A stretch of 64,000 nucleotides of DNA, taken from contig CAIIXF020000012.1 of NCBI GenBank assembly GCA_903813345.2, positions 24,070,184 to 24,134,183 of the forward strand, given 5' to 3'. Position numbers and translations under genes: made by a program. This document shows positions 1 through 64,000 of the stretch, piece by piece (position 1 is the stretch's first letter; each line of letters opens with the position of its first letter). The notes under the pieces are model-generated. The model worked only from the letters and a program-made list of their open reading frames with translations. It ran no database searches and was not told the DNA's origin. This DNA comes from Owenia fusiformis (taxonomy: Eukaryota; Annelida; Polychaeta; Sabellida; Oweniidae).

Positions 1-1110
1 CCTGTGAGAGATACCGAATAAGTAAAGCCAATTGGTAAACCAAATAGGTTAAAGAATCAAGGCCCTCAAGTTGCATGTTAAGACCTTCTGCAACCAGATT
101 TCAAACTCAATTTCATTCTTAATACAATTGTAATAATATATTATTTAACTGTTTACCGAGATTAATTTTTGAAAGCTACCCAAAACATTCAATGACATTT
201 GAAGCAGAAATAATTCAAGGTTCACATAGTCGACTTTGACTTTGGAGTACAAGGATAATTTCATGCAAAATTGGAAATTTTCCAACACCACTACAGTCTC
301 AGTATCAATGAACCCAACTATGTGGGCATATGGGGCTTCTTTACTGTAGTCACCATTTATAAAGAAGCTAAATATAATTCAACATACATGATATATTAAC
401 AAAACATTTAACAATACATGAGTACAAATACCTTATGATTATAATGTACAATTATATTGTGGAAATATCAATAGCTGTTTACAGCGAGTTTAAAGAATAG
501 AGAGGGGACATGTCAAAACGTAATGTATGCTTGAGACTACAAGGTTAAGGAGCAAGTACATATGTGAACACAATACAGAATATGATAGGAATTGATATTA
601 GTATGAATGAGTAAACTAGATTTTATTGATAATTTGAGTATGAATGGAAAACGTTCTAGATTTTTGTAATCTAGTAGCCTTGTATGAATGGAAAAACCAG
701 CTCGTGTCCCAAGGCTATGAGTTGCGAGTTTGAACATTGAAATATAGATCCACAGAAAAAATAGGTCCAACAAATAAACTAGAAAGAATTCCCTCCAGTT
801 TACTAGAGCAAGAAAGTTTGTGTGGGGGCAAATCAATTTTAGACAAACAGCAGATATATCAATCTGTTTAGTAAGACTTTCAATTTCCAGGGGGAACTTA
901 TTTATTACTCAAATACATTTCTATATTTGTCATTTTAACTGTGAAAACATACTTCAATTTATTAGGAGATAAGGAAAGGTCATCGTGTTATGCTTGTGTT
1001 AAGTAATTTAGTGACTTTCAGCTTAGCTTACAATGTTAACGATGATTGAATGAATATAGTACTGTGAATAAATTTAAAAACTAACCTATATATGTGTTAA
1101 CACCTGTCTA
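1..1110. other. Non-coding stretch, part of an AUTS2-family intron
   Basis: No convincing exon, RNA gene or clear transposon end is visible. The short open frames have no splice context or family resemblance. The stretch lies downstream (in minus-strand sense) of the AUTS2-family first exon at 6350-6616, so it is probably inside that gene's first intron. Confidence 0.4.
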
Positions 1111-1116
1111 AATTGA

Positions 1117-1345
1117 ACACCTCAATATAAACACAATTTATTCAAATAACATGGATGAATTAAGAGTACAGTAGAACTGGTATCTGTGAACAACTTATAC
1201 ATGAATTATGTATAAACTTAAATTCATCTCAATGTGAACACCTTTGGAAGTATCCAGAGCTTCTCTCTTAGTAAATTCTATGTAAGTGGAACACCTTTGG
1301 TCACTCTAAAAAGTGTTTCACATTAGAGGTGTTCCGCCTAAAGAG
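1117..1345. repeat. Degenerate interspersed repeat resembling pogo/Tigger-like miniature elements
   Basis: Several 'GAACACCTTTGG / GTGTTC' blocks occur here together with a motif like ACAGTAGAACTGGTA. Better-preserved relatives are at 27197-27379 and 46483-46625, where a start near AAAACCTGTG is matched by an end near CAGGTTT(T/C)ACTG. Boundaries are approximate and no target duplication was identified. Family assignment is an inference from end style only. Confidence 0.3.
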
Positions 1346-1689
1346 GTTTATTAAACATTTATTCAATTGGTCGTGGGAGTCTGGAAGTGTTTCAATTACA
1401 TAGGTGTTAGACTTACATCTAGGTGTTTCACTATACAGGTTTTACGATATGTCTTATTTTCATTATTTATGTTCAGAGATATATGTACTCTGACATTGCA
1501 TTTATCTGTCCAGTTCCTCTATACCATATTTGTTCCCTTACCCTTGAAGGAAAATAAAGAACTGAGGATCTAATAAGTTGATACAAACAAGTCTATTATA
1601 ACCAGAACAACGGCAACGCCAAAGCGTAGCGAATCCCATCGAACAGAAATGGCTGGCATTTTTACAAACGAAATATACAGCAAATATCA

Positions 1690-2182
1690 TAAAACAACAC
1701 ACCAGAAAGGCCACCATTTTCAAAATGGTTAGCCAAATTGTCATCAGAAGAAATAATATGCTTTTAGTAGCCACCTATAAAATTTTTGAAAAATCGCACA
1801 CATGTACTTGTGAAATAAGTAAAAAATGTAAAAATGACAGCCATTTTTTAAAATGGCCACCTACTATCCGAAGTGTCATGAGACAGTGTGCAAGGCTCGT
1901 GAGTATTCACATATCAAATATGAACAAAATCGCTTCACTACTTTTCAAGTTATAGTAAAAACGTAAAAATGGTGGTCATTTTTCAAAATGGCCGCCTACT
2001 ACCCAAAGTGTCATTAGACAGTGTGCCATGCTTAAAGTATTCACATATAAAATATGAAACATACCAAATATGAACAAAATCGCTGAACTACTTTTCAAGT
2101 TATAGTAAAAACGTAAAAATGGTGGTCATTTTTCAAAATGGCCACCTACTACCCAAAGTGTCATTAGACAGTGTGCCATGCT
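1690..2182. repeat. Left part of a 133-151 bp tandem array
   Basis: Units share 'AATATGAACAAAATCGCT', 'ACTACTTTTCAAGTTATAG' and a hairpin-prone block in which GGCCATTTT faces AAAATGGCC. Successive GTGTCAT(T/G)AGACAGTG landmarks are about 133 and 151 bp apart. The array is interrupted by the element at 2185-3292 and resumes to its right. The small open frames here are products of repetition, not genes. Confidence 0.75.
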
Positions 2183-2184
2183 TA

Positions 2185-3292
2185 GTACCCCACACAAGTT
2201 TTTGATAATAACTTTGACCCGTGATTTGAACACTCTATCCTTGACTATTTGTTATTAAATTTAGCACACATAAACTAGAGGAAATTTCCAACATTGGAAT
2301 TTTTTTGTTTTTATTTTACTTCAATAACAATCAAATTACAAGTAATCAAATCAAGGGTGTCATTAATGGGTTTTCACCAAATTGACGTCATAAAATCATT
2401 CTATGAATTGTTCATTTTAACAATTTTATTGACTTTTATCTCATTATCTTATCAATATTCATCTTATTGAATTTCATCTCGAAGCTATGAAGCAGCACTA
2501 TAACCCTGAAATTAAGGCTAAGTTACTGAATACTGGAATAAATGTTCCAATGCTACCCCCAAAGGGCCATTTGTTGAATCCAAGTGAAGTATTTAACAAT
2601 CGTGTTCAACAAAGAGTATGTAGGTGGAAACCGCCAGGAAATCCAAGAGATGAGTATGGGCATGGGGTAGTTGGGCCACGCAACTTTGAGAAGTGTGTGA
2701 TGGCCTTAAATGATGCGTTAGCTGAGATGCAGGATCATTCAATGTACGAAGCCTTTTATTTTAGAAGAGCGACTGGAAGATAATTCTACAAGCGGACACA
2801 TGGCAGTAAAGTCGCGCTATGACAGTATTATCGAAAAGAAAAAGATCGGCCCATAACAAGTATATTTTCAACTGGCCGAGGAAACTGTAAATCATACAAC
2901 CTTGACCATAGCCAGACAATTACAATCAGACAGTATAGATGTAGGACAAGTATACAATCTCCAAATGTAGGATTTGTAATAAACTATTCACTAGCACCAT
3001 AAGTACAGGACTGCTTTGAGATGAAATTCAATAAGATGAATATTGATAAGATAATGAGATAAAAGTCAATAAAATTTTTAAAATGAACAATTCATAGAAT
3101 GATTTTATGACGTCAATTTGGTGAAAACCCATTAATGACACCCTTGATTTGATTACTTGTAATTTTATTGTTATTGAAGTAAAATAAAAACAAAAAATTT
3201 CCAACATGTGTGCTAAATTTAATAACAAATAGTCAAGGATAGAGTGTTCAAATCACGGGTCAAAGTTATTATCAAAAACTTGTGTGGGGTAC
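2185..3292. mobile_element. TA-flanked DNA transposon remnant with about 300-bp inverted repeats
   Basis: The element starts GTACCCCACACAAG and ends with the reverse complement CTTGTGTGGGGTAC. The terminal inverted repeats run about 300 bp on each side and include a TGACGTCA-like block. It is flanked by TA (2183-2184 and 3293-3294). Neighbouring tandem units read 'GCTTATAGTATTC' without a break, so removing the element and one TA restores the empty site. A TA target duplication fits the Tc1/mariner (IS630) superfamily. The interior keeps a 98-aa frame resembling the end of a DDE transposase. Confidence 0.85.
2487..2783 (+). pseudogene. C-terminal fragment of a DDE-superfamily transposase
   Basis: This 98-residue frame contains LPPKGHLLNPSEVFNN near residues 23-38. 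The pattern matches the 'LPPYSP-LNPIE-W' block of Tc1/mariner-like DDE endonucleases, where the glutamate is the last catalytic acid. A conserved-looking PPGNPRDEYGHGVVGPRNFE block follows. The upstream catalytic aspartates are absent, so this is the tail of a decayed transposase inside the TA-flanked element. The first ATG lies at the left limit of the conserved part and need not be a real start. The match is from motif shape, not a database search. Confidence 0.55.
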
Positions 3293-3294
3293 TA

Positions 3295-3985
3295 TAGTAT
3301 TCACATATAAAATATGAAACATACCAAATATGAACAAAATCGCTGAACTACTTTTCGAGTTATAGTAAAATACGTTAAAATGGCAGCCATTTTTCAAAAT
3401 GGCCACCTTCTACCAAAAGTGTCATTAGACAATGTGACATGCTTATTTATAAGTATTCACATACCAAATATGAACAAAATTGCTTCACTACTTTTCGAGT
3501 TATTGTAAAATACGTTAAAATGGCGGCCATTTTTCAAACTTTTTTCAAAATGGCTGCCTTCCACCAAAAGTGTCATAGGACAGTGTGCCATGCTTATAGT
3601 ATTCACATACCAAATATGAACAAAATTGCTTCCCTACTTTTCGAGTTATAGTAAAATACGTTAAAATGGTGGCCATTTTTCAAAATGGCCGCCTTCTACC
3701 AAAAGTGTCATAGGACAGTGTGCCATGCTTATAGTATTCACATACCAAATATGAACAAAATCGCTCCACTACTTTTCGAGTTATAGTAAAATATGTTAAA
3801 ATGGCGGCCATTTTTCAAAAAAAATTTCAAAATGGCCGCCTTCTACCAAAAGTGTCATAGGACAGTGTGCCATGCTTATAGTATTCACATACCAAATATG
3901 AACAAAATCGCTCCACTACTTTTCGAGTTACAGCAAAAATCGTAAAATAACGAGTAAAGGCCGCCATTTTTCAAGATGGCTGCCA
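3295..3985. repeat. Right part of the 133-151 bp tandem array
   Basis: Four further units have GTGTCATAGGACAGTG landmarks at roughly 3419, 3569, 3706 and 3852. Each ends in complementary GGCGGCCATTTT / AAAATGGCCGCC blocks that could form hairpins. Units here resemble each other more than the left-hand units, which suggests later local amplification. Confidence 0.75.
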
Positions 3986-4099
3986 TGTGCTTTTTTAATA
4001 TCTACATTTGTAGCTTTATTAATGTCCTTTATAATTTTTTTACACTTAAAACATATTGCTATTACAGTTTTACATATTGTACCTAAATTACTGTAAAAT

Positions 4100-4350
4100 C
4101 GGCACTAAAATGGCCGCCATTTTGAAATGAGCGGCCATTTTGAAAATCGGCTTTCAAGCAGAACTTCTATCCCCATAGGGTATATGTGTACAAAATATGA
4201 ACAAAATCGGGCCAACGGTATTTGAGTTATTGCCCGGACGGACGGACAGACGGACAGACGGACGTACGTACGGACGGACGTACGGACGGACGGACGGACG
4301 GACGGAGGCGTTCCCTATATCCCTCCGAACTTCGTTCGATGGGATAATAA
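4100..4350. repeat. Repeat tail with (GGAC)n microsatellite
   Basis: A GGAC/GTAC-type tetranucleotide tract spans about 4235-4306. It is preceded by 'AAAATATGAACAAAATCGG', also found in the tandem array to the left, and followed by 'CCGAACTTCGTTCG'. The tract reads as Arg-Pro-Ser-Val repeats on the minus strand, a low-complexity artefact. Confidence 0.7.
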
Positions 4351-4459
4351 CCCAAATCAACTAATTGAAGTGAAAGTCGTTGGTTGCTTAAAAGATTAAT
4401 CCCACGCAGACAGCCATCCCACAGGATAACCCCACAAAAGACCCCTCCTACACACAATC

Positions 4460-6220
4460 AAATGATGACATAGCAGTCTTTCACGTAATAAACTGCAAGA
4501 TTCTGTAAATAGAATTATGCATAAAGCAGTTGACTTGCCCTTCAAATGTCAACTGTATAGTCATAACTGTGTAATATGGAATCTATTTCATCCTCAAACA
4601 GGATGGGTATACAGTAAAACCTGCCTAACCAGAGAACCTTTCAATTTGGTATTTCAATAGAGTATTATAGTAGGTGTCTTATTAGCAGAGGTTCAAAGTT
4701 ATGTGTCAGATGATTTTAAAGCGGCAGTGTTCTACTTAGTCTTTTTTCTACCTACCCAATGCAAAAGCTACACTCCAAATCAGTGTAGGCTCTAAGCATA
4801 AGGGCCAGCTTGCTGGTCATTACCAGGTTATTTCTGATATGGACAAGTTGATTTTTTCACTAGGTATTCTAGGAAAATAACATTACAACTGGTCTGTAAT
4901 GCCATTTTGACCAGCAGGTTTAGGATCCTTAGGTCATACACTGCTTCAAATGCTCCAGGTTTATTTCATTCAAACTCATTTAATTAGTCATGTTTCAAAA
5001 CCCTGGACTTGATATAGTAATAGGGGAGATCTCAAAGCATGACAAACACAACATCTTAATAGTCAATCTCATAAGTATATGAGTCATGAGATGCTCCCTT
5101 ATACAGAAATTCAATATCCTAAGACATATTATTATCAGAAACTCACAGACAAATTGTGAGGATGCCTTCCTGGACTTAAGATCAACTGATCCTTTCAATA
5201 ATCTTAAACCAGGGACACAGGGACCACTTCAATGAGCAAGGGCTGACTGGGGGGAGAGGGCGAGTCTAGGGAGGGGTAGAGCAGATCTAGGCCACATGGT
5301 TTGTATACTGTAATATGCTATTAAGGATGTAAGCTATTAAGGTTGTATTTTGTATAAAAAGTCTCATAACTAATTCCTAGCTCAATTCAATATATGTCAT
5401 TGTTTACATAAGGGATTGTGTAGGTGGTAGACAATGGGGAAGGGGGGGGGGGGGTTTCTCTGGTACTGATATTACATTTGAATTCATCTTGAATCATGGT
5501 CATGATGATGGCCATATTTGAGTCAACAGGAAACCCAACATAGAAACATGCTAAATCATATGCTTGTTCTAATTTATCAAAATATTCATTAAGTTTCTGA
5601 AAGCTAAAAAACTTTTATCTCTTCATTTCAAACCCAGATTAATTTTTCACTTCTTGTCACTTTGTCAGTTTCATATTGTGTCCCCTTACAATTTAGTACA
5701 AACATATTAGAATTCTAATCTCCCAACTTCAGAAATATTTGACCCGGAATATGTTATTCATGGGGATGATGGTCTTAAAAGTGAGAATGGACAGTTATTT
5801 TGATAAATTAACAACAAAAATATTTGTTCTAATGAACAATGTTCTATTTACTTACCTTGTCACTATAGATTTGATTATAATATCTTTCAAATTAAGTATC
5901 ATGAAACTTATCAGTTGCTACAAGACATGTAATACAATTTGAAAAAATCAATCAGAAGTACAGAGTATTACTAATCTCCCTATTTAGACAAGTGGTTAAT
6001 AACTAAAACAGTCACCAGGTTTAGTGTAGTCTATAAAAATAATATCAAAACTGAATCCGATTATCTGTTCCTGAAATTATTAAAATACAGGTGCCAGCAT
6101 TCTTCAGAATTCTTCCAATACTGAATATCAAGAGAGTCTGTGCTAAAATAAAGTTACATTTGGGAAACATTCAAACAAATTTAAAAATGTAAAAATCAGA
6201 GGATAGATCTAGTTGATTTA
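4460..6220. other. Non-coding, probable AUTS2-family first intron
   Basis: No exon or RNA gene is recognisable. A 'TACAGTAAAACCTGCC' motif near 4610 recalls the pogo-like miniature-element ends seen elsewhere. A poly-G run lies near 5440. The region sits directly downstream, in minus-strand sense, of the splice donor at 6349-6348. Confidence 0.4.
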
Positions 6221-6349
6221 ATATATTATGTATAAAGCAAGGGATACAGAAACCGAAATTTCCACAGGCCCATTGGAATGCCCTATCAATATGCCTTTGT
6301 GTGCTCAACACATGCTTCAATATCACAGTGTACATAAATTGTGCCTTAC

Positions 6350-6616
6350 CTCAAAAGACTCCAGACCGTCCAATGATTTGAAACTCATGAAGCAAAATCC
6401 ATCGATAATGTCTTCTCCCTCGGCCTCTGAGCTACTTGAGCTCATGTGGCGGCGCTTGGCTTTTACTTTAGCCTTTCCTTTCGTTGGTCTGGGGGTTAGA
6501 TCCTCCTCCCCGTCGCTCCCAGATACGGGATCAACCGTTTTCTTACCCTTCTCATTTTTCTCCTTGACTCGACGTTTCTGCCGAGGATTTCGTTTTGGAT
6601 CGCCCGTATTCTCCAT
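6350..6616 (-). CDS. AUTS2-like: AUTS2/fibrosin-family protein, first coding exon (partial gene)
   Basis: The exon encodes 89 residues from ATG 6616-6614, with an in-frame TAG ten codons upstream (6649-6647), so the start is well fixed. It ends at a strong donor, GAG|GTAAGG, in phase 0. The N-terminal two thirds is Lys/Arg-rich (RRVKEKNEKGKK, KGKAKVKAKRR), consistent with a nuclear protein. A serine-rich acidic stretch follows, then EGEDIIDGFCFMSFKSLDGLE. The EDIIDGF..-SF-LE block is the hallmark of the first exon of AUTS2, FBRS and FBRSL1; vertebrate AUTS2 works with a variant Polycomb PRC1 complex in transcription. The remaining exons would lie to the left, beyond this window, after a first intron of more than 6 kb. 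Recognition rests on this motif alone. Confidence 0.75.
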
Positions 6617-7263
6617 TGGATTTCTCGGTGAATATCCAGCCTTTTCCTACAATCGAACCCTCATCGGGTTCCCTGAATACTCAGCTAAATCCAGATGTAA
6701 TCCGTTGTGTGTAAAATCCACAGGATGGGGGTGTAAATCCACTAAAATCCAACAGAATTTGATGAAAGTTGGAACAATTGTTCCAAATGGCGGATAATAC
6801 AAAATGGCCGCATAACTCAAGGCACTTGTCATATCAATGCGCATCTAGAATATAATTCCTTTGAAATCACGTACTAGTTCCAATCCAATATCTAATTCAA
6901 CTCTCAACATACTAAAGAGAGATAACATGTTAGGTATATTTGATCGATTTTAGTACAAATGACCATGAAATGCAGAGAAATAATTTGAAATGATCGAGTT
7001 AAGACTGAAGAAGTAGAACCACAAATGGTAAACTAAAAACAGTGGACTGGTCATAAAAATGGTCATAACTTTGTCCAGCAAAGTGGTACAGAACTCCATC
7101 CCCATTTGCTCTTCTGCATAATCTATTCTATACATATAGAAGCCCCATGGATTTCTATTGTTTACGGGAGAGTATAACGGATGTCCCTGGGGGTCGCTGG
7201 GGGCAGGTGCGATTCTAGTAGCCTACCTAATATTGACTAGACCTACTCCCGGCGGCCTAAGTA

Positions 7264-8046
7264 AGGGAACATGGGGCAAAACGGCCCTGTGGGGCAAAGT
7301 GGCTCATCAAAATATATTTTGAACTATAAAAGGATGGTTCTTCAAAAGTCACATGATCAAATTTTGAAATTTCTGCCACCTTTTCGACCGCCCTTTTTTA
7401 ATCTAGCAGCGTCTTGCCTTACATAGTCTACCAGCAACAATAGAATATCATTTTGAATTAACATTTTACATAGAGTATGCATATTTATTCTTTATTTGTG
7501 AAAATTTCGAGTTTCAAATATTAGTTAAATTAAAATGACGTTTATTTGAAAATTCGAATGTCTCTGGGGCAAAACGGCCCACACAGGTTATAACATACAA
7601 AAATCTTATTGTACAAAAATAATTGATATCAAATATAACGATTTTAACATTTGGTTTGTACCTTGTTTCCTTCCGAGACATATAAAATGACTAGAATTAT
7701 GGTAGGTGTTAAAAATACTGTATCTGTCAAAGGTTTAAATGTCTGAGATAAGATGTGTGTGGACGAGTCTTGTAATTGATTAATCTTGGTTTTAAAACCC
7801 ATGTAACAGAGGGTGGGCCATTTTGCCCCGCCCATGGGCCATTTTGCCCCACTCCCGATATTATTTTTGATCATTGAAAAATCACCGAAGATATTCCTAG
7901 ACAGGTATAAAACACTCGAAAAATGTAAACCACAACCCATTAATAAAGTGGAACATCAAAGTGCGCGATGATTGACAGATAAGAGCATTACCCGTACGGA
8001 ACAACTTAAAATTTAATTTTAAGGGCCGTTTTGCCCCATGTTCCCT
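7264..8046. mobile_element. TA-flanked inverted-repeat element with GGGGCAAAACGGCCC ends
   Basis: The left end AGGGAACATGGGGCAAAACG is matched in reverse complement at the right end (ending TTGCCCCATGTTCCCT). TA dinucleotides lie at 7262-7263 and 8047-8048. Interior copies of the GGGGCAAAACGGCCC / GGGCCATTTTGCCCC motif occur near 7567, 7818 and 7835. No transposase is visible, so it is probably a non-autonomous element about 780 bp long. Confidence 0.7.
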
Positions 8047-8851
8047 TACTACACTTAGGGGAGAGTCCAACTTTTTTCTCGAATTTGACGAGCTTAGTCG
8101 GAGGAGAAACGTTATCCTTTTTGAAAATCTCATTGAACCCTTCTTATAAACTAATGCCAATTTTTCAAACAATAGGCTTGTTTTGAAAATAAGGCCACTA
8201 TGACCTAATTCACGGGTAGTATCTAAAGCCCCGCTATGATTTAGAAGTCGCGAGCAAATACCCGCTGAAATCGCGAGCAATTAAAAGAAAAGAAGGGTTA
8301 TATTTTGTTTACTTAAATTGTTTGTTATAAAAAGCGTTTTCATTTAATTTTACTCAATTATTACATGGTATTGATACTAAAAAGCAACTTCTTCAAAAAA
8401 GGATCACGAGCTGATGTTCTGAGTTTTGTTATTCGATAATTGGAGAGAGAATGTATCATCTTGAATCTTTATCTATATACTTCCATATTTTATAGCTGAA
8501 GAAGGTCATTGCCCTTCAGTTAAAATGGTCATAGTAATATGAAATGAAGGTATTGTGAGTTTCACTTCCTAAAGTTTCACAAAAAATTATATATTTCAAT
8601 TTTAGCATATCCCTTGAGGCCCCGCTTCTACCATGAGCAATAAACTAAAGATCCCGCTGAAAACATGAGGAGGCCCCGCTGAAAACATGAGGAGGTCCCG
8701 CTGAAATCAGGAGCAAGTGGCTCTCTAAAAGGGAGTGAAGACCGATTTGACTTTGCAAATCTGCCACGACTGTAGCCAACGTAATAAATATATTAATTAT
8801 TGATACTCTACAGAGCACATCTATATCATATATCATTGTCATTGTTATTAT

Positions 8852-8897
8852 CGGTTCGAGCAACCCCCCCCCCTTACCAAAAGCTGGCTACAAGCAT
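8852..8897 (+). mobile_element. Truncated right end of the CAGG-type hAT-like family
   Basis: About 45 bp (GGTTCGAGC, poly-C, then AAAAGCTGGCTAC.AGCATG) match the right terminus of the element ending at 62790. No left end is nearby, so this is a solo terminal fragment. Confidence 0.55.
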
Positions 8898-9239
8898 GAT
8901 TCCAATAAAACCATTTCACTTAATGTATTTCGACCTGACTCCATCGAGAAATTTACCAAGAGAAGATTTAAATCCATTCCACGACTTTTGACAAGTTTCA
9001 AATAACTCGTTCTTCTTTGTATGCAATTTATATTTATATTTCACTGAAGTTACATTATACTGTAGTTCAGTATATTACTACCTTAGAGGATTCAGCACCA
9101 ATGGCGCACACATTTGAAAAGGCAATTTATGGATCAACTGCTAGATGTAAGTAACAAAGGAGTACATCATCCGACTATGAGTCCGAAATAATAATAATCA
9201 AATAATTTCATCATTAACAATTAATCGTAGGTTATGTTA

Positions 9240-9975
9240 AACGCACGTGTTACGCGGAAAACATGATGCAAATATGTGTCATATTCTGCAATAAATATGG
9301 CATATTCACTTGCAGTGTATGACAGATTCAGCTGCAGTATATTGCATACCCACTAAGCAATGAGAACACGATACAGAAGTACGCAATTGTCAATTGCATT
9401 GATTGAACAAATGGGTAATCATTGTGTCATTTTCACCTGCGGTATATGACATATTCGGCAAGTGAGTATGACATATTCTGCAGGTGACTATCAGGTATTC
9501 ACTGAAATCAATGTATCGCATATTCACGGCGGAATATCGCATACTCACCTGCGGAATATGCCATAAACTGCAGGTGAGTATGGCATATACTGTATACCCG
9601 TATCACAAATACCACGCAACCATAAATGTATGCCATACTCCGCGTAACATCGTATGTGTTACGCGGAATATGGCATATATTCATGGTTGCGTGGTATTTG
9701 TGATACGGGTGTATATGCCATATTCAGCTGTGGTATATGGCGTATTCTGCAGGTGAGTATGGCATATTCCGTATTGAATATGTGATACATTGATTTCAGT
9801 AAATACCCCATGCTCGCAGAATATGTCATACTCACTTGCAGAATATGCCTTACACCGCGGGTGAGTATGCCATATACCGCAGGTGAATCTATCATACTCC
9901 ACAAGTGAATATGCCATATTCATTGTGGAATATGACATATATTTGAATCGTGTTTACCGCGTAACAATATGTCCA
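9240..9975. repeat. Central palindrome built from GAATATGNCATATTC-type units
   Basis: Short self-complementary units (GCATATTC / GAATATGC, CACCTGCGG / CAGGTGAG) repeat densely. The block also folds on itself as a whole: the ACCCGTATCACAAATACC segment near 9594 is mirrored near 9710. GTTACGCGG at 9249-9257 pairs with CCGCGTAAC near 9957-9966, and the same pair flanks the centre near 9650. The arms differ by small indels and substitutions, so it is older than the 30.1-35.0 kb palindrome. Confidence 0.75.
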
Positions 9976-11135
9976 GGAAAATGGCTTATGCAGGACATAC
10001 GATTTATATGTCCCGGATCCTCGTTTGAGCCGGACATACGAAAAATATTTGCCCGGATATGGAATATATTCCCGGTTGATATGTCCCTGAAAATTATCAG
10101 GTATGGAATACAAATCATCATTATTTTAATAAATATTTAAAAACAAAAACTTGAATGTTATTGTTAAATTATAAAAGTAGAACCTGAATTATCATGGAGA
10201 CTTTGTGGTTCTCCTTTCTCTCTAAATTTCATCTTCTTGCAACTTGGGGTGTCTTTGTTTAATACAAGACTCATTACTCTGAACCTCAGGCTTCAATTAA
10301 GTTCATTCTTGAAATGATATCCACCTTTCTCCTATACATTTTGATATGGATGCAACTCTATAAAATGTTTGACGAAATCTCTGGTGGCTTGAAGTTGGAA
10401 TGGAAACATTAGAAACCTGGCCCTAGAATGAAACAGTATATATACAGTAATTATTAGAAGTACTTAACTTGGTATTTCGTGCACGTTTATTTGAAGAACC
10501 TCAATATTTTATGTAATAGTAACGAGCTTTCCTCGTGATCGAAGCGGGTACTCGTGATAACTGCTCCTGTTTTCAGCGGGACCTCCTCATGTTTTCAGCG
10601 GGGCTTCCTCATAATTTCAGCGGGGCCACTGGCACACCTTCAATGATGTATTTCACCCCCCACAGTGGATGTTTTTGAAAACAAACTTATCAATACATAC
10701 AATGTTGGTCCAATATTCATAATGAGGTATGTATGTCGTAGTTCTTGTCTCTATTTTAACCATAAAAGTAACATGTTAACAGTAAATTATGCAAACGTGC
10801 ATATTGACGTCCGTTTCTTCCATGCCAGTAAAAATAGTTATCTTTCATGTCATTGTTTGTGAAGATATACCTGTTCTGAAAGTATACCTAAAGTATCAAA
10901 GAACAGTAATGCGTATTCTTACCTTTTTGGTCCATATTTCCAGATGAATTAAATAAAAAGGACTTTGCTCGTGATTTCAGCGGGAACTTGCTCGCGATCT
11001 CTCAATTACAACGGGGCTTTGGATACAACCCGTGTAATTTAGGAAAATTGTTGTTCACATGTTACATTATCAGATTTATCAGTGAAGTTTTGGGTGGATG
11101 ATACTGACCTCTTCTTATTGCATCCCCCAGGTGCG

Positions 11136-11393
11136 CTGGCGGATCTGGGGGGGGGGGGCCTTGGGTTGGAAAAAAATGGGGCCCAAAAAGATTTTGGGCC
11201 AAAAAAGGCCTTTTTGGTCATTACTGGGCCTTTCAAGGCCTTACTTTTTAATTTCAGGCCAAATTTTGAAGATAATGGGCCTCAAAATTTGGGCCCACTT
11301 TTGGGTTTTAGGGGCCAAAAAGGGGCCGGAAGTTTTTTTCTCTGACCTGAAATTTGCCCCCCCCCCTTATTGGTTCCCAGATCCACCCCCGAG
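11136..11393. mobile_element. Miniature hAT-like element with 5-bp duplication GTGCG
   Basis: The left end CTGGCGGATCTGG and the right end CCAGATCCACCCCCGAG are imperfect inverted repeats. GTGCG flanks both sides (11131-11135 and 11394-11398). The interior is rich in TTTGGGCC/GGCC repeats, like the larger relative at 61914-62790. There is no coding capacity. Confidence 0.65.
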
Positions 11394-11456
11394 GTGCGTC
11401 TAAATTGAATTGAGATCCTAATTTTTCCATCTGAAAATAAGAAATCTGGTCTTCAT

Positions 11457-11740
11457 TTTTTTTTTTTTTTTTTTTTTTTATTCTTTATTCAATTTTAGTA
11501 CATACAAATTACACATGTAGTGACTGCCGAAGTTGAAAAACATTGGTGGCAGTTTTTCTGGTCTTCATGGGAAATATTTTTTGCTCCAACCTCCACCATT
11601 CTTCATTTCCAGATCGACCCCAGATCTGGGGGGCACAGCCCCCCCCCCCTTGGGTGGGCCCAGAAAAATTGGGCCCAAAAAATGTTCGGCCAAAAAAGGC
11701 CTTAAGCTCCCCCCCCCCTCCCCCTAGATCAAGCTGACAC
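11457..11740. repeat. Poly-T tract and a degraded copy of the same GGCC-rich element
   Basis: A T homopolymer spans about 11457-11479. From about 11600 to 11740 the sequence again shows CCAGATCTGGGG, poly-C, 'GGGCCCAGAAAAATTGGGCCC' type blocks and a C-rich end, resembling the element at 11136-11393. Its boundaries are unclear. Confidence 0.45.
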
Positions 11741-11759
11741 TTAGAGGTGGATCAAGGCC

Positions 11760-13375
11760 ATATTATTTAAAGTGAGTCAACATCACTTTAGTTCACTGAA
11801 AGGTGCATTCAGGACTTGTGAAAAAACTTTTGCTGAAAAGGTTCCTAAAGAGTATGCACTTGTGTTTGTTATGTTCAAATACGATGTTTTGCCTTTTCAT
11901 TTAATTTGTAAACATGAATATTTTCTGACCAAAACCAATGTGACATGGTATATTTTTGTAATCCAAAGGTCAATGCATATTTATTAAACGGGCAGAATAA
12001 CTTGAAATTTCCAATATCTATTCAGAAAAATCAGAGATTCCAGGTCTGCCAAGCACGGTCACCCGTATCCCCGGCCCGTATCTCATTTATTAGGCTACAA
12101 CGGAGGTCTGATTGAAATTGCAGTCGTAGCCTATACATGATGGATTAAGAACAATGTTACAGTATGATTATTATCTCACTGTATTTCAATTAACCATGAT
12201 TTACCACAAATTTAAGTTCTATGGTTATATTTTGGAAAATCACCAATTGATTCATGGGGTGCCATAGTTTTCCATCGAATCCCCCTCCCCATCTCATCTC
12301 GTTCACCAATATAGCGTTGCCTTTTTAGTGACAAGCATTCACTGAACCCTGCGGTTAAATAAACGGAGGGGTGAAGGAGAAGGCTAAATAAGAGTCGGAA
12401 TGTTATAAGCTTAATGAACTTAATGGTTGACACATTTTAAAGAAGAGGAAAATGAGGTGTAATGGTGTGATCAATCACGTAAGGAAAACTTATTGATGTT
12501 TTGAGCCGACCCCATGTCATTGAAAAATAGTTTTTCTGAAAACTTCGTTTTATCCCAATTACGTGATCATATGCACCTGTATTTGGCAAATAGTTCACAA
12601 GTTTGAATATTATGTCTTGTAAACGTGAATATTTCCCGTCTGACGAAACCAAGCTGGCATGGCATATATTCTGATAAAGTAGGTCAAAGTATTAAAAATA
12701 CGCAGACGGTCAAAATCCCCTGATAGTTAAAATGTCAATAACATTAAGGGCTTTATTGCTTTTTGCATCTGACCCAATACATTAAAGTATTTCATCATAG
12801 ATGACTGAAGAGCAATGTTGGTGATAAGAATGGGCTCGGGCATCAATTTGACGTCTAGGTCAATATTACACAGTACGATGTCATTTGAAAGGTCAAAGGG
12901 TCAAAGGACGAAGTGTAATACAGGACATTGTTTTGATTTCTAACTTTGTGTATTTATTTATGAAGATTTGTGAGTGCAACGTGTCGGAATTTTATGGCAA
13001 ACGTTTTGAACATCAATCTTGATTAAATCAAGTTAACAAGGAATACACTCGTTAAACATTATGTTGACATGTAAACAAATCGGATCAAGAGGGTTCACGT
13101 TAACTTATTTAGTGTCCCTTGAAGGTCTATGCAGGTAAACGTCACACACCGGGGATTTGCACCCTCAATCATCATGGTACACGATGACATCTCATTGCTT
13201 CTCAACCCTGAGTTTTAGGTTAAACTGAAAAATGTTATTAGTACCAGAATGACCCTCAATAGATAACGTGCTATATGTAGGTGATACTAAAAATGAAGAT
13301 AAAGCAAGCAATTTTCCTAAATCATTGGAAACCCTTAATATTTCGTCATGCTTTTTTCACGTATACACCAAGAGT
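11760..13375. other. Non-coding, no feature recognised
   Basis: No supported exon, RNA gene or clean repeat boundary is visible. The short open frames lack splice context and family resemblance. Confidence 0.4.
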
Positions 13376-13379
13376 TCTA

Positions 13380-13478
13380 CCCTGTGCGCAGAGTCTAGTA
13401 AAGACGAAGCTCTCTTTTAAGAAGCTAAGTCAACCATGGGCTTTCCAGAAAAGCTCATAGTTGAACGAATGCAAAGGG
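13380..13478. mobile_element. Small TA-flanked miniature element, CCCTGNGCGCAGAGTC family
   Basis: It begins CCCTGTGCGCAGAGTCTAG and ends GAATGCAAAGGG, between TA dinucleotides. An internal AAGCTCTCTTTTAAGAAG block is shared with copies at 22339-22414, 28648-28721 and 42572-42657. This copy carries about 25 extra internal bases. Confidence 0.6.
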
Positions 13479-13484
13479 TATAGG

Positions 13485-15040
13485 AGTTCTGCCTTTTTTA
13501 TGAAACTAATTATAAGTATTGACTTGTAACTTTGTGAACCGAATCAAGTTACTTTTTCAATGAATGAGTGGACATTTTTGCATTATTTCATTGATGACTT
13601 CCATATTGGATCAGATATCTCAAATCTTTACAATTTTTTCAGATTTAGATAATACGTTGTAAATGGGGATTTTATTGTGGTTTTCTAAAGACCGCTCTTA
13701 ACATGTTGATGTATTTTCCTCTGTAAAAGCGAAAAAGAATAAAGTGACACAAGGTCACGCAACACTGATCAATTTAGCGTCTTGCCCGCATGAATGTGGC
13801 GGAGTTTTGCATTTTTCTTATTTTTGACATTTAGTGATAGCAAAACTCCCCCAAAAATGTTAGCTATTTGAAATCTTGTAGTTGGACAAAATGGTGGACA
13901 ATTTCAAGACCTACAAATAAAAAAACAGTTATTTAAAATATTTCTAAATAATTTACACTACACAAAATACCGTGTTTTTTACAGAATGTTTTCAATGATT
14001 GGTTTAAGAGAAAAACATTGTTGAATTCAGTTCTCCATATCGATACCACTCCTTTGTTCCAAATCCAACAAAAAAATACAAACGCCAATCGCTAGCGGCC
14101 GTAAAGCAGAGAGACTAAAGCGTATAGATGTCTCGATCATCAGTATTACTACGGTAGCATCTACACCTGAATACCTTCTATCTCCTTTAATAGATGTCGT
14201 ACTCGCATGACCTGTTTCATGATGTTTCTGGGGAAATATCCCGATCACTTGCTTTGGTCAAGGCAATACAAACTAAAAGTGAAACTCACATACATAATTT
14301 ATTGATATCAGCCACATTTCTTTTTTTGATATGGATCTGTAATATCACTTCAGTGATATCTGAGACTATTTTATGTTAGTCTCAGGTGATATAGATGAGT
14401 GCATCTGCCAGTACAGTATTCTTGTCTATGAAAAGTGTATCTTGAAAATCGTAGTTGAAAATGAAAAGTAAAAATACTTGTTATAATAATTGTGATTTTG
14501 ATATCGAAATCAGGGGACAGAAACCACTGAAATATTAAATATCAAAGCATACTTAGTATAATATATAGGAATCCTATAATGAATATACATTATACTAATC
14601 TCTGGACCACGGGGTACATTTTGAATAGCTTTCAGAATGTGAGACCTTTTTAGCATATAAATAACTGGGTATTGATTTTGCGTGGAATTTATCAATTGTT
14701 ATGATTAAATATCCGACCGTGGGATTTCCCTAAAGATTACAGTTAAACCTGAGAACATCTCTGTAACACAGCCCCTTTAAACATCTCGAAACGCGGAACC
14801 TCATTTTGTATATATCCCAAGCAGCAGCCTCTCCTATTATTACAACCTAGTCCAACGTTAACACCACAGCATGCGAACACTTTTAACGTAAACACCTAAC
14901 CACGTTTACGAACACTTGTCACGCTCCAACAGCGGCTAGAGACATAACAAAACGTAATTTTAGCCCTAATTTCACCCAGAAATTAATACTCAAAATTTAA
15001 ATAAAAATCGTCAGGCTACATTAACCTCTCCCCATTGAAA
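13485..15040. other. Non-coding, no feature recognised
   Basis: There is no supported gene. Several TGATATC/GATATCA palindromic hexamer contexts occur near 14300-14400, without further structure that could be interpreted. Confidence 0.35.
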
Positions 15041-15042
15041 CC

Positions 15043-15212
15043 TCAGTTACATTTGCTCTATGGCAGCCGTACGGCGGCCGTAGCTTCACAAAATCGATAT
15101 AGAAAATCTACTTCGTAGGCTACTGCTTATCCTTATATTCTATGCTGCATATTTCTCTCGATTTTTGGAAGCTACGGCCGCCGTACGCTTGCCGTAGATC
15201 AAATGTGACAGA
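15043..15212. mobile_element. Short inverted-repeat (MITE-like) element with CCGTACGGCGGCCGTAGC arms
   Basis: The left arm (ACATTTGCTCTATGGCAGCC then GTACGGCGGCCGTAGCTTC) is mirrored by the right arm (GAAGCTACGGCCGCCGTACG then CTTGCCGTAGATCAAATGT). Arms are about 45 bp and the loop about 80 bp. No target duplication was assigned. Confidence 0.6.
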
Positions 15213-15214
15213 GA

Positions 15215-17480
15215 CATTACACGGTTACACAAGGAGCAGAATAAGTATGGAGACTCTAAACCACTACATCAAATAATACATTTTATCATAATGAGCAACT
15301 CTCATGCAGGCATAACTCTACTTAGGTCTCTGTAACCGCTCGATAACTGGGCGTCTGTGTGATTCCTAAATTCTACAGTAAAACATATCAAATTCAACAC
15401 CTCTTTTATCGCGTTTAAGTCATTATGATAAACCAAGACATGACATCTCATTTCTCGTCAGCCTTGAGATGTGTCTGGTGAAACAGAATGATGCTATGAG
15501 TTTCAGTATGTGTTTTAGGAGCATTTTGATATCGGAAACTGAAGCCTTTTTCGAATAGCCTACCAAATGCTAAAAAATTTATTGAAACAAATTAACCAAT
15601 GGATATTCTAGTTTTCCGATGTAAACTGGTACACAGTTCCATCTGTATAAGTATTTATATTATTGTATGATATATTAGTATTTATTGATTGCCGATCCAG
15701 GACAGCATTAACATATTTCCCCATTACATGTAACCAGCCAATAAATTAACCCTTGTGACCCCTGTCTCCACTACCCATCTCCTACAAAATGGTAATCTAA
15801 AAGAACAGTCTGACTTTTGCGAACATTCATCCTCGGTGTGGAATTAATAAACTGTGAATGGTGTTCATAGCACGTGGGTTTCGCTGTAACCAGAAAACAA
15901 CGGGAAGCTGCTCGCTTTATCAACCGAGATACAAAGAGATAAGGTTGCATATATACACAACTACAACCAAGCGCTACAAACACAGCATGAACTAGATAAT
16001 CTACGAAACATGAAGCATTCATTTCGGATTATTCAGCATTACCGAGGAGTAATTTTCCAAGCAATTTTATGTAAGACCAAATGAATGTAATTCTCTTTGG
16101 ATATTGGTTGTCTAGTCAGTATAGTTGTCGATATCACAGAACTGCATCGAGAATGGATGAATTGTGAATTCGTTCTCGGAGTATGCCGTTTCATTTTGGA
16201 TTAACATGCCGTAACTAGGATCCTGTTAAGGATTGCCTTCATATCGATGTGGTAAGTAAAGGAGTATCGACAAATTATCATAAAATATCTCCCTGTGGAT
16301 TTATGAGAAGAAAACATCGATGGAATGTTTTATTAACCACAGATTATCAAAGTGATTCACTGGATATGAAATGTCTGACCTTAAATGTTATGGTAAGTTA
16401 GTATGAAACTGTTCATCGTCAAGAACTCACAGTAAGCAACCGGCGTTAACAGGGAATGGTAAGTAAAATTACATGCAACTACACTTTCTTGTTTTACGCC
16501 CTAGGCTCCGAACTTTTGATCTTGTAGTCTTGAATTCTGACCTTGATCTGTTCCAACAACCTTTGAAATTATAACCCCAGATTCGAGTTTCTATCGAGCT
16601 ATCTTAATATTACATGTGAAAGGATCATGGTATGGTAAGTGATGGTTTTGTCATCGTTAGAGTTAATATAGTCCCCGGGATATAGTCTATTTCAACAACA
16701 GTGGCCGTGGTGTGTAATGGGGGTAGGAGAGGGGTGGGGGGTCACAACTCACACGGGCTTGTAGCTAGACTAGAGTTTACATAGTCAGGAATAGCATTGC
16801 TTCAAGACCCTGGACCCCCCCCCCTTATCTGCTTTACAAATGTTGTTAAAGAGACGAGGGGAGGGTGGGGGGCAGGGTCCTTGAGGCAAAACTAGAGGAA
16901 ATGAAGAAAGTATGATGAGTTTCTTGCCTTAATATTGGAACTTGACCTCATAATTATAGTAAGTAATGTCCGATCAATTGATCGTCGTTTAGCAATCCCA
17001 AAGGACATGGCCAGATAAGTGCAAATTAATATAGTTCTCCATTTCAGGGTAAGGTAGAGCTATTGACACACTACCCGTATAGATATTTTCTCATCACTCC
17101 GCACAATAATATAAACAACACTGCACGTTGCATGTCAGACTATAATTAATGCAAAACATTACATTACCTGGATATACACTCTACCCATGATCAGGTCGAT
17201 AATCTGTGACTAATAACTGTAAATTATGGATATATATTCTGTTGTCTCCCAAAGGTGAAATATCTCAATTAAGTCTACGTAGACGTACGTAATTTACATT
17301 AGGCTGTTAAGGATTGTACTATGGAAGTCTTGTATCAAGCCCGTGTTGCATCGTGCATTCAACCTAATTTAAACGTAACTTGGGTAAATTGAGTGTCAGG
17401 AAACCAGAGGGTTGATGCAAGACTATTACAATGATTACGGTCGATATTCTCTGACTGAATAAGTTTATAATTTAGTATAC
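15215..17480. other. Non-coding stretch containing four strong splice-donor consensus sites
   Basis: No coding exon is recognised. GGTAAGT occurs on the plus strand at 16251, 16392, 16458 and 16634, and again at 19073, 20727, 20776 and 20798. Untranslated first exons of a plus-strand gene, for example the GAS2-like gene downstream, are one possibility. G-rich tracts lie at 16716-16740 and 16856-16874. Confidence 0.35.
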
Positions 17481-17518
17481 ATCTCTAGGCTATATCTTAT
17501 TGTGTCCCGAAGAAGTCT

Positions 17519-17712
17519 CTAAACCAGGAAATCCCCTATACAACATTCTTAACCTGGAAATCCCCTATACAACATTCTCAATGAAATCCCCTATACAACA
17601 TTCTCATCCCCTATACAATATTCTCAACCAGGAAATCCCCTATACAACATTCTCAACCAGGAAATCCCCTATACAACATTCTCAACCAGGAAATGCCCTA
17701 TACAACATTACG
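17519..17712. repeat. Minisatellite, about 29-bp unit
   Basis: About seven full or truncated units of 'CCAGGAAATCCCC' + 'TATACAACATTCTCAA' occur in direct order. Two units are shortened. The 90-aa open frame across it is repetitive and not supported as a gene. Confidence 0.8.
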
Positions 17713-17714
17713 AA

Positions 17715-19130
17715 CGATGCAACATACACGTATGTACACATGATGTATGTAGCTCATTCACCTGGTCGATAATCTGATAATCTTTCACTGGATATGTAAA
17801 GTACGAAACATGTAGGCAGACAGGTATGTGATTCATCAGCACTCATCTTTATGATAATATATACTAGACAATAAATTATAAGGTCAGACTTTGACGTAAA
17901 TCCCATAAATAAAATTCATTAATCAAATGAATTAGAGTATTACATCACGCCCTGCTCATCTCGTTGCAATGATATGGGGAAGGGGGAGTGCCCCGATTTC
18001 TGGTCCCCAATGATAGCAACGAAATCGGAAAATGTAATCTAAAGGTGAAATCATGAGATCATCATGAAATCATAAAAAAGCCAACCTACCCTATTCTATT
18101 TGTATAGAAGGAAAACTGACTCCAAGAGGCTAGTCTTAATTAAAAACTGTAGACGAAACTTTCTTAGAAAGGATCGTCTAGGCGAGTCAATGTATTAATT
18201 TTATGCACGGGAAAGCATAATTTGAGGAACACAAAGTAATAAGTTGAATAAGTGAATTGAATGGGGGTGACTCACAATGAACATTTATTGTATTGTTACT
18301 GATAAATTGATACATTTCCTTATTTAGATTTGATTCATAATTGTTGTTTTCAGTATCAACAATGTGGATGGTCATTCTATTGTTGTTCTAATGAGTTCCT
18401 TTGTAGTAGGTCAGTTTAAGATAATCAACCATTTTGTAGGGATACGTCTATGATAAGAAGTAAGCTTTAGTGTCAAGGGAATGTACACAACATAAGCAGA
18501 TCGATTTCTTAGTGCGGGAATATTTGATTTTTATGATTCAGGGTAGAATTATGAGAACCAGTTGCTTTCAATAGAGATCGATACAAGAACTACTCTGGGA
18601 CTATAGAGAATGATAGAGCTATGCTTAACTTACCAGTACACGTTACTGTACAGTTAATGAATTCAGGACATAGCAAAGACTATCTGATACGGTCTTTCTG
18701 TTTTCAAACAAGCAATATTACAGATGAAGCTCTCTTTTAACAAAGCAAAAATCAAACCATTAGGGAGAGTTACCAAAGTAACTGATAGACGGCCGTGATT
18801 ACTTACGATGAGAACTCTACAATGTCTGAGTTGAATTATATCGATATTTGGTAAGTAGGACAGTGTTTTAAACAAATATGAAACGTAACATTTCGATTAC
18901 ATTGTTTTGGTTATCGCAATTAACGCCTAAGGAAATATACTGTCGGAGCTACACTAAATACTCTCTTGTCTATCTCAAAAGAATGTGGGGTAATACGTAA
19001 TATTGATGAGTTGGGGCCAAAAGCAGAATATTATCAACTCTATCATTGCAATGTCAAGTCACAACTACACACGGTAAGTGCATAAATTACATTTGCAACG
19101 ATAAGTAAAATTCAGAGTCTCTATTTATCT
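17715..19130. other. Non-coding, no feature recognised
   Basis: No gene or RNA is supported. One GGTAAGT donor-like site is at 19073. Confidence 0.35.
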
Positions 19131-19715
19131 AAAGGTACGTTCACACCAGCGGCGAATGCCACGCTTTAAATCGGCGAGCAAAGCGCCGTCATTTTTGTCA
19201 TTTTTCTTCATACCAACGGCGCTTTGATGGCGCTTTAAAGCGGCTTGTAAAGCGGCACCAAAGCGTAACAAAGTTTGATTAAAGCGTCGGGGTCGTAATA
19301 GGTCGTAGAAAAGCTCAGAGTAAAACGGGATATTCGGCAAGAGCGCCAAAAAATTTCAAACTCTTAAAAAAATTTGGGCGCTCTGTTACGAATCGATTAA
19401 GCGCCGAGAGCGTATCAAAGCTTAACAAACCGTAACAAAGCTCAGAAAAACTTGATCCAAAGCGTAGGAAAGCTTAACATAGCTCTAAAAGGTTCCTCAC
19501 GCTTTGATCCCGCTTTGATCAGGCTTTGTTACGCTTGAAATCACGCTTTGAAAAGCTTTGATAAGCATTATTACGCTTTGATGCGATTATGACGCTTTAA
19601 ATCAGGCTCTGATACGATTGCAAAACTCTGTTGTGCATTGTTACGCTCTGTTAAGCTCTGTCACGCATTGGAAAATGTCGAGATCGCCGATTCCATGCCG
19701 CTTTTGATCCAATGA

Positions 19716-19725
19716 CTATATAAAG
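19716..19725 (+). promoter_or_regulatory. TATA box in the centre of the fold-back element
   Basis: CTATATAAAG lies about 50 bp upstream of ATG 19772, preceded by a CCAAT motif at about 19709. It is a good core-promoter match in the only non-repetitive part of the element. There is no evidence that it is active. Confidence 0.45.
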
Positions 19726-19771
19726 ATGCAGTAGATCCATAAAACCATTGCATCTTTGACTCGAGAACACG

Positions 19772-19885
19772 ATGGCAGAACAACGAGATCCAGAAATTCC
19801 AGATGGACCAGAGCATGACCTATCTGAAGAAGACATGACGTTTGTCGCACGGCGTGATATAGCGTGTGAAAACTTTCAAGCGTAA
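19772..19885 (+). CDS. 37-residue ORF inside the fold-back element, unrecognised
   Basis: The ORF starts MAEQRDPEIPDGPEHDLSEE and ends at TAA 19883-19885, where sequence returns to the AAGCGTAAC repeat. The peptide is acidic and unlike the surrounding repeat. It sits just downstream of a TATA box, so it could be the captured 5' end of a host or transposon gene. No family is recognised. It may also be non-functional. Confidence 0.3.
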   Translation: MAEQRDPEIPDGPEHDLSEEDMTFVARRDIACENFQA

Positions 19886-20561
19886 CAAAGCCTAGCAAAG
19901 CGTTTCAATCCTTGATTAAAGCGTCTCAATTCGTTGGAAAGCTTGAGAGTCCCTCAGGAAAGTGTAACAAAGAGTGTCAGATATTGATGAAAGCGTCTGA
20001 CCTCGTGTCAGATCTTCATGCCAGATCGTAGCAAATCTCGAGACATCTTAACGAAGCGTGTCAAGTGGTAACAGACCGTGAATAGACTGGGGTCCCCGCT
20101 TTGAACCAAGCTGTGTTAAGCTTTCCTACGCTTTGAGTCAAGCTTTGTTGAGCTTTGTTACGGTTTGTTAAGCTTTGATACGCTCTCGGCGCTTCAATCA
20201 ATTCGTAACAGAGCGCCCAAAATTTTTAAACAGTTTAACATTTTTTGGCGCTCTTGCCGAATATCCCGCTTTACTCCGAACTTTTCTACGACCTATTACG
20301 ATCCCGACGCTTTAATCAAGCTTTGTTACGCTTTGGTGCCGCTTTACAATCCGCTTTAAAGCGCCATCAAAGCGCCGTTGGTGCGAACGCTTAAACAGTT
20401 TAAATTTTTTAGCGCTCTTGCCGAATATCCCGCTTTACTCCCGAGCTTTTCTACGACCTATTACGACCCCGACGCTTTAATTAAGCTTTGTTACGCTTTG
20501 GTGCCGCTTTACAAGCCGCTTTAAAGCGCCATCAAAGCGCCGTTGGTGTGAACGTACCATA

Positions 20562-22080
20562 AGCGTTTTCAAGGGATAGTACTTTAGAGACTGTGGATCC
20601 CACAGTGAGAATTCAGCAAATACAATACAAGTTCAACTAAGACCAAGGACCCCATATTAGCCAAAGAAGTATGGGAGAATGTAAAGGTCTTGGTGCAAGA
20701 CTAAAATGTAACCATACACTTGAAATGGTAAGTCTATGAATGAATCCAGTAAACACAATGAAACAAAGTGTTAGTGGTAAGTACGTACTATAGTAGTGGT
20801 AAGTAAATGTCTCTAACGCTACATAAAATCTACAGATAAGCTGATACACAAAGAGATTCAAAAGGATGCTGCTATATTTGAACTACGGATGTTGATGGTT
20901 TGAGGTAAGAGAAAAAACAACTGCTCAATAATCAAGTTCAGACATATGTTCCTCATTAACGCGGGGTCTGTTAGTGGCTTTATCTTACACAGCCTGTTAG
21001 ACAGAATAACATAGTACAATGCAAAATAATGCAGTCCATTGAATGTTTACTTGTATGTTTACAAAATTGCTAATTTGCATAACATTAGTCATGCACATGA
21101 AACAATACATTCATTAACACATTTTCAACAACGATCAAATTGAAAACTGGCAAGGTTTTAGTGATGTACACGCGGATTTTATATTTGTAATTTTTAGTGG
21201 CTTTTTATTTATTGTTTCCTGAGCTATAAAGCTCATTTTCCCAACTACTGCCTGGAACTCATTCCTCAGAAAGTAATATTATCAACTGCTGGTTGGATCG
21301 AGGATGGGGGCTTCAAACTCAGCAACGCAAAGGGTGTTATTGTCATACAGCCAAAAAATGCACTAGCTGAGATGGCCAAAGGTGTGTGTGTGGAGGGGGG
21401 GGGGGGGCTTTGGGGACGATGACATGCAGTAGTATTTTTCAGGCCCTTGAGAACTTCATCTAGTGGAGTAGATGGGGGAGGAGGGGGTGTGGTGGACAGA
21501 GACTTGATGCATACCTAGGATGAAGAAATATTACATATCATAAGACCTGTCTATAGATATCTAACGCTAGTCAATATCGAACATGTTGCACGACGGCGTG
21601 TCTGAATTTATAATGCAATAAACAGACGTCTCAAATGAAGCTTATAAAGTGAATGAAAAATCAATTAGACACTATTATATACAATTATACACTATTATGG
21701 ACAATTAAGGATTAGTCATTGATAGGGTGGATTCTAATTCAGAATTATGACTATTGGAATACAGCCTATTTTTCTAATATGCCATATGGCCACACTCAGG
21801 GGGTCAACTATCTGGGGTCCAATGATGCGAGGTCATGTTTTCCAAATTAATAACCCTCGGTTTGGATAGCTGTTAGTCTAGCATCGAACTCATTTACTCT
21901 GTATACTGTATTAAGTCCCTTAGCCAACTTTCATCAGGGGGGGTCTTACCTTTCAGGGGGCTCTAGTTTTCAGGCGTGAGGGGATGGGGACGATTTGACT
22001 TTTCAACGTCGCTCGAATTTGCTCATCGCCAAAAATGCAAATTTTGATTTGAAAAATGCAAATGTTGATCATCATGAGAA
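20562..22080. other. Non-coding; three GGTAAGT sites and G-rich tracts
   Basis: Donor-like GGTAAGT motifs lie at 20727, 20776 and 20798. Poly-G stretches occur at about 21392-21412 and 21474-21490. A segment near 21490-21545 (ACAGAGACTTGA.GCAT..CTAGG) recurs near 25600-25625, an interspersed repeat without clear ends. Confidence 0.35.
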
Positions 22081-22086
22081 ATCATA

Positions 22087-22138
22087 CCCTGCGTGTAGAG
22101 TCTAGTCTTCTAGAAGTGAAGTCAAACGAATCATAGGG
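22087..22138. mobile_element. Truncated copy of the CCCTGCG..AGGG miniature element
   Basis: It begins CCCTGCGTGTAGAGTCTAG and ends AGGG before TA, but lacks the internal CTCTTTTAAG block. It is flanked by TA on both sides. Confidence 0.5.
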
Positions 22139-22338
22139 TATAGTAGAGAAATCATGGCCTTCTATACGCTTCTTTCTCGTTGAAGGCAGAAAGATGACGT
22201 GATGAGTATCAGAATGAATCTTGATATATTTTGACAAAATAAACCCCCCACTTTTCAACAAAATAGGATATTTCTCAAAATTTGGGGAAAGGATTGCTTC
22301 ATACACAAACTTTCCTTCCCCTAAAATACATACCGGTA

Positions 22339-22414
22339 CCCTTTGCATTCGTTCGACTTCACTTCTTAAAAGAGAGCTTCGTCTTCGTAGTTTAACTAGA
22401 CTCTGCACGCAGGG
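22339..22414. mobile_element. CCCTTTGCATTCG..CGCAGGG miniature element (inverted orientation)
   Basis: The ends are CCCTTTGCATTCGTTCGAC and ACTAGACTCTGCACGCAGGG, with TA at 22337-22338 and 22415-22416. The copy is near full length and related to 28648-28721 and 42572-42657. It lies about 200 bp from the truncated, oppositely oriented copy at 22087. Confidence 0.65.
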
Positions 22415-22419
22415 TAACA

Positions 22420-23640
22420 TACTGGCGTAAAAATGGAACAGAATCATGCTGTAAAAATATAAAGCTACATCTGTGCAAACAGCCTCTACCAAAACAACCC
22501 ATTGCAAGATTGATTAAAACTCAATGCATACACATGTTGATATAAAAGTTGTTTGGGTTCATCACGACTGATTTAAATAAAATCAGCATGACACTAATTC
22601 GATAATGTTGCCTTTGCCCAAATTTTGGTATGATCTCTTCATCAAATATTGCAAACTAGTTTTCAATAAATTATGGAAGAACGGGGTATGAATTCTGGAG
22701 GCCTGTGTTCGGGGGATGTGGAGGTATCGTTTCTTTAGATATCTTGTTTTCTAAACCTCTGAATGTGCATTTTATATTCACAATCACTAGCCATGTGTCA
22801 TGACAGCGATGTACAATCACAATTGCTTTAGGCTTAAACACAATGAATAATGCAAGCACAATCATCACAGCCTCGGAGTGAAGCACAATCACCTTTGGCT
22901 CCTTTCAAATGATGCACAAAATTCAAACAAAGTCCTGCATCATTTACTGTTATCCCCTCCCCCATTCTTTCTCAATCTTTCTTTAAATCAGAGAGAGGGG
23001 GCTACAACGGATAAATCATGCGAGACTAAGTAACTTATATGACAGTCAGGACCACCACGCGCCCATTATGGACTAAATTACGTCACTATTGGACATAATA
23101 TATTCAGAATTCTACAAACAGAAATACAAATAATGCATGCAAGACGCAATTTCGTCTACAAGGATATCAGACAGCTTATACTTTAAGACGTAATCAATTC
23201 TATTTCTGAAGTCGAATTTGTTTTTTTCGTTTGGATCAATATTGCAATAGTCTGAATTGCTAAACTATATCTAGGACTAGTTACATTGTGATACCTCGGT
23301 ACATTGCAACATAGCAGAACACAGCGCAGCATTGTATAGCACATAGCACAACAAATCACGGTATACCATAGCACAGCATTTCACAACCCAGCATAGCAGA
23401 GTGAAGTACAGCTTAGCGCAGCACAACAAAGCACATCATAGTGCAGCATGGCATTTCACAACCCAGCATAGCATAGTGTAGTAGGACTACAGCTTAGCGT
23501 AGCACAACACAGAATAGCATAATGCAGCATAGTATTTCACAACCCTGCAACCCAGCATCGTATGGTGCAGCATGACTTAGCGCAGCACAACACAACACAG
23601 CATCGTGCAACATAGCAAATCATATCAGGATGTCATAAGA
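22420..23640. other. Non-coding, with a degenerate GCATAGCACA-type repeat
   Basis: From about 23300 to 23625 short irregular units such as CAGCATAGCA and CACAACACAGC recur. No gene or RNA is recognised. Confidence 0.45.
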
Positions 23641-23648
23641 TAGAAAAC

Positions 23649-24913
23649 TATGGCTGGCCATCTGGACCAATGTATCGTCATACTTTTAACGCCGTAAAAT
23701 CTACTTTTAACGCCGTAAAACCGATTTTATACGCCGTAAAGAGTTACTTTTAACGCCGTTAAAAACGATTTTGTACGCCGTCAAAACTGATTTTTTTTAC
23801 GCCGTAAAATATATTTTTACGCCGTATTTTTACAAAATAATAATGTACGGCGTTAAAAAACATTTTGAACGGCGTCAAAACTGATTTTTTACGCCGTAAA
23901 AATATTTTTACGCCGTATTTTTACAAAATAATTATGTACGGCGTTAAAAAACATTTTGAACGGCGTCAAAACTGATTTTTTTACGCCGTTAAAATTTTTT
24001 TGTACGGCGTCAAAATAGATTTTTTACGCCATTAAAAATTATTTTGAACGGCGTAAAAAATGATTTTGCACAACCAATAAAAACAATCGTTTCAAACAGC
24101 CAACTGGATGACATCAAGTACGTTATTTACCGTAGTCCCATTTTCAGTAATTTCACTATCAGCCATTTTTCATTTTACCCCTTGAGATTGCGAAAGTACA
24201 TTGTTAATCATTTGCGAAAAAACAAACAATGAAAGCTCGATGAATTATCAAATTTCCGCGGGACAGTTGTAGTCTTCAATATAACCAAATGCGTCTGGCA
24301 AATAAATATGCCGATGTGACATACATTAACAGAAAAATAGGGTTTTGGATTTACATCAATCAGTCGTTAAGTCGAACATACACGTTCGTTTGCAGAGACA
24401 TATGTCTCTGAATGAATACACAGATTGTACGGCTGGTTTTAATTGGCTGCCAGCTAAGACGTAATTTACGTGTCACATTACAATTCTTCACGCGTTCAAA
24501 ATTATTTTTGACGCCGTTCAAAATGCTTTTTTACGCGTGGTCAAAAGTAAGGACGATTGTAACGCTGGTTTTAATTGGCTGCCAGCTAAGACGTAATTTA
24601 CGTGTCACATTACAATTCTTCACGCGTTCAAAATGCTTTTTTACGCGTGGTTAAAAGTAAGGACGTATAAAATCGTTTTGACGCCGTTCAAAATAAATTT
24701 TTGACGGCGTTAAAAGTTATTTTTAACGGCGTATAAAACCTTTTTTGACGGCGTTAAAAGTGATTTTTAACGGCGTATAAAATCGTTTTTGACGGCGTTA
24801 AAAGTAATTTTAACGGCGTATGAAATCTTTTTATGACGGCGTATAAAATCGTTTTTGACGTTTTTTTCGGCGTTGAAAGTATTACGATACATTGGTCCAG
24901 AAGGCCAGCCATA
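23649..24913. mobile_element. Fold-back element of ACGCCGTAAAA repeats with target duplication
   Basis: Terminal inverted repeats begin TATGGCTGGCC and include GGACCAATGTATCGT near each end. GAAAAC flanks both sides (23643-23648 and 24914-24919); an 8-bp TAGAAAAC reading is also possible. The arms are many copies of ACGCCGT + A/T-rich spacer, changing to the complement ACGGCGT. An approximately 65-bp block (GGTTTTAATTGGCTGCCAGC onward) is directly repeated at about 24425 and 24560. Non-autonomous and probably hAT-like. Confidence 0.75.
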
Positions 24914-24919
24914 GAAAAC

Positions 24920-26120
24920 CACTGACCACGTCGTCTCAAAAGCACAATATCATTTTTCGTAATACTGAAATCGTGTCCTCTGAATGATTAGCCTTTTTTC
25001 ATATGAATTAGGAACTAAACTTCCATATGTAGTACCTCTGAGTACGTTAATAGTGCAACAGAATCACAAATGAACATAGGATCAAATCCCGATCTTGATC
25101 TTTACCCTTGAGGTGAATAATGTCTTAAAATGAACAACTTCGATTCAATATCAACGAAAAGCCTTTTTTAGTGCATACTAGCATGACAATTTGAAAAGTA
25201 TATTATATTAAAAGGCCTTGAACTGGGACGTGTTGTCAATAGGCGAACATTCCATTCATTGATAGAGTGGACGTTCGTTATTCATGTGGTGAAACTGATC
25301 CTTAAATTCATTAGTGGATGTTTTAATTAGAGTAAATGAATCATTATTGTTGAGATTCTGTCGTTCAGTTACTTCACTATGCACCTACTCGATACACTAA
25401 AGGGGTTCGTGTAACAGATTGTTAACCAAGTTTTGTTGTGAAAATTAAACAAACATACACATACCATTTACAATTGTTTGATTTGGCTTTATTTAAAGAG
25501 GGATTCGTTTATATCATCAGCAAGCAAAGAATACTAGCCTCGGGGCCTCCAGGAATCAGAGTAACAGCTATACAGTAAAAATGACGTGGGAGGGAAACAG
25601 AGACTTGAAGCATTTCTAGGTTAGAAATAACTGCTGGGAATAACTTAAAAACAACAGGTGAACAAAACACTACATATCATCAAGGGTTGCCAATTGAATT
25701 CCCTCAGCAACTACAATTCATTTATCTGCTCTCATATCTGGCTCGATCAAACAATGTGAGCTAAAATATGCTCTGTATGATGTTGATACCTGGCCAGTTG
25801 TCAAGTGGGTGTAGTTTTTATTCAAGAGGCGTTGTCACTTGCCCTAATTGAATTTCAACAGATGGGCGTTTGCTCAATGTAATACACGCTTCTGTCTGGC
25901 TTTTCTGACTGGTTTGGTCCCTGGATTGTTCGACAATAGACGGTTGCCAAACGCACCAAATGCAGCTTTTGAGTTGCATTCTTTCTAACAAACACTAGAC
26001 TCGGGAGTATATTTTTGATTTCCAAGAGCAATTCTAAAAATGCCCAAATTGTATTTTTGCAATTTTTGTCATTTGCTAAAAATGCTCAAAAGTGAGTCGT
26101 GGCTCTTCATGCACACGACA
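24920..26120. other. Non-coding, no feature recognised
   Basis: There are no supported exons or clear repeat ends, apart from a short segment at 25595-25625 that is similar to 21490-21545. Confidence 0.35.
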
Positions 26121-26126
26121 TGAACG

Positions 26127-26345
26127 ACCCATTCTCCCCACGGCCCAACTTTCGATTGATATATCATTTCCAAATGTTGCCTCTACTTACTTTCTAATCT
26201 ATCACGCTCGTTCAACAGTAGGAATTTTCATTGACGAAAAAACACCCATTCTCCCCTCGGCCCAACTTTTGATTGATATATCATTTCCAAATGTTGCCTC
26301 TACTTACTTTCTAATCTATCACGCTCGTTCAACAGTAGGAATTTA
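26127..26345. repeat. Two-copy tandem duplication, 117-bp period
   Basis: Copies start at 26127 and 26244 with ACCCATTCTCC and share TTTCCAAATGTTGCCTCTAC and ACGCTCGTTCAACAGTAGG. Because 117 is divisible by three, an open frame of 89 codons spans both copies. There is no other sign that it is coding. Confidence 0.8.
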
Positions 26346-26349
26346 CAGT

Positions 26350-27190
26350 GAAAGTTCTTAATGGATTCATTGACGAAAACCTTGGTTAATAACAGATAGG
26401 TATTTCATTAAGTGCATTTTCAACGGCTCAGAGCTTTTTAGAAGCTTTTTGTGTGTGGTTCGGCATTAAAGGTCACCACAGGTGCTTTTTATTTACCTTC
26501 TAAATATGTGGTAAAAACCTACAAATGGATTTCAGTGATTTCAGGCACAATTAGAAGGATATAAAAATATGTTAAAATACTCGAATCAATGTTTTGAAAT
26601 GGGATAACGATTAACAACAATATGTTTGTGTATATACCATTGTGGCTGTAGGAATTGAATTCACAATACAATACAGGTATGTTGGTTCAAATATTTTGAA
26701 ATAGTTTCTTATGCATTTTGCACTGTTTATATTTTTGTGGCCAAACCGTGGCAGATGGGGATACTCTAGATGGGGTCCACTAGTCTGATTATTGTAATAT
26801 CCGGGATATTGCTATGTAACATTTATTATTCAATTAAGTCATTTAAAAATAATTATAATATGTTTTTATTTCAGTTGATATGTAGCTACAAATTCATATT
26901 AATTATTGTACACTCCACTCTATAAGTCTGGGAACCGGATGTTTTGATTTGATTTCACATTAAAGTCTGACAATGTTTAGTTTCTTTCCTTAGTTACAAT
27001 AGTTCGTAAATTCATGTCAAATTTGATGAATTTTTTTAATCATGAGACATAAAGAGAGGGACCCGGGAGTGTAGACCAACGATAAAGAATTACAAAAATA
27101 TTACAGCCAATCATTTCAACAATTTGGCCTAATTTCTCTCTGACTTCAAATATTTTTTGATTACCCATTTAAAATATACAATATATCTAC
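26350..27190. other. Non-coding, no feature recognised
   Basis: AT-rich with no supported exon, RNA gene or repeat boundary. Confidence 0.35.
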
Positions 27191-27196
27191 AATACA

Positions 27197-27379
27197 TAAA
27201 ACCTGTGTACAGTGAACACATATGGAGCCAGAAAAATGTGTTTACTGTGTGTAGGTAGGTGTTCACTACAGAGAGGCAATTTTATATAGACGTCAATGGA
27301 GTATGTGATGAAAAGGCGTGTTCACTAGACCCAGGTGTTCACTTGAGAGAGTTGTTCAATACGACAGGTTTCACTGTAT
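27197..27379. mobile_element. Pogo/Tigger-like miniature element
   Basis: It starts near AAAACCTGTGTACAGTGAAC and ends near ACAGGTTTCACTGTA. Internal GTGTTCACT blocks recur. The imperfect inverted ends resemble those of 46483-46625. A TA target duplication is possible but not proven. Confidence 0.45.
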
Positions 27380-27384
27380 ATGTA

Positions 27385-28640
27385 CAAATAAAACTACTTT
27401 GGTGATGGGCCAACATACTTGAAGAAGTTGACTATAAATAAATAAATCTTTGGGTGGCAATCGTATTTCAATGTATGCTAATTATGGATGTTGTCTTTTG
27501 ATCAAGATGATGTCAAAGTTCTATATACAGAAACGCTGGTGTCAGAACATCACACACACTCGATCTGTCGTAGTCAAAACAGACAGCTGTAGACAGATAA
27601 ATGTAGTCCAAAATGCTTTGTCATAGACCGGTTCATAGTCTTAAATCCCTGTCTTAAATTATTTAAAAGTGTTTTGATCTTACACTTGATCAAGCAGATG
27701 TGAAAGTTGTGTAGAGAAAAAATGGCTGTCCAGTAATATTGGGGGGGGGGAGTGTCTACAATGTTGAAGCAAGACTACGAAAGATAGGGCGATGTGATGA
27801 ATATCAGATTGAAGTTTCTCAGAATGTACCATACTGTTATATCCAGCTAGTTATACCAAAGCATTCCATCTGGCATACTTGGATGGATCTGGTTAAATTT
27901 AATGGAGCAGAAAAGTAAATGTCTTACTTATAAATAAAGAAGTCACTTATGATTATTTTGGATATTGGGAAGTAACACTTGCTAAAAGTGTTACCCACTC
28001 ATGTACAATGTCATTACCTTGTGTGAAATTTTGGAATAGATAAAGATATATTTTGCTGTAGGTTTTTCTGAAACTAACACAAATCATGTTTCAACTGCAA
28101 TACACGATATACGAAGTATACTTCACTGGAACCATTTTTTAATTTCAATGATACGAGCTTTATAAGTATATGTTATAAATGAGCTAATAATGAGCTTGGG
28201 AAGAGAGCAACGTGTTGTGATCTCAGATAAAAAAGGGTCGCTATATGTCATCACTAAATTATACTTAGGATATCACTAAACTAACCAATGATTATGATTG
28301 ATTGCGTGAACTGATAAACTTTAACATGTAAAATAAAAAAGTTCATTTTGACCCAATCAAGGTTTAAGAGATGTTTACTCATAAGAACTTTTATCGCAAT
28401 TAAGTTTTAGTAATAACCTTTGAACATTGTATTGAGAGCTATTTTTATAGATATTTTTATAGCCCCTTTAGACTATTTCAAGAAAGGTAGTAAATTAGTT
28501 TTCGAAGCATATGGGTATAGTTAAAACACCACATTGAGCGACAATTCTGGTGATTTCAAGAGGCTGAAGTTTTTCACCTCAAAAAGCAAGACCATTTGGG
28601 AAAGTACGTTCACCAACCCTTTTTTGTAGAGCTTGTCACA
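27385..28640. other. Non-coding, no feature recognised
   Basis: AT-rich with no supported gene. A poly-G run lies near 27741. Confidence 0.35.
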
Positions 28641-28647
28641 TATTGTA

Positions 28648-28721
28648 CCCTGCGCGCAGAGTCTAGTTATAAACTGAGACAAGCTCTCTTTTAAGAAGTT
28701 AAGTCGAACGAATGCAAAGGG
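28648..28721. mobile_element. CCCTGCGCGCAGAGTC..AAAGGG miniature element
   Basis: The ends are CCCTGCGCGCAGAGTCTAG and CGAACGAATGCAAAGGG between TA dinucleotides (28646-28647 and 28722-28723). At 74 bp it is the cleanest copy of this family in the window. Confidence 0.65.
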
Positions 28722-28724
28722 TAT

Positions 28725-30107
28725 ATTTATATTGCTGAATCATATACTCACAGGGCGAACACATTATGATGTCATAGGTTCAGGTAAGGGAATGCTGGTT
28801 ATAGTTCTCCATTCTCCAACCATGTTTTTCAACATTACATGCTATTTTTGAATAAAACTGAATCAATGGCATCATGTGTTCCAATGATAGCTCAAGCTAA
28901 TATTCCAAAAGGGCCCAATCGAATCACTTTGATACCAGCATGGTTATCCCCCATTCCTTCTCACCCGTGAAATATTTTAGAATTTCTTTTTTAAAATTAG
29001 CAAACTTGCTTCTAAAAAGGAACCGATGGAACGCCATTCTCAATAACATAAATCGAATAGCCTACCATAAATTGGTCTCTAACCGCAAACTACTTATTGT
29101 GATACTGCTAAACGGCGACATAACCTATAATATAACCCAATAAGTTGCCATAACACGCAATTAAAATCAGAAACATATTTCCCCCTCATAAATCATCGAA
29201 TCAAAAACCACAGATTTAAAAAACAAACATCATATTTCAATCCTACACGAAACATGAAGAATTTCCACCAAGCGTTTTAAATATGTAAAAAGTACTTGTA
29301 ACTTTAAATTGATATAGAACCTAGCCCAATATATAGACAAATTATGAGTCTCAAATTATGGAGTATTTTCATGTTGTATGGTGGTCAGTTTTTTTTATTT
29401 TAATTTTCATGGCTTTACTTTTGCCATATGAATTAGTTTGCTTAAAGTCTCTCGACCCCTCCCCCTATCTACTTCAACACATTGTGTGGGTGGTATGTGT
29501 AATGGTGGGAGTGGGGGCCTGAAGCTAGACTTCATGGGAATACCGTTTTCGAAAGCTAACAACTTGAGATCCCAACCATCACTTACATTTTTCATTAAAT
29601 CTTTCAAAGCATTTCCAAATGAATAGTTATGAAACTTTATAACTAAACATTCTGACTCAGCTTTTTCATCCAAAACGTTGTGGAACTATTTGAACAACCC
29701 TTGTATTCAGGTGAAATAATCTGTGTTAGTTTCCTTTTACGAGTAGTTCAATGCAGCTACATTTTTGCTATAAAACGTAAGACTGAATTGGACTTTATGA
29801 TCTGTTGACTCAGTGCGCTCAATTTCCTTACATATACAGTCAACACTCGAATACTTCAGGACCACACATTTTTAAAATAGCATTTTAATGAATTGAAAGT
29901 TTATTTTGGCTTGGAGATAATATGTGTATGAATGGGAATCAGTGTCACTAGTAACGTAAAAGCACAGGAGGATCGTTTTATTTTAATAGACGTTAGTTAG
30001 TAATGAGACTATTTGGTTAGTACATGGTAATATTAACAATTTAAGGACTTTTATTCGACGGTCTGGAACTCGAGGTAAGGGAACTGGAATTATCGCAATG
30101 ACTTTGC
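28725..30107. other. Non-coding, no feature recognised
   Basis: Short open frames on both strands near 29407-29673 overlap each other and have no family resemblance or splice logic. Nothing else is visible up to the palindromic element. Confidence 0.35.
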
Positions 30108-30294
30108 CGTAACAGTAGATAGAAAACTGAGGGCATCAGAACGCCACGGGCCGCCACGGGCCCGGGGCTTTCAAAATCTCTGAAGATGAGCAGGAGATAT
30201 AGATGACCAGGAGATAAATTAATTGAATGGGGATTAGGAGATAAATTAATTGGATGGGGCTTTCATCTTAAATGGGTGAGAGATAAGATACGCA

Positions 30295-30892
30295 TGACAT
30301 CATTGTTATCTTAAATGGGTGAGAGATAAGATGCGCATGACATCATTGTTATCTTAAATGGGTGAGAAATGTATTTCTTGGACTGAATAGTAAAGTACAA
30401 AATAAATCCCTTTAATATTATTTTAAATTTGGTATAATCCATTAACAGTGTTTACAATTCTACTTTCAATATTAACCCAACATTGAAAAGAATCAATAAT
30501 CCTATTGAGCTGGTCAAACAAATACTGTTGGCATAAAAGGAAAGAGAACTGGATTTTGGATTAAATATGAGTACAGATGAAAAGGTTTATTTATTTAAGT
30601 CCTATATTGAATTGACCGTTGAAAAGGTTTATTTATTTAAGTTCTATATTGAATTGACCATTTGATCTTACTCTACTTGATTTCAACAATAATGGTCTTT
30701 TAATGTAATAATTGAATGTTGACATTTAACTGTGTCATCACAATGTTAATCCTTCATATTCTAGAACATCTTTTGTTTAATGTGTTAATCCTTTTTTCTA
30801 GAATGATCTAGAGTATATGACATCATCATTTTATGACCTAAGTTTCTTAAAAAATACATGACATCATGCCCTAAAATAGAATTTGACATCAT
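30295..30892 (+). promoter_or_regulatory. Five TGACATCAT motifs upstream of a TATA box (left arm)
   Basis: TGACATCAT occurs at 30295, 30338, 30818, 30859 and 30884; the last three fall within 85 bp of the TATA-like sequence at 30901. The motif is close to ATF/CREB and AP-1 sites. The right arm carries the mirror set. A promoter role is inferred. Confidence 0.4.
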
Positions 30893-30900
30893 TTTTACCA

Positions 30901-30908
30901 TATAAAAA
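30901..30908 (+). promoter_or_regulatory. TATA-like box, left arm
   Basis: TATAAAAA lies downstream of the TGACATCAT cluster. About 80 bp later comes a consensus splice donor, AAG|GTAAGT (GT at 30989-30990). A spliced transcript reaching the ORF at 31529 is plausible. The mirror copy is at 34186-34193. Confidence 0.4.
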
Positions 30909-31528
30909 TCTCCAAAAAGTGTGTGGATCATTTATGAACATGGTAGTAAACAACTGGTGATTTAGACATATCTGTATGCTTGTTTAAGGTAAGTCCTAAA
31001 TATTCTGTACATGATATTCAATAACACAACATCTAAATGCAGTAGGATCATATATGTTCCAATTTCTTTGATTAGTTGTTATATATGAATTGTATTTTAT
31101 GTAAATAATTTCGTAGAAATTGAGCGAATTGTATTTTATGTAAATAATTTCATTGAAATTGAGGGTAAATAATTTAGTAGAAATTGAGAGAATTTAGTAT
31201 TGTGACATGGTCGAATACTTTAATTATCATGTACAAATATTAACTGATGTTCACAAGTATTGTTCATCTGGAAGGTTCCAGAAGTTTGACAGAAAAATCT
31301 ATTGAATGTATGTTAAGAATATAAATAATCTTTCAACTTTCTAATCTGGAATGGTCAATAACAACAAGAACTACATTAATTCACGACATCAGTTTCTAAG
31401 AATATCACGAAATCAGATGTTGATAAGAAGTTGATATTGATGCCGCTTGACAATATATATTGAGTGAAATATTCAAATCTTTATCATTTCAATCCTTATA
31501 CTTGATATATACACATCAACTAAAAACC

Positions 31529-31903
31529 ATGAAACTAGTACCATATGTAGACAACCCAGAACACTGGTTGAAACTTATTAGAGCTGGTAGACAGAATAGA
31601 TTGAAAGTATCTCAAACAGGAAGAGGGTGGATAGGCATAGATGACATTAAAGAAGATACTAAACCGGTATTAATCATATCACCCATGACTGCAGTTGTCG
31701 ACAGAGCAAAGGCACAATTGAAACGTCAACAAGAAGATATGAAACATGAAGAGTATAGACCATCTAAAGAGAAACAACAAAACTCTGTAAATATAAAGAA
31801 GAAACATCCATTTAAACAGAAAAAACAAAACACTTCGAATACAAGAAAGAAACGGACATTCTTATACAAACCACCTGGTATCCCAGCAAGGATGGACGAT
31901 TAA
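31529..31903 (+). CDS. 124-aa basic protein of the palindromic element, left copy
   Basis: The start is chosen at ATG 31529 (context AAACCATGA); the frame is open a little further upstream without an ATG. The N-terminus is MKLVPYVDNPEHWLKLIRAG. The middle holds ISPMTAVVDRAKAQLKRQQE, likely helical. The C-terminal half is very lysine/arginine-rich, ending KKRTFLYKPPGIPARMDD. The protein looks nucleic-acid binding. The layout (short conserved head, 'ISP-TA--RAKAQLKR' helix, basic tail) vaguely recalls small core-like proteins of Polinton-type elements. That is a low-confidence recollection to be tested, and no function is claimed. The identical copy in the other arm suggests recent duplication or gene conversion. 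Confidence 0.55.
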   Translation: MKLVPYVDNPEHWLKLIRAGRQNRLKVSQTGRGWIGIDDIKEDTKPVLIISPMTAVVDRAKAQLKRQQEDMKHEEYRPSKEKQQNSVNIKKKHPFKQKKQNTSNTRKKRTFLYKPPGIPARMDD

Positions 31904-31948
31904 AGTTATTTGTATATAATACTGAACGATATGAATAAAAATAAATAA

Positions 31949-33145
31949 CTAATTCACTAGTATTGTTCACAAATATTCACTAGTATTGTTCACAAATGTT
32001 CACTGATGTTCACAAATGTTCAAAAATGTTCACTAGTATTGTTCACAAATGTTCACTGATGTTCACAAATGTTCACTAGTATTGTTCACAAATGTTCACT
32101 GATGTTCACAAATGTTCACAAATGTTCACTAGTATTGTTCACAAATGTTCACTGATGTTCACAAATGTTCACCAGTATTGTTCACAAATGTTCACAAATG
32201 TTCACTAGTATTGTTCACAAATGTTCACTGATGTTCACAAATGTTCACTAGTATTGTTCACTGATGTTCACAAATGTTCACTAGTATTGTTCACAAATGT
32301 TCACTAGTATTGTTCACTGATGTTCACAAATGTTCACTGATGTTCACAAATGTTCACTGATGTTCACAAATGTTCACTGATGTTCACAAATCCCCCTCCT
32401 CCTCCTCCTCATTCCCTCATAATCCTCCTCCTCATTCCATCCTCCTCATTCCCTCCTCCTCATTCCCTCCTCCTCATCCCCTCCTCCTCCTCCTCATTCC
32501 CTGTGAACATTTGTGAACATCAGTGAACATTTGTGAACATTTGTGAACATCAGTGAACAATACTAGTGAACATTTGTGAACATCAGTGAACATTTGTGAA
32601 CAATACTAGTGAACATTTGTGAACATTTGTGAACAATACTGGTGAACATTTGTGAACATCAGTGAACATTTGTGAACAATACTAGTGAACATTTGTGAAC
32701 ATCAGTGAACATTTGTGAACAATACTAGTGAACATTTGTGAACATCAGTGAACATTTGTGAACAATACTAGTGAACATTTTTGAACATTTGTGAACATCA
32801 GTGAACATTTGTGAACAATACTAGTGAATATTTGTGAACAATACTAGTGAACATTTTTGAACATTTGTGAACATCAGTGAACATTTGTAAAACTAATGCT
32901 AAATAATGCTAACATATGCTAATGATGTAATGCTAACAGATGCTAACATATGCTAATGGTAATGCTAACAGATGCTAACATATGCTAATGGTAATGCTAA
33001 CAGATACTAATGATAATGCTAACAGATGCTAACATATGCTAATGATAATGCTAACAGATGCTAATGAGGTAATGCTAACTAATGCTCATACATATTCAAA
33101 CCATTTGTAAATGACTGTAAATAGCAACAACATTTGAAACTTTAG
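31949..33145. repeat. Central spacer: inverted TGTTCACAAATG minisatellites around a (CCT)n core
   Basis: The left part (to about 32390) is made of TTCACAAATG / TTCACTGATG / TTCACTAGTATTG units. About 32391-32502 is a CTCCTCCTCATTCC tract. The right part (to about 32890) is the complement of the left units. From about 32890 to 33090 there is a right-only TAATGCTAACAGATGC minisatellite, so this is where perfect symmetry breaks. Confidence 0.85.
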
Positions 33146-33190
33146 TTATTTATTTTTATTCATATCGTTCAGTATTATATACAAATAACT

Positions 33191-33565
33191 TTAATCGTCC
33201 ATCCTTGCTGGGATACCAGGTGGTTTGTATAAGAATGTCCGTTTCTTTCTTGTATTCGAAGTGTTTTGTTTTTTCTGTTTAAATGGATGTTTCTTCTTTA
33301 TATTTACAGAGTTTTGTTGTTTCTCTTTAGATGGTCTATACTCTTCATGTTTCATATCTTCTTGTTGACGTTTCAATTGTGCCTTTGCTCTGTCGACAAC
33401 TGCAGTCATGGGTGATATGATTAATACCGGTTTAGTATCTTCTTTAATGTCATCTATGCCTATCCACCCTCTTCCTGTTTGAGATACTTTCAATCTATTC
33501 TGTCTACCAGCTCTAATAAGTTTCAACCAGTGTTCTGGGTTGTCTACATATGGTACTAGTTTCAT
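33191..33565 (-). CDS. 124-aa basic protein of the palindromic element, right copy
   Basis: This is the mirror image of the ORF at 31529-31903, with an identical predicted protein. The start is the equivalent ATG (33565-33563) and the stop is at 33191. The two copies converge on the minisatellite spacer. Because the arms are the same, short-read data could not tell which copy is transcribed. Confidence 0.55.
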   Translation of the reverse strand: MKLVPYVDNPEHWLKLIRAGRQNRLKVSQTGRGWIGIDDIKEDTKPVLIISPMTAVVDRAKAQLKRQQEDMKHEEYRPSKEKQQNSVNIKKKHPFKQKKQNTSNTRKKRTFLYKPPGIPARMDD

Positions 33566-34986
33566 GGTTTTTAGTTGATGTGTATATATCAAGTATAAGG
33601 ATTGAAATGATAAAGATTTGAATATTTCACTCAATATATATTGTCAAGCGGCATCAATATCAACTTCTTATCAACATCTGATTTCGTGATATTCTTAGAA
33701 ACTGATGTCGTGAATTAATGTAGTTCTTGTTGTTATTGACCATTCCAGATTAGAAAGTTGAAAGATTATTTATATTCTTAACATACATTCAATAGATTTT
33801 TCTGTCAAACTTCTGGAACCTTCCAGATGAACAATACTTGTGAACATCAGTTAATATTTGTACATGATAATTAAAGTATTCGACCATGTCACAATACTAA
33901 ATTCTCTCAATTTCTACTAAATTATTTACCCTCAATTTCAATGAAATTATTTACATAAAATACAATTCGCTCAATTTCTACGAAATTATTTACATAAAAT
34001 ACAATTCATATATAACAACTAATCAAAGAAATTGGAACATATATGATCCTACTGCATTTAGATGTTGTGTTATTGAATATCATGTACAGAATATTTAGGA
34101 CTTACCTTAAACAAGCATACAGATATGTCTAAATCACCAGTTGTTTACTACCATGTTCATAAATGATCCACACACTTTTTGGAGATTTTTATATGGTAAA
34201 AATGATGTCAAATTCTATTTTAGGGCATGATGTCATGTATTTTTTAAGAAACTTAGGTCATAAAATGATGATGTCATATACTCTAGATCATTCTAGAAAA
34301 AAGGATTAACACATTAAACAAAAGATGTTCTAGAATATGAAGGATTAACATTGTGATGACACAGTTAAATGTCAACATTCAATTATTACATTAAAAGACC
34401 ATTATTGTTGAAATCAAGTAGAGTAAGATCAAATGGTCAATTCAATATAGAACTTAAATAAATAAACCTTTTCAACGGTCAATTCAATATAGGACTTAAA
34501 TAAATAAACCTTTTCATCTGTACTCATATTTAATCCAAAATCCAGTTCTCTTTCCTTTTATGCCAACAGTATTTGTTTGACCAGCTCAATAGGATTATTG
34601 ATTCTTTTCAATGTTGGGTTAATATTGAAAGTAGAATTGTAAACACTGTTAATGGATTATACCAAATTTAAAATAATATTAAAGGGATTTATTTTGTACT
34701 TTACTATTCAGTCCAAGAAATACATTTCTCACCCATTTAAGATAACAATGATGTCATGCGCATCTTATCTCTCACCCATTTAAGATAACAATGATGTCAT
34801 GCGTATCTTATCTCTCACCCATTTAAGATGAAAGCCCCATCCAATTAATTTATCTCCTAATCCCCATTCAATTAATTTATCTCCTGGTCATCTATATCTC
34901 CTGCTCATCTTCAGAGATTTTGAAAGCCCCGGGCCCGTGGCGGCCCGTGGCGTTCTGATGCCCTCAGTTTTCTATCTACTCGTAAC

Positions 34987-36368
34987 CAGCAATTAGTAGG
35001 TCGAGGTTATGTATTTTTAAACAGAGATACGTCAAACGTTTATTTTTTATTATTCGCTCGCATTTTCTTTTATTGCATTGAGAACTTTATTTCGAAATTC
35101 CTTTCTTTTTCATAGTTAGTTATTGAATAGTATAAGTACATAACTTAATCTTGGACGTATTTGTTCATTTAGGTTAAAGACTTTTGCCATACTTATGTTT
35201 AACAAAATATTAATGTTATAAAGTAAAGTTGGTATATTTTGGTAACAGTGCGTTCTCCCATCTGCATCTTTTACACTTTCCTAAGAGTGGTTGCTCTCTC
35301 CGAAAACAATAGATAAAGAGAAACGAGCAGAGGATAAACCAAAAATGTACTTTCTACTTATACTTTCTGATCTATCTAAGTTTTTTTGCTATACAGGTAC
35401 TATTTTCTTAGCAGCTGTGGACCACAGCGTTTAGTGCTTACGTGAAGCGCAACATCTGTTCTCTCTACAGCCACCCCCTTGTTTCAGTACCAAGTGCCTT
35501 TAAGAATAGAACAAAATGAAACATGGGAAATGATACTATTTTTGAATTAGTTTCTTAGATTCTCATCATGAACCTATATGTACATATCTCCAAATATATG
35601 ATACTATAAATACAAATTATGATAGCGATAATTAAAAGTCCATTAAAGTAACCAGTTGTGATCGCTTTAATTGTCCTCATTACTTTGATTGCTCTTCTAG
35701 AGGAGACCCTCAATGGGGTATCCTCGATTTCTTTGTCACATTTTTTACATTTAATTCAGTATTCAATTTCTCCATTGTCAGTTTTACACAGAAATGGCAG
35801 ATTTTTCATAAATTCTTGGAAATATTTTTGTTACTGATCCAAGCTGCCATCGTGTCTAGTTCTGTCATTTTTGAGTTTGTCAAATTATAGTTCCTCGTTG
35901 GAGGCCTCATTATTGTATTATATTCTATTCTTATCTTTCAGGGCACGTGATTGAAGAAGTCCAATGTACAACTGGGCTGATCACCGACGAGAATAGATCA
36001 ATTGCAAGAAGTAAATAAATATACACAGGAAAGTCGTGAAATACTTGACTCGTATAATGGTTACCTGACAAACGCCGGATACACAAATACTTGTTATCAC
36101 AAATAAAATGAAACTAAACGCTCAAGAGATTGGATATTTATCATATCACCACACCTGTAATTTGAAACTCTGGTTATAACTTTGAACGTAAGAAATTTCA
36201 CAGCTTACTTGAGACGCTGGTATGTAAGCTTTAATCAATCAAGGATAGATGCGTAATTATAATTTGATCGGATTATGAGAATAACGCTGAGCACAATGAT
36301 GGCACCAGCAGCGAGGAAATCACACAATATGAAAACAAAGATGTACATTGAAAATTGAAAACATCACA
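34987..36368. other. Upstream region and probable 5' UTR of the GAS2-like gene
   Basis: There is no coding exon. A good acceptor-like sequence (polypyrimidine then CAG, AG at 35940-35941) is followed by GGCACGTGATTG. A 5' UTR exon may therefore begin at 35942 and run into the coding exon. An in-frame TGA at 36330-36332 closes the frame before the chosen ATG. No TATA box stands out. Confidence 0.4.
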
Positions 36369-37040
36369 ATGGCTGAGGATTTTGACCGTAGTAACTCGGT
36401 CAGTCCCGATGGAACGGGGGCTAATATCCGATATACGGACTCTCCGGAGCGTACGGGGGTAGGGGTGGCTCTGGATCCGAAACCATTCCGTCCTTTTAAA
36501 ACCAAAGAGTCGTATCTGGTCGCTATGAAGGAGGATTTAGCGGAATGGTTTAACATCCTCTTTCAGTTGGAGATGACGGAGGATAACTTTTTTAAGGTTC
36601 TAGAAACGGGAGTTGTTCTGTGTCAATTAGCGAATAATATCCGCCAGATGGCTCTGGAGTTCACTGAACTAAACAATAACGTTAACACGACAAACAGTAA
36701 AATTCCCGTCACTGATGTCATATACCGTCGAAACGTCAACCCGGGGACGTTCCTCACCCGGGATAATATATGTAACTTTATAACATGGTGCAGAGGATTA
36801 GGGATACCAGATTGCTTATTGTTCGAAACAGACGATCTGGTGATGCGGAAAAACGAACGCAGCGTCGTGCTGTGTTTGTTGGAGGTAGCTCGACGCGGAG
36901 CAAGGTTCGGGATGGTTGCTCCTTGTCTTATACAGCTAGAGCGTGAAATAGACGCCGAGATCCTCGGGGAGAAGCTGCCAGAGGCGGAACAGCCGTTTAA
37001 ACAGATACAGACGTGCGATCTACTGTCCCTGGACGAAATG
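36369..37040 (+). CDS. GAS2L-like: GAS2-like exon 1 (CH domain)
   Basis: The exon encodes residues 1-224. The start is fixed by an in-frame TGA 39 nt upstream. It ends at ATG|GTAAAC in phase 0. It contains the whole CH domain and the first residues of the GAR domain (LLSLDEM). Confidence 0.9.
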
Positions 37041-40000
37041 GTAAACATATTTTATTGAGCTTACCCTTTCTGGCATTGTAAAATGTACCATATCGTCACA
37101 GATCCGGAGCCAGATCCAGCCCCTATTGGTAGTAGGCTCAATGAATAAATAGTATATTCATTGAGCCTAGACACCAAGAAGAGGTAACTGGCAGAGGTTC
37201 GTGCATATCGTTAAGAAGATAGCATGCGTGACGAGGCAAAAATGGAATTATGATTTGAGATTTGTAGAGTTATGCGACTTACTATGTTAGGTAACGTCGT
37301 GTAACTTTTCATGTACAAGTCTCATCTTACAAAATTTAAAGCGTTTGATTAATCATAACAAATTATACACGACATTTATTATATTATTACAATATTTCAA
37401 CAGTTAAGATGGCATTTTCTGACATTCACCCATCAAATTATCAATCATAAATTCAATAGACGTCAGTAACCAACAGTAAAGCATTGTTGTGATAAGAAGT
37501 TGCCGCGTCACAGCTCGGTGTTATGTTTAACAATGATATACGATGTTAAACTCATTTAAAACACTTGACATTCTTGTCATTTCGGATCGGGACATGCTAC
37601 TGATACCGATAGTAGAGACTATATATATTATACACAACTTAATCAAATAAGTCACTGATAAGGAAACACTTACCATTTAGTCTCAATTACTTATTTTTTA
37701 ATGCTTATAGTCTCAATTGCTTATTTTAATCCTTGTGTTTGGCCAGAGAACATATATCTACAAGATGCGATCTACAAATTACAAGTCTTCAAAACTCTTT
37801 GGAAGTCATGGGTGGTGATAGAGACCTCTATGAAGAACAATAGGCAATGCTTTCTATTAATAAGATTCAAGAGTGATTGTGTTTCGAGTCTAATAATAGA
37901 CAATTGACTTTCTCGCAAATCAATTTTAAAACGTTTTATAAAAATATACAATGTAGTAAAAATAGAAAGTTCAATAGCTTGGCCATATTCTTTACTTTTC
38001 AAATAGCTCCCAGTCGGTGGAAATTAAAAATATTAATTATATGAATGAACTAATTTGTTTAAAAACTCCCGAGACGCCATTAGAAAGAGAAATTAGAAAT
38101 GATTCAGTTTATTTAAAATAATTTCCATATTGTTAATAACTCCATGCAAAATAAACGATCTTCATCCACAAACTCCCCATCAACAAAAAACTTCTGTGAG
38201 CTCGTACTCTATTAGGCAAGATAAACATAACATCAATGACACAACCATAAAATAGATACGACTAAAACGGACCTCCGAGTCTTACCTTGTATTCGTGAAT
38301 TCGAATGCAACTAACGCCTGTCGGCTGCCGGTTTAACATACTATATATTTTTATGGCCAACTCATTTATATGAATGGAATAGTGGCAGTCACTACTCATA
38401 TTTAGATGAGTTGCCCATAAATAGCCGACAGGCGTTAGTTGCATTTGCGAATACAAGCCAACTCTTAAAAGTACAACAATTCTACGAAAATCAAGTTCCT
38501 TGCTTCAGACTACAGCTTTTGCGTCATTTCCATTACCCCGAGTATGATGACTTGATCGTTTTAAACCGTTACTCTTTCAGGTGCGCGAGCTGGTGGCCAT
38601 ATGTACGTGTCCAGTACAATTCGCTGTCATAAGGTTATCTGAGGGCAAATACCAAATAGGTGATACAAGAACAATCATATATGTCAGGGTAAGAGAATAA
38701 ACTTATAATTCAAATCCCCTCTTAAAATAGTTTTAAATTCTCAGTCAAAATTTTCTCTCAAATAGATACGTTCTCTATCAAATTCTTTCTTGAAATGGTT
38801 TTACGTTCTCTATTAAATTCTCTCTAAATCAGTTTTACGTTCTCTATCAATTCCTCTCTTAAAATAGTTTTACGAACTCTATTAAATCTCTCTTAAAACA
38901 GTTCACTGAAAACAGTTTTATGTTGTCAATCAAATCCTCTCTTAAAATGGCAAAATCGCCTCCTCGTAATATAACTAGGTTATAGCAAGAACATTTGGAT
39001 GTTTAGTCTTCCTTTACCTAAGAATGCGATAATGATTTAGACGTTGGTTTTGTAGATCCTGCGTAATCACGTGATGGTACGTGTTGGGGGTGGATGGGAT
39101 ACCCTGGAGAACTACCTTGACAAACACGATCCCTGTCGTTGCGAAACATATGGACACAAGACACCACGCCGTAAACGACCCACTGATAGGAGAGGTAGCG
39201 CACCCCCACAATCCCTCACGAGAGCTAAACTAAATGAGAGCAACCCTAGTCCAGATTCTAAGATGTAAGTTTTAGTTATCCCCGGAAGTTATCCTCTCGG
39301 GGTGAAGTACATGTAGTAAAGTGGGCTAGACCAAACATTAGTATAAAACGTTGTCTTTTTGCCCAATTGATATCTGAATGTCATCACAAAGACGGTAACT
39401 TCCCACCACTAGGCTAGGCCTACACATTTCTCAATCACAAGGTTGTTATTTGTAACAGACACCAACACTCAGGGAGTAACAGACCTATGCCGCAACACAA
39501 GTAGAGAGAACTTGGACAGTTATGAGCACAATGAAGGTCCATTTACACTGCTTATTAAATAGATCTATAGATTTGTTTCCCATTTGTTACAGGCACCAGC
39601 GCTCAGGGAGTATCAGCCATGTGCTGTAAGCTTATAACCCAACTAGAGAGAATCTTGACAGTAACGAGCACAATGTCCATTCACATTGCTTATTAAATAG
39701 ATTTGTTTCCCATTTGTTACAGGCACCAGCGCTCAGGGAGTATCAGCCATGTGCTGTAAGCTTATGACCCAACTAGAGAGAATCTTGACAGTAACGAGCA
39801 CAATGTCCATTCACATTGCTTATTAAATAGATTTGTTTCCCATTTGTTACAGGCACCAGCGCTCAGGGAGTATCAGCCATGTGCTGTAAGCTTATAACCC
39901 AACTAGAGAGAATCTTGACAGTAACGAGCACAATGTCCATTCACATTGCTTATTAAATAGATTTGTTTCCCATTTGTTACAGGCACCAACGCTCAGGGAG

Positions 40001-41924
40001 TATCAGCCATGTGCTGTAAGCTTATAACCCAACTAGAGAGAATCTTGACAGTAACGAGCACAATGTCCATTCACATTGCTTATTAAATAGATTTGTTTCC
40101 CATTTGTTACAGGCACCAACGCTCAGGGAGTATCAGCCATGTGCTGTAAGCTTATAACCCAACTAGAGAGAATCTTGACAGTAACGAGCACAATGTCCAT
40201 TCACATTGCTTATTAAATAGATTTGTTTCCCATTTGTTACAGGCACCAGCGCTCAGGGAGTATCAGCCATGTGCTGTAAGCTTATAACCCAACTAGAGAG
40301 AATCTTGACAGTAACGAGCACAATGTCCATTCACATTGCTTATTAAATAGATTTGTTTCCCATTTGTTACAGGCACCAACGCTCAGGGAGTCTCGTGCCA
40401 AGCAGCTCAGGTTCAGAACTTTGCCGTCACCCAAGTACAGAGAGTCTGGACAGTAACTACTCGCAGTATTCCACTTCTTCGCAACATTCCCAAATGTCAG
40501 TGGCCTCCCAGAGGTCCACATCTTCCAGTAAATCTGCTCAATCTTACCGACGAGTGAAATCATCTGGGTATGGTCAACAATCACCATCTAATGGACTTAA
40601 GACCATACCCCAGACACCAACAAGCACTAAGCCTGCAGCCACCAAGTGGCGTAGATACGAAGACAATGATGATCCTGAGGATGATGAAGTTGCTCCTCTA
40701 AATACAAGTATGCCAAACGAGGCTCGTATTACGAGGAGATCACCCAGACCTGGGCAGAGCGACGGTGCTGATAGAAGACGTTCACAATCTTTGGGGAATA
40801 TCGATGTGAACAAACAGTTAAAACTAGGACAGCAACGTGATCTTAAGGACCTTGATAAGTTAATGATAACGCGAGGGGAATCTGGTAGGCACATACTGGA
40901 TGATAAAGAGGTTGAACTCAATCAAAAAGTGGCTCCAACCCAGCGTGAAAAACCGAAATCACGTCATATATCAAAGATTCAAGGTAGCCGCAGCACGAGC
41001 CTAAATCGTGATGGAAAATCACCCACCAGAATTCCAAATGGAACTAGTCGATCCCCACGTGATAGAAGCAACCAAAGAGATAATAGCCTTAGTCGAATTC
41101 CAGATACAAAACAAGCTAGAAGGCCAACGCAGCAAGGAAGTAAGGGCCCTCGTTCCAAGAGTCTAGTACGCTCTAAAACATCTGAAGATATCCTTCTTTC
41201 TGCAATGCGTACACGACCCACAACACCTACATCATCGAGGTCGAGGCCAACTACACCAACAATGATGTCTTCAAGGTCAAGGCCAACTACACCAACGTCA
41301 TCTAGGTCAAGGCCGACCACACCCAGACCTGCTAAATCCAATACGACCCAGGGTCAATTGTACCCTACTCCTAGTCCACATTCTAGATCACAATCAAGCA
41401 CACCTACGCACAGAAGAGCCTCGCATAATGAATACACACCGGGCACTGGTAGTCGACCAAATAGCAGACCCGGCAGTCGAAATGGAAGCACTGAGTCGCT
41501 TAACTCAGTTGGGGGCAAATATTATGTCAACGGACATGTAAATGACAAACCTCCAACTGGCAAAAAAGTCATCAAAAGAAGGAACTCATTTGATTGTATT
41601 TCCCCAACAGAAACATATGAAGATAACGATGCCATTAATGCTATCTTTAGTTCTCTAACAAAGCCCCCAGAAGCTTCTCTCCCTACAGAAAGGAAAGATG
41701 ATAAGCATATATCGAGAACTAAAATCCCTGTACCTTTAACAAAACAACGACCCAGGAAGATCTCTCTGCCTGGAGATTTGAATAGAGAAGACTCTGGACT
41801 TGGGAGGTATTCTCCTGACAGTTGCGTCGCAGACCTTGATCATTTTGATGACGAGGATCTACCTAGTCAAATTTCAAAACAAGCCAATCAGATCATGTCA
41901 GAATTCGCATCATGGCATGTATAA
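36369..41924 (+). CDS. GAS2L-like: GAS2-like cytoskeletal linker protein, four coding exons
   Basis: Coding exons are 36369-37040, 38581-38688, 39056-39264 and 40373-41924 (joins in phase 0, 0 and 2), giving 846 aa. Residues about 50-180 form a calponin-homology domain ([40 protein letters not shown]). Residues about 219-289 form the GAR/GAS2 domain, assembled across three exons ([48 protein letters not shown]). The tail is Ser/Arg/Pro-rich with an SRIP motif (41091-41102) of the SxIP type that binds EB1. Known family members crosslink actin and microtubules. The architecture fits GAS2L1/2/3; which paralogue is unclear. A 130-bp array in intron 3 may add optional micro-exons. Confidence 0.9.
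38581..38688 (+). CDS. GAS2L-like: GAS2-like exon 2 (first part of GAR domain)
   Basis: This 36-codon exon sits between the acceptor TCTTTCAG and the donor AGG|GTAAGA, phase 0 at both ends. It encodes [20 protein letters not shown] and continues to IIYVR, matching the zinc-binding half of the GAR domain. Confidence 0.9.
38700..38950. repeat. Degenerate tandem repeat in GAS2-like intron 2
   Basis: Six or so imperfect units of about 35-40 bp, built on TCTCTTAAAATAGTTTTACG and TTCTCTATCAAAT, start just after the exon 2 donor. Unlike the other intronic arrays, the unit does not obviously derive from exon sequence. Confidence 0.65.
39056..39264 (+). CDS. GAS2L-like: GAS2-like exon 3 (second part of GAR domain)
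   Basis: Acceptor GGTTTTGTAG, donor AGAT|GTAAGT, 69 codons plus two bases. It encodes [20 protein letters not shown] through HDPCRC, then a basic linker ([12 protein letters not shown]). The two-base overhang AT joins the G of exon 4 to make a methionine codon. Confidence 0.9.
39459..40372 (+). repeat. 130-bp tandem array of a 3' splice site with candidate 33-nt micro-exons
   Basis: Six near-identical 130-bp units start at 39593, 39723, 39853, 39983, 40113 and 40243, followed by the real exon 4 start at 40373. An older, diverged copy starts at 39459. Each recent unit carries the acceptor CCCATTTGTTACAG, then the first bases of exon 4 (GCACCA(G/A)CGCTCAGGGAGT), then a donor-like GTAAGC 33 nt later. 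Downstream bases still align to exon 4 (GAATCTTGACAGTAAC against GAGTCTGGACAGTAAC), so the array arose by copying the exon boundary. Confidence 0.9.
39593..39625 (+). CDS. Candidate micro-exon 1 of 6, 33 nt, GAS2-like gene
   Basis: Acceptor ACAG|GCACC and donor GCT|GTAAGC bound 33 nt. The micro-exon enters and leaves in phase 2, so inclusion would insert [11 protein letters not shown] before the exon 4 sequence without shifting frame. Equivalents are at 39723-39755, 39853-39885, 39983-40015, 40113-40145 and 40243-40275. Differences in the core (CAG versus CAA) are synonymous. It remains a prediction without transcript evidence. Confidence 0.35.
40373..41924 (+). CDS. GAS2L-like: GAS2-like exon 4 (Ser/Arg/Pro-rich C-terminal tail)
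   Basis: The exon begins after CATTTGTTACAG; its first base completes the split Met codon, and it ends at TAA. It encodes residues 330-846: serine-rich [16 protein letters not shown], acidic [11 protein letters not shown], four S(R/S)SRPTTP repeats (about 41213-41330), an SRIP motif, and the C-terminal [19 protein letters not shown]. Family tails of this kind bind microtubules and EB proteins. Confidence 0.88.
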
Positions 41925-42565
41925 AAAATTGCATTTAGATGGTGTTAGGGAAACCTTTTAGGTTTAATCCATCGTCCATGATCCATACATTTTATGAAAT
42001 TCTTGCTTGACCTCGTAATTACTAGCCCTTTCTTGATGCCTCGTTTGATGTGGGAAGATTGTAGAAAGAGGAGACGAGATGCAAACATGGATGCCTCTCC
42101 TACTGATTTGCCAAAGACAATAACAGGTCTAAAGCTGGACATTGTTGAAGCATAATGAAAGAATGGAAGAAACTAATATATAGACTTAGTGAGTAGAGTA
42201 TTTATTGCCACCTTTGGACAGTTTATATGAGTGCACACCAAAGCAATCACCCCTGGGCAATGTGAGAATTTAAGGGTGGGCATTTGAAGCCAGAAAGTGA
42301 TGCCCTTACATTCGTGAACATGCCAACAAGTGTCCATGGCAACAGTGAAGTATTCATCTGAAGGTTTTACCAATCTTCGCCAAGTTATACATTTACACTT
42401 TTGTAAATCACATTTAGAAGTATTATGATCCTGGATCCTGTTGTCAAGAGTTTATCCAAGGTTTTAGACATTTATAGACATTTGGACTTTTGTATAGATG
42501 GTTGCTTCACGGTATATTTAAACATTTATAAAGCACAATCATAATGATGCAATGATTTTAAGTTC
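41925..42565. other. 3' UTR and downstream region of the GAS2-like gene
   Basis: This is non-coding sequence after the stop. No poly(A) signal could be assigned with confidence close to the stop; AATAAA-type sequences occur only further downstream (for example near 44262). Confidence 0.35.
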
Positions 42566-42571
42566 AGTATA

Positions 42572-42657
42572 CCCTTTGCATTCGTTTGACTTCACTTCTT
42601 AAAAGAGAGCTTCGTCTCACTCTTTCAAACTAAAATAACTAGACTCTGCGCGCAGGG
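42572..42657. mobile_element. CCCTTTGCATTCG..GCGCAGGG miniature element
   Basis: The ends are CCCTTTGCATTCGTTTGAC and ACTAGACTCTGCGCGCAGGG, flanked by TA at 42570-42571 and 42658-42659. It is inverted relative to the copy at 28648 and lies in the 3' flank of the GAS2-like gene. Confidence 0.65.
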
Positions 42658-42839
42658 TAAGTTCAGTATGTACACATAATAATATCATCCATTTAATGCA
42701 TTTTTGAAAGCATAACATACTGATGTTCATGAATGAAATTTGCAGCTCATAAAATGGGTTATTCCATTAATTGTCATTCTTTAATCTCAAGGACTTAGCC
42801 TGGGAAAGTATGTCAATGATTTATACCATCCAGAATATA

Positions 42840-43030
42840 AGGTGATATCAGGATACCCTGTATGGTGGATATTGCAACACCCTGTATGTTGCAAATTGTG
42901 AGATACTAGGACACCTTGTATGTTACATATTGCAACACCCTGTATGTTGCATATTGTGAGATACTAGGACACCCTGTATGCTACATAATGTGAGATACTG
43001 AGACACCATGTATGTTACATATCGTGATAA
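42840..43030. repeat. Degenerate tandem repeat, ACACCCTGTATGTT units
   Basis: About five irregular units of CACC(C/T)TGTATGTTACATAT + TGTGAGATACTAGG occur in direct order. Flanks are unremarkable. Confidence 0.65.
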
Positions 43031-43034
43031 TATT

Positions 43035-44370
43035 GTCAGCTATGTGAGCTTGAAGTTTAGTCTTGCATTAAGCTTTTCTCTCTAATCTCCTCTATCTCTT
43101 GCAGCAATAACTGCTCAGGGGCAAATATGACAAAGTGAGAGCTGAAAACGTACTTTGTAAACTGTTCGTGAAGTTGCGGTCGAAAACATGTCGGCCTATT
43201 TTCCAAAAAATCTCCAAATATCAGGAAATGTAAGACAAGAGCTAAGAGGGATTGGTGAGGAGGTGTACGAGAAAATACATGTTGCAAAAATTTAATGTTG
43301 TAAAGCTGCCAAATGCTTTAAGCTGTTCTTAAAAGACGTAGTTTAATCGTGAAGATGTGAATTGGACAATCAAAACATTCAAAAGCCCATGCCTGCTCAA
43401 CTTTTTCATTGGATGATTTTTTTGATAATTAGTAAAACTGGTAGTTAAAACAATTAATTAACTTACTCAATTAACTTGCTCTTGAATGAGGTATACAATA
43501 AGTACAGAACGAACTGTTATATCAAATCTGCCCTTCAAGTTCGAATACCATTCCAAGTTAATACTGGACTGAGAAATGTGGGCATATTTGACATAGGGAG
43601 CAAAGGGAGCAAAAATTGTAAAATTGAAGATAATACGAGCAGTGGATCCATAAATTGAAGAGGAAATTGGACAGATTTCTAGACCCATTTTGACAATTTT
43701 TTAGCCAAGATTTGAACATTTTCAACGAGGCCAATTTTCTCTTAAACTAGGCCATATAAGGACCCCAGACAAACCGATGTATACTGAATTACTGGACGGA
43801 AAAATCATTAATTATACTTCTTGGAAATCAGTTATATTACAAATGTTGCTTACTATCATAAACAAAGAATCAAACATCTGAAACAAAAATAACACAACTG
43901 ATTTCCAGAAATTCAAATTTAAGATATTTTCAAGACAGACATGAATAAACTGCATAATATAAACACTGCCAGCAGTTCATATGAATTGATAAGCTTGCTT
44001 ATCTGGGATTGTGTCAATTAATATACATAGAAAAATATATCTGGATATGTGTAAGGTCAATTAATATACATAGAAAAATACATTTGCATATGTGTAAGAA
44101 ATGACAATGTCAAAAATGATGCCTCTTAAATATGAAGAACATTTCGTTTATGATTGTTTTGTATCTGTTCTGTTACTATGTTATGTTAAAGTCGTTGAAT
44201 TTATGCTATTATTTTATCATTGTAATACTGCTAAATGATTGATAATAGCTTTGTTATTTAAATAAATTAAGTACATGTACTGTAATAAGCGTTCAGTTCT
44301 TTTTTGATAACTGGAGAGAATGATCCATAGACCCTATCAAGGTTTCTACAACATTGTCAGTGTGAAATTC
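43035..44370. other. Non-coding, no feature recognised
   Basis: There is no supported exon or RNA. A 30-bp segment (GTCAATTAATATACATAGAA) is directly repeated near 44012 and 44058. Confidence 0.35.
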
Positions 44371-44383
44371 CCTGACAAATAAG

Positions 44384-44626
44384 AGATTTTGCAACTCACT
44401 TATAGCATGTATACTATTCCCGTGTAATGGATAACTTATGAAGCGTTTGAATAAGTCATCATTTATTGCGCAGCTTTATATGTCCACAAGTGTGATATTT
44501 TTTTCGTATAGATGACGATTTATAAGAATATCACACTTATGGATGTATAGGAGAGCTGCGCAAAAAAATGATGAAATGTTATACGGGATTTATAAACATG
44601 CTATAAGTGAGTTGTGAAATCTCTAT
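44384..44626. repeat. Inverted-repeat (hairpin) element about 243 bp
   Basis: The left arm GAGATTTTGCAACTCACTTA is mirrored by TAAGTGAGTTGTGAAATCTC at the right. Inner blocks also pair (GCGCAGCT with AGCTGCGC; CACAAGTGTGATATT with AATATCACACTTATG). The centre is near 44.51 kb. Probably a MITE; no target duplication was assigned. Confidence 0.65.
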
Positions 44627-44629
44627 TGA

Positions 44630-46135
44630 CACGGAAAATTACTTATTTCCTGATTTCTTTAATTTGCATCTTTTGACTCAGTTAAATCCATGTATTCAAT
44701 TATCTATATCAACAGGCTTCTTTTAATCAATTTTTACTACAAAATCCCAGGCTGGCACATTTTATAAGTTCACATCCCATGATACTAAGGGCATTTTTGG
44801 CCTAATTTGGAGATATTCTGATATAAACCTGAATATACTAGTATTTTAATAAATAAGGCCAATGCATTATTATGATAAATAAATTTCAATAACTAAGTCA
44901 TTCACCCATTTTCATAGATTGTGATAGAAATATTGTTCCATATTGCACAACCTGAACCTATGGTGAAGAACTGCCTAATCTTAAAATAACAAACATAAAA
45001 TTTAACACTCCAGTCTAACCTTAACCATGATCTCACATCCGCATTCATTTCCCTATAAGTAGCAGATCATTCACTTTGTGAAGTGATATCAAAATGTCAA
45101 GATTCCTTGAAGTATTGCCAAGTTAAAGATGAACACAGGCCTGACATCTTTATTTCAAATTAAATATTAGACACAATCTGGTAAAAATATCCTCAGAGAA
45201 TTTGAATAAAAGTCTGATTATCATGATCTAAAATCATTCGGAATTAGCTACTTTATGAAACCAATCCTACTCTCGTATCATGTCAGTTCATGTAACACTA
45301 TTCACAACCTTTTACCAAGAGATCACTAAGGACTTTGACCATTCATGTTTTTACATTGAGCATATTACTCAGGAGTCAGAAGCCAAGAAACACCAGCTCC
45401 TGCCGCCACCATAATATTTAGAAACCTCAAGACCCTTGACCCTCATAAACAAGGCACAGAGTAAAAAAATATGGTACCTGAAATAAAAAATTCCTGCCTT
45501 GAAAATCCAGTATGACTAAAAACTAAATGGTTCTAAATTTCCATGCAAGGAAACATCTCTGAAAATTAGTAGGAGGGTAGGTATTTCGCCTGGATCCCTC
45601 GAACACTCCCCCCCTGGCTACTGTCCTGAATAACAAAATGTGCAAAGTGGCAACCATGTAATTTACACAGCATGCCTAAAACCAACCCAAAAAATTAGAT
45701 CTTGGCACTGGTCTGTTCTTGCATCTGGAGAATTTCGAGTTGACGATAATTGGTTTTTCTGGATATTGATGACATGATTCATGACGCCTGCCCGCCTGCC
45801 CAGCAGAACAAGATGACAATTTAGCAGTTTTTCAGAGGATAAAAATGCTTACATTTCAATTGATGACCATACTCCCCTCTTCTTTCTTCAGACAATTGGG
45901 ATAATAAATAAGACAACATGAACATTATTTTCATATTTTTCACACCTCTCTAATATCTTTACAATAAATACACACATATTTAAATACAATGTATTGGACA
46001 TGAACATATTCCTTTATCTGGCAATTAGAGACATGAAAATCTTTCTAAAATTACATTTTTGAAATTAAATAAATCAAGATAAAGCAAAATGATAGGAAAA
46101 CCTCAACATGATAATAACAAGGTGTTAACATGCAA
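44630..46135. other. Non-coding, no feature recognised
   Basis: AT-rich, with no supported exon, RNA gene or clear repeat end. Confidence 0.35.
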
Positions 46136-46139
46136 CATG

Positions 46140-46262
46140 TAACCACCTGCCATTTGTTACAGACGCCGAATGCCTAACACTAAACATCATTCACAAAAAT
46201 ATGTCACCACTAACAATATGTCACCACTTGTGGTGGTGACATAACAATAAAATTTGCATGCC
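46140..46262. repeat. Interspersed repeat with TGTCACCACTTGTGGTGGTGACA hairpin (uninterrupted copy)
   Basis: CCACCTGCCATTTGTTACAG leads into a hairpin in which ATGTCACCAC faces GTGGTGACAT. A paralogous copy near 55549-56275 is identical in plan but split by a 614-bp insertion exactly at the hairpin. This copy therefore serves as the empty site. Confidence 0.65.
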
Positions 46263-46482
46263 CCTATTGCCAGATAGGTAGGGATATTTTCATGTTTAAT
46301 ACTGTTTTATAAATCTACAATGGTTATAAATGCATAATTTTACAATGTAAGTTTGGATATAAGAGTTAAGTCAATGGAATGACATAAGTTAAATCAATAG
46401 TGATTCAAGGATCCTTATCTGTACATGTAATTCATATTTTGGTGTCATTGATGATCGTAATTACAAACAATGCCCTTTTAAG

Positions 46483-46625
46483 GTAAAACCTGTGTTACTG
46501 AATAGCTCTTTCTGTTCATAGTGAACAACATTTCTCAAAACATTGATTCTTGGCTAAAAATCCTCTCTGTTAGTGTAGTGTTTACATACCTACAATGAAC
46601 ACTTTGAGGATTCAGGTTTTACTGT
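46483..46625. mobile_element. Pogo/Tigger-like miniature element
   Basis: It starts TAAAACCTGTGTTACTG and ends TTCAGGTTTTACTG, imperfect inverted ends about 145 bp apart. Related in end sequence to 27197-27379. Confidence 0.5.
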
Positions 46626-47046
46626 TTAATATCCTTTAGGCTGTTTATGATATTGAGAATAACCCAATAACAAGAACAGGGCATCTCAAAGTTGAGGGAT
46701 AAACCCAATATCTAGAACAGACTTTAATTCATAACGATAATCCTTTATTCGATATTATCAATTATAATATAGAGTTTGTGGAAAGTTACAATGGTTCATA
46801 GGTTTGATATTAAAAACATAAGGGGATGTAAATATTTCTGACATATATTTCCCACTCAAAAGTCCAAGGCTATAACTTGTATGGGTTAAACTAATATATT
46901 GGATTGTACTTTGAAATGATATGTTCATGTCAGAAATCAAATATATAATTTACTCAAAAATGGAATCATACAACTCATACATAGTAAATAATAAATATGC
47001 AATATTAAGTTTATGAGAATATAACAGTTGGAAATCATCATCATCT

Positions 47047-47103
47047 TACCAGTTTTGACCTACTTTACTTACATTACAAGTAAAGTAGGTCAAAACTGGT
47101 AAG
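47047..47103. repeat. Near-perfect 25-bp-arm hairpin at the edge of the 119-bp array
   Basis: TTACCAGTTTTGACCTACTT is followed by its complement after a seven-base loop. The right arm ends with AAAACTGGTAAG, the start of the first array unit, so the hairpin and array share sequence. Confidence 0.8.
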
Positions 47104-48647
47104 AATGATCAATCCCAAACAGAGATCACATGATCATGATGTCACCAAAGAGGTGACCAATAGTCTGTCAGTTTCCTTATTTCCCTCATGAGAGGAGAAC
47201 CAAACAACCCAAAACTGGTAAGAATGATCAATCCCAAACAGAGATCACATGATCATGATGTCACCAAAGAGGTGACCAATAGTCTGTCAGTTTCCTTATT
47301 TCCCTCATGAGAGGAGAACCAAACAACCCAAAACTGGTAAGAATGATCAATCCCAAACAGAGGTCACATGATCATAATGTCACCAAAGAGGTGACCAATA
47401 GTCTGTCAGTTTACTTATTTCCCTCATGAGAGGAGAGCCAAACAACCCAAAACTGGTAAGAATGATCAATCCCAAACAGAGATCACATGATCATGATGTC
47501 ACCAAAGAGGTGACCAATAGTCTGTCAGTTTCCTTATTTCCCTCATGAGAGGAGAACCAAACAACCCAAAACTGGTAAGAATGATCAATCCCAAACAGAG
47601 ATCACATGATCATGATGTCACCAAAGAGGTGACCAATAGTCTGTCAGTTTCCTTATTTCCCTCATGAGAGGAGAACCAAACAACCCAAAACTGGTAAGAA
47701 TGATCAATCCCAAACAGAGGTCACATGATCATAATGTCACCAAAGAGGTGACCAATAGTCTGTCAGTTTACTTATTTCCCTCATGAGAGGAGAACCAAAC
47801 AACCCAAAACTGGTAAGAATGATCAATCCCAAACAGAGATCACATGATCATGATGTCACCAAAGAGGTGACCAATAGTCTGTCAGTTTCCTTATTTCCCT
47901 CATGAGAGGAGAACCAAACAACCCAAAACTGGTAAGAATGATCAATCCCAAACAGAGGTCACATGATCATAATGTCACCAAAGAGGTGACCAATAGTCTG
48001 TCAGTTTACTTATTTCCCTCATGAGAGGAGAGCCAAAAAACCCAAAACTGGTAAGAATGATCAATCCCAAACAGAGATCACATGATCATGATGTCACCAA
48101 AGAGGTGACCAATAGTCTGTCAGTTTCCTTATTTCCCTCATGAGAGGAGAACCAAACAACCCAAAACTGGTAAGAATGATCAATCCCAAACAGAGATCAC
48201 ATGATCATGATGTCACCAAAGAGGTGACCAATAGTCTGTCAGTTTCCTTATTTCCCTCATGAGAGGAGAACCAAACAACCCAAAACTGGTAAGAATGATC
48301 AATCCCAAACAGAGGTCACATGATCATAATGTCACCAAAGAGGTGACCAATAGTCTGTCAGTTTACTTATTTCCCTCATGAGAGGAGAACCAAACAACCC
48401 AAAACTGGTAAGAATGATCAATCCCAAACAGAGATCACATGATCATGATGTCACCAAAGAGGTGACCAATAGTCTGTCAGTTTCCTTATTTCCCTCATGA
48501 GAGGAGAACCAAACAACCCAAAACTGGTAAGAATGATCAATCCCAAACAGAGATCACATGATCATGATGTCACCAAGGAGGTGACCAATAGTCTGTCAGT
48601 TTCCTTATTTCCCTCATGAGAGGAGAACCAAACAACCCACCCTTGAA
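47091..48647. repeat. 119-bp tandem array, 13 units in a higher-order A-A-B pattern
   Basis: Units begin at AAGAATGATCAATCCC: 47101, 47220, 47339 and so on every 119 bp to 48529. Type A has GAGATCACATGATCATGATG and GTTTCC; type B has GAGGTCACATGATCATAATG and GTTTAC. The order is A A B A A B A B A A B A A. Each unit contains CATGATCATG, complementary GTCACC / GGTGAC, and a donor-like ACTG|GTAAGA. It lies between the convergent 3' ends of the GAS2-like and RABGEF1 genes. No exon is attached. Confidence 0.9.
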
Positions 48648-48704
48648 CCCACAAATTGAGGGTTAAAGGTGATAACACTTGATAACACCGGGTTGGTTGA
48701 ATCC

Positions 48705-48913
48705 CAGGCCCGTAGCCAGGATTTGTCAAGGGGGGTTCACTTTTTGAAAAATTCCAGGGGGGTTCACTTTTGACAATTTTGGTCCAAAAAAGGCCAAAAT
48801 CACTTAAAAAGTACTCAGAATAGTGAAAAACTGCATGATTTTGAAAGAATTTTTGGCCAGAGGGAGGTTTGCTCGAAAACATCGAACCACCCCCCCCCCT
48901 GGCTATAGGCCTG
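48705..48913. mobile_element. Miniature hAT-like element, 5-bp duplication AATCC
   Basis: The ends CAGGCCCGTAGCCAGG and CCTGGCTATAGGCCTG are inverted repeats, and AATCC flanks both sides (48700-48704 and 48914-48918). It is 209 bp, belongs to the same family as 55643-56256 and 61914-62790, and directly follows the 119-bp array. Confidence 0.8.
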
Positions 48914-48919
48914 AATCCT

Positions 48920-49950
48920 ATATACAGAGGGTGCATCTCTCAACTTAATTTAATATGAATCAATTTAATCAAACTAATAAATTTTTTCATTGTGCTAATC
49001 AGGCTCCCTGAAGGCAACCTGTACAATACAATGCTAATATCTAGATTATAAATTTTTTTTATCTCAGTTGACAGAGTAGACAGGAGAACCAGGCTAAAAT
49101 ACATCCCACCTTAATTAATCAGAGGGGATATCTTGCCATCATGTTGATGGACCAAGTTTCACCTTAAACCTTGTTAAATCCGCATGTCAACCTTTTCTCA
49201 AACCTCAACTTTGAGAAAAGAGGGAGGGTGCAGGACATTTTTGCTCAATAAACTGAAAGACATGGTTCTGGTAATTTATGATAATCGATCCTCAGGTTAA
49301 AATAATAAAGAACATTCCATAAACTATGAAAAGAGAGTCTTTGTGGCTATGCCTTTAATCATGCAAAATCAAGAGTCTTAAAGTACATGTATATTTCATA
49401 ATTTGAGTCCCAAAAAACGTTTCAGAAACAATTCTTGAAACCCAGTCTTAGATAACCTTATGGGCAAAAATGGGGTAGAATAACAAAAATATTTGTATTG
49501 AAGGGAAATCATGGGGTTGTACTGCTGGAAATTCTGAGTTACGATCATCATAAATTCCTTATTCTCAAATGATGAGATCTTGATAATTTGAGACTTATAT
49601 ATTTATATTTTTTGCACCCTAAATGCTGCCCTGTTTTTAGCTAACAGACACATATTTTATACCAAGGTGAGGATAATCAAAAAGAGACCATTTCTATCAC
49701 TATAGATTTGTTCAGCGCTAATTTTTTTTTTAGAGTAATCATTCACATTTCCCACTTCTACTAATGCACCATGGGAGCTTTTATACACAAATATGTGGAA
49801 AACTCTTTGAATCAGCATGATCAGAATGACCCTTTAGCTTTACACATAGATAAATTCTCTACATTAACAGTCAACAATACTCCACCACCTACATTCAGCC
49901 ACCTGCACTAAGCCACCAACAGTCAGTTGGCCACACTAAGTCAGTTGGGC
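48920..49950. other. 3' flank of RABGEF1, no further feature recognised
   Basis: Non-coding sequence downstream (minus sense) of the RABGEF1 stop codon at 49958-49956. No poly(A) signal was assigned with confidence. Confidence 0.35.
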
Positions 49951-49955
49951 TCAGT

Positions 49956-50348
49956 CTACTGCCCTACAGGGTGCAAAACTTCTGGTTTTAACGGTGATGG
50001 TAATAGTTCTGTATCAGAGTTCTCTGCATCAATATCAGCTTTGCTTTTTCTGGGACGTAATGTCCACGGATTACGTTCCAAAACAGTGTCTATCTCGTTT
50101 TTGAAACTGTCTTTGAACTCCACCATATCTTGTTGAAGTTGTAGCGCTTCGGCCATTAATTTTTCGTGACGTTGACGAAGTTCTGTTAATGTCGAGAGAT
50201 TTTGGTACATAAGTCTGAGTCCGTCACACATGTAAGCATTATGGGATGTATGGGGGACTGCTTCCCCCGACATATATTTATCAAAGTCTTTCTGCGTCAA
50301 ATCAAGGGATTCTGCGCTGATGTTTTGTATAAAGGAAACAACGCAACA
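49956..50348 (-). CDS. RABGEF1: RABGEF1 exon 8 (C-terminal coiled coil)
   Basis: Acceptor CTGTTTCAG|TGTTGC, phase 0, 130 codons plus TAG. It encodes [20 protein letters not shown], the YMSGE segment, a heptad-like helix and a proline-rich end ([16 protein letters not shown]). Confidence 0.92.
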
Positions 50349-53300
50349 CTGAAACAGAAATAAATGTTACAATAAACAACAGCAAATATATGTTCTACTA
50401 CATGTATATCACTGACCTTGATTTTACTTATGAGTATTAATTCTGAAAATTAATGAACAACAAAATCAATAGTTTCATCAATCTAGTTTCATTTTCAAAG
50501 GTCAGAGTATTCAAGGGTTTATTAAGCTGAATCAAAGCAAAGTAAAATGAATGCAAGGACCTTACAGGCTAACTGTCTATTTAGCAGGAATTGTTTTTAT
50601 CATTAAGACCTTGTGGCAAGTTTACTCTTAAACAAGGACAAATAGAAATAAAGTACTGTACTCCCATTTTTTTTCGCGTGTGATTAAGTTTCGCACTTTT
50701 CGCAATTGTGGTAAAATCACGAAAATTAATCTTCATGAAATTGTCAATTAAATCCCCATTGCATTTCGTGTTTTCTAAACTGTTTGTCAGGTGTTTTTAG
50801 GCGATAAATGGGATAATAAGTAACAATGTCCGTTACAGTGGCTTATTAGATAAAAAAAACAATAAATTACGATGTAATAGAGGTAAAGGGGCAGCGTGTC
50901 TTTGACCAAGATGACATAGTAGTAAGTGTACTTAGTGAAATTCGAGAAATTTAATAGCCACCGAAATCGTGTTTTCTCAAAATTCTAGAAATTAAAACTT
51001 GCGAAATTAATTGGGAATTCAGAACCTTATCCTTAAAATGGTAACAAATGAGGTTTAACCAGAGAAGTTTTCAAAAGATCCACTTTGCTAAACAGACGAT
51101 CAACAAGTAAAGGTCTAACAAATGAGGTTTAACCAGAGAAGTTTTCAAAAGATCCACTTTGCTAAACAGACGATTAACAAGTAAAGGTCTAAATTATCAT
51201 TCTGACAAAATAATGCATTTTAAAACACTTTAAAGAGCACCAGGTTTCTTTTCATGAAAATTGGTGGAAAATAAACTTTTCAAAATGTATCCTTACTAGA
51301 TTGGTAAAGAAATAGCCGGCTTCACCAGACATCAGACGTGTTGGATTAGCAAATCTGAAAAAATATTAAATGAACATATATATTTTACATGTACATGTAT
51401 TCTTTCAATTTTAACAAGATCATCTTCGCACACTTCAGTCTTCACTGCGTTCAATCAATGGGAGCTGAGTGAACAAAGATGAACAAGGTAGGTTTTTTTT
51501 ACTGAGGGATCATGTTTCATATATTGTACATTGGACAAACCTTGCTATATATTGAATATTGAACAAACATTGTTATATATTGTATATTGGACAGACCTTG
51601 TTATATATTGAATATTGGACAAACCTTGTTATATATTGTATATTGGACAAACCTTGTTATATTTTATTGTATATTGAACAACCTTGTTATGTATTGTATA
51701 TTGAACAACCTTGTTATATATTGTATATTGGACAAACCTTGTTATATATTATATATTGGACAAACTTTGTTACATATTGTATATTGGACAAACCTTGTTA
51801 TATATTGAATATTGGACAAACCTTGTTATATTTTATTGTATAGTGAACAAACCTTGTTATACATTGTATATTGGACAAACCTTGTTTTATATTGTATATT
51901 GGACAAATCTTGTTATATATTGTATATTGGACAAACCTTGTTATATATTGTATATTGGACAAACCTTGTTATATATTGTATATGGGACAAACCTTGTTAT
52001 ATATTGTATATTGGACAAACCTTGTTATATATTATATATTGAACAAACCTTGTTATATATTGTATATTGGACAAACCTTGTTATATATTGTATATTTGAC
52101 AAACCTTGTTAAATATTGTATATTGTACAAACCTTGTTATATATTGTATATTGGACTGCAAGAGTGGTGGATTGGCCTTCAGTACAACGTAGATGAGAGC
52201 TGGGAGGAAGTCATCTGCGCTGGCTGGACCATCTGTAGATTTACGTAGTAGTTCAAAGATATGATTGCAGCACTGAACTATAGAGGCAAGTTTATCTTGA
52301 GGGGCTCTCTTCGAATCCATTTGTATAATATCTAAAATGTACATAAATTTGTGTCAGTCAATGACTTTATTTACTACCCATTTAATCAAACCAACTTCAT
52401 ATTATTGCAACTTTTTCTATAATTATCTCAAAAGATGGAGGAAATACAAGCATAAAGAATAAAATAATTAACTGGTAAAATATTTCATGGTGAGATTTTG
52501 CTCAGTTAGACAAGAAACAGTGTTGTACTGTGCACTAGTCCTAAAGGATTCAATATGCGAGAGCTCAATTCTGCTCAGCTGAATATGAAACATATTAAAC
52601 GCAATGTGTTGAACCTCTAAGGAAGTGCTGGTAATGGAGTATTCAATATGTAAGATCACACACTAATGATCTAACCTGTTATAGCTGTCTCCAGTAGTTG
52701 ACTAGATTCTGCATCATTCTCGTAAATCTTACAATCTATCTGCTCTCTTGTTATCCAATGTAAGCTGCGGATCCTATTGTACAAAAAACAGATATAGATT
52801 AGCCTTTAAAGAATAGCTATTTCTGCATTATTTGCTGTGTACTCGTACTTTATGCATTTGTTTGTTATTTTCTGAAACCTCAAGAATATATATTTTCTTT
52901 ACTGGTTTGGCAAAATGCAAACAAATCAGCTTTTGGCAAAATAATTACCAATGTTTCAAATCAAACTTTGAATCAAGCCACTAAAGTCTGGAAATTGAAA
53001 AATGTTTAATGTTGGATCTCCATAATATTCCCCATTTACTTTTCAAAACAATAAAATTTTCAACATCAAGATGTGACATTTTACCTTTATTTTCTTTTTC
53101 CGACACAAGTTTTTCTACTTTAATATAATATTATGTATATTGTGTATAATGTAAATGAAATGGGCTATAAAAGCCGAAAAAAAAGATGGGACATTTTCAT
53201 TCATGTCGTGTAATGAAACTTCTAGGTAAGTAATCCTTTCCATTGCTTTATGTAAGAGAATATACCTATTTTGTATGGCAAGATCATCCTCCTCATCTGT

Positions 53301-55431
53301 GGTTGTCACAGGACAGAACACAATCCTATAGATCCTGGTCAATATATACTTCTCTATAAAGTCCATCAATGTATCTATAGTGTTCTGGTCCATACCTAGT
53401 AAATAATAACAAATATCTCGTATATTCTGTGAAAGTCTCAACAAGAGAAATTATAGCATTTTTTGCATAACTTATTGAACTACATCTAAGGTAATATTGC
53501 TAAGTATATAAACTGGTAAAATATTGGTACCTTTTTAGACCAGTGAAAAATTAGTACTTTTATAGACTGGCAAAGTATTGATACCTTTATAGACTGACAT
53601 TATCGGTATCTTTATAGTCTAGCAAAGTAGCAATGCCTTAAAAGTACAAGTACCTTTATAGATTGGCAAAGTATTAGTACCTTTATAAACTGGCATAGTA
53701 TTAATACCTTTATAGACTGGCAAAGTATTAGTACCTTCACAGACTGGCAAAGTATTAGTACTTTTATAGACTGGCATATCATTAATACCTTTATAGACTG
53801 GCAAAGTATTAGTACTTTCACAGACTGGCAAAGTATTAGTACCTTTATAAACTGGCATAGTATTAATACCTTTATAGACTGGCAAAGTATTAGTACTTAT
53901 ATAGACTGGCATTGTATTAATACCTTTATAGACTGGCAAAGTATTAGTACTTTCACAGACTGGCAAAGTATTAGTACCTTTATAAACTGGCATAGTATTA
54001 ATACCTTTATAGACTGGCAAAGTATTAGTACTTTTATAGACTGGCATAGCATTTATACCTTTATAGACTGGCAAAGTATTGATTCTATCAGTAATAATCT
54101 GGTAGAAATCCTGCACCATTTCAGAGAGTTCTTCTACTGGGCTATCTGCAAACACCTGGATCTTCTCTATGAATGCACGCACTTGTTTGGAAATGTCTAA
54201 CGCTGTCGTTTTACGTAATTTTTTCAGGAACTCTGCAAATTCTCCTCCCACTTGCTGACTCTCGACGCTGACTCTCTTAGCAACTGGATCTTTCTTTGGA
54301 GGTGTGTTGCTGGGACTGGATTCTGAACAAAGATCAATGTATAATATAAAAATATAATTCAATTGATTTATTTCATTCTTCATTGTCGTCATGTATTATA
54401 AAGTATGTGTGCATGAATGAAATTAACAATAGGCATGATTTTTAACAGTGGTTTCTCAAACAAAATATTTGTTGGATTAAATGCTTTTTCATAAGATAGC
54501 AATAATAGTCAAACCTAAGCTTTTGAAATTGTATATGCATAGGTAGATTACATTCAATTTAAGAGACATTTTCAGAGGCATTCAACTTCAAGAAAATTAT
54601 AAAATGGGTCTTTTTATAAAAACTGGAGGCAGATTTTGCTTTATGGTTCAATTCACCATCCACTGCCTTCAAAGGTAAGAGCTGAAACTCTATTGCATTT
54701 TTTGATAATAAAATAATACCTTTGGAAGATCTGTTGAAGATTGATTTGACTGTGTTCTTTCTTTTCTCTGATTGTTGTTTTTTACGCTCTTCAAATTTAC
54801 TGAAGGAAGGTGCTGTTTCTCCACTTCCCATCTGACTCAATCTGAAACAAAATACAACCTTATTTCTTAATAAAAAGTTGTATAATAAATCCATACCTTC
54901 AAGTTGTTTTACATAATTAAAGGGTTCATTTCAGTCAGGATTTCAACGAATGGTTAAATAAATAACACAAGGTATATTACTTTTGTAAATTCAAGAAATA
55001 AAACTGCAACATTTAAAACAATAAATGTAACGTGTAAGTTCAGCAAAAAATGTTATATATAAAAAGCAGACTCTGTATTTGAATCAAGAGAATAAAAGTA
55101 AGGATTTGAGATATAATAAAATGAAATAATTTAAAGCAAAATGCTGCAAAGTCAAATTGATTTAGATCAAGAGTCACTCTTCCAAAGATTGGGAAAGTCC
55201 ATATAAATTATTTTTTATTTTAGACGTACAATTACAAACAAACCTTTTGCTTCTGTTACTAGCAATTTGTTCTGTTTTTGGCTGTACTTGTTTTGCCTTC
55301 TGGTAGTCTCTCCAACATTTGGAGCAGTAGCCTTGCCATCCTGGGTTGCCATAGAAACCGCATCCATTCTTGCACATAAGGTCAGACTCATCAACATGGA
55401 AGCCTTTCTTGCTGGACCTTCTACTCATCAT
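49956..55431 (-). CDS. RABGEF1: Rab5 guanine-nucleotide exchange factor RABGEF1 (Rabex-5), eight coding exons
   Basis: Exons in transcription order: 55431-55244, 54841-54720, 54322-54059, 53395-53266, 52773-52676, 52331-52133, 51354-51297 and 50348-49956. All have GT-AG junctions and compatible phases; the product is 483 aa, near the roughly 490 aa of vertebrate forms. Residues 14-48 are an A20-type zinc finger (C20, C24, C36, C39), which binds ubiquitin in the mammalian protein. Residues about 105-200 match the helical bundle, and about 210-355 the VPS9 domain that activates Rab5 on early endosomes. Residues reported as essential in Rabex-5 appear kept: D307 and P311 (SADDFLP), Y348 and T351 (GYFFTNL). 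A coiled-coil-like region follows ([18 protein letters not shown]). Two introns hold minisatellites made from their own exon ends. Confidence 0.93.
51297..51354 (-). CDS. RABGEF1: RABGEF1 exon 7
   Basis: A 58-nt exon between TTTTTTCAG and CTA|GTAAGG. It encodes [19 protein letters not shown], the end of the VPS9 domain with the conserved Tyr and Thr. Confidence 0.9.
51497..52132 (-). repeat. 28-bp minisatellite copied from the RABGEF1 exon 6 donor
   Basis: About 22 units of TCCAATATACAATATATAAC + AAGGTTTG (minus strand) fill the intron directly after exon 6. The first 23 bases equal the last 23 bases of exon 6, which encode the conserved SNIQYITR; the rest equals the donor AAG|GTTTG. Most copies therefore carry a complete copy of the 5' splice site. 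The period is not a multiple of three, so use of a distal donor would shift the frame unless three or a multiple of three units were added. Confidence 0.9.
52133..52331 (-). CDS. RABGEF1: RABGEF1 exon 6 (VPS9 core)
   Basis: Acceptor CATTTTAG, donor ACAAG|GTTTGT. It encodes [39 protein letters not shown] and [10 protein letters not shown]. Its 3' end is the parent of the 28-bp array. Confidence 0.92.
52676..52773 (-). CDS. RABGEF1: RABGEF1 exon 5
   Basis: Acceptor TACAATAG, donor ACAG|GTTAGA. It encodes [20 protein letters not shown] through LLETAIT, in the VPS9 domain. Too short for most ORF callers but unambiguous by phase and similarity. Confidence 0.9.
53266..53395 (-). CDS. RABGEF1: RABGEF1 exon 4 (start of VPS9 domain)
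   Basis: Acceptor TTTACTAG, donor AATAG|GTATAT. It encodes [40 protein letters not shown] and IQNR. Confidence 0.92.
53515..54058 (-). repeat. 27-bp minisatellite copied from the RABGEF1 exon 3 donor, open in frame
   Basis: Directly after exon 3, units of ATTAATACTTTGCCAGTCTA + TAAAGGT (minus strand) repeat with a 27-bp period. They equal the last bases of exon 3 plus its donor AAAG|GTAT. Fifteen units stay open in the exon 3 frame before a stop near 53619, reading (I/T)NT(L/M)PVYKG. All keep GT at the donor position, and ten read AG|GTA. More decayed units continue to about 53515. Neighbouring units alternate L and M forms, a 54-bp higher-order period. Confidence 0.9.
54059..54322 (-). CDS. 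RABGEF1: RABGEF1 exon 3 (helical bundle)
   Basis: Acceptor TTTGTTCAG, donor AAAG|GTATAA. It encodes [58 protein letters not shown] and TLPVYK. The end NTLPVYK is the parent of the 27-bp array. The minimal donor was chosen because it joins exon 4 in phase without extra repeats. Confidence 0.88.
54720..54841 (-). CDS. RABGEF1: RABGEF1 exon 2
   Basis: Acceptor TTTGTTTCAG, donor CAAAG|GTATTA. It encodes [20 protein letters not shown] and a basic segment ([20 protein letters not shown]). The FSKFEE block is shared with vertebrate RABGEF1. Confidence 0.9.
55244..55431 (-). CDS. RABGEF1: RABGEF1 exon 1 (A20 zinc finger)
   Basis: It begins with two consecutive ATG codons (55431-55426) and ends at AAAAG|GTTTGT. 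It encodes [20 protein letters not shown] through [14 protein letters not shown]. An acceptor-like TTTGTGTTTTAAAG just upstream suggests a non-coding 5' exon. Confidence 0.9.
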
Positions 55432-55642
55432 TTTGAATTGCTTTAAAACACAAAGAATATTCTATAGTTGACACCGAATGTGATTATTTATAACATGCTT
55501 TAGTATATTTGAAATGAAAATAAACAATGCATAAACTTGAAAAATATCACCACCCGCCATTCCTTACAGCCGAATACTGGACACAAACTTCTGAATACCA
55601 TCAACATAATAGACTATAACAATATGTCACCTCTTGTGGTGG

Positions 55643-56256
55643 CAGGGGCGTAGCCAGCTTTCAGTCAGAGGCGGTGTGATCGCCAAAAAAATTTGGGTTT
55701 TCAGATCAGGGGGTGTGATTGTGGCATTAGCAACGCAAAAAAGATTAAGATTTGTTTTGAATTTCACAAAAATTGATGTAACTTCCTTCAAAATTGAGCT
55801 AGAAGCTTCAAATAAAAAGCATCTTAAGGATGTTCCCTGGACGAAGTTGAAAACGATGAACACCAACCCCTAATTTTTCTTTTCAAAATGTGAAGTACAT
55901 AGCATAACTAAGTGTTTCTGTGAGTTTAAGAAAAAGTTAAATATTCAAAAGTGTGTTTTGGGGTGAAAACCTGATTTTTAACATGGGTTTCAATGAGAAA
56001 GTGCCACGCCCACTTTTGTCAAATATTGACACTTTAGAGGCCTCTTGCTCAGAAAAAAGCACACTAACATATGGTTTTTAAAGTTTTAATATTCTTTGTT
56101 GCCCGTGAGAATCCCAGAAAACCATTTTTGAGAAAAAGTTAAATACTATTGAATATTTTCCTATCTGACCAGGGAACATCCTTAAAGCTCTTTTCTTCCT
56201 CTATCTGATGGTTATGGGGGTGGGGTGTGATCGCACACCTCCTGGCTATGCTTATG
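55643..56256. mobile_element. hAT-like non-autonomous element, 5-bp duplication GGTGG
   Basis: The ends CAGGGGCGTAGCCAG and CTGGCTATGCTTATG are inverted repeats, with GGTGG on both sides (55638-55642 and 56257-56261). The 614-bp element splits an older repeat whose uninterrupted paralogue is at 46140-46262; that copy reads straight through the GTGGTGGTGACAT junction. It sits about 200 bp upstream of the RABGEF1 start, so it may lie in its promoter or 5' intron. Confidence 0.85.
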
Positions 56257-56279
56257 GGTGGTGACATTATAAATTAAAA

Positions 56280-57200
56280 AAATTGAATTACTGGGGATGG
56301 TAAAAAAATGGTCGGAAATGCATGTGGAAAAAGGTTTTACATGATGTATTGTGTATTGACAGCTTGGTAAATTTATTCTTGAAAATCATTTAGATGTTGT
56401 TTATAGCCATCTGACAACTAATCTTATTGAGCATTACTTCACTAAATGAGCATTAACAGCATTTGGCTTACAAATTACATCTACACAAGCCTGTCTACCA
56501 TTCAGCAATACAAGTGGTATTACTTTAATTGGTAACCATTTTGTCAAAAAATACATCTGGTCATATTCTGAGGTTATTTGTGAAGATTGACAATAATGAT
56601 AAATATGGCACAGGCAATGCATACATAATTCCTAAGAGGGTTCACTTTAATTAATTTGGATAAGCATGTGCAACATGTAAATTCTTTCGCAGTCCTTATT
56701 CTATTAGGAATGACAGAAAAACCTTGTATGTATGCATTCATCTTATCTAGTTTCCATCCCATTCTGGTCTTGGGAGTGACAAGCGTTCAATAGAAGCTTA
56801 GCCCACATTAGATTTCAAAAGTCGAAAAAAACAGCACTAGCCATGCACATATTTCTTACCTAAATTGATTCTAAACACCAGCCTAAATGTTTTTTCAAAG
56901 CCAAAAAAGGAGCGGCTGTCTCAAATTGGAGAGATGTACACTCCAATCTTTCAATCGGCCATTATTTCACCATGAGCATAAAGATTATATTGATGTCACT
57001 TCAAATCAACAGACAATTGAGCATATATGTAGTAATCTAGTTGAAAGCCCATGTATAAACCATAACAGGTTGCACTTTTACCTATCAACACGTCACAACA
57101 GTAATTTTTAGTGGTATTTTGTGAGTGTACGCCATGAGTGAGCAAAATGAACATGCGTTGAGGGGGGTTCCAAAGAAAATTTGAAAATGAGATTGCATTT
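56280..57200. other. Non-coding, no feature recognised
   Basis: There are only short overlapping open frames without family resemblance. Confidence 0.35.
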
Positions 57201-57215
57201 GAACTGTTTTGGGGT

Positions 57216-57390
57216 GTTTTAAAATAGGCTTTGCCTGGAGAGCCTTAAAATTTAAGGCTCTCTAGCCAAATGGGTTAACAAAATGCTAAAGAGTCTTAAA
57301 TTTTAAGGTTCTTAAGCATTTCGGCTAAAGAGCCTTAAATTTTAAGGCTATTTAGCATTTTGATAGCCAATTCTGCTAGAGAGTCCTAAA
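57216..57390. repeat. Cluster of palindromic AGAGCCTTAAATTTAAGGCT units
   Basis: Three successive palindromes of the form GAG(A/T)CCTTAAA..TTTAAGG occur, the first nearly perfect over 25 bases. A fourth lies at about 58843-58905. Such units could form cruciforms. Confidence 0.6.
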
Positions 57391-57394
57391 GGAA

Positions 57395-57915
57395 TTCCAA
57401 GCGACAGAAATGACGAGTTATTGCCTCTGGGACAAGATCAAACGACTTTGACATACTCTATACCCAACCTATTTTGTAATTTAACAATCAGCACAAATAT
57501 ACATACAATATTAGCAGATATCGGACAAATTCAAAAAGAAATATTTTTTGATCGATAAAATCACTGATTTTTAAACCGGAAGTGTCTTCTCTGAGGTCCG
57601 CGAAGAAGATGAAGAAGAAAACATGAAGATTTCAGTCAATTCAATTTTGCCGTCGATTTAATTTTAAATGGTTCTAAATAATCTTCGAATGCTTACTTTG
57701 ACTTCTATTAGTGCTGTTTTGGCTTCCCCACTTCAGAAAAAGAACATTATCACTTTTTACTCGACTCATAAATTTACTTCCGGTCTACCAAGAAAAATAA
57801 AAGTTCTTAAAACTTTTTCAATCCTCAGTCTAAATTTGGCTTTTTAAAGGTTCAAACGTCGACTTTGAATGGACCTCCATGCATATATCGAAAAAAGGTT
57901 CACCAGAGAAGGTGT
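57395..57915. other. Non-coding, no feature recognised
   Basis: No supported exon or repeat boundary is visible here. Confidence 0.3.
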
Positions 57916-57926
57916 AAGACCAGGCA

Positions 57927-58292
57927 CCCGGGGGTTCACTCCAATATTCTTCTTAATACCTATGTGCCGCCCCAAACACCCCCATTTTGAGCATGTTTTC
58001 CATGTATATTTCCTCTTAAGATTGAAGGTTTCCATGTTAAATTCCTCTGAGACTAATAAATGACTAAAAATCAACTTTTCTAGTCATTTGTTCCAGGCAT
58101 CAGCAACTGATTTAACAAATTTAATATAATTTTCTGAAGAAAAACTGAATTTTGACTTAAAAAGAGTACTTTCTTAGACAATTTTCCATATTTTTTTCCT
58201 CTCAGATTGGCCAAGTGCCATGTTTTATGCTCAAAACCAAAATTGCCCGTGCTGCACATACCTACCCAAATTATTTGAAGTGAACCCCCGGG
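57927..58292. mobile_element. Non-autonomous hAT-like element, exact 8-bp duplication
   Basis: The ends CCCGGGGGTTCACT and AGTGAACCCCCGGG are perfect inverted repeats. ACCAGGCA flanks both sides exactly (57919-57926 and 58293-58300). The 366-bp interior has no coding capacity. An 8-bp duplication is typical of hAT. Confidence 0.85.
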
Positions 58293-58304
58293 ACCAGGCA
58301 ATCA

Positions 58305-60385
58305 CGTGAAATGTCTGAGAGTTGCATTTATTGTAAATTTGATGCTAGCCTAAAATCATTGATACATACAAATGAAGGACTTTTGAGCGGAACTTTTTGC
58401 AAAAAGTTGTGAAAAAATATCTTGTCAGCTGATGGAAAATCCTAAAAAACAGCATTGAAGTCTAATAGGCAATAATAGGGCTGATGTCCCTGCATTCATA
58501 ATAAACTGCGTCAAGATGGAGCAAGCCCAAAAATTCTAAAAAAAAATTGTGTACAAAATTACCGGACCTCAGAGAACAAACTTCCGGCTTGTTTTTCAGA
58601 ACAAAAAAGTGCTCCAATGTGGAATCGAACCCGCGCCGCAGAAGTGCAAAGCGAACACCCTAACCACTGCACCAGAATGGTTTTACATGGTTGTGATAAA
58701 ATTTTCGAAACCATATGGTGATATACATGTGTGATATTTTTAAGTGGCATTCTGGGTTGAAAAACTTTTGAGACTGTTGTTTTTTTGTTTAGATTACGAA
58801 AACATCAATAAAAAACAAAATAAACACGGATTATATATACAAAGGCTCTCTAGCCAAAATACTATGTTCACAGCTAAATAGCCTTAAATGTTAAGGTTCT
58901 CCAGACACTTCGTTTAAAATACGAAACTCGACTATTATGGACTAATAGTAGTAAAATGTAAGTTATTGGCCATATTCATCCATTTTTAAAGTGTGGTGCA
59001 AATCAATTGTTCTCTAAATTATGAGAGTATGACATGGCGTTCTATGCGTATATGCCGCTACGCCATTGCTTGAGAATGATAAGGAAACTAAAATTGAAAA
59101 TAATTTGATCAGATGATGAAGATGACTCATATTGAGAATGGCTCAATTGACTTCTAATCTCACAGGAACACACCAAACAAAGCACTTCATGTGTAGAAAG
59201 AAATATCAACTATGTTTCGAACAATATAAATAACCTATTGCTTTGCTTACCTGACAATTATACAACAAAAACTATGCAAAGATTATTATCCTGTGACTTC
59301 AACATCCGGGTTTTTTATTAGTGCTGCATGAAATTTCCGAACAGACTTTTTTTTGAATAAGGCATTTTTATATTTGAAATAAATCATAGGTATAGCGAAA
59401 ATAAACCAATAGATCATATACTATCATCTCAAATTCTCTGAAAAATATTATCTAATGTAGTTTTGGGTGTAAACTATTTGAAATATTGATAAACATTGAT
59501 TAATTAAACGAAACGCCCATTGGTAATATTGTTGCGTTCTTAATAGTTATGTATACAAACTAACCAATGAAAAGAGTGCATCATTTTCAAACAAATTTTG
59601 AGTGAGAAAAGCGAAAATATTTCTAAGGAATTCTGTAATTTACAGGTAAGACTGAGCTTTGATTTAGGCATAATATAGTAATTATATACCAACTAAATTT
59701 GTGACTACTCTTTTTCTTATAAAACGTGAATCAGAAACGGATTTTTATCGTACAAATGCGTTTTCTCAAACTCATTTTTTTTGTTTTTTTCAATATTTTT
59801 TCAAGTTCTTGACATCGACTAGTCCAACAACATTAGACCTAGCCCGGGCCTCGTTTCTTATCTGACATGTGTTATGGCCCGGCTAGGTCTAACCTCCATG
59901 ATGACCATTTTGCCTTTGATGCGTTAATTTAATCGTTCAGCAGGTTTCGACAAGCGGAACTAATTGAACCCTGAAAACATGGCAATATTACACAAAGAAT
60001 GTGATTAAAGCATGCACACATACCTTATAAACACATACACCCCGTCCCGTATCCCCCTTAGACCCTATTGATGCATAATTACGAAAATATTGGAGACAGG
60101 TTTGGAATATGACGAAAATGTCGGTCAGTTTCGGTAACATCGAAATTGCAAATCGTTTCAGGAATTAACCGTCATCATGGCACTGCATTAACGAACAGTT
60201 GGTTTGCAATTAATAACTATTTTGCGTGTATATACGCGCTATATAAATTAATCAAAGATACCTGTTATCCTCAAAATTGATCTTTTTATCCCGAGTAATC
60301 GCGATAATAATTATCAATCTATTTGACAACAATTTCGTTTCGCTGGTAGTTTAATTTTACGATCCGGGACACTCAGACGAACAGA
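58305..60385. other. Intergenic region between RABGEF1 and the 60.4-kb gene
   Basis: Apart from the tRNA-like sequence and a palindrome near 58850 there is no clear feature. The two flanking genes diverge from this region, so it should hold both promoters. No TATA box was assigned. Confidence 0.4.
58609..58680 (-). repeat. tRNA-like sequence (tRNA-derived SINE or tRNA pseudogene)
   Basis: On the minus strand an A-box-like TGGTGCAGTGGTTAGGG is followed about 30 bp later by a perfect B box, GGTTCGATTCC. TTTGCACTT occupies the anticodon-loop position. The T-stem and acceptor stem do not pair properly, so a functional tRNA is unlikely. Confidence 0.5.
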
Positions 60386-60389
60386 CACA

Positions 60390-60424
60390 ATGACAGACAT
60401 GCGGAAATGTCACTTTAGAGATTG
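60390..60424 (+). other. Probable 5' non-coding exon end with strong donor
   Basis: ATTG|GTAAGT (GT at 60425-60426) is a strong donor. An ATG at 60390 opens an 11-codon frame into it, but joining to either likely acceptor near 60522 or 60543 gives the wrong frame or a stop. This is therefore best read as 5' UTR with a small upstream ORF. Confidence 0.4.
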
Positions 60425-60547
60425 GTAAGTGTAGCCTCATTTTACTCGTATAAATGAACATTTAACACAATAATATTGTGTTAAATCGCTTGATGTTATG
60501 TGTTTTTATATTATTGTCAAGTATCAGTTGCACGTTATCGCAGAAAA

Positions 60548-60817
60548 ATGGTTTCGATGGATTCAGAACTTGCATCAAAGGAAAGAATAGTAAGGAGGTT
60601 AAAGTCAATAATGGCCCCAAGAAAATTCCTAATAATAAAGAACGCCATTATTGAGTTTAACGACGTTGAACTAGACATCGACAAGCACAGTCAGGATGCA
60701 GTTATGATTAACCAAAGCATTAGTCTGCCTTTCTTCTTTCCAAGAAAAGGGTTCTTGAGTCATCCTTCTTCAAAGGACTTCATTTATGCTCAAATTCAGC
60801 CCTTCACTCAAGCCCAG
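60548..60817 (+). CDS. First coding exon of an unrecognised gene (partial)
   Basis: It starts MVSMDSELASKERIVRRLKS at ATG 60548 (A at -3, G at +4), is open for 90 codons, and ends at CCCAG|GTAGTT in phase 0. The sequence is a short basic helix followed by FLIIKNAIIEFNDVELDIDK and SLPFFFPRKGFLSHPSSKDF. The complexity and splice signals look like a real exon, but the family is not recognised and downstream exons were not found in the window. It points away from RABGEF1. Confidence 0.5.
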
Positions 60818-60819
60818 GT

Positions 60820-61360
60820 AGTTTCATTTTAGGGGCCTTATATAACCTGAGTTTCTGAATGCGTTGTGCAAATTGTCCAATTACATGTCTCATTTCCTGG
60901 AACTTATGAATAATCTTACCATTTGTGTCTCTTCAAACCACCTTATTTCTGCAATATTCTTTTTGTTTTCCGTGAAATGGTTAAATATTTTAATTTTGGA
61001 CATACTATAGAATGTTCTACGGATGATGTTTTATTCTTAAGCTAATATTTGTATAAATCCTATGATTTTTTTACAGATTACAAACTTCTAAATCATAAGA
61101 TATGTAAGGGCATACTGCTATAGTATAAAGACAACTTTGTGGACCCTTCAACAGGATTTTAATTACCCTTGTACACCGTGTCTAGTAGTTCTCTTAGGGT
61201 ATGTGGTGTAGGCTTATATTGTTTAATATCCAGTTTGTTTGCTCAAGCCCAACAATTGAATAGAGAGAAGCAAGGGTATATACTTGTAAAATACCCTTGC
61301 AGCAAGGATGTTCTTGAGTTGAATATTAAATTGAATGAGACAAAATGATACAGGAATGAG
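60820..61360. other. Non-coding, likely intron of the gene starting at 60.5 kb
   Basis: There is no exon or repeat boundary that can be supported before the reverse-transcriptase remnant. Confidence 0.35.
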
Positions 61361-61364
61361 ACAA

Positions 61365-61913
61365 AATACATTCATCACAAACAACTTACGCTGGACTACA
61401 CATATTCAAACTAGTCTATTGTATCCAAAGCCAATAAGGTGCTTGGATTTCTCAGGCGCAACCTTCATCAATGCCCTGAAAAAGTAAAGGCTCAGGCGTA
61501 TAAGTCACTTGTCCAGCCTAATTTAGAGTATGCCAGTTCGGCATGCGATCCATACCGACAAAAAGATATTGATATGTTGGAACAGGTACAGAGAAGAGCA
61601 GCCAGGTTTGTAACCAAATGTCACTCAAGGGAACCAGGCTGCGTCACCAAAGCTCTTCAAGACCTACAGTTGGAGCCACTGAAGGAGCGTCGAGAGGCTG
61701 CTAGAGTTTTCCTTTTCTACAAAGGAAAGCAAAACCTAGCAGCCATCGACGTGCCTCCATACTTCCGCCAACAGATCAATACCAACACTAGGCTGTATCA
61801 TCCTTCTAAGTTCATACAACCATCAACTAGAACGGATGCATACAAATTTAGCTATTTCCCTAGGACAATAGCTAAATGGAACACCCTACCTGGTGACATC
61901 TTAGACTGTGACA
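61365..61913 (+). pseudogene. Reverse-transcriptase C-terminal fragment (non-LTR retrotransposon)
   Basis: It reads NNLRWTTHIQ, then after a one-base frameshift SKANKVLGFLRRNLHQCPEK, followed by AYKSLVQPNLEYASSACDPY, QRRAARFVTKCHSREPG and FPRTIAKWNTLPGDILD. These blocks are typical of the C-terminal part of non-LTR reverse transcriptases. The frame is broken near 61424 and cut at 61913 by the hAT-like insertion. A few more codons and a stop continue after it, from 62791. No catalytic domain is present, so it is a dead fragment. Confidence 0.85.
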
Positions 61914-62790
61914 CAGGCCCGTAGCCAGGGGGGGCTCTGGGGGCTCGTACGAGCCCCCCCCCCTGATATCTCTTAAAAAAATGTGGACCTACCTTTTTGC
62001 TTCCTTGAAGACTGGGCAATTAAGATTATAAAACTGGCGTTACTGTGCATTGATTTTCGAATTTGGGAATTATTTTTCAAAATTTTGCCCAATTTTTTTC
62101 GCTGTGTCCCTTTACCTCTGATTTTTTAGGATCATCCTTTGTGTTTTGTTAAACATAGCCTTCTGGCGGTTCCAGGGGGGAGCCCCCCCCTATGATAGGC
62201 TCGGAAATATTGTTGGCCCAAAAATATTGTAGGGCCTCTTTAATGGGCCTTTTTGGGCATTATTTGACCTTTTTTGGGCCTTATTTTTTTCAATTTCAGG
62301 CCAAATCTTCAAAAAACGGGCTATACATTTTCAGAATTTTGGCCCGAATTTTATTTTGTTTTCAGATTAAAATATTCTGCAAGCGGTCCTAGGATGGGCC
62401 CAGAAAAAATGTTCGCCAAAATATTGTAGGGCCTCTTTAGTTGGCCTTTATTTGACCTTAATTTTGGGCCAAATTTTCAAAAAACGGGCCATAAATTTTC
62501 AGAATTTTGGTTCTGAGGCCCTAAAAGTTTTTTGCACGGCCTCTTAAGTGGGTCTTTTTGGGCATTACTTGACCTTTTTGGGCCATATTTTTTTTCAATG
62601 TTAGGCCAAATTTTCAAAATTCGTGCCATAGATTTTCTAAATTTTGGCCCAAATTTTGATTTCAGGGCCCTAAAAAGTTTTTCCGGGCAAAGGGGCTTGG
62701 TTTGGCATGGGGAATTTTTTTTTGCCGGGGGGGGGGGTTTCGGGGGAGGGGGGTTCGAGCCCCCCTTACAAAAAGCTGGCTACGGGCATG
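61914..62790. mobile_element. hAT-like non-autonomous element inserted in the RT fragment, duplication TGACA
   Basis: The ends CAGGCCCGTAGCCAGG and AGCTGGCTACGGGCATG are imperfect inverted repeats, with TGACA on both sides (61909-61913 and 62791-62795). The 877-bp interior is repetitive, with TTTTGGGCC and GGCCTTTTTGGGC units and G/C homopolymers near the ends. Removing it with one TGACA rejoins the RT frame. It is the longest copy of the family here. Confidence 0.85.
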
Positions 62791-62868
62791 TGACAGTCTA
62801 AGTAGTTTTAAATCATCATACTATGCCTATGTCAATAACTGCAATTAAATAGGTGTGTTTTTAATATA

Positions 62869-63509
62869 CAGGGCGTCAAATAAGTCTGTTCTCCCCCCTT
62901 AACTTTTTTAATTCAGAGATAACATAGGGTTGGTATATATCATCCTAAAGGGGATTTAATTTGCTGATCACACACCAAATTTCAGAGTGATTGGTTAAAT
63001 TCCAAATTTTTTAGAGTATTTCTAGTGATGTCCATATTTCACTTTTTTAATAGTCTGTATGTCTCCCCTAGCAGCCTGGAGGGCCTCAATTCTACGAGGA
63101 TATGATCCTGTATAAATCATTCAGAACATTTAATTGTAGGTGTTATCAACTATTTTGTGATGAAAGATGCCCCTGCTTCAAAGGCTCCCCTGAATGTAAC
63201 ACATTTTACTCTGTTATGATATTATTATATTGAGAAACATCGAAACCACCCAATGTTGGCATTGTCACTACAATATCAACTTTTCACTTTTCATTCATTA
63301 TACCTGGTAATTTTACTTGTTTTGACGTAATCAACGGTCAACTACAATCTTACAAGAAACATTGTAGCAATTCTATTAGGAGGAGTTTATGATTGATTTT
63401 TTGAGGGTGATCAGCATTTTCCATGAGCTTCAAAATGATATATGGGAAAGTATGATAAATTTAAAGATAAAAAAGTTAAGGGGGGAGAACAGACTTATTT
63501 GACACCCTG
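62869..63509. mobile_element. Mariner-like non-autonomous element, TA-flanked, 40-bp inverted repeats
   Basis: The left end CAGGGCGTCAAATAAGTCTG continues TTCTCCCCCCTTAACTTTTT, and is mirrored at the right up to ACTTATTTGACACCCTG. TA lies at 62867-62868 and 63510-63511. At 641 bp it has no transposase frame visible. Confidence 0.8.
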
Positions 63510-63511
63510 TA

Positions 63512-64000
63512 GATCTATGTTTTAATGTAAAGGGTCCCAAGTGCACAGCAACAAGCCTGCACTACTGGTAAAGAGGGGTGATGTCAACGCGGTAGCCTGA
63601 CAGTCGCCCCATGGTATTTCAACATAAAGGGACTTCCTAGGGGGGTACAGGGGCCAACCAGGAAAGCTCCTTTCAATTTTAATGAGTTACAAACCATAGA
63701 TCTATTTTTAAATGTTAAGGTTTTAAATTATATTCTATTCAAATTCTATCACTGTTAAATTATATATCTGCTTTATATGGGCTTATTAGCCTTTTGCAGA
63801 TTATCGACATAGACATTCAGCCACAGGGTAACTAGAGGACATAGGGGTAATCTCGGACACGGGGCATTGTCGGACGATCTTCAATAATTCTTTGTTTTAT
63901 ATGGTTTCTTTATTGAAACTTTGTATTAGACACATCATATTATAGATGTGGTGCTATATATTGTAAAAATTCTAACTTTGTCCCAGATTTGCACCTGATG
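63512..64000. other. Non-coding to the right edge
   Basis: No feature could be supported in the last 490 bases. Confidence 0.35.

Follow-up and report, generated by a model that had tools for sequence, protein, structure and literature searches.

Are the six near-identical repeat units that precede the last exon of a GAS2-like gene a set of micro-exons, or are they intronic copies of a splice junction that leave with the intron? The question is raised by a preliminary description of a 64,000-nucleotide window, the whole stretch of DNA analysed here, in which the end of intron 3 was read as an array of 33-nt candidate exons. We compared the splice sites of the array with those of 57 homology-defined introns of the same genome, and consider it likely that the array is a minisatellite of the "mirage" type known from amphioxus, in which the upstream units would be intronic and their cores not usable as exons.

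The host gene

The GAS2-like gene is encoded on the forward strand. Exon 1 (36369..37040; start codon placed by reading; donor ATG/GTAAAC) codes for a calponin homology domain (Pfam CH, 2.3e-14), and its sole PDB match is GAS2 (9kbx, 1.6e-29). The GAS2 domain is divided between exon 2 (38581..38688; first half, Pfam GAS2 2.6e-8; donor AGG/GTAAGA) and exon 3 (39056..39264; second half, Pfam GAS2 1.1e-16), the latter being 209 nt long, ending in phase 2 and carrying the donor GAT/GTAAGT with a score of 5.77. Exon 4 is the last exon. Its coding part of 1552 nt (40373..41924), placed from the open frame, the joined frame and motifs, specifies a tail of 517 residues in which three [ST]xIP motifs occur (TRIP, SRIP and TKIP).

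Further GAS2-domain matches were found on C1, C7 and C11. The C11 match is the one whose downstream sequence was read, and nothing resembling exon 4 was seen by eye in those 7 kb. The C11 locus does contain a tandem repeat, about 900 bp long (L011 3180-4080), at a distance from the GAS2 exon.

Structure of the 130-bp array

The array extends over 39567..40391 on the forward strand, upstream of and into exon 4, with a period of 130 bp, 6.3 copies and 99% matches, which agrees with the six units originally described ahead of this exon. The window contains six occurrences of GCTGTAAGC, at 39623+130n, and the 33-nt cores proposed as micro-exons lie at 39593..39625, 39723..39755, 39853..39885, 39983..40015, 40113..40145 and 40243..40275. 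Each unit joins the end of intron 3 to the start of exon 4, as expected of an acceptor amplified in tandem from exon 4, and the seven acceptors (six units and exon 4) are identical from -20 to +3, most of them further on the intron side. Since the homogeneous array reaches 19 nt inside exon 4, ending at 40391, the genuine acceptor and the first 19 nt of exon 4 can be seen, by sequence identity, to be the last, exon-proximal member of the array.

The preliminary description limited the resemblance to the acceptor and the first bases of exon 4. The copying of the acceptor stands; the limit does not, for the homology picks up again beyond the "donor" and continues ungapped to nucleotide 87 of exon 4 and gapped to nucleotide 116, an alignment that none of 2000 shuffles matched. 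Relative to exon 4, the units are short by a net 12 nt, and an older copy of the exon 4 start, which together with the acceptor region of the following unit spans 39459..39592 (+), is short by about 20 nt. This copy is indeed diverged and devoid of GTAAGC, and the motif is found within the amplified units only: neither the older copy nor exon 4, over its first 125 nt, contains it. From -26 to +83, the six units have two variable columns. The statement that the core varies only synonymously is true as seen, but it concerns a single A/G column, which is common to exon 4.

When 221 bases of array and exon 4 were searched against the genome, by a method that skips very common words, seven matches were returned, all seven at the GAS2-like locus and inside the array, with no retrocopies or dispersed copies of the 130-bp unit among them. 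At gathering scores, the window had no Rfam matches. What is copied of exon 4 is roughly its initial 87-116 nt, and a whole exon with both splice sites is not duplicated; tandem exon duplication, of the kind that gives cassette or mutually exclusive exons, was rejected on the grounds that only the start of exon 4 is covered. Three features by which a mirage is recognized are present: the unit spans the host intron/exon boundary, with identity to 40391; an identical acceptor is carried by all six units; and homogenized units are combined with a diverged edge copy in an array local to the gene.

Splice-site strength of the units

The control introns are from housekeeping genes, and donor scores are leave-one-out. 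All six unit acceptors score 9.66, exactly as the genuine exon 4 acceptor does; this corresponds to the 61st percentile of the 57 genuine acceptors, and 5 of 1501 background AGs score as high. The acceptor of the older copy is weak (2.32). A donor is supplied by the array only as the weak GTAAGC. In its context, GCT/GTAAGC, it scores 0.27 versus a minimum of 1.33 among the genuine donors, and its predicted U1 pairing amounts to -4.3 kcal/mol versus -5.0 for the weakest of them, so that it falls below 57/57 by both measures; the proposal that the cores are spliced as exons is not supported. Other intronic GTs score at least as well in 517 of 1830 cases. Furthermore, T at -1 occurs in 0/57 genuine donors, and the eight that have no G at -1 all contain GTAAGT or GTAAGG. 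As a counterpoint to the mirage reading, C at +6 of the unit donor does occur in genuine donors (3/57).

The reported geometry of the core is correct: it is 33 nt long and in phase 2, and the frame remains open when none, one or six cores are joined between exon 3 and exon 4. Among acceptor-like AGs, 16 of the 108 in control introns and 160 of the 941 in random DNA are followed by a symmetric open segment whose closing donor scores at least as well as that of the unit (5/33 and 71/407 with a stricter acceptor), a chance rate of 15-17% at this donor score. When GTAAG is required as the closing motif, the counts are 0/108 and 8/941 (0/33 and 2/407 with the stricter acceptor). GTAAG itself is found in 19/57 genuine donors versus 19/1830 background GTs. 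Given that it closes such a segment at only 8 of 941 random-DNA sites, the unit motif is less casual than its total score says, and this score, which treats positions independently and was built on 57 sites, may undervalue the pentamer. The introns between successive cores would measure 97 nt, versus 131 nt for the shortest of the 57 control introns. What a micro-exon calls for is thus present as to symmetric open length and functional-grade acceptor, and absent as to a functional-grade donor.

Junction arrays in the adjacent RABGEF1-like gene

Two further arrays cover splice junctions of the adjacent RABGEF1-like gene on the reverse strand, the seven introns of which were placed by reading, with PDB matches giving partial support to the exons that flank four of these introns. 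The 28-bp unit of the array at 51519..52156 comprises the last 23 coding nt (SNIQYITR) and GTTTG of the donor. The genuine donor is at 52132, and 21 GTs, 52132 included, score at least as high as the weakest genuine control; four later donor-grade GTs were tested, and all four run into stops. The array at 53507..54080 has a 27-bp unit composed of the last 22 coding nt and the first 5 nt of the donor. Its first donor is at 54058, and 13 GTs, including this one, score at least as high as the weakest control. All 11 donors that were joined stay in frame, adding 0 to 15 nine-residue modules, and ten of these are alternative in-frame donors that score no lower than the weakest genuine control and would insert 2 to 15 modules. 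From the domain layout, we take the insertion site to lie between the helical bundle and the Vps9 domain. A test of whether the frame of the 27-bp array is kept open by selection gave no significant result, P(no stop) being 0.20-0.57 under two substitution counts.

Junction arrays are thus found in 3/10 introns of the two window genes versus 0/57 control introns (Fisher 0.0025), or in 2/9 versus 0/57 (Fisher 0.017) when the originally flagged intron is left out. Despite these values, we do not claim special seeding of arrays at splice junctions, because two of the three arrays share one gene, the housekeeping control introns are poor in arrays (tandem arrays in 5/57 introns and 3% of bases, versus 16% of random DNA) and the window was not a random choice.

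Interpretation

Under the mirage reading, the end of intron 3 and the start of exon 4 would have been duplicated, giving rise to a tandem array, in which an early copy (39459) decayed and its sister was amplified into six near-identical 130-bp units, recently to judge by their uniformity. The array presumably turns over by unequal exchange or slippage, and the 33-nt core would be left over from exon 4, with GTAAGC following it by chance. Because the units offer acceptors but no convincing donor, exon 3 should in most transcripts be spliced to the exon-proximal acceptor at the end of the array, and the units should be removed with the intron, an expectation based on exon-definition reasoning and on the reported amphioxus arrays. 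The presence of two like arrays in the adjacent gene and of none in 57 control introns appears to favor this reading, whereas the scarcity of GTAAG in the background, by which the unit donor may be undervalued, counts as a point on the other side.

The other point is that six upstream acceptors equal the genuine one in strength. In some transcripts, exon 3 might accordingly be joined to one of the upstream units and the sequence that follows be retained as a longer last exon; three of the six units were translated, all three ending in an identical 12-residue sequence and stop, and the remaining three have the same core. The resulting protein would be devoid of the 500-residue tail and its three [ST]xIP motifs and would resemble plain GAS2, and C-terminal SxIP/SxLP motifs of GAS2-like proteins are reported to be bound by end-binding proteins (PMC4058111). 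However, exon definition favors the exon-proximal site and amphioxus arrays are reportedly spliced normally, and we consider such an acceptor switch unlikely. We give little credence to the cores as cassettes that put zero to six 11-residue modules before the tail, even with a symmetric open core in phase 2, strong unit acceptors and 97-nt intervals that could serve as introns. This idea stays alive because GTAAG is rarer in the symmetric open arrangement than score-matched donors are, and it has precedents in a potato GTAAG that became active through a tandem duplication across the boundary (PMC4974935) and in a model by the amphioxus authors of a mirage unit turning into an exon (PMC3087553). 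It is opposed by the donor that is weaker than every control, by an intron length below the control range and by the amphioxus arrays, reported as leaving regular splicing unchanged (PMC3087553, PMC3902484); the units are too uniform to reveal selection, with a single variable column in the core.

It is very improbable that the array, or its length, is a long-read assembly error. The six units are near-identical, a single haplotype is represented and one amphioxus mirage seems to be misassembled in the draft genome (PMC3087553); against this, two columns differ among the units, the first and last units are differently flanked, and degeneracy is seen in the older diverged copy as well as in the two arrays of the neighboring gene. 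The number of 130-bp units could nevertheless be wrong. More generally, that splice-junction repeats act as ladders metering protein length, in the GAS2-like gene (zero to six 11-residue modules, or a protein without the tail) and in the 27-bp array of the RABGEF1-like gene, is a long shot, and by donor strength and open frame it is more convincing for the 27-bp array than for the GAS2-like one.

The GAS2-like array probably belongs, then, to a known kind, the amphioxus-type mirage, in a host that is probably an annelid, Owenia fusiformis. If true, three mirages in two adjacent annelid genes would extend such arrays to animal genomes more widely and make them a constant supply of new introns and exons. 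Additionally, because seven acceptors share their sequence from -20 to +3, the arrays are natural experiments on the role of position versus site sequence in splice-site choice, a comparison qualified by the departure of exon 4 from the units after its nucleotide 19.

Comparison with known systems

In a potato gene, GTAAG in the exonic copy of a duplicated intron/exon boundary became the donor of a new intron (PMC4974935). Like the GAS2-like array, that duplication crosses the boundary; unlike it, the potato intron is backed by 106 RNA-seq reads, whereas our array has a weak donor and six copies. In human segmental duplications, variable minisatellites at exon-intron boundaries may cause novel introns, and these were found via transcript and paralogue comparison in recent duplications (PMC2812944). 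Schistosoma micro-exon genes contain many short exons of 3-81 bp (PMC10526429). The genes concerned encode secreted proteins, and their short exons are scattered among long introns instead of repeating a single acceptor within a 130-bp unit. Human IFI6 contains a minisatellite with multiple splice donors. A report on C. elegans minisatellites (PMC4039745) has no bearing on the present question.

The closest parallel is with the amphioxus mirages, described in Adh, TnC, the globins BflGb6 and BflGb9, and PGBD5 and reported not to disturb regular splicing (PMC3087553, PMC3902484). In BflGb6, units of 150-160 bp combine the end of an intron with the start of an exon, in 6 and 3 copies in two haplotypes, and the authors propose that a mirage unit could become an exon and that repeats bearing splice signals could yield alternative transcripts (PMC3087553). 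The GAS2-like array likewise consists of tandem boundary copies adjoining the authentic boundary, which in the amphioxus cases described is on the acceptor or the donor side. It differs from them in that three arrays occur in two adjacent genes, in a genome with 12 chromosome-sized contigs (lancelets have more chromosomes than 12) and annelid linker-family matches, and in that one donor array, the 27-bp repeat of the RABGEF1-like gene, is in frame and open.

Structure and origin of the 130-bp array

The GAS2-like gene encodes a calponin homology domain in exon 1 (Pfam 2.3e-14, with a PDB match to GAS2), a GAS2 domain split over exons 2 and 3 (Pfam) and, in the coding sequence of exon 4, a tail of 517 residues that contains three [ST]xIP motifs; the C-terminal SxIP or SxLP motifs of vertebrate GAS2-like proteins are described as bound by end-binding proteins (PMC4058111). 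Exon 3 is 209 nt long and ends in phase 2. The exon 4 boundary is covered by a tandem array at 39567-40391 on the plus strand (TRF: period 130, 6.3 copies, 99%), along which six 33-nt cores and six GCTGTAAGC motifs lie in register. Between -26 and +83 about the acceptor, only two columns vary among the six units, namely, position 44 and core position 7, the latter an A/G variation that is shared with exon 4 and, as the preliminary description had it, is synonymous and the sole variation in the core. Unlike the other units, unit 1 contains a short insertion further upstream.

The final 47 nt of intron 3 together with nt 1-19 of exon 4 exactly match units 4 and 5, and the same 66-nt stretch shows one difference from units 2, 3 and 6, and 18 from unit 1. 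Thus, the array's last unit is the true exon 4 acceptor. Past the core, the alignment between unit and exon 4 resumes (score 24.5, compared with a maximum of 18.5 in 2000 shuffles), and the older, diverged copy at 39459 aligns to exon 4 as well (0 of 2000 shuffles as good); for core nucleotides 20-33, the alignment to exon 4 is no better than that of shuffled sequences (937 of 2000 as good). The alignments of the units and the old copy show that the copies originated from the intron 3 end together with ~87-116 nt of exon 4. The preliminary description is therefore correct as to the acceptor, which is present in all six units, but the copied stretch of exon 4 is longer than the few first bases it proposed. 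Relative to exon 4, ~20 nt are missing from the old copy and a net 12 nt from the units. GTAAGC, the donor-like motif behind each core, is absent from the first 125 nt of exon 4 and sits at the place of two 4-nt insertions that distinguish the units from the old copy, in agreement with the suggestion that the donor was gained before amplification. The observation of the array is confirmed and widened.

Splicing potential of the units

The array is best filed as a mirage minisatellite, and we consider the proposal that its cores are spliced micro-exons a minor possibility. The frame indeed remains open with the cores included, and the six unit acceptors score 9.66 each, like the genuine exon 4 acceptor, at the 61st percentile of a splice-site model built on 57 of 61 introns that were obtained by aligning five conserved proteins, with splicing, to this genome. 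GTAAG is, moreover, strongly enriched at genuine donors (19/57, against 19/1830 background GTs), and symmetric open segments ending in GTAAG are rare after acceptor-like AGs (0/108 in control introns and 8/941 in random DNA; 0/33 and 2/407, respectively, with a stricter acceptor cut), which argues for micro-exons. The donor, however, argues against them: with a score of 0.27 and a U1 pairing of -4.3 kcal/mol, it is weaker than all 57 genuine donors (minimum score 1.33, weakest pairing -5.0 kcal/mol), and 517 of 1830 other intronic GTs equal or beat its score. A T at -1, as in the unit donor, is found in none of the 57 genuine donors, and the eight that lack G at this position are all GTAAGT or GTAAGG; the exon 3 donor, which also has T at -1, scores 5.77 with a U1 pairing of -5.4 kcal/mol. 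Furthermore, symmetric open segments of 9-80 nt at this donor score follow 16/108 acceptor-like AGs in control introns and 160/941 in random DNA (5/33 and 71/407 with the stricter cut). The micro-exon reading is thus not supported.

Because the unit donor is weak and the acceptors are equal, a tail-less form would be the more likely side product. The upstream acceptors at 39593, 39723 and 40243, the three that were translated, would each read on into an identical 12-residue end followed by a stop, and reading on from the old copy would yield 15 residues and then a stop.

Donor arrays in the RABGEF1-like gene and other repeats

A RABGEF1-like gene, which lies on the minus strand of the window and has Rab5 GDP/GTP exchange factor as its match in PDB, contains two donor arrays. 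In the 28-bp array (51519-52156), the unit comprises the last 23 coding nt of the exon and GTTTG of the donor, and encodes SNIQYITR, which is identical in a solved mammalian chain. At least the score of the weakest genuine donor is reached by 21 GTs, 16 of which score 8.54, equal to the genuine donor; the four later donors that were joined all lead to a stop. In the 27-bp array (53507-54080, minus strand), with a unit of the last 22 coding nt and 5 donor nt, 13 GTs score no lower than the weakest genuine donor. The last two are located past the stop at which the open frame closes; the other 11, including the first, were joined to the next exon and all keep the frame, adding 0, 2, 3, 5, 7, 8, 10, 12, 13, 14 or 15 nine-residue modules, with a stop-free frame that is not statistically significant. 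If any array of the window makes an in-frame ladder, the 27-bp array would be the better candidate. Junction copies are found in 3 of the 10 introns of the two window genes, compared with 0 of the 57 control introns.

In the searched genome (498 Mb, 525 contigs, with the window on contig C12), the 27-bp array and its exon DNA match their own locus only (3/3 matches), and the 28-bp array with its exon DNA also has weaker matches, at 65-72%, on contigs C5 and C3 (6/8 matches). The genome gives three above-threshold matches to Eryth_link_C, an annelid linker protein family, compared with none in 14 control genomes, which fits an annelid. The window also contains an inverted repeat (~30110-31960 and 33135-34985) whose arms, identical for 1.6 kb or more, enclose a spacer filled with minisatellite; a young palindrome, a mobile element and an assembly artefact are candidates for it. 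A 119-bp array (47091-48639; 13 copies, 97%), whose initial bases also occur ahead of it as a short inverted repeat, may belong to a mobile element. On contig C1, the VCP/p97 exon for approximately residues 393-459 occurs twice in tandem (2677966-2678160 and 2678366-2678557; 72% and 73% identity to the human protein), a candidate pair of mutually exclusive exons. A ~900-bp tandem repeat, noted by eye, lies at 3180-4080 of a stretch from contig C11 (L011), where it follows the GAS2 exon of a different gene at a distance of ~3 kb. In a 140-kb random genome sample (L018-L031), 16% of the sequence is in tandem arrays of period at least 15, that is, 37 arrays, 13 of them with at least four copies.

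Comparison with mirage minisatellites

Tandem-repeated boundaries are described in the amphioxus Adh, troponin C, globin and PGBD5 genes, the first three under the name of mirages (PMC3087553, PMC3902484). The authors of the globin study proposed that mirage units may turn into exons and create introns (PMC3087553); one such event, in a potato gene, is reported with RNA support, its donor being a GTAAG inside the duplicated exonic stretch (PMC4974935). Among the matches listed from open-licence literature, one of them on pines besides the two lancelet papers, we found no mirage under that name outside lancelets. Owenia fusiformis, an annelid, is a probable host of a mirage minisatellite, a kind named in lancelets. 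The amphioxus BflGb6 array, with six and three units in its haplotypes and regular splicing suggested by RT-PCR (PMC3087553, PMC3902484), has nearly the same build as the 130-bp GAS2-like array.
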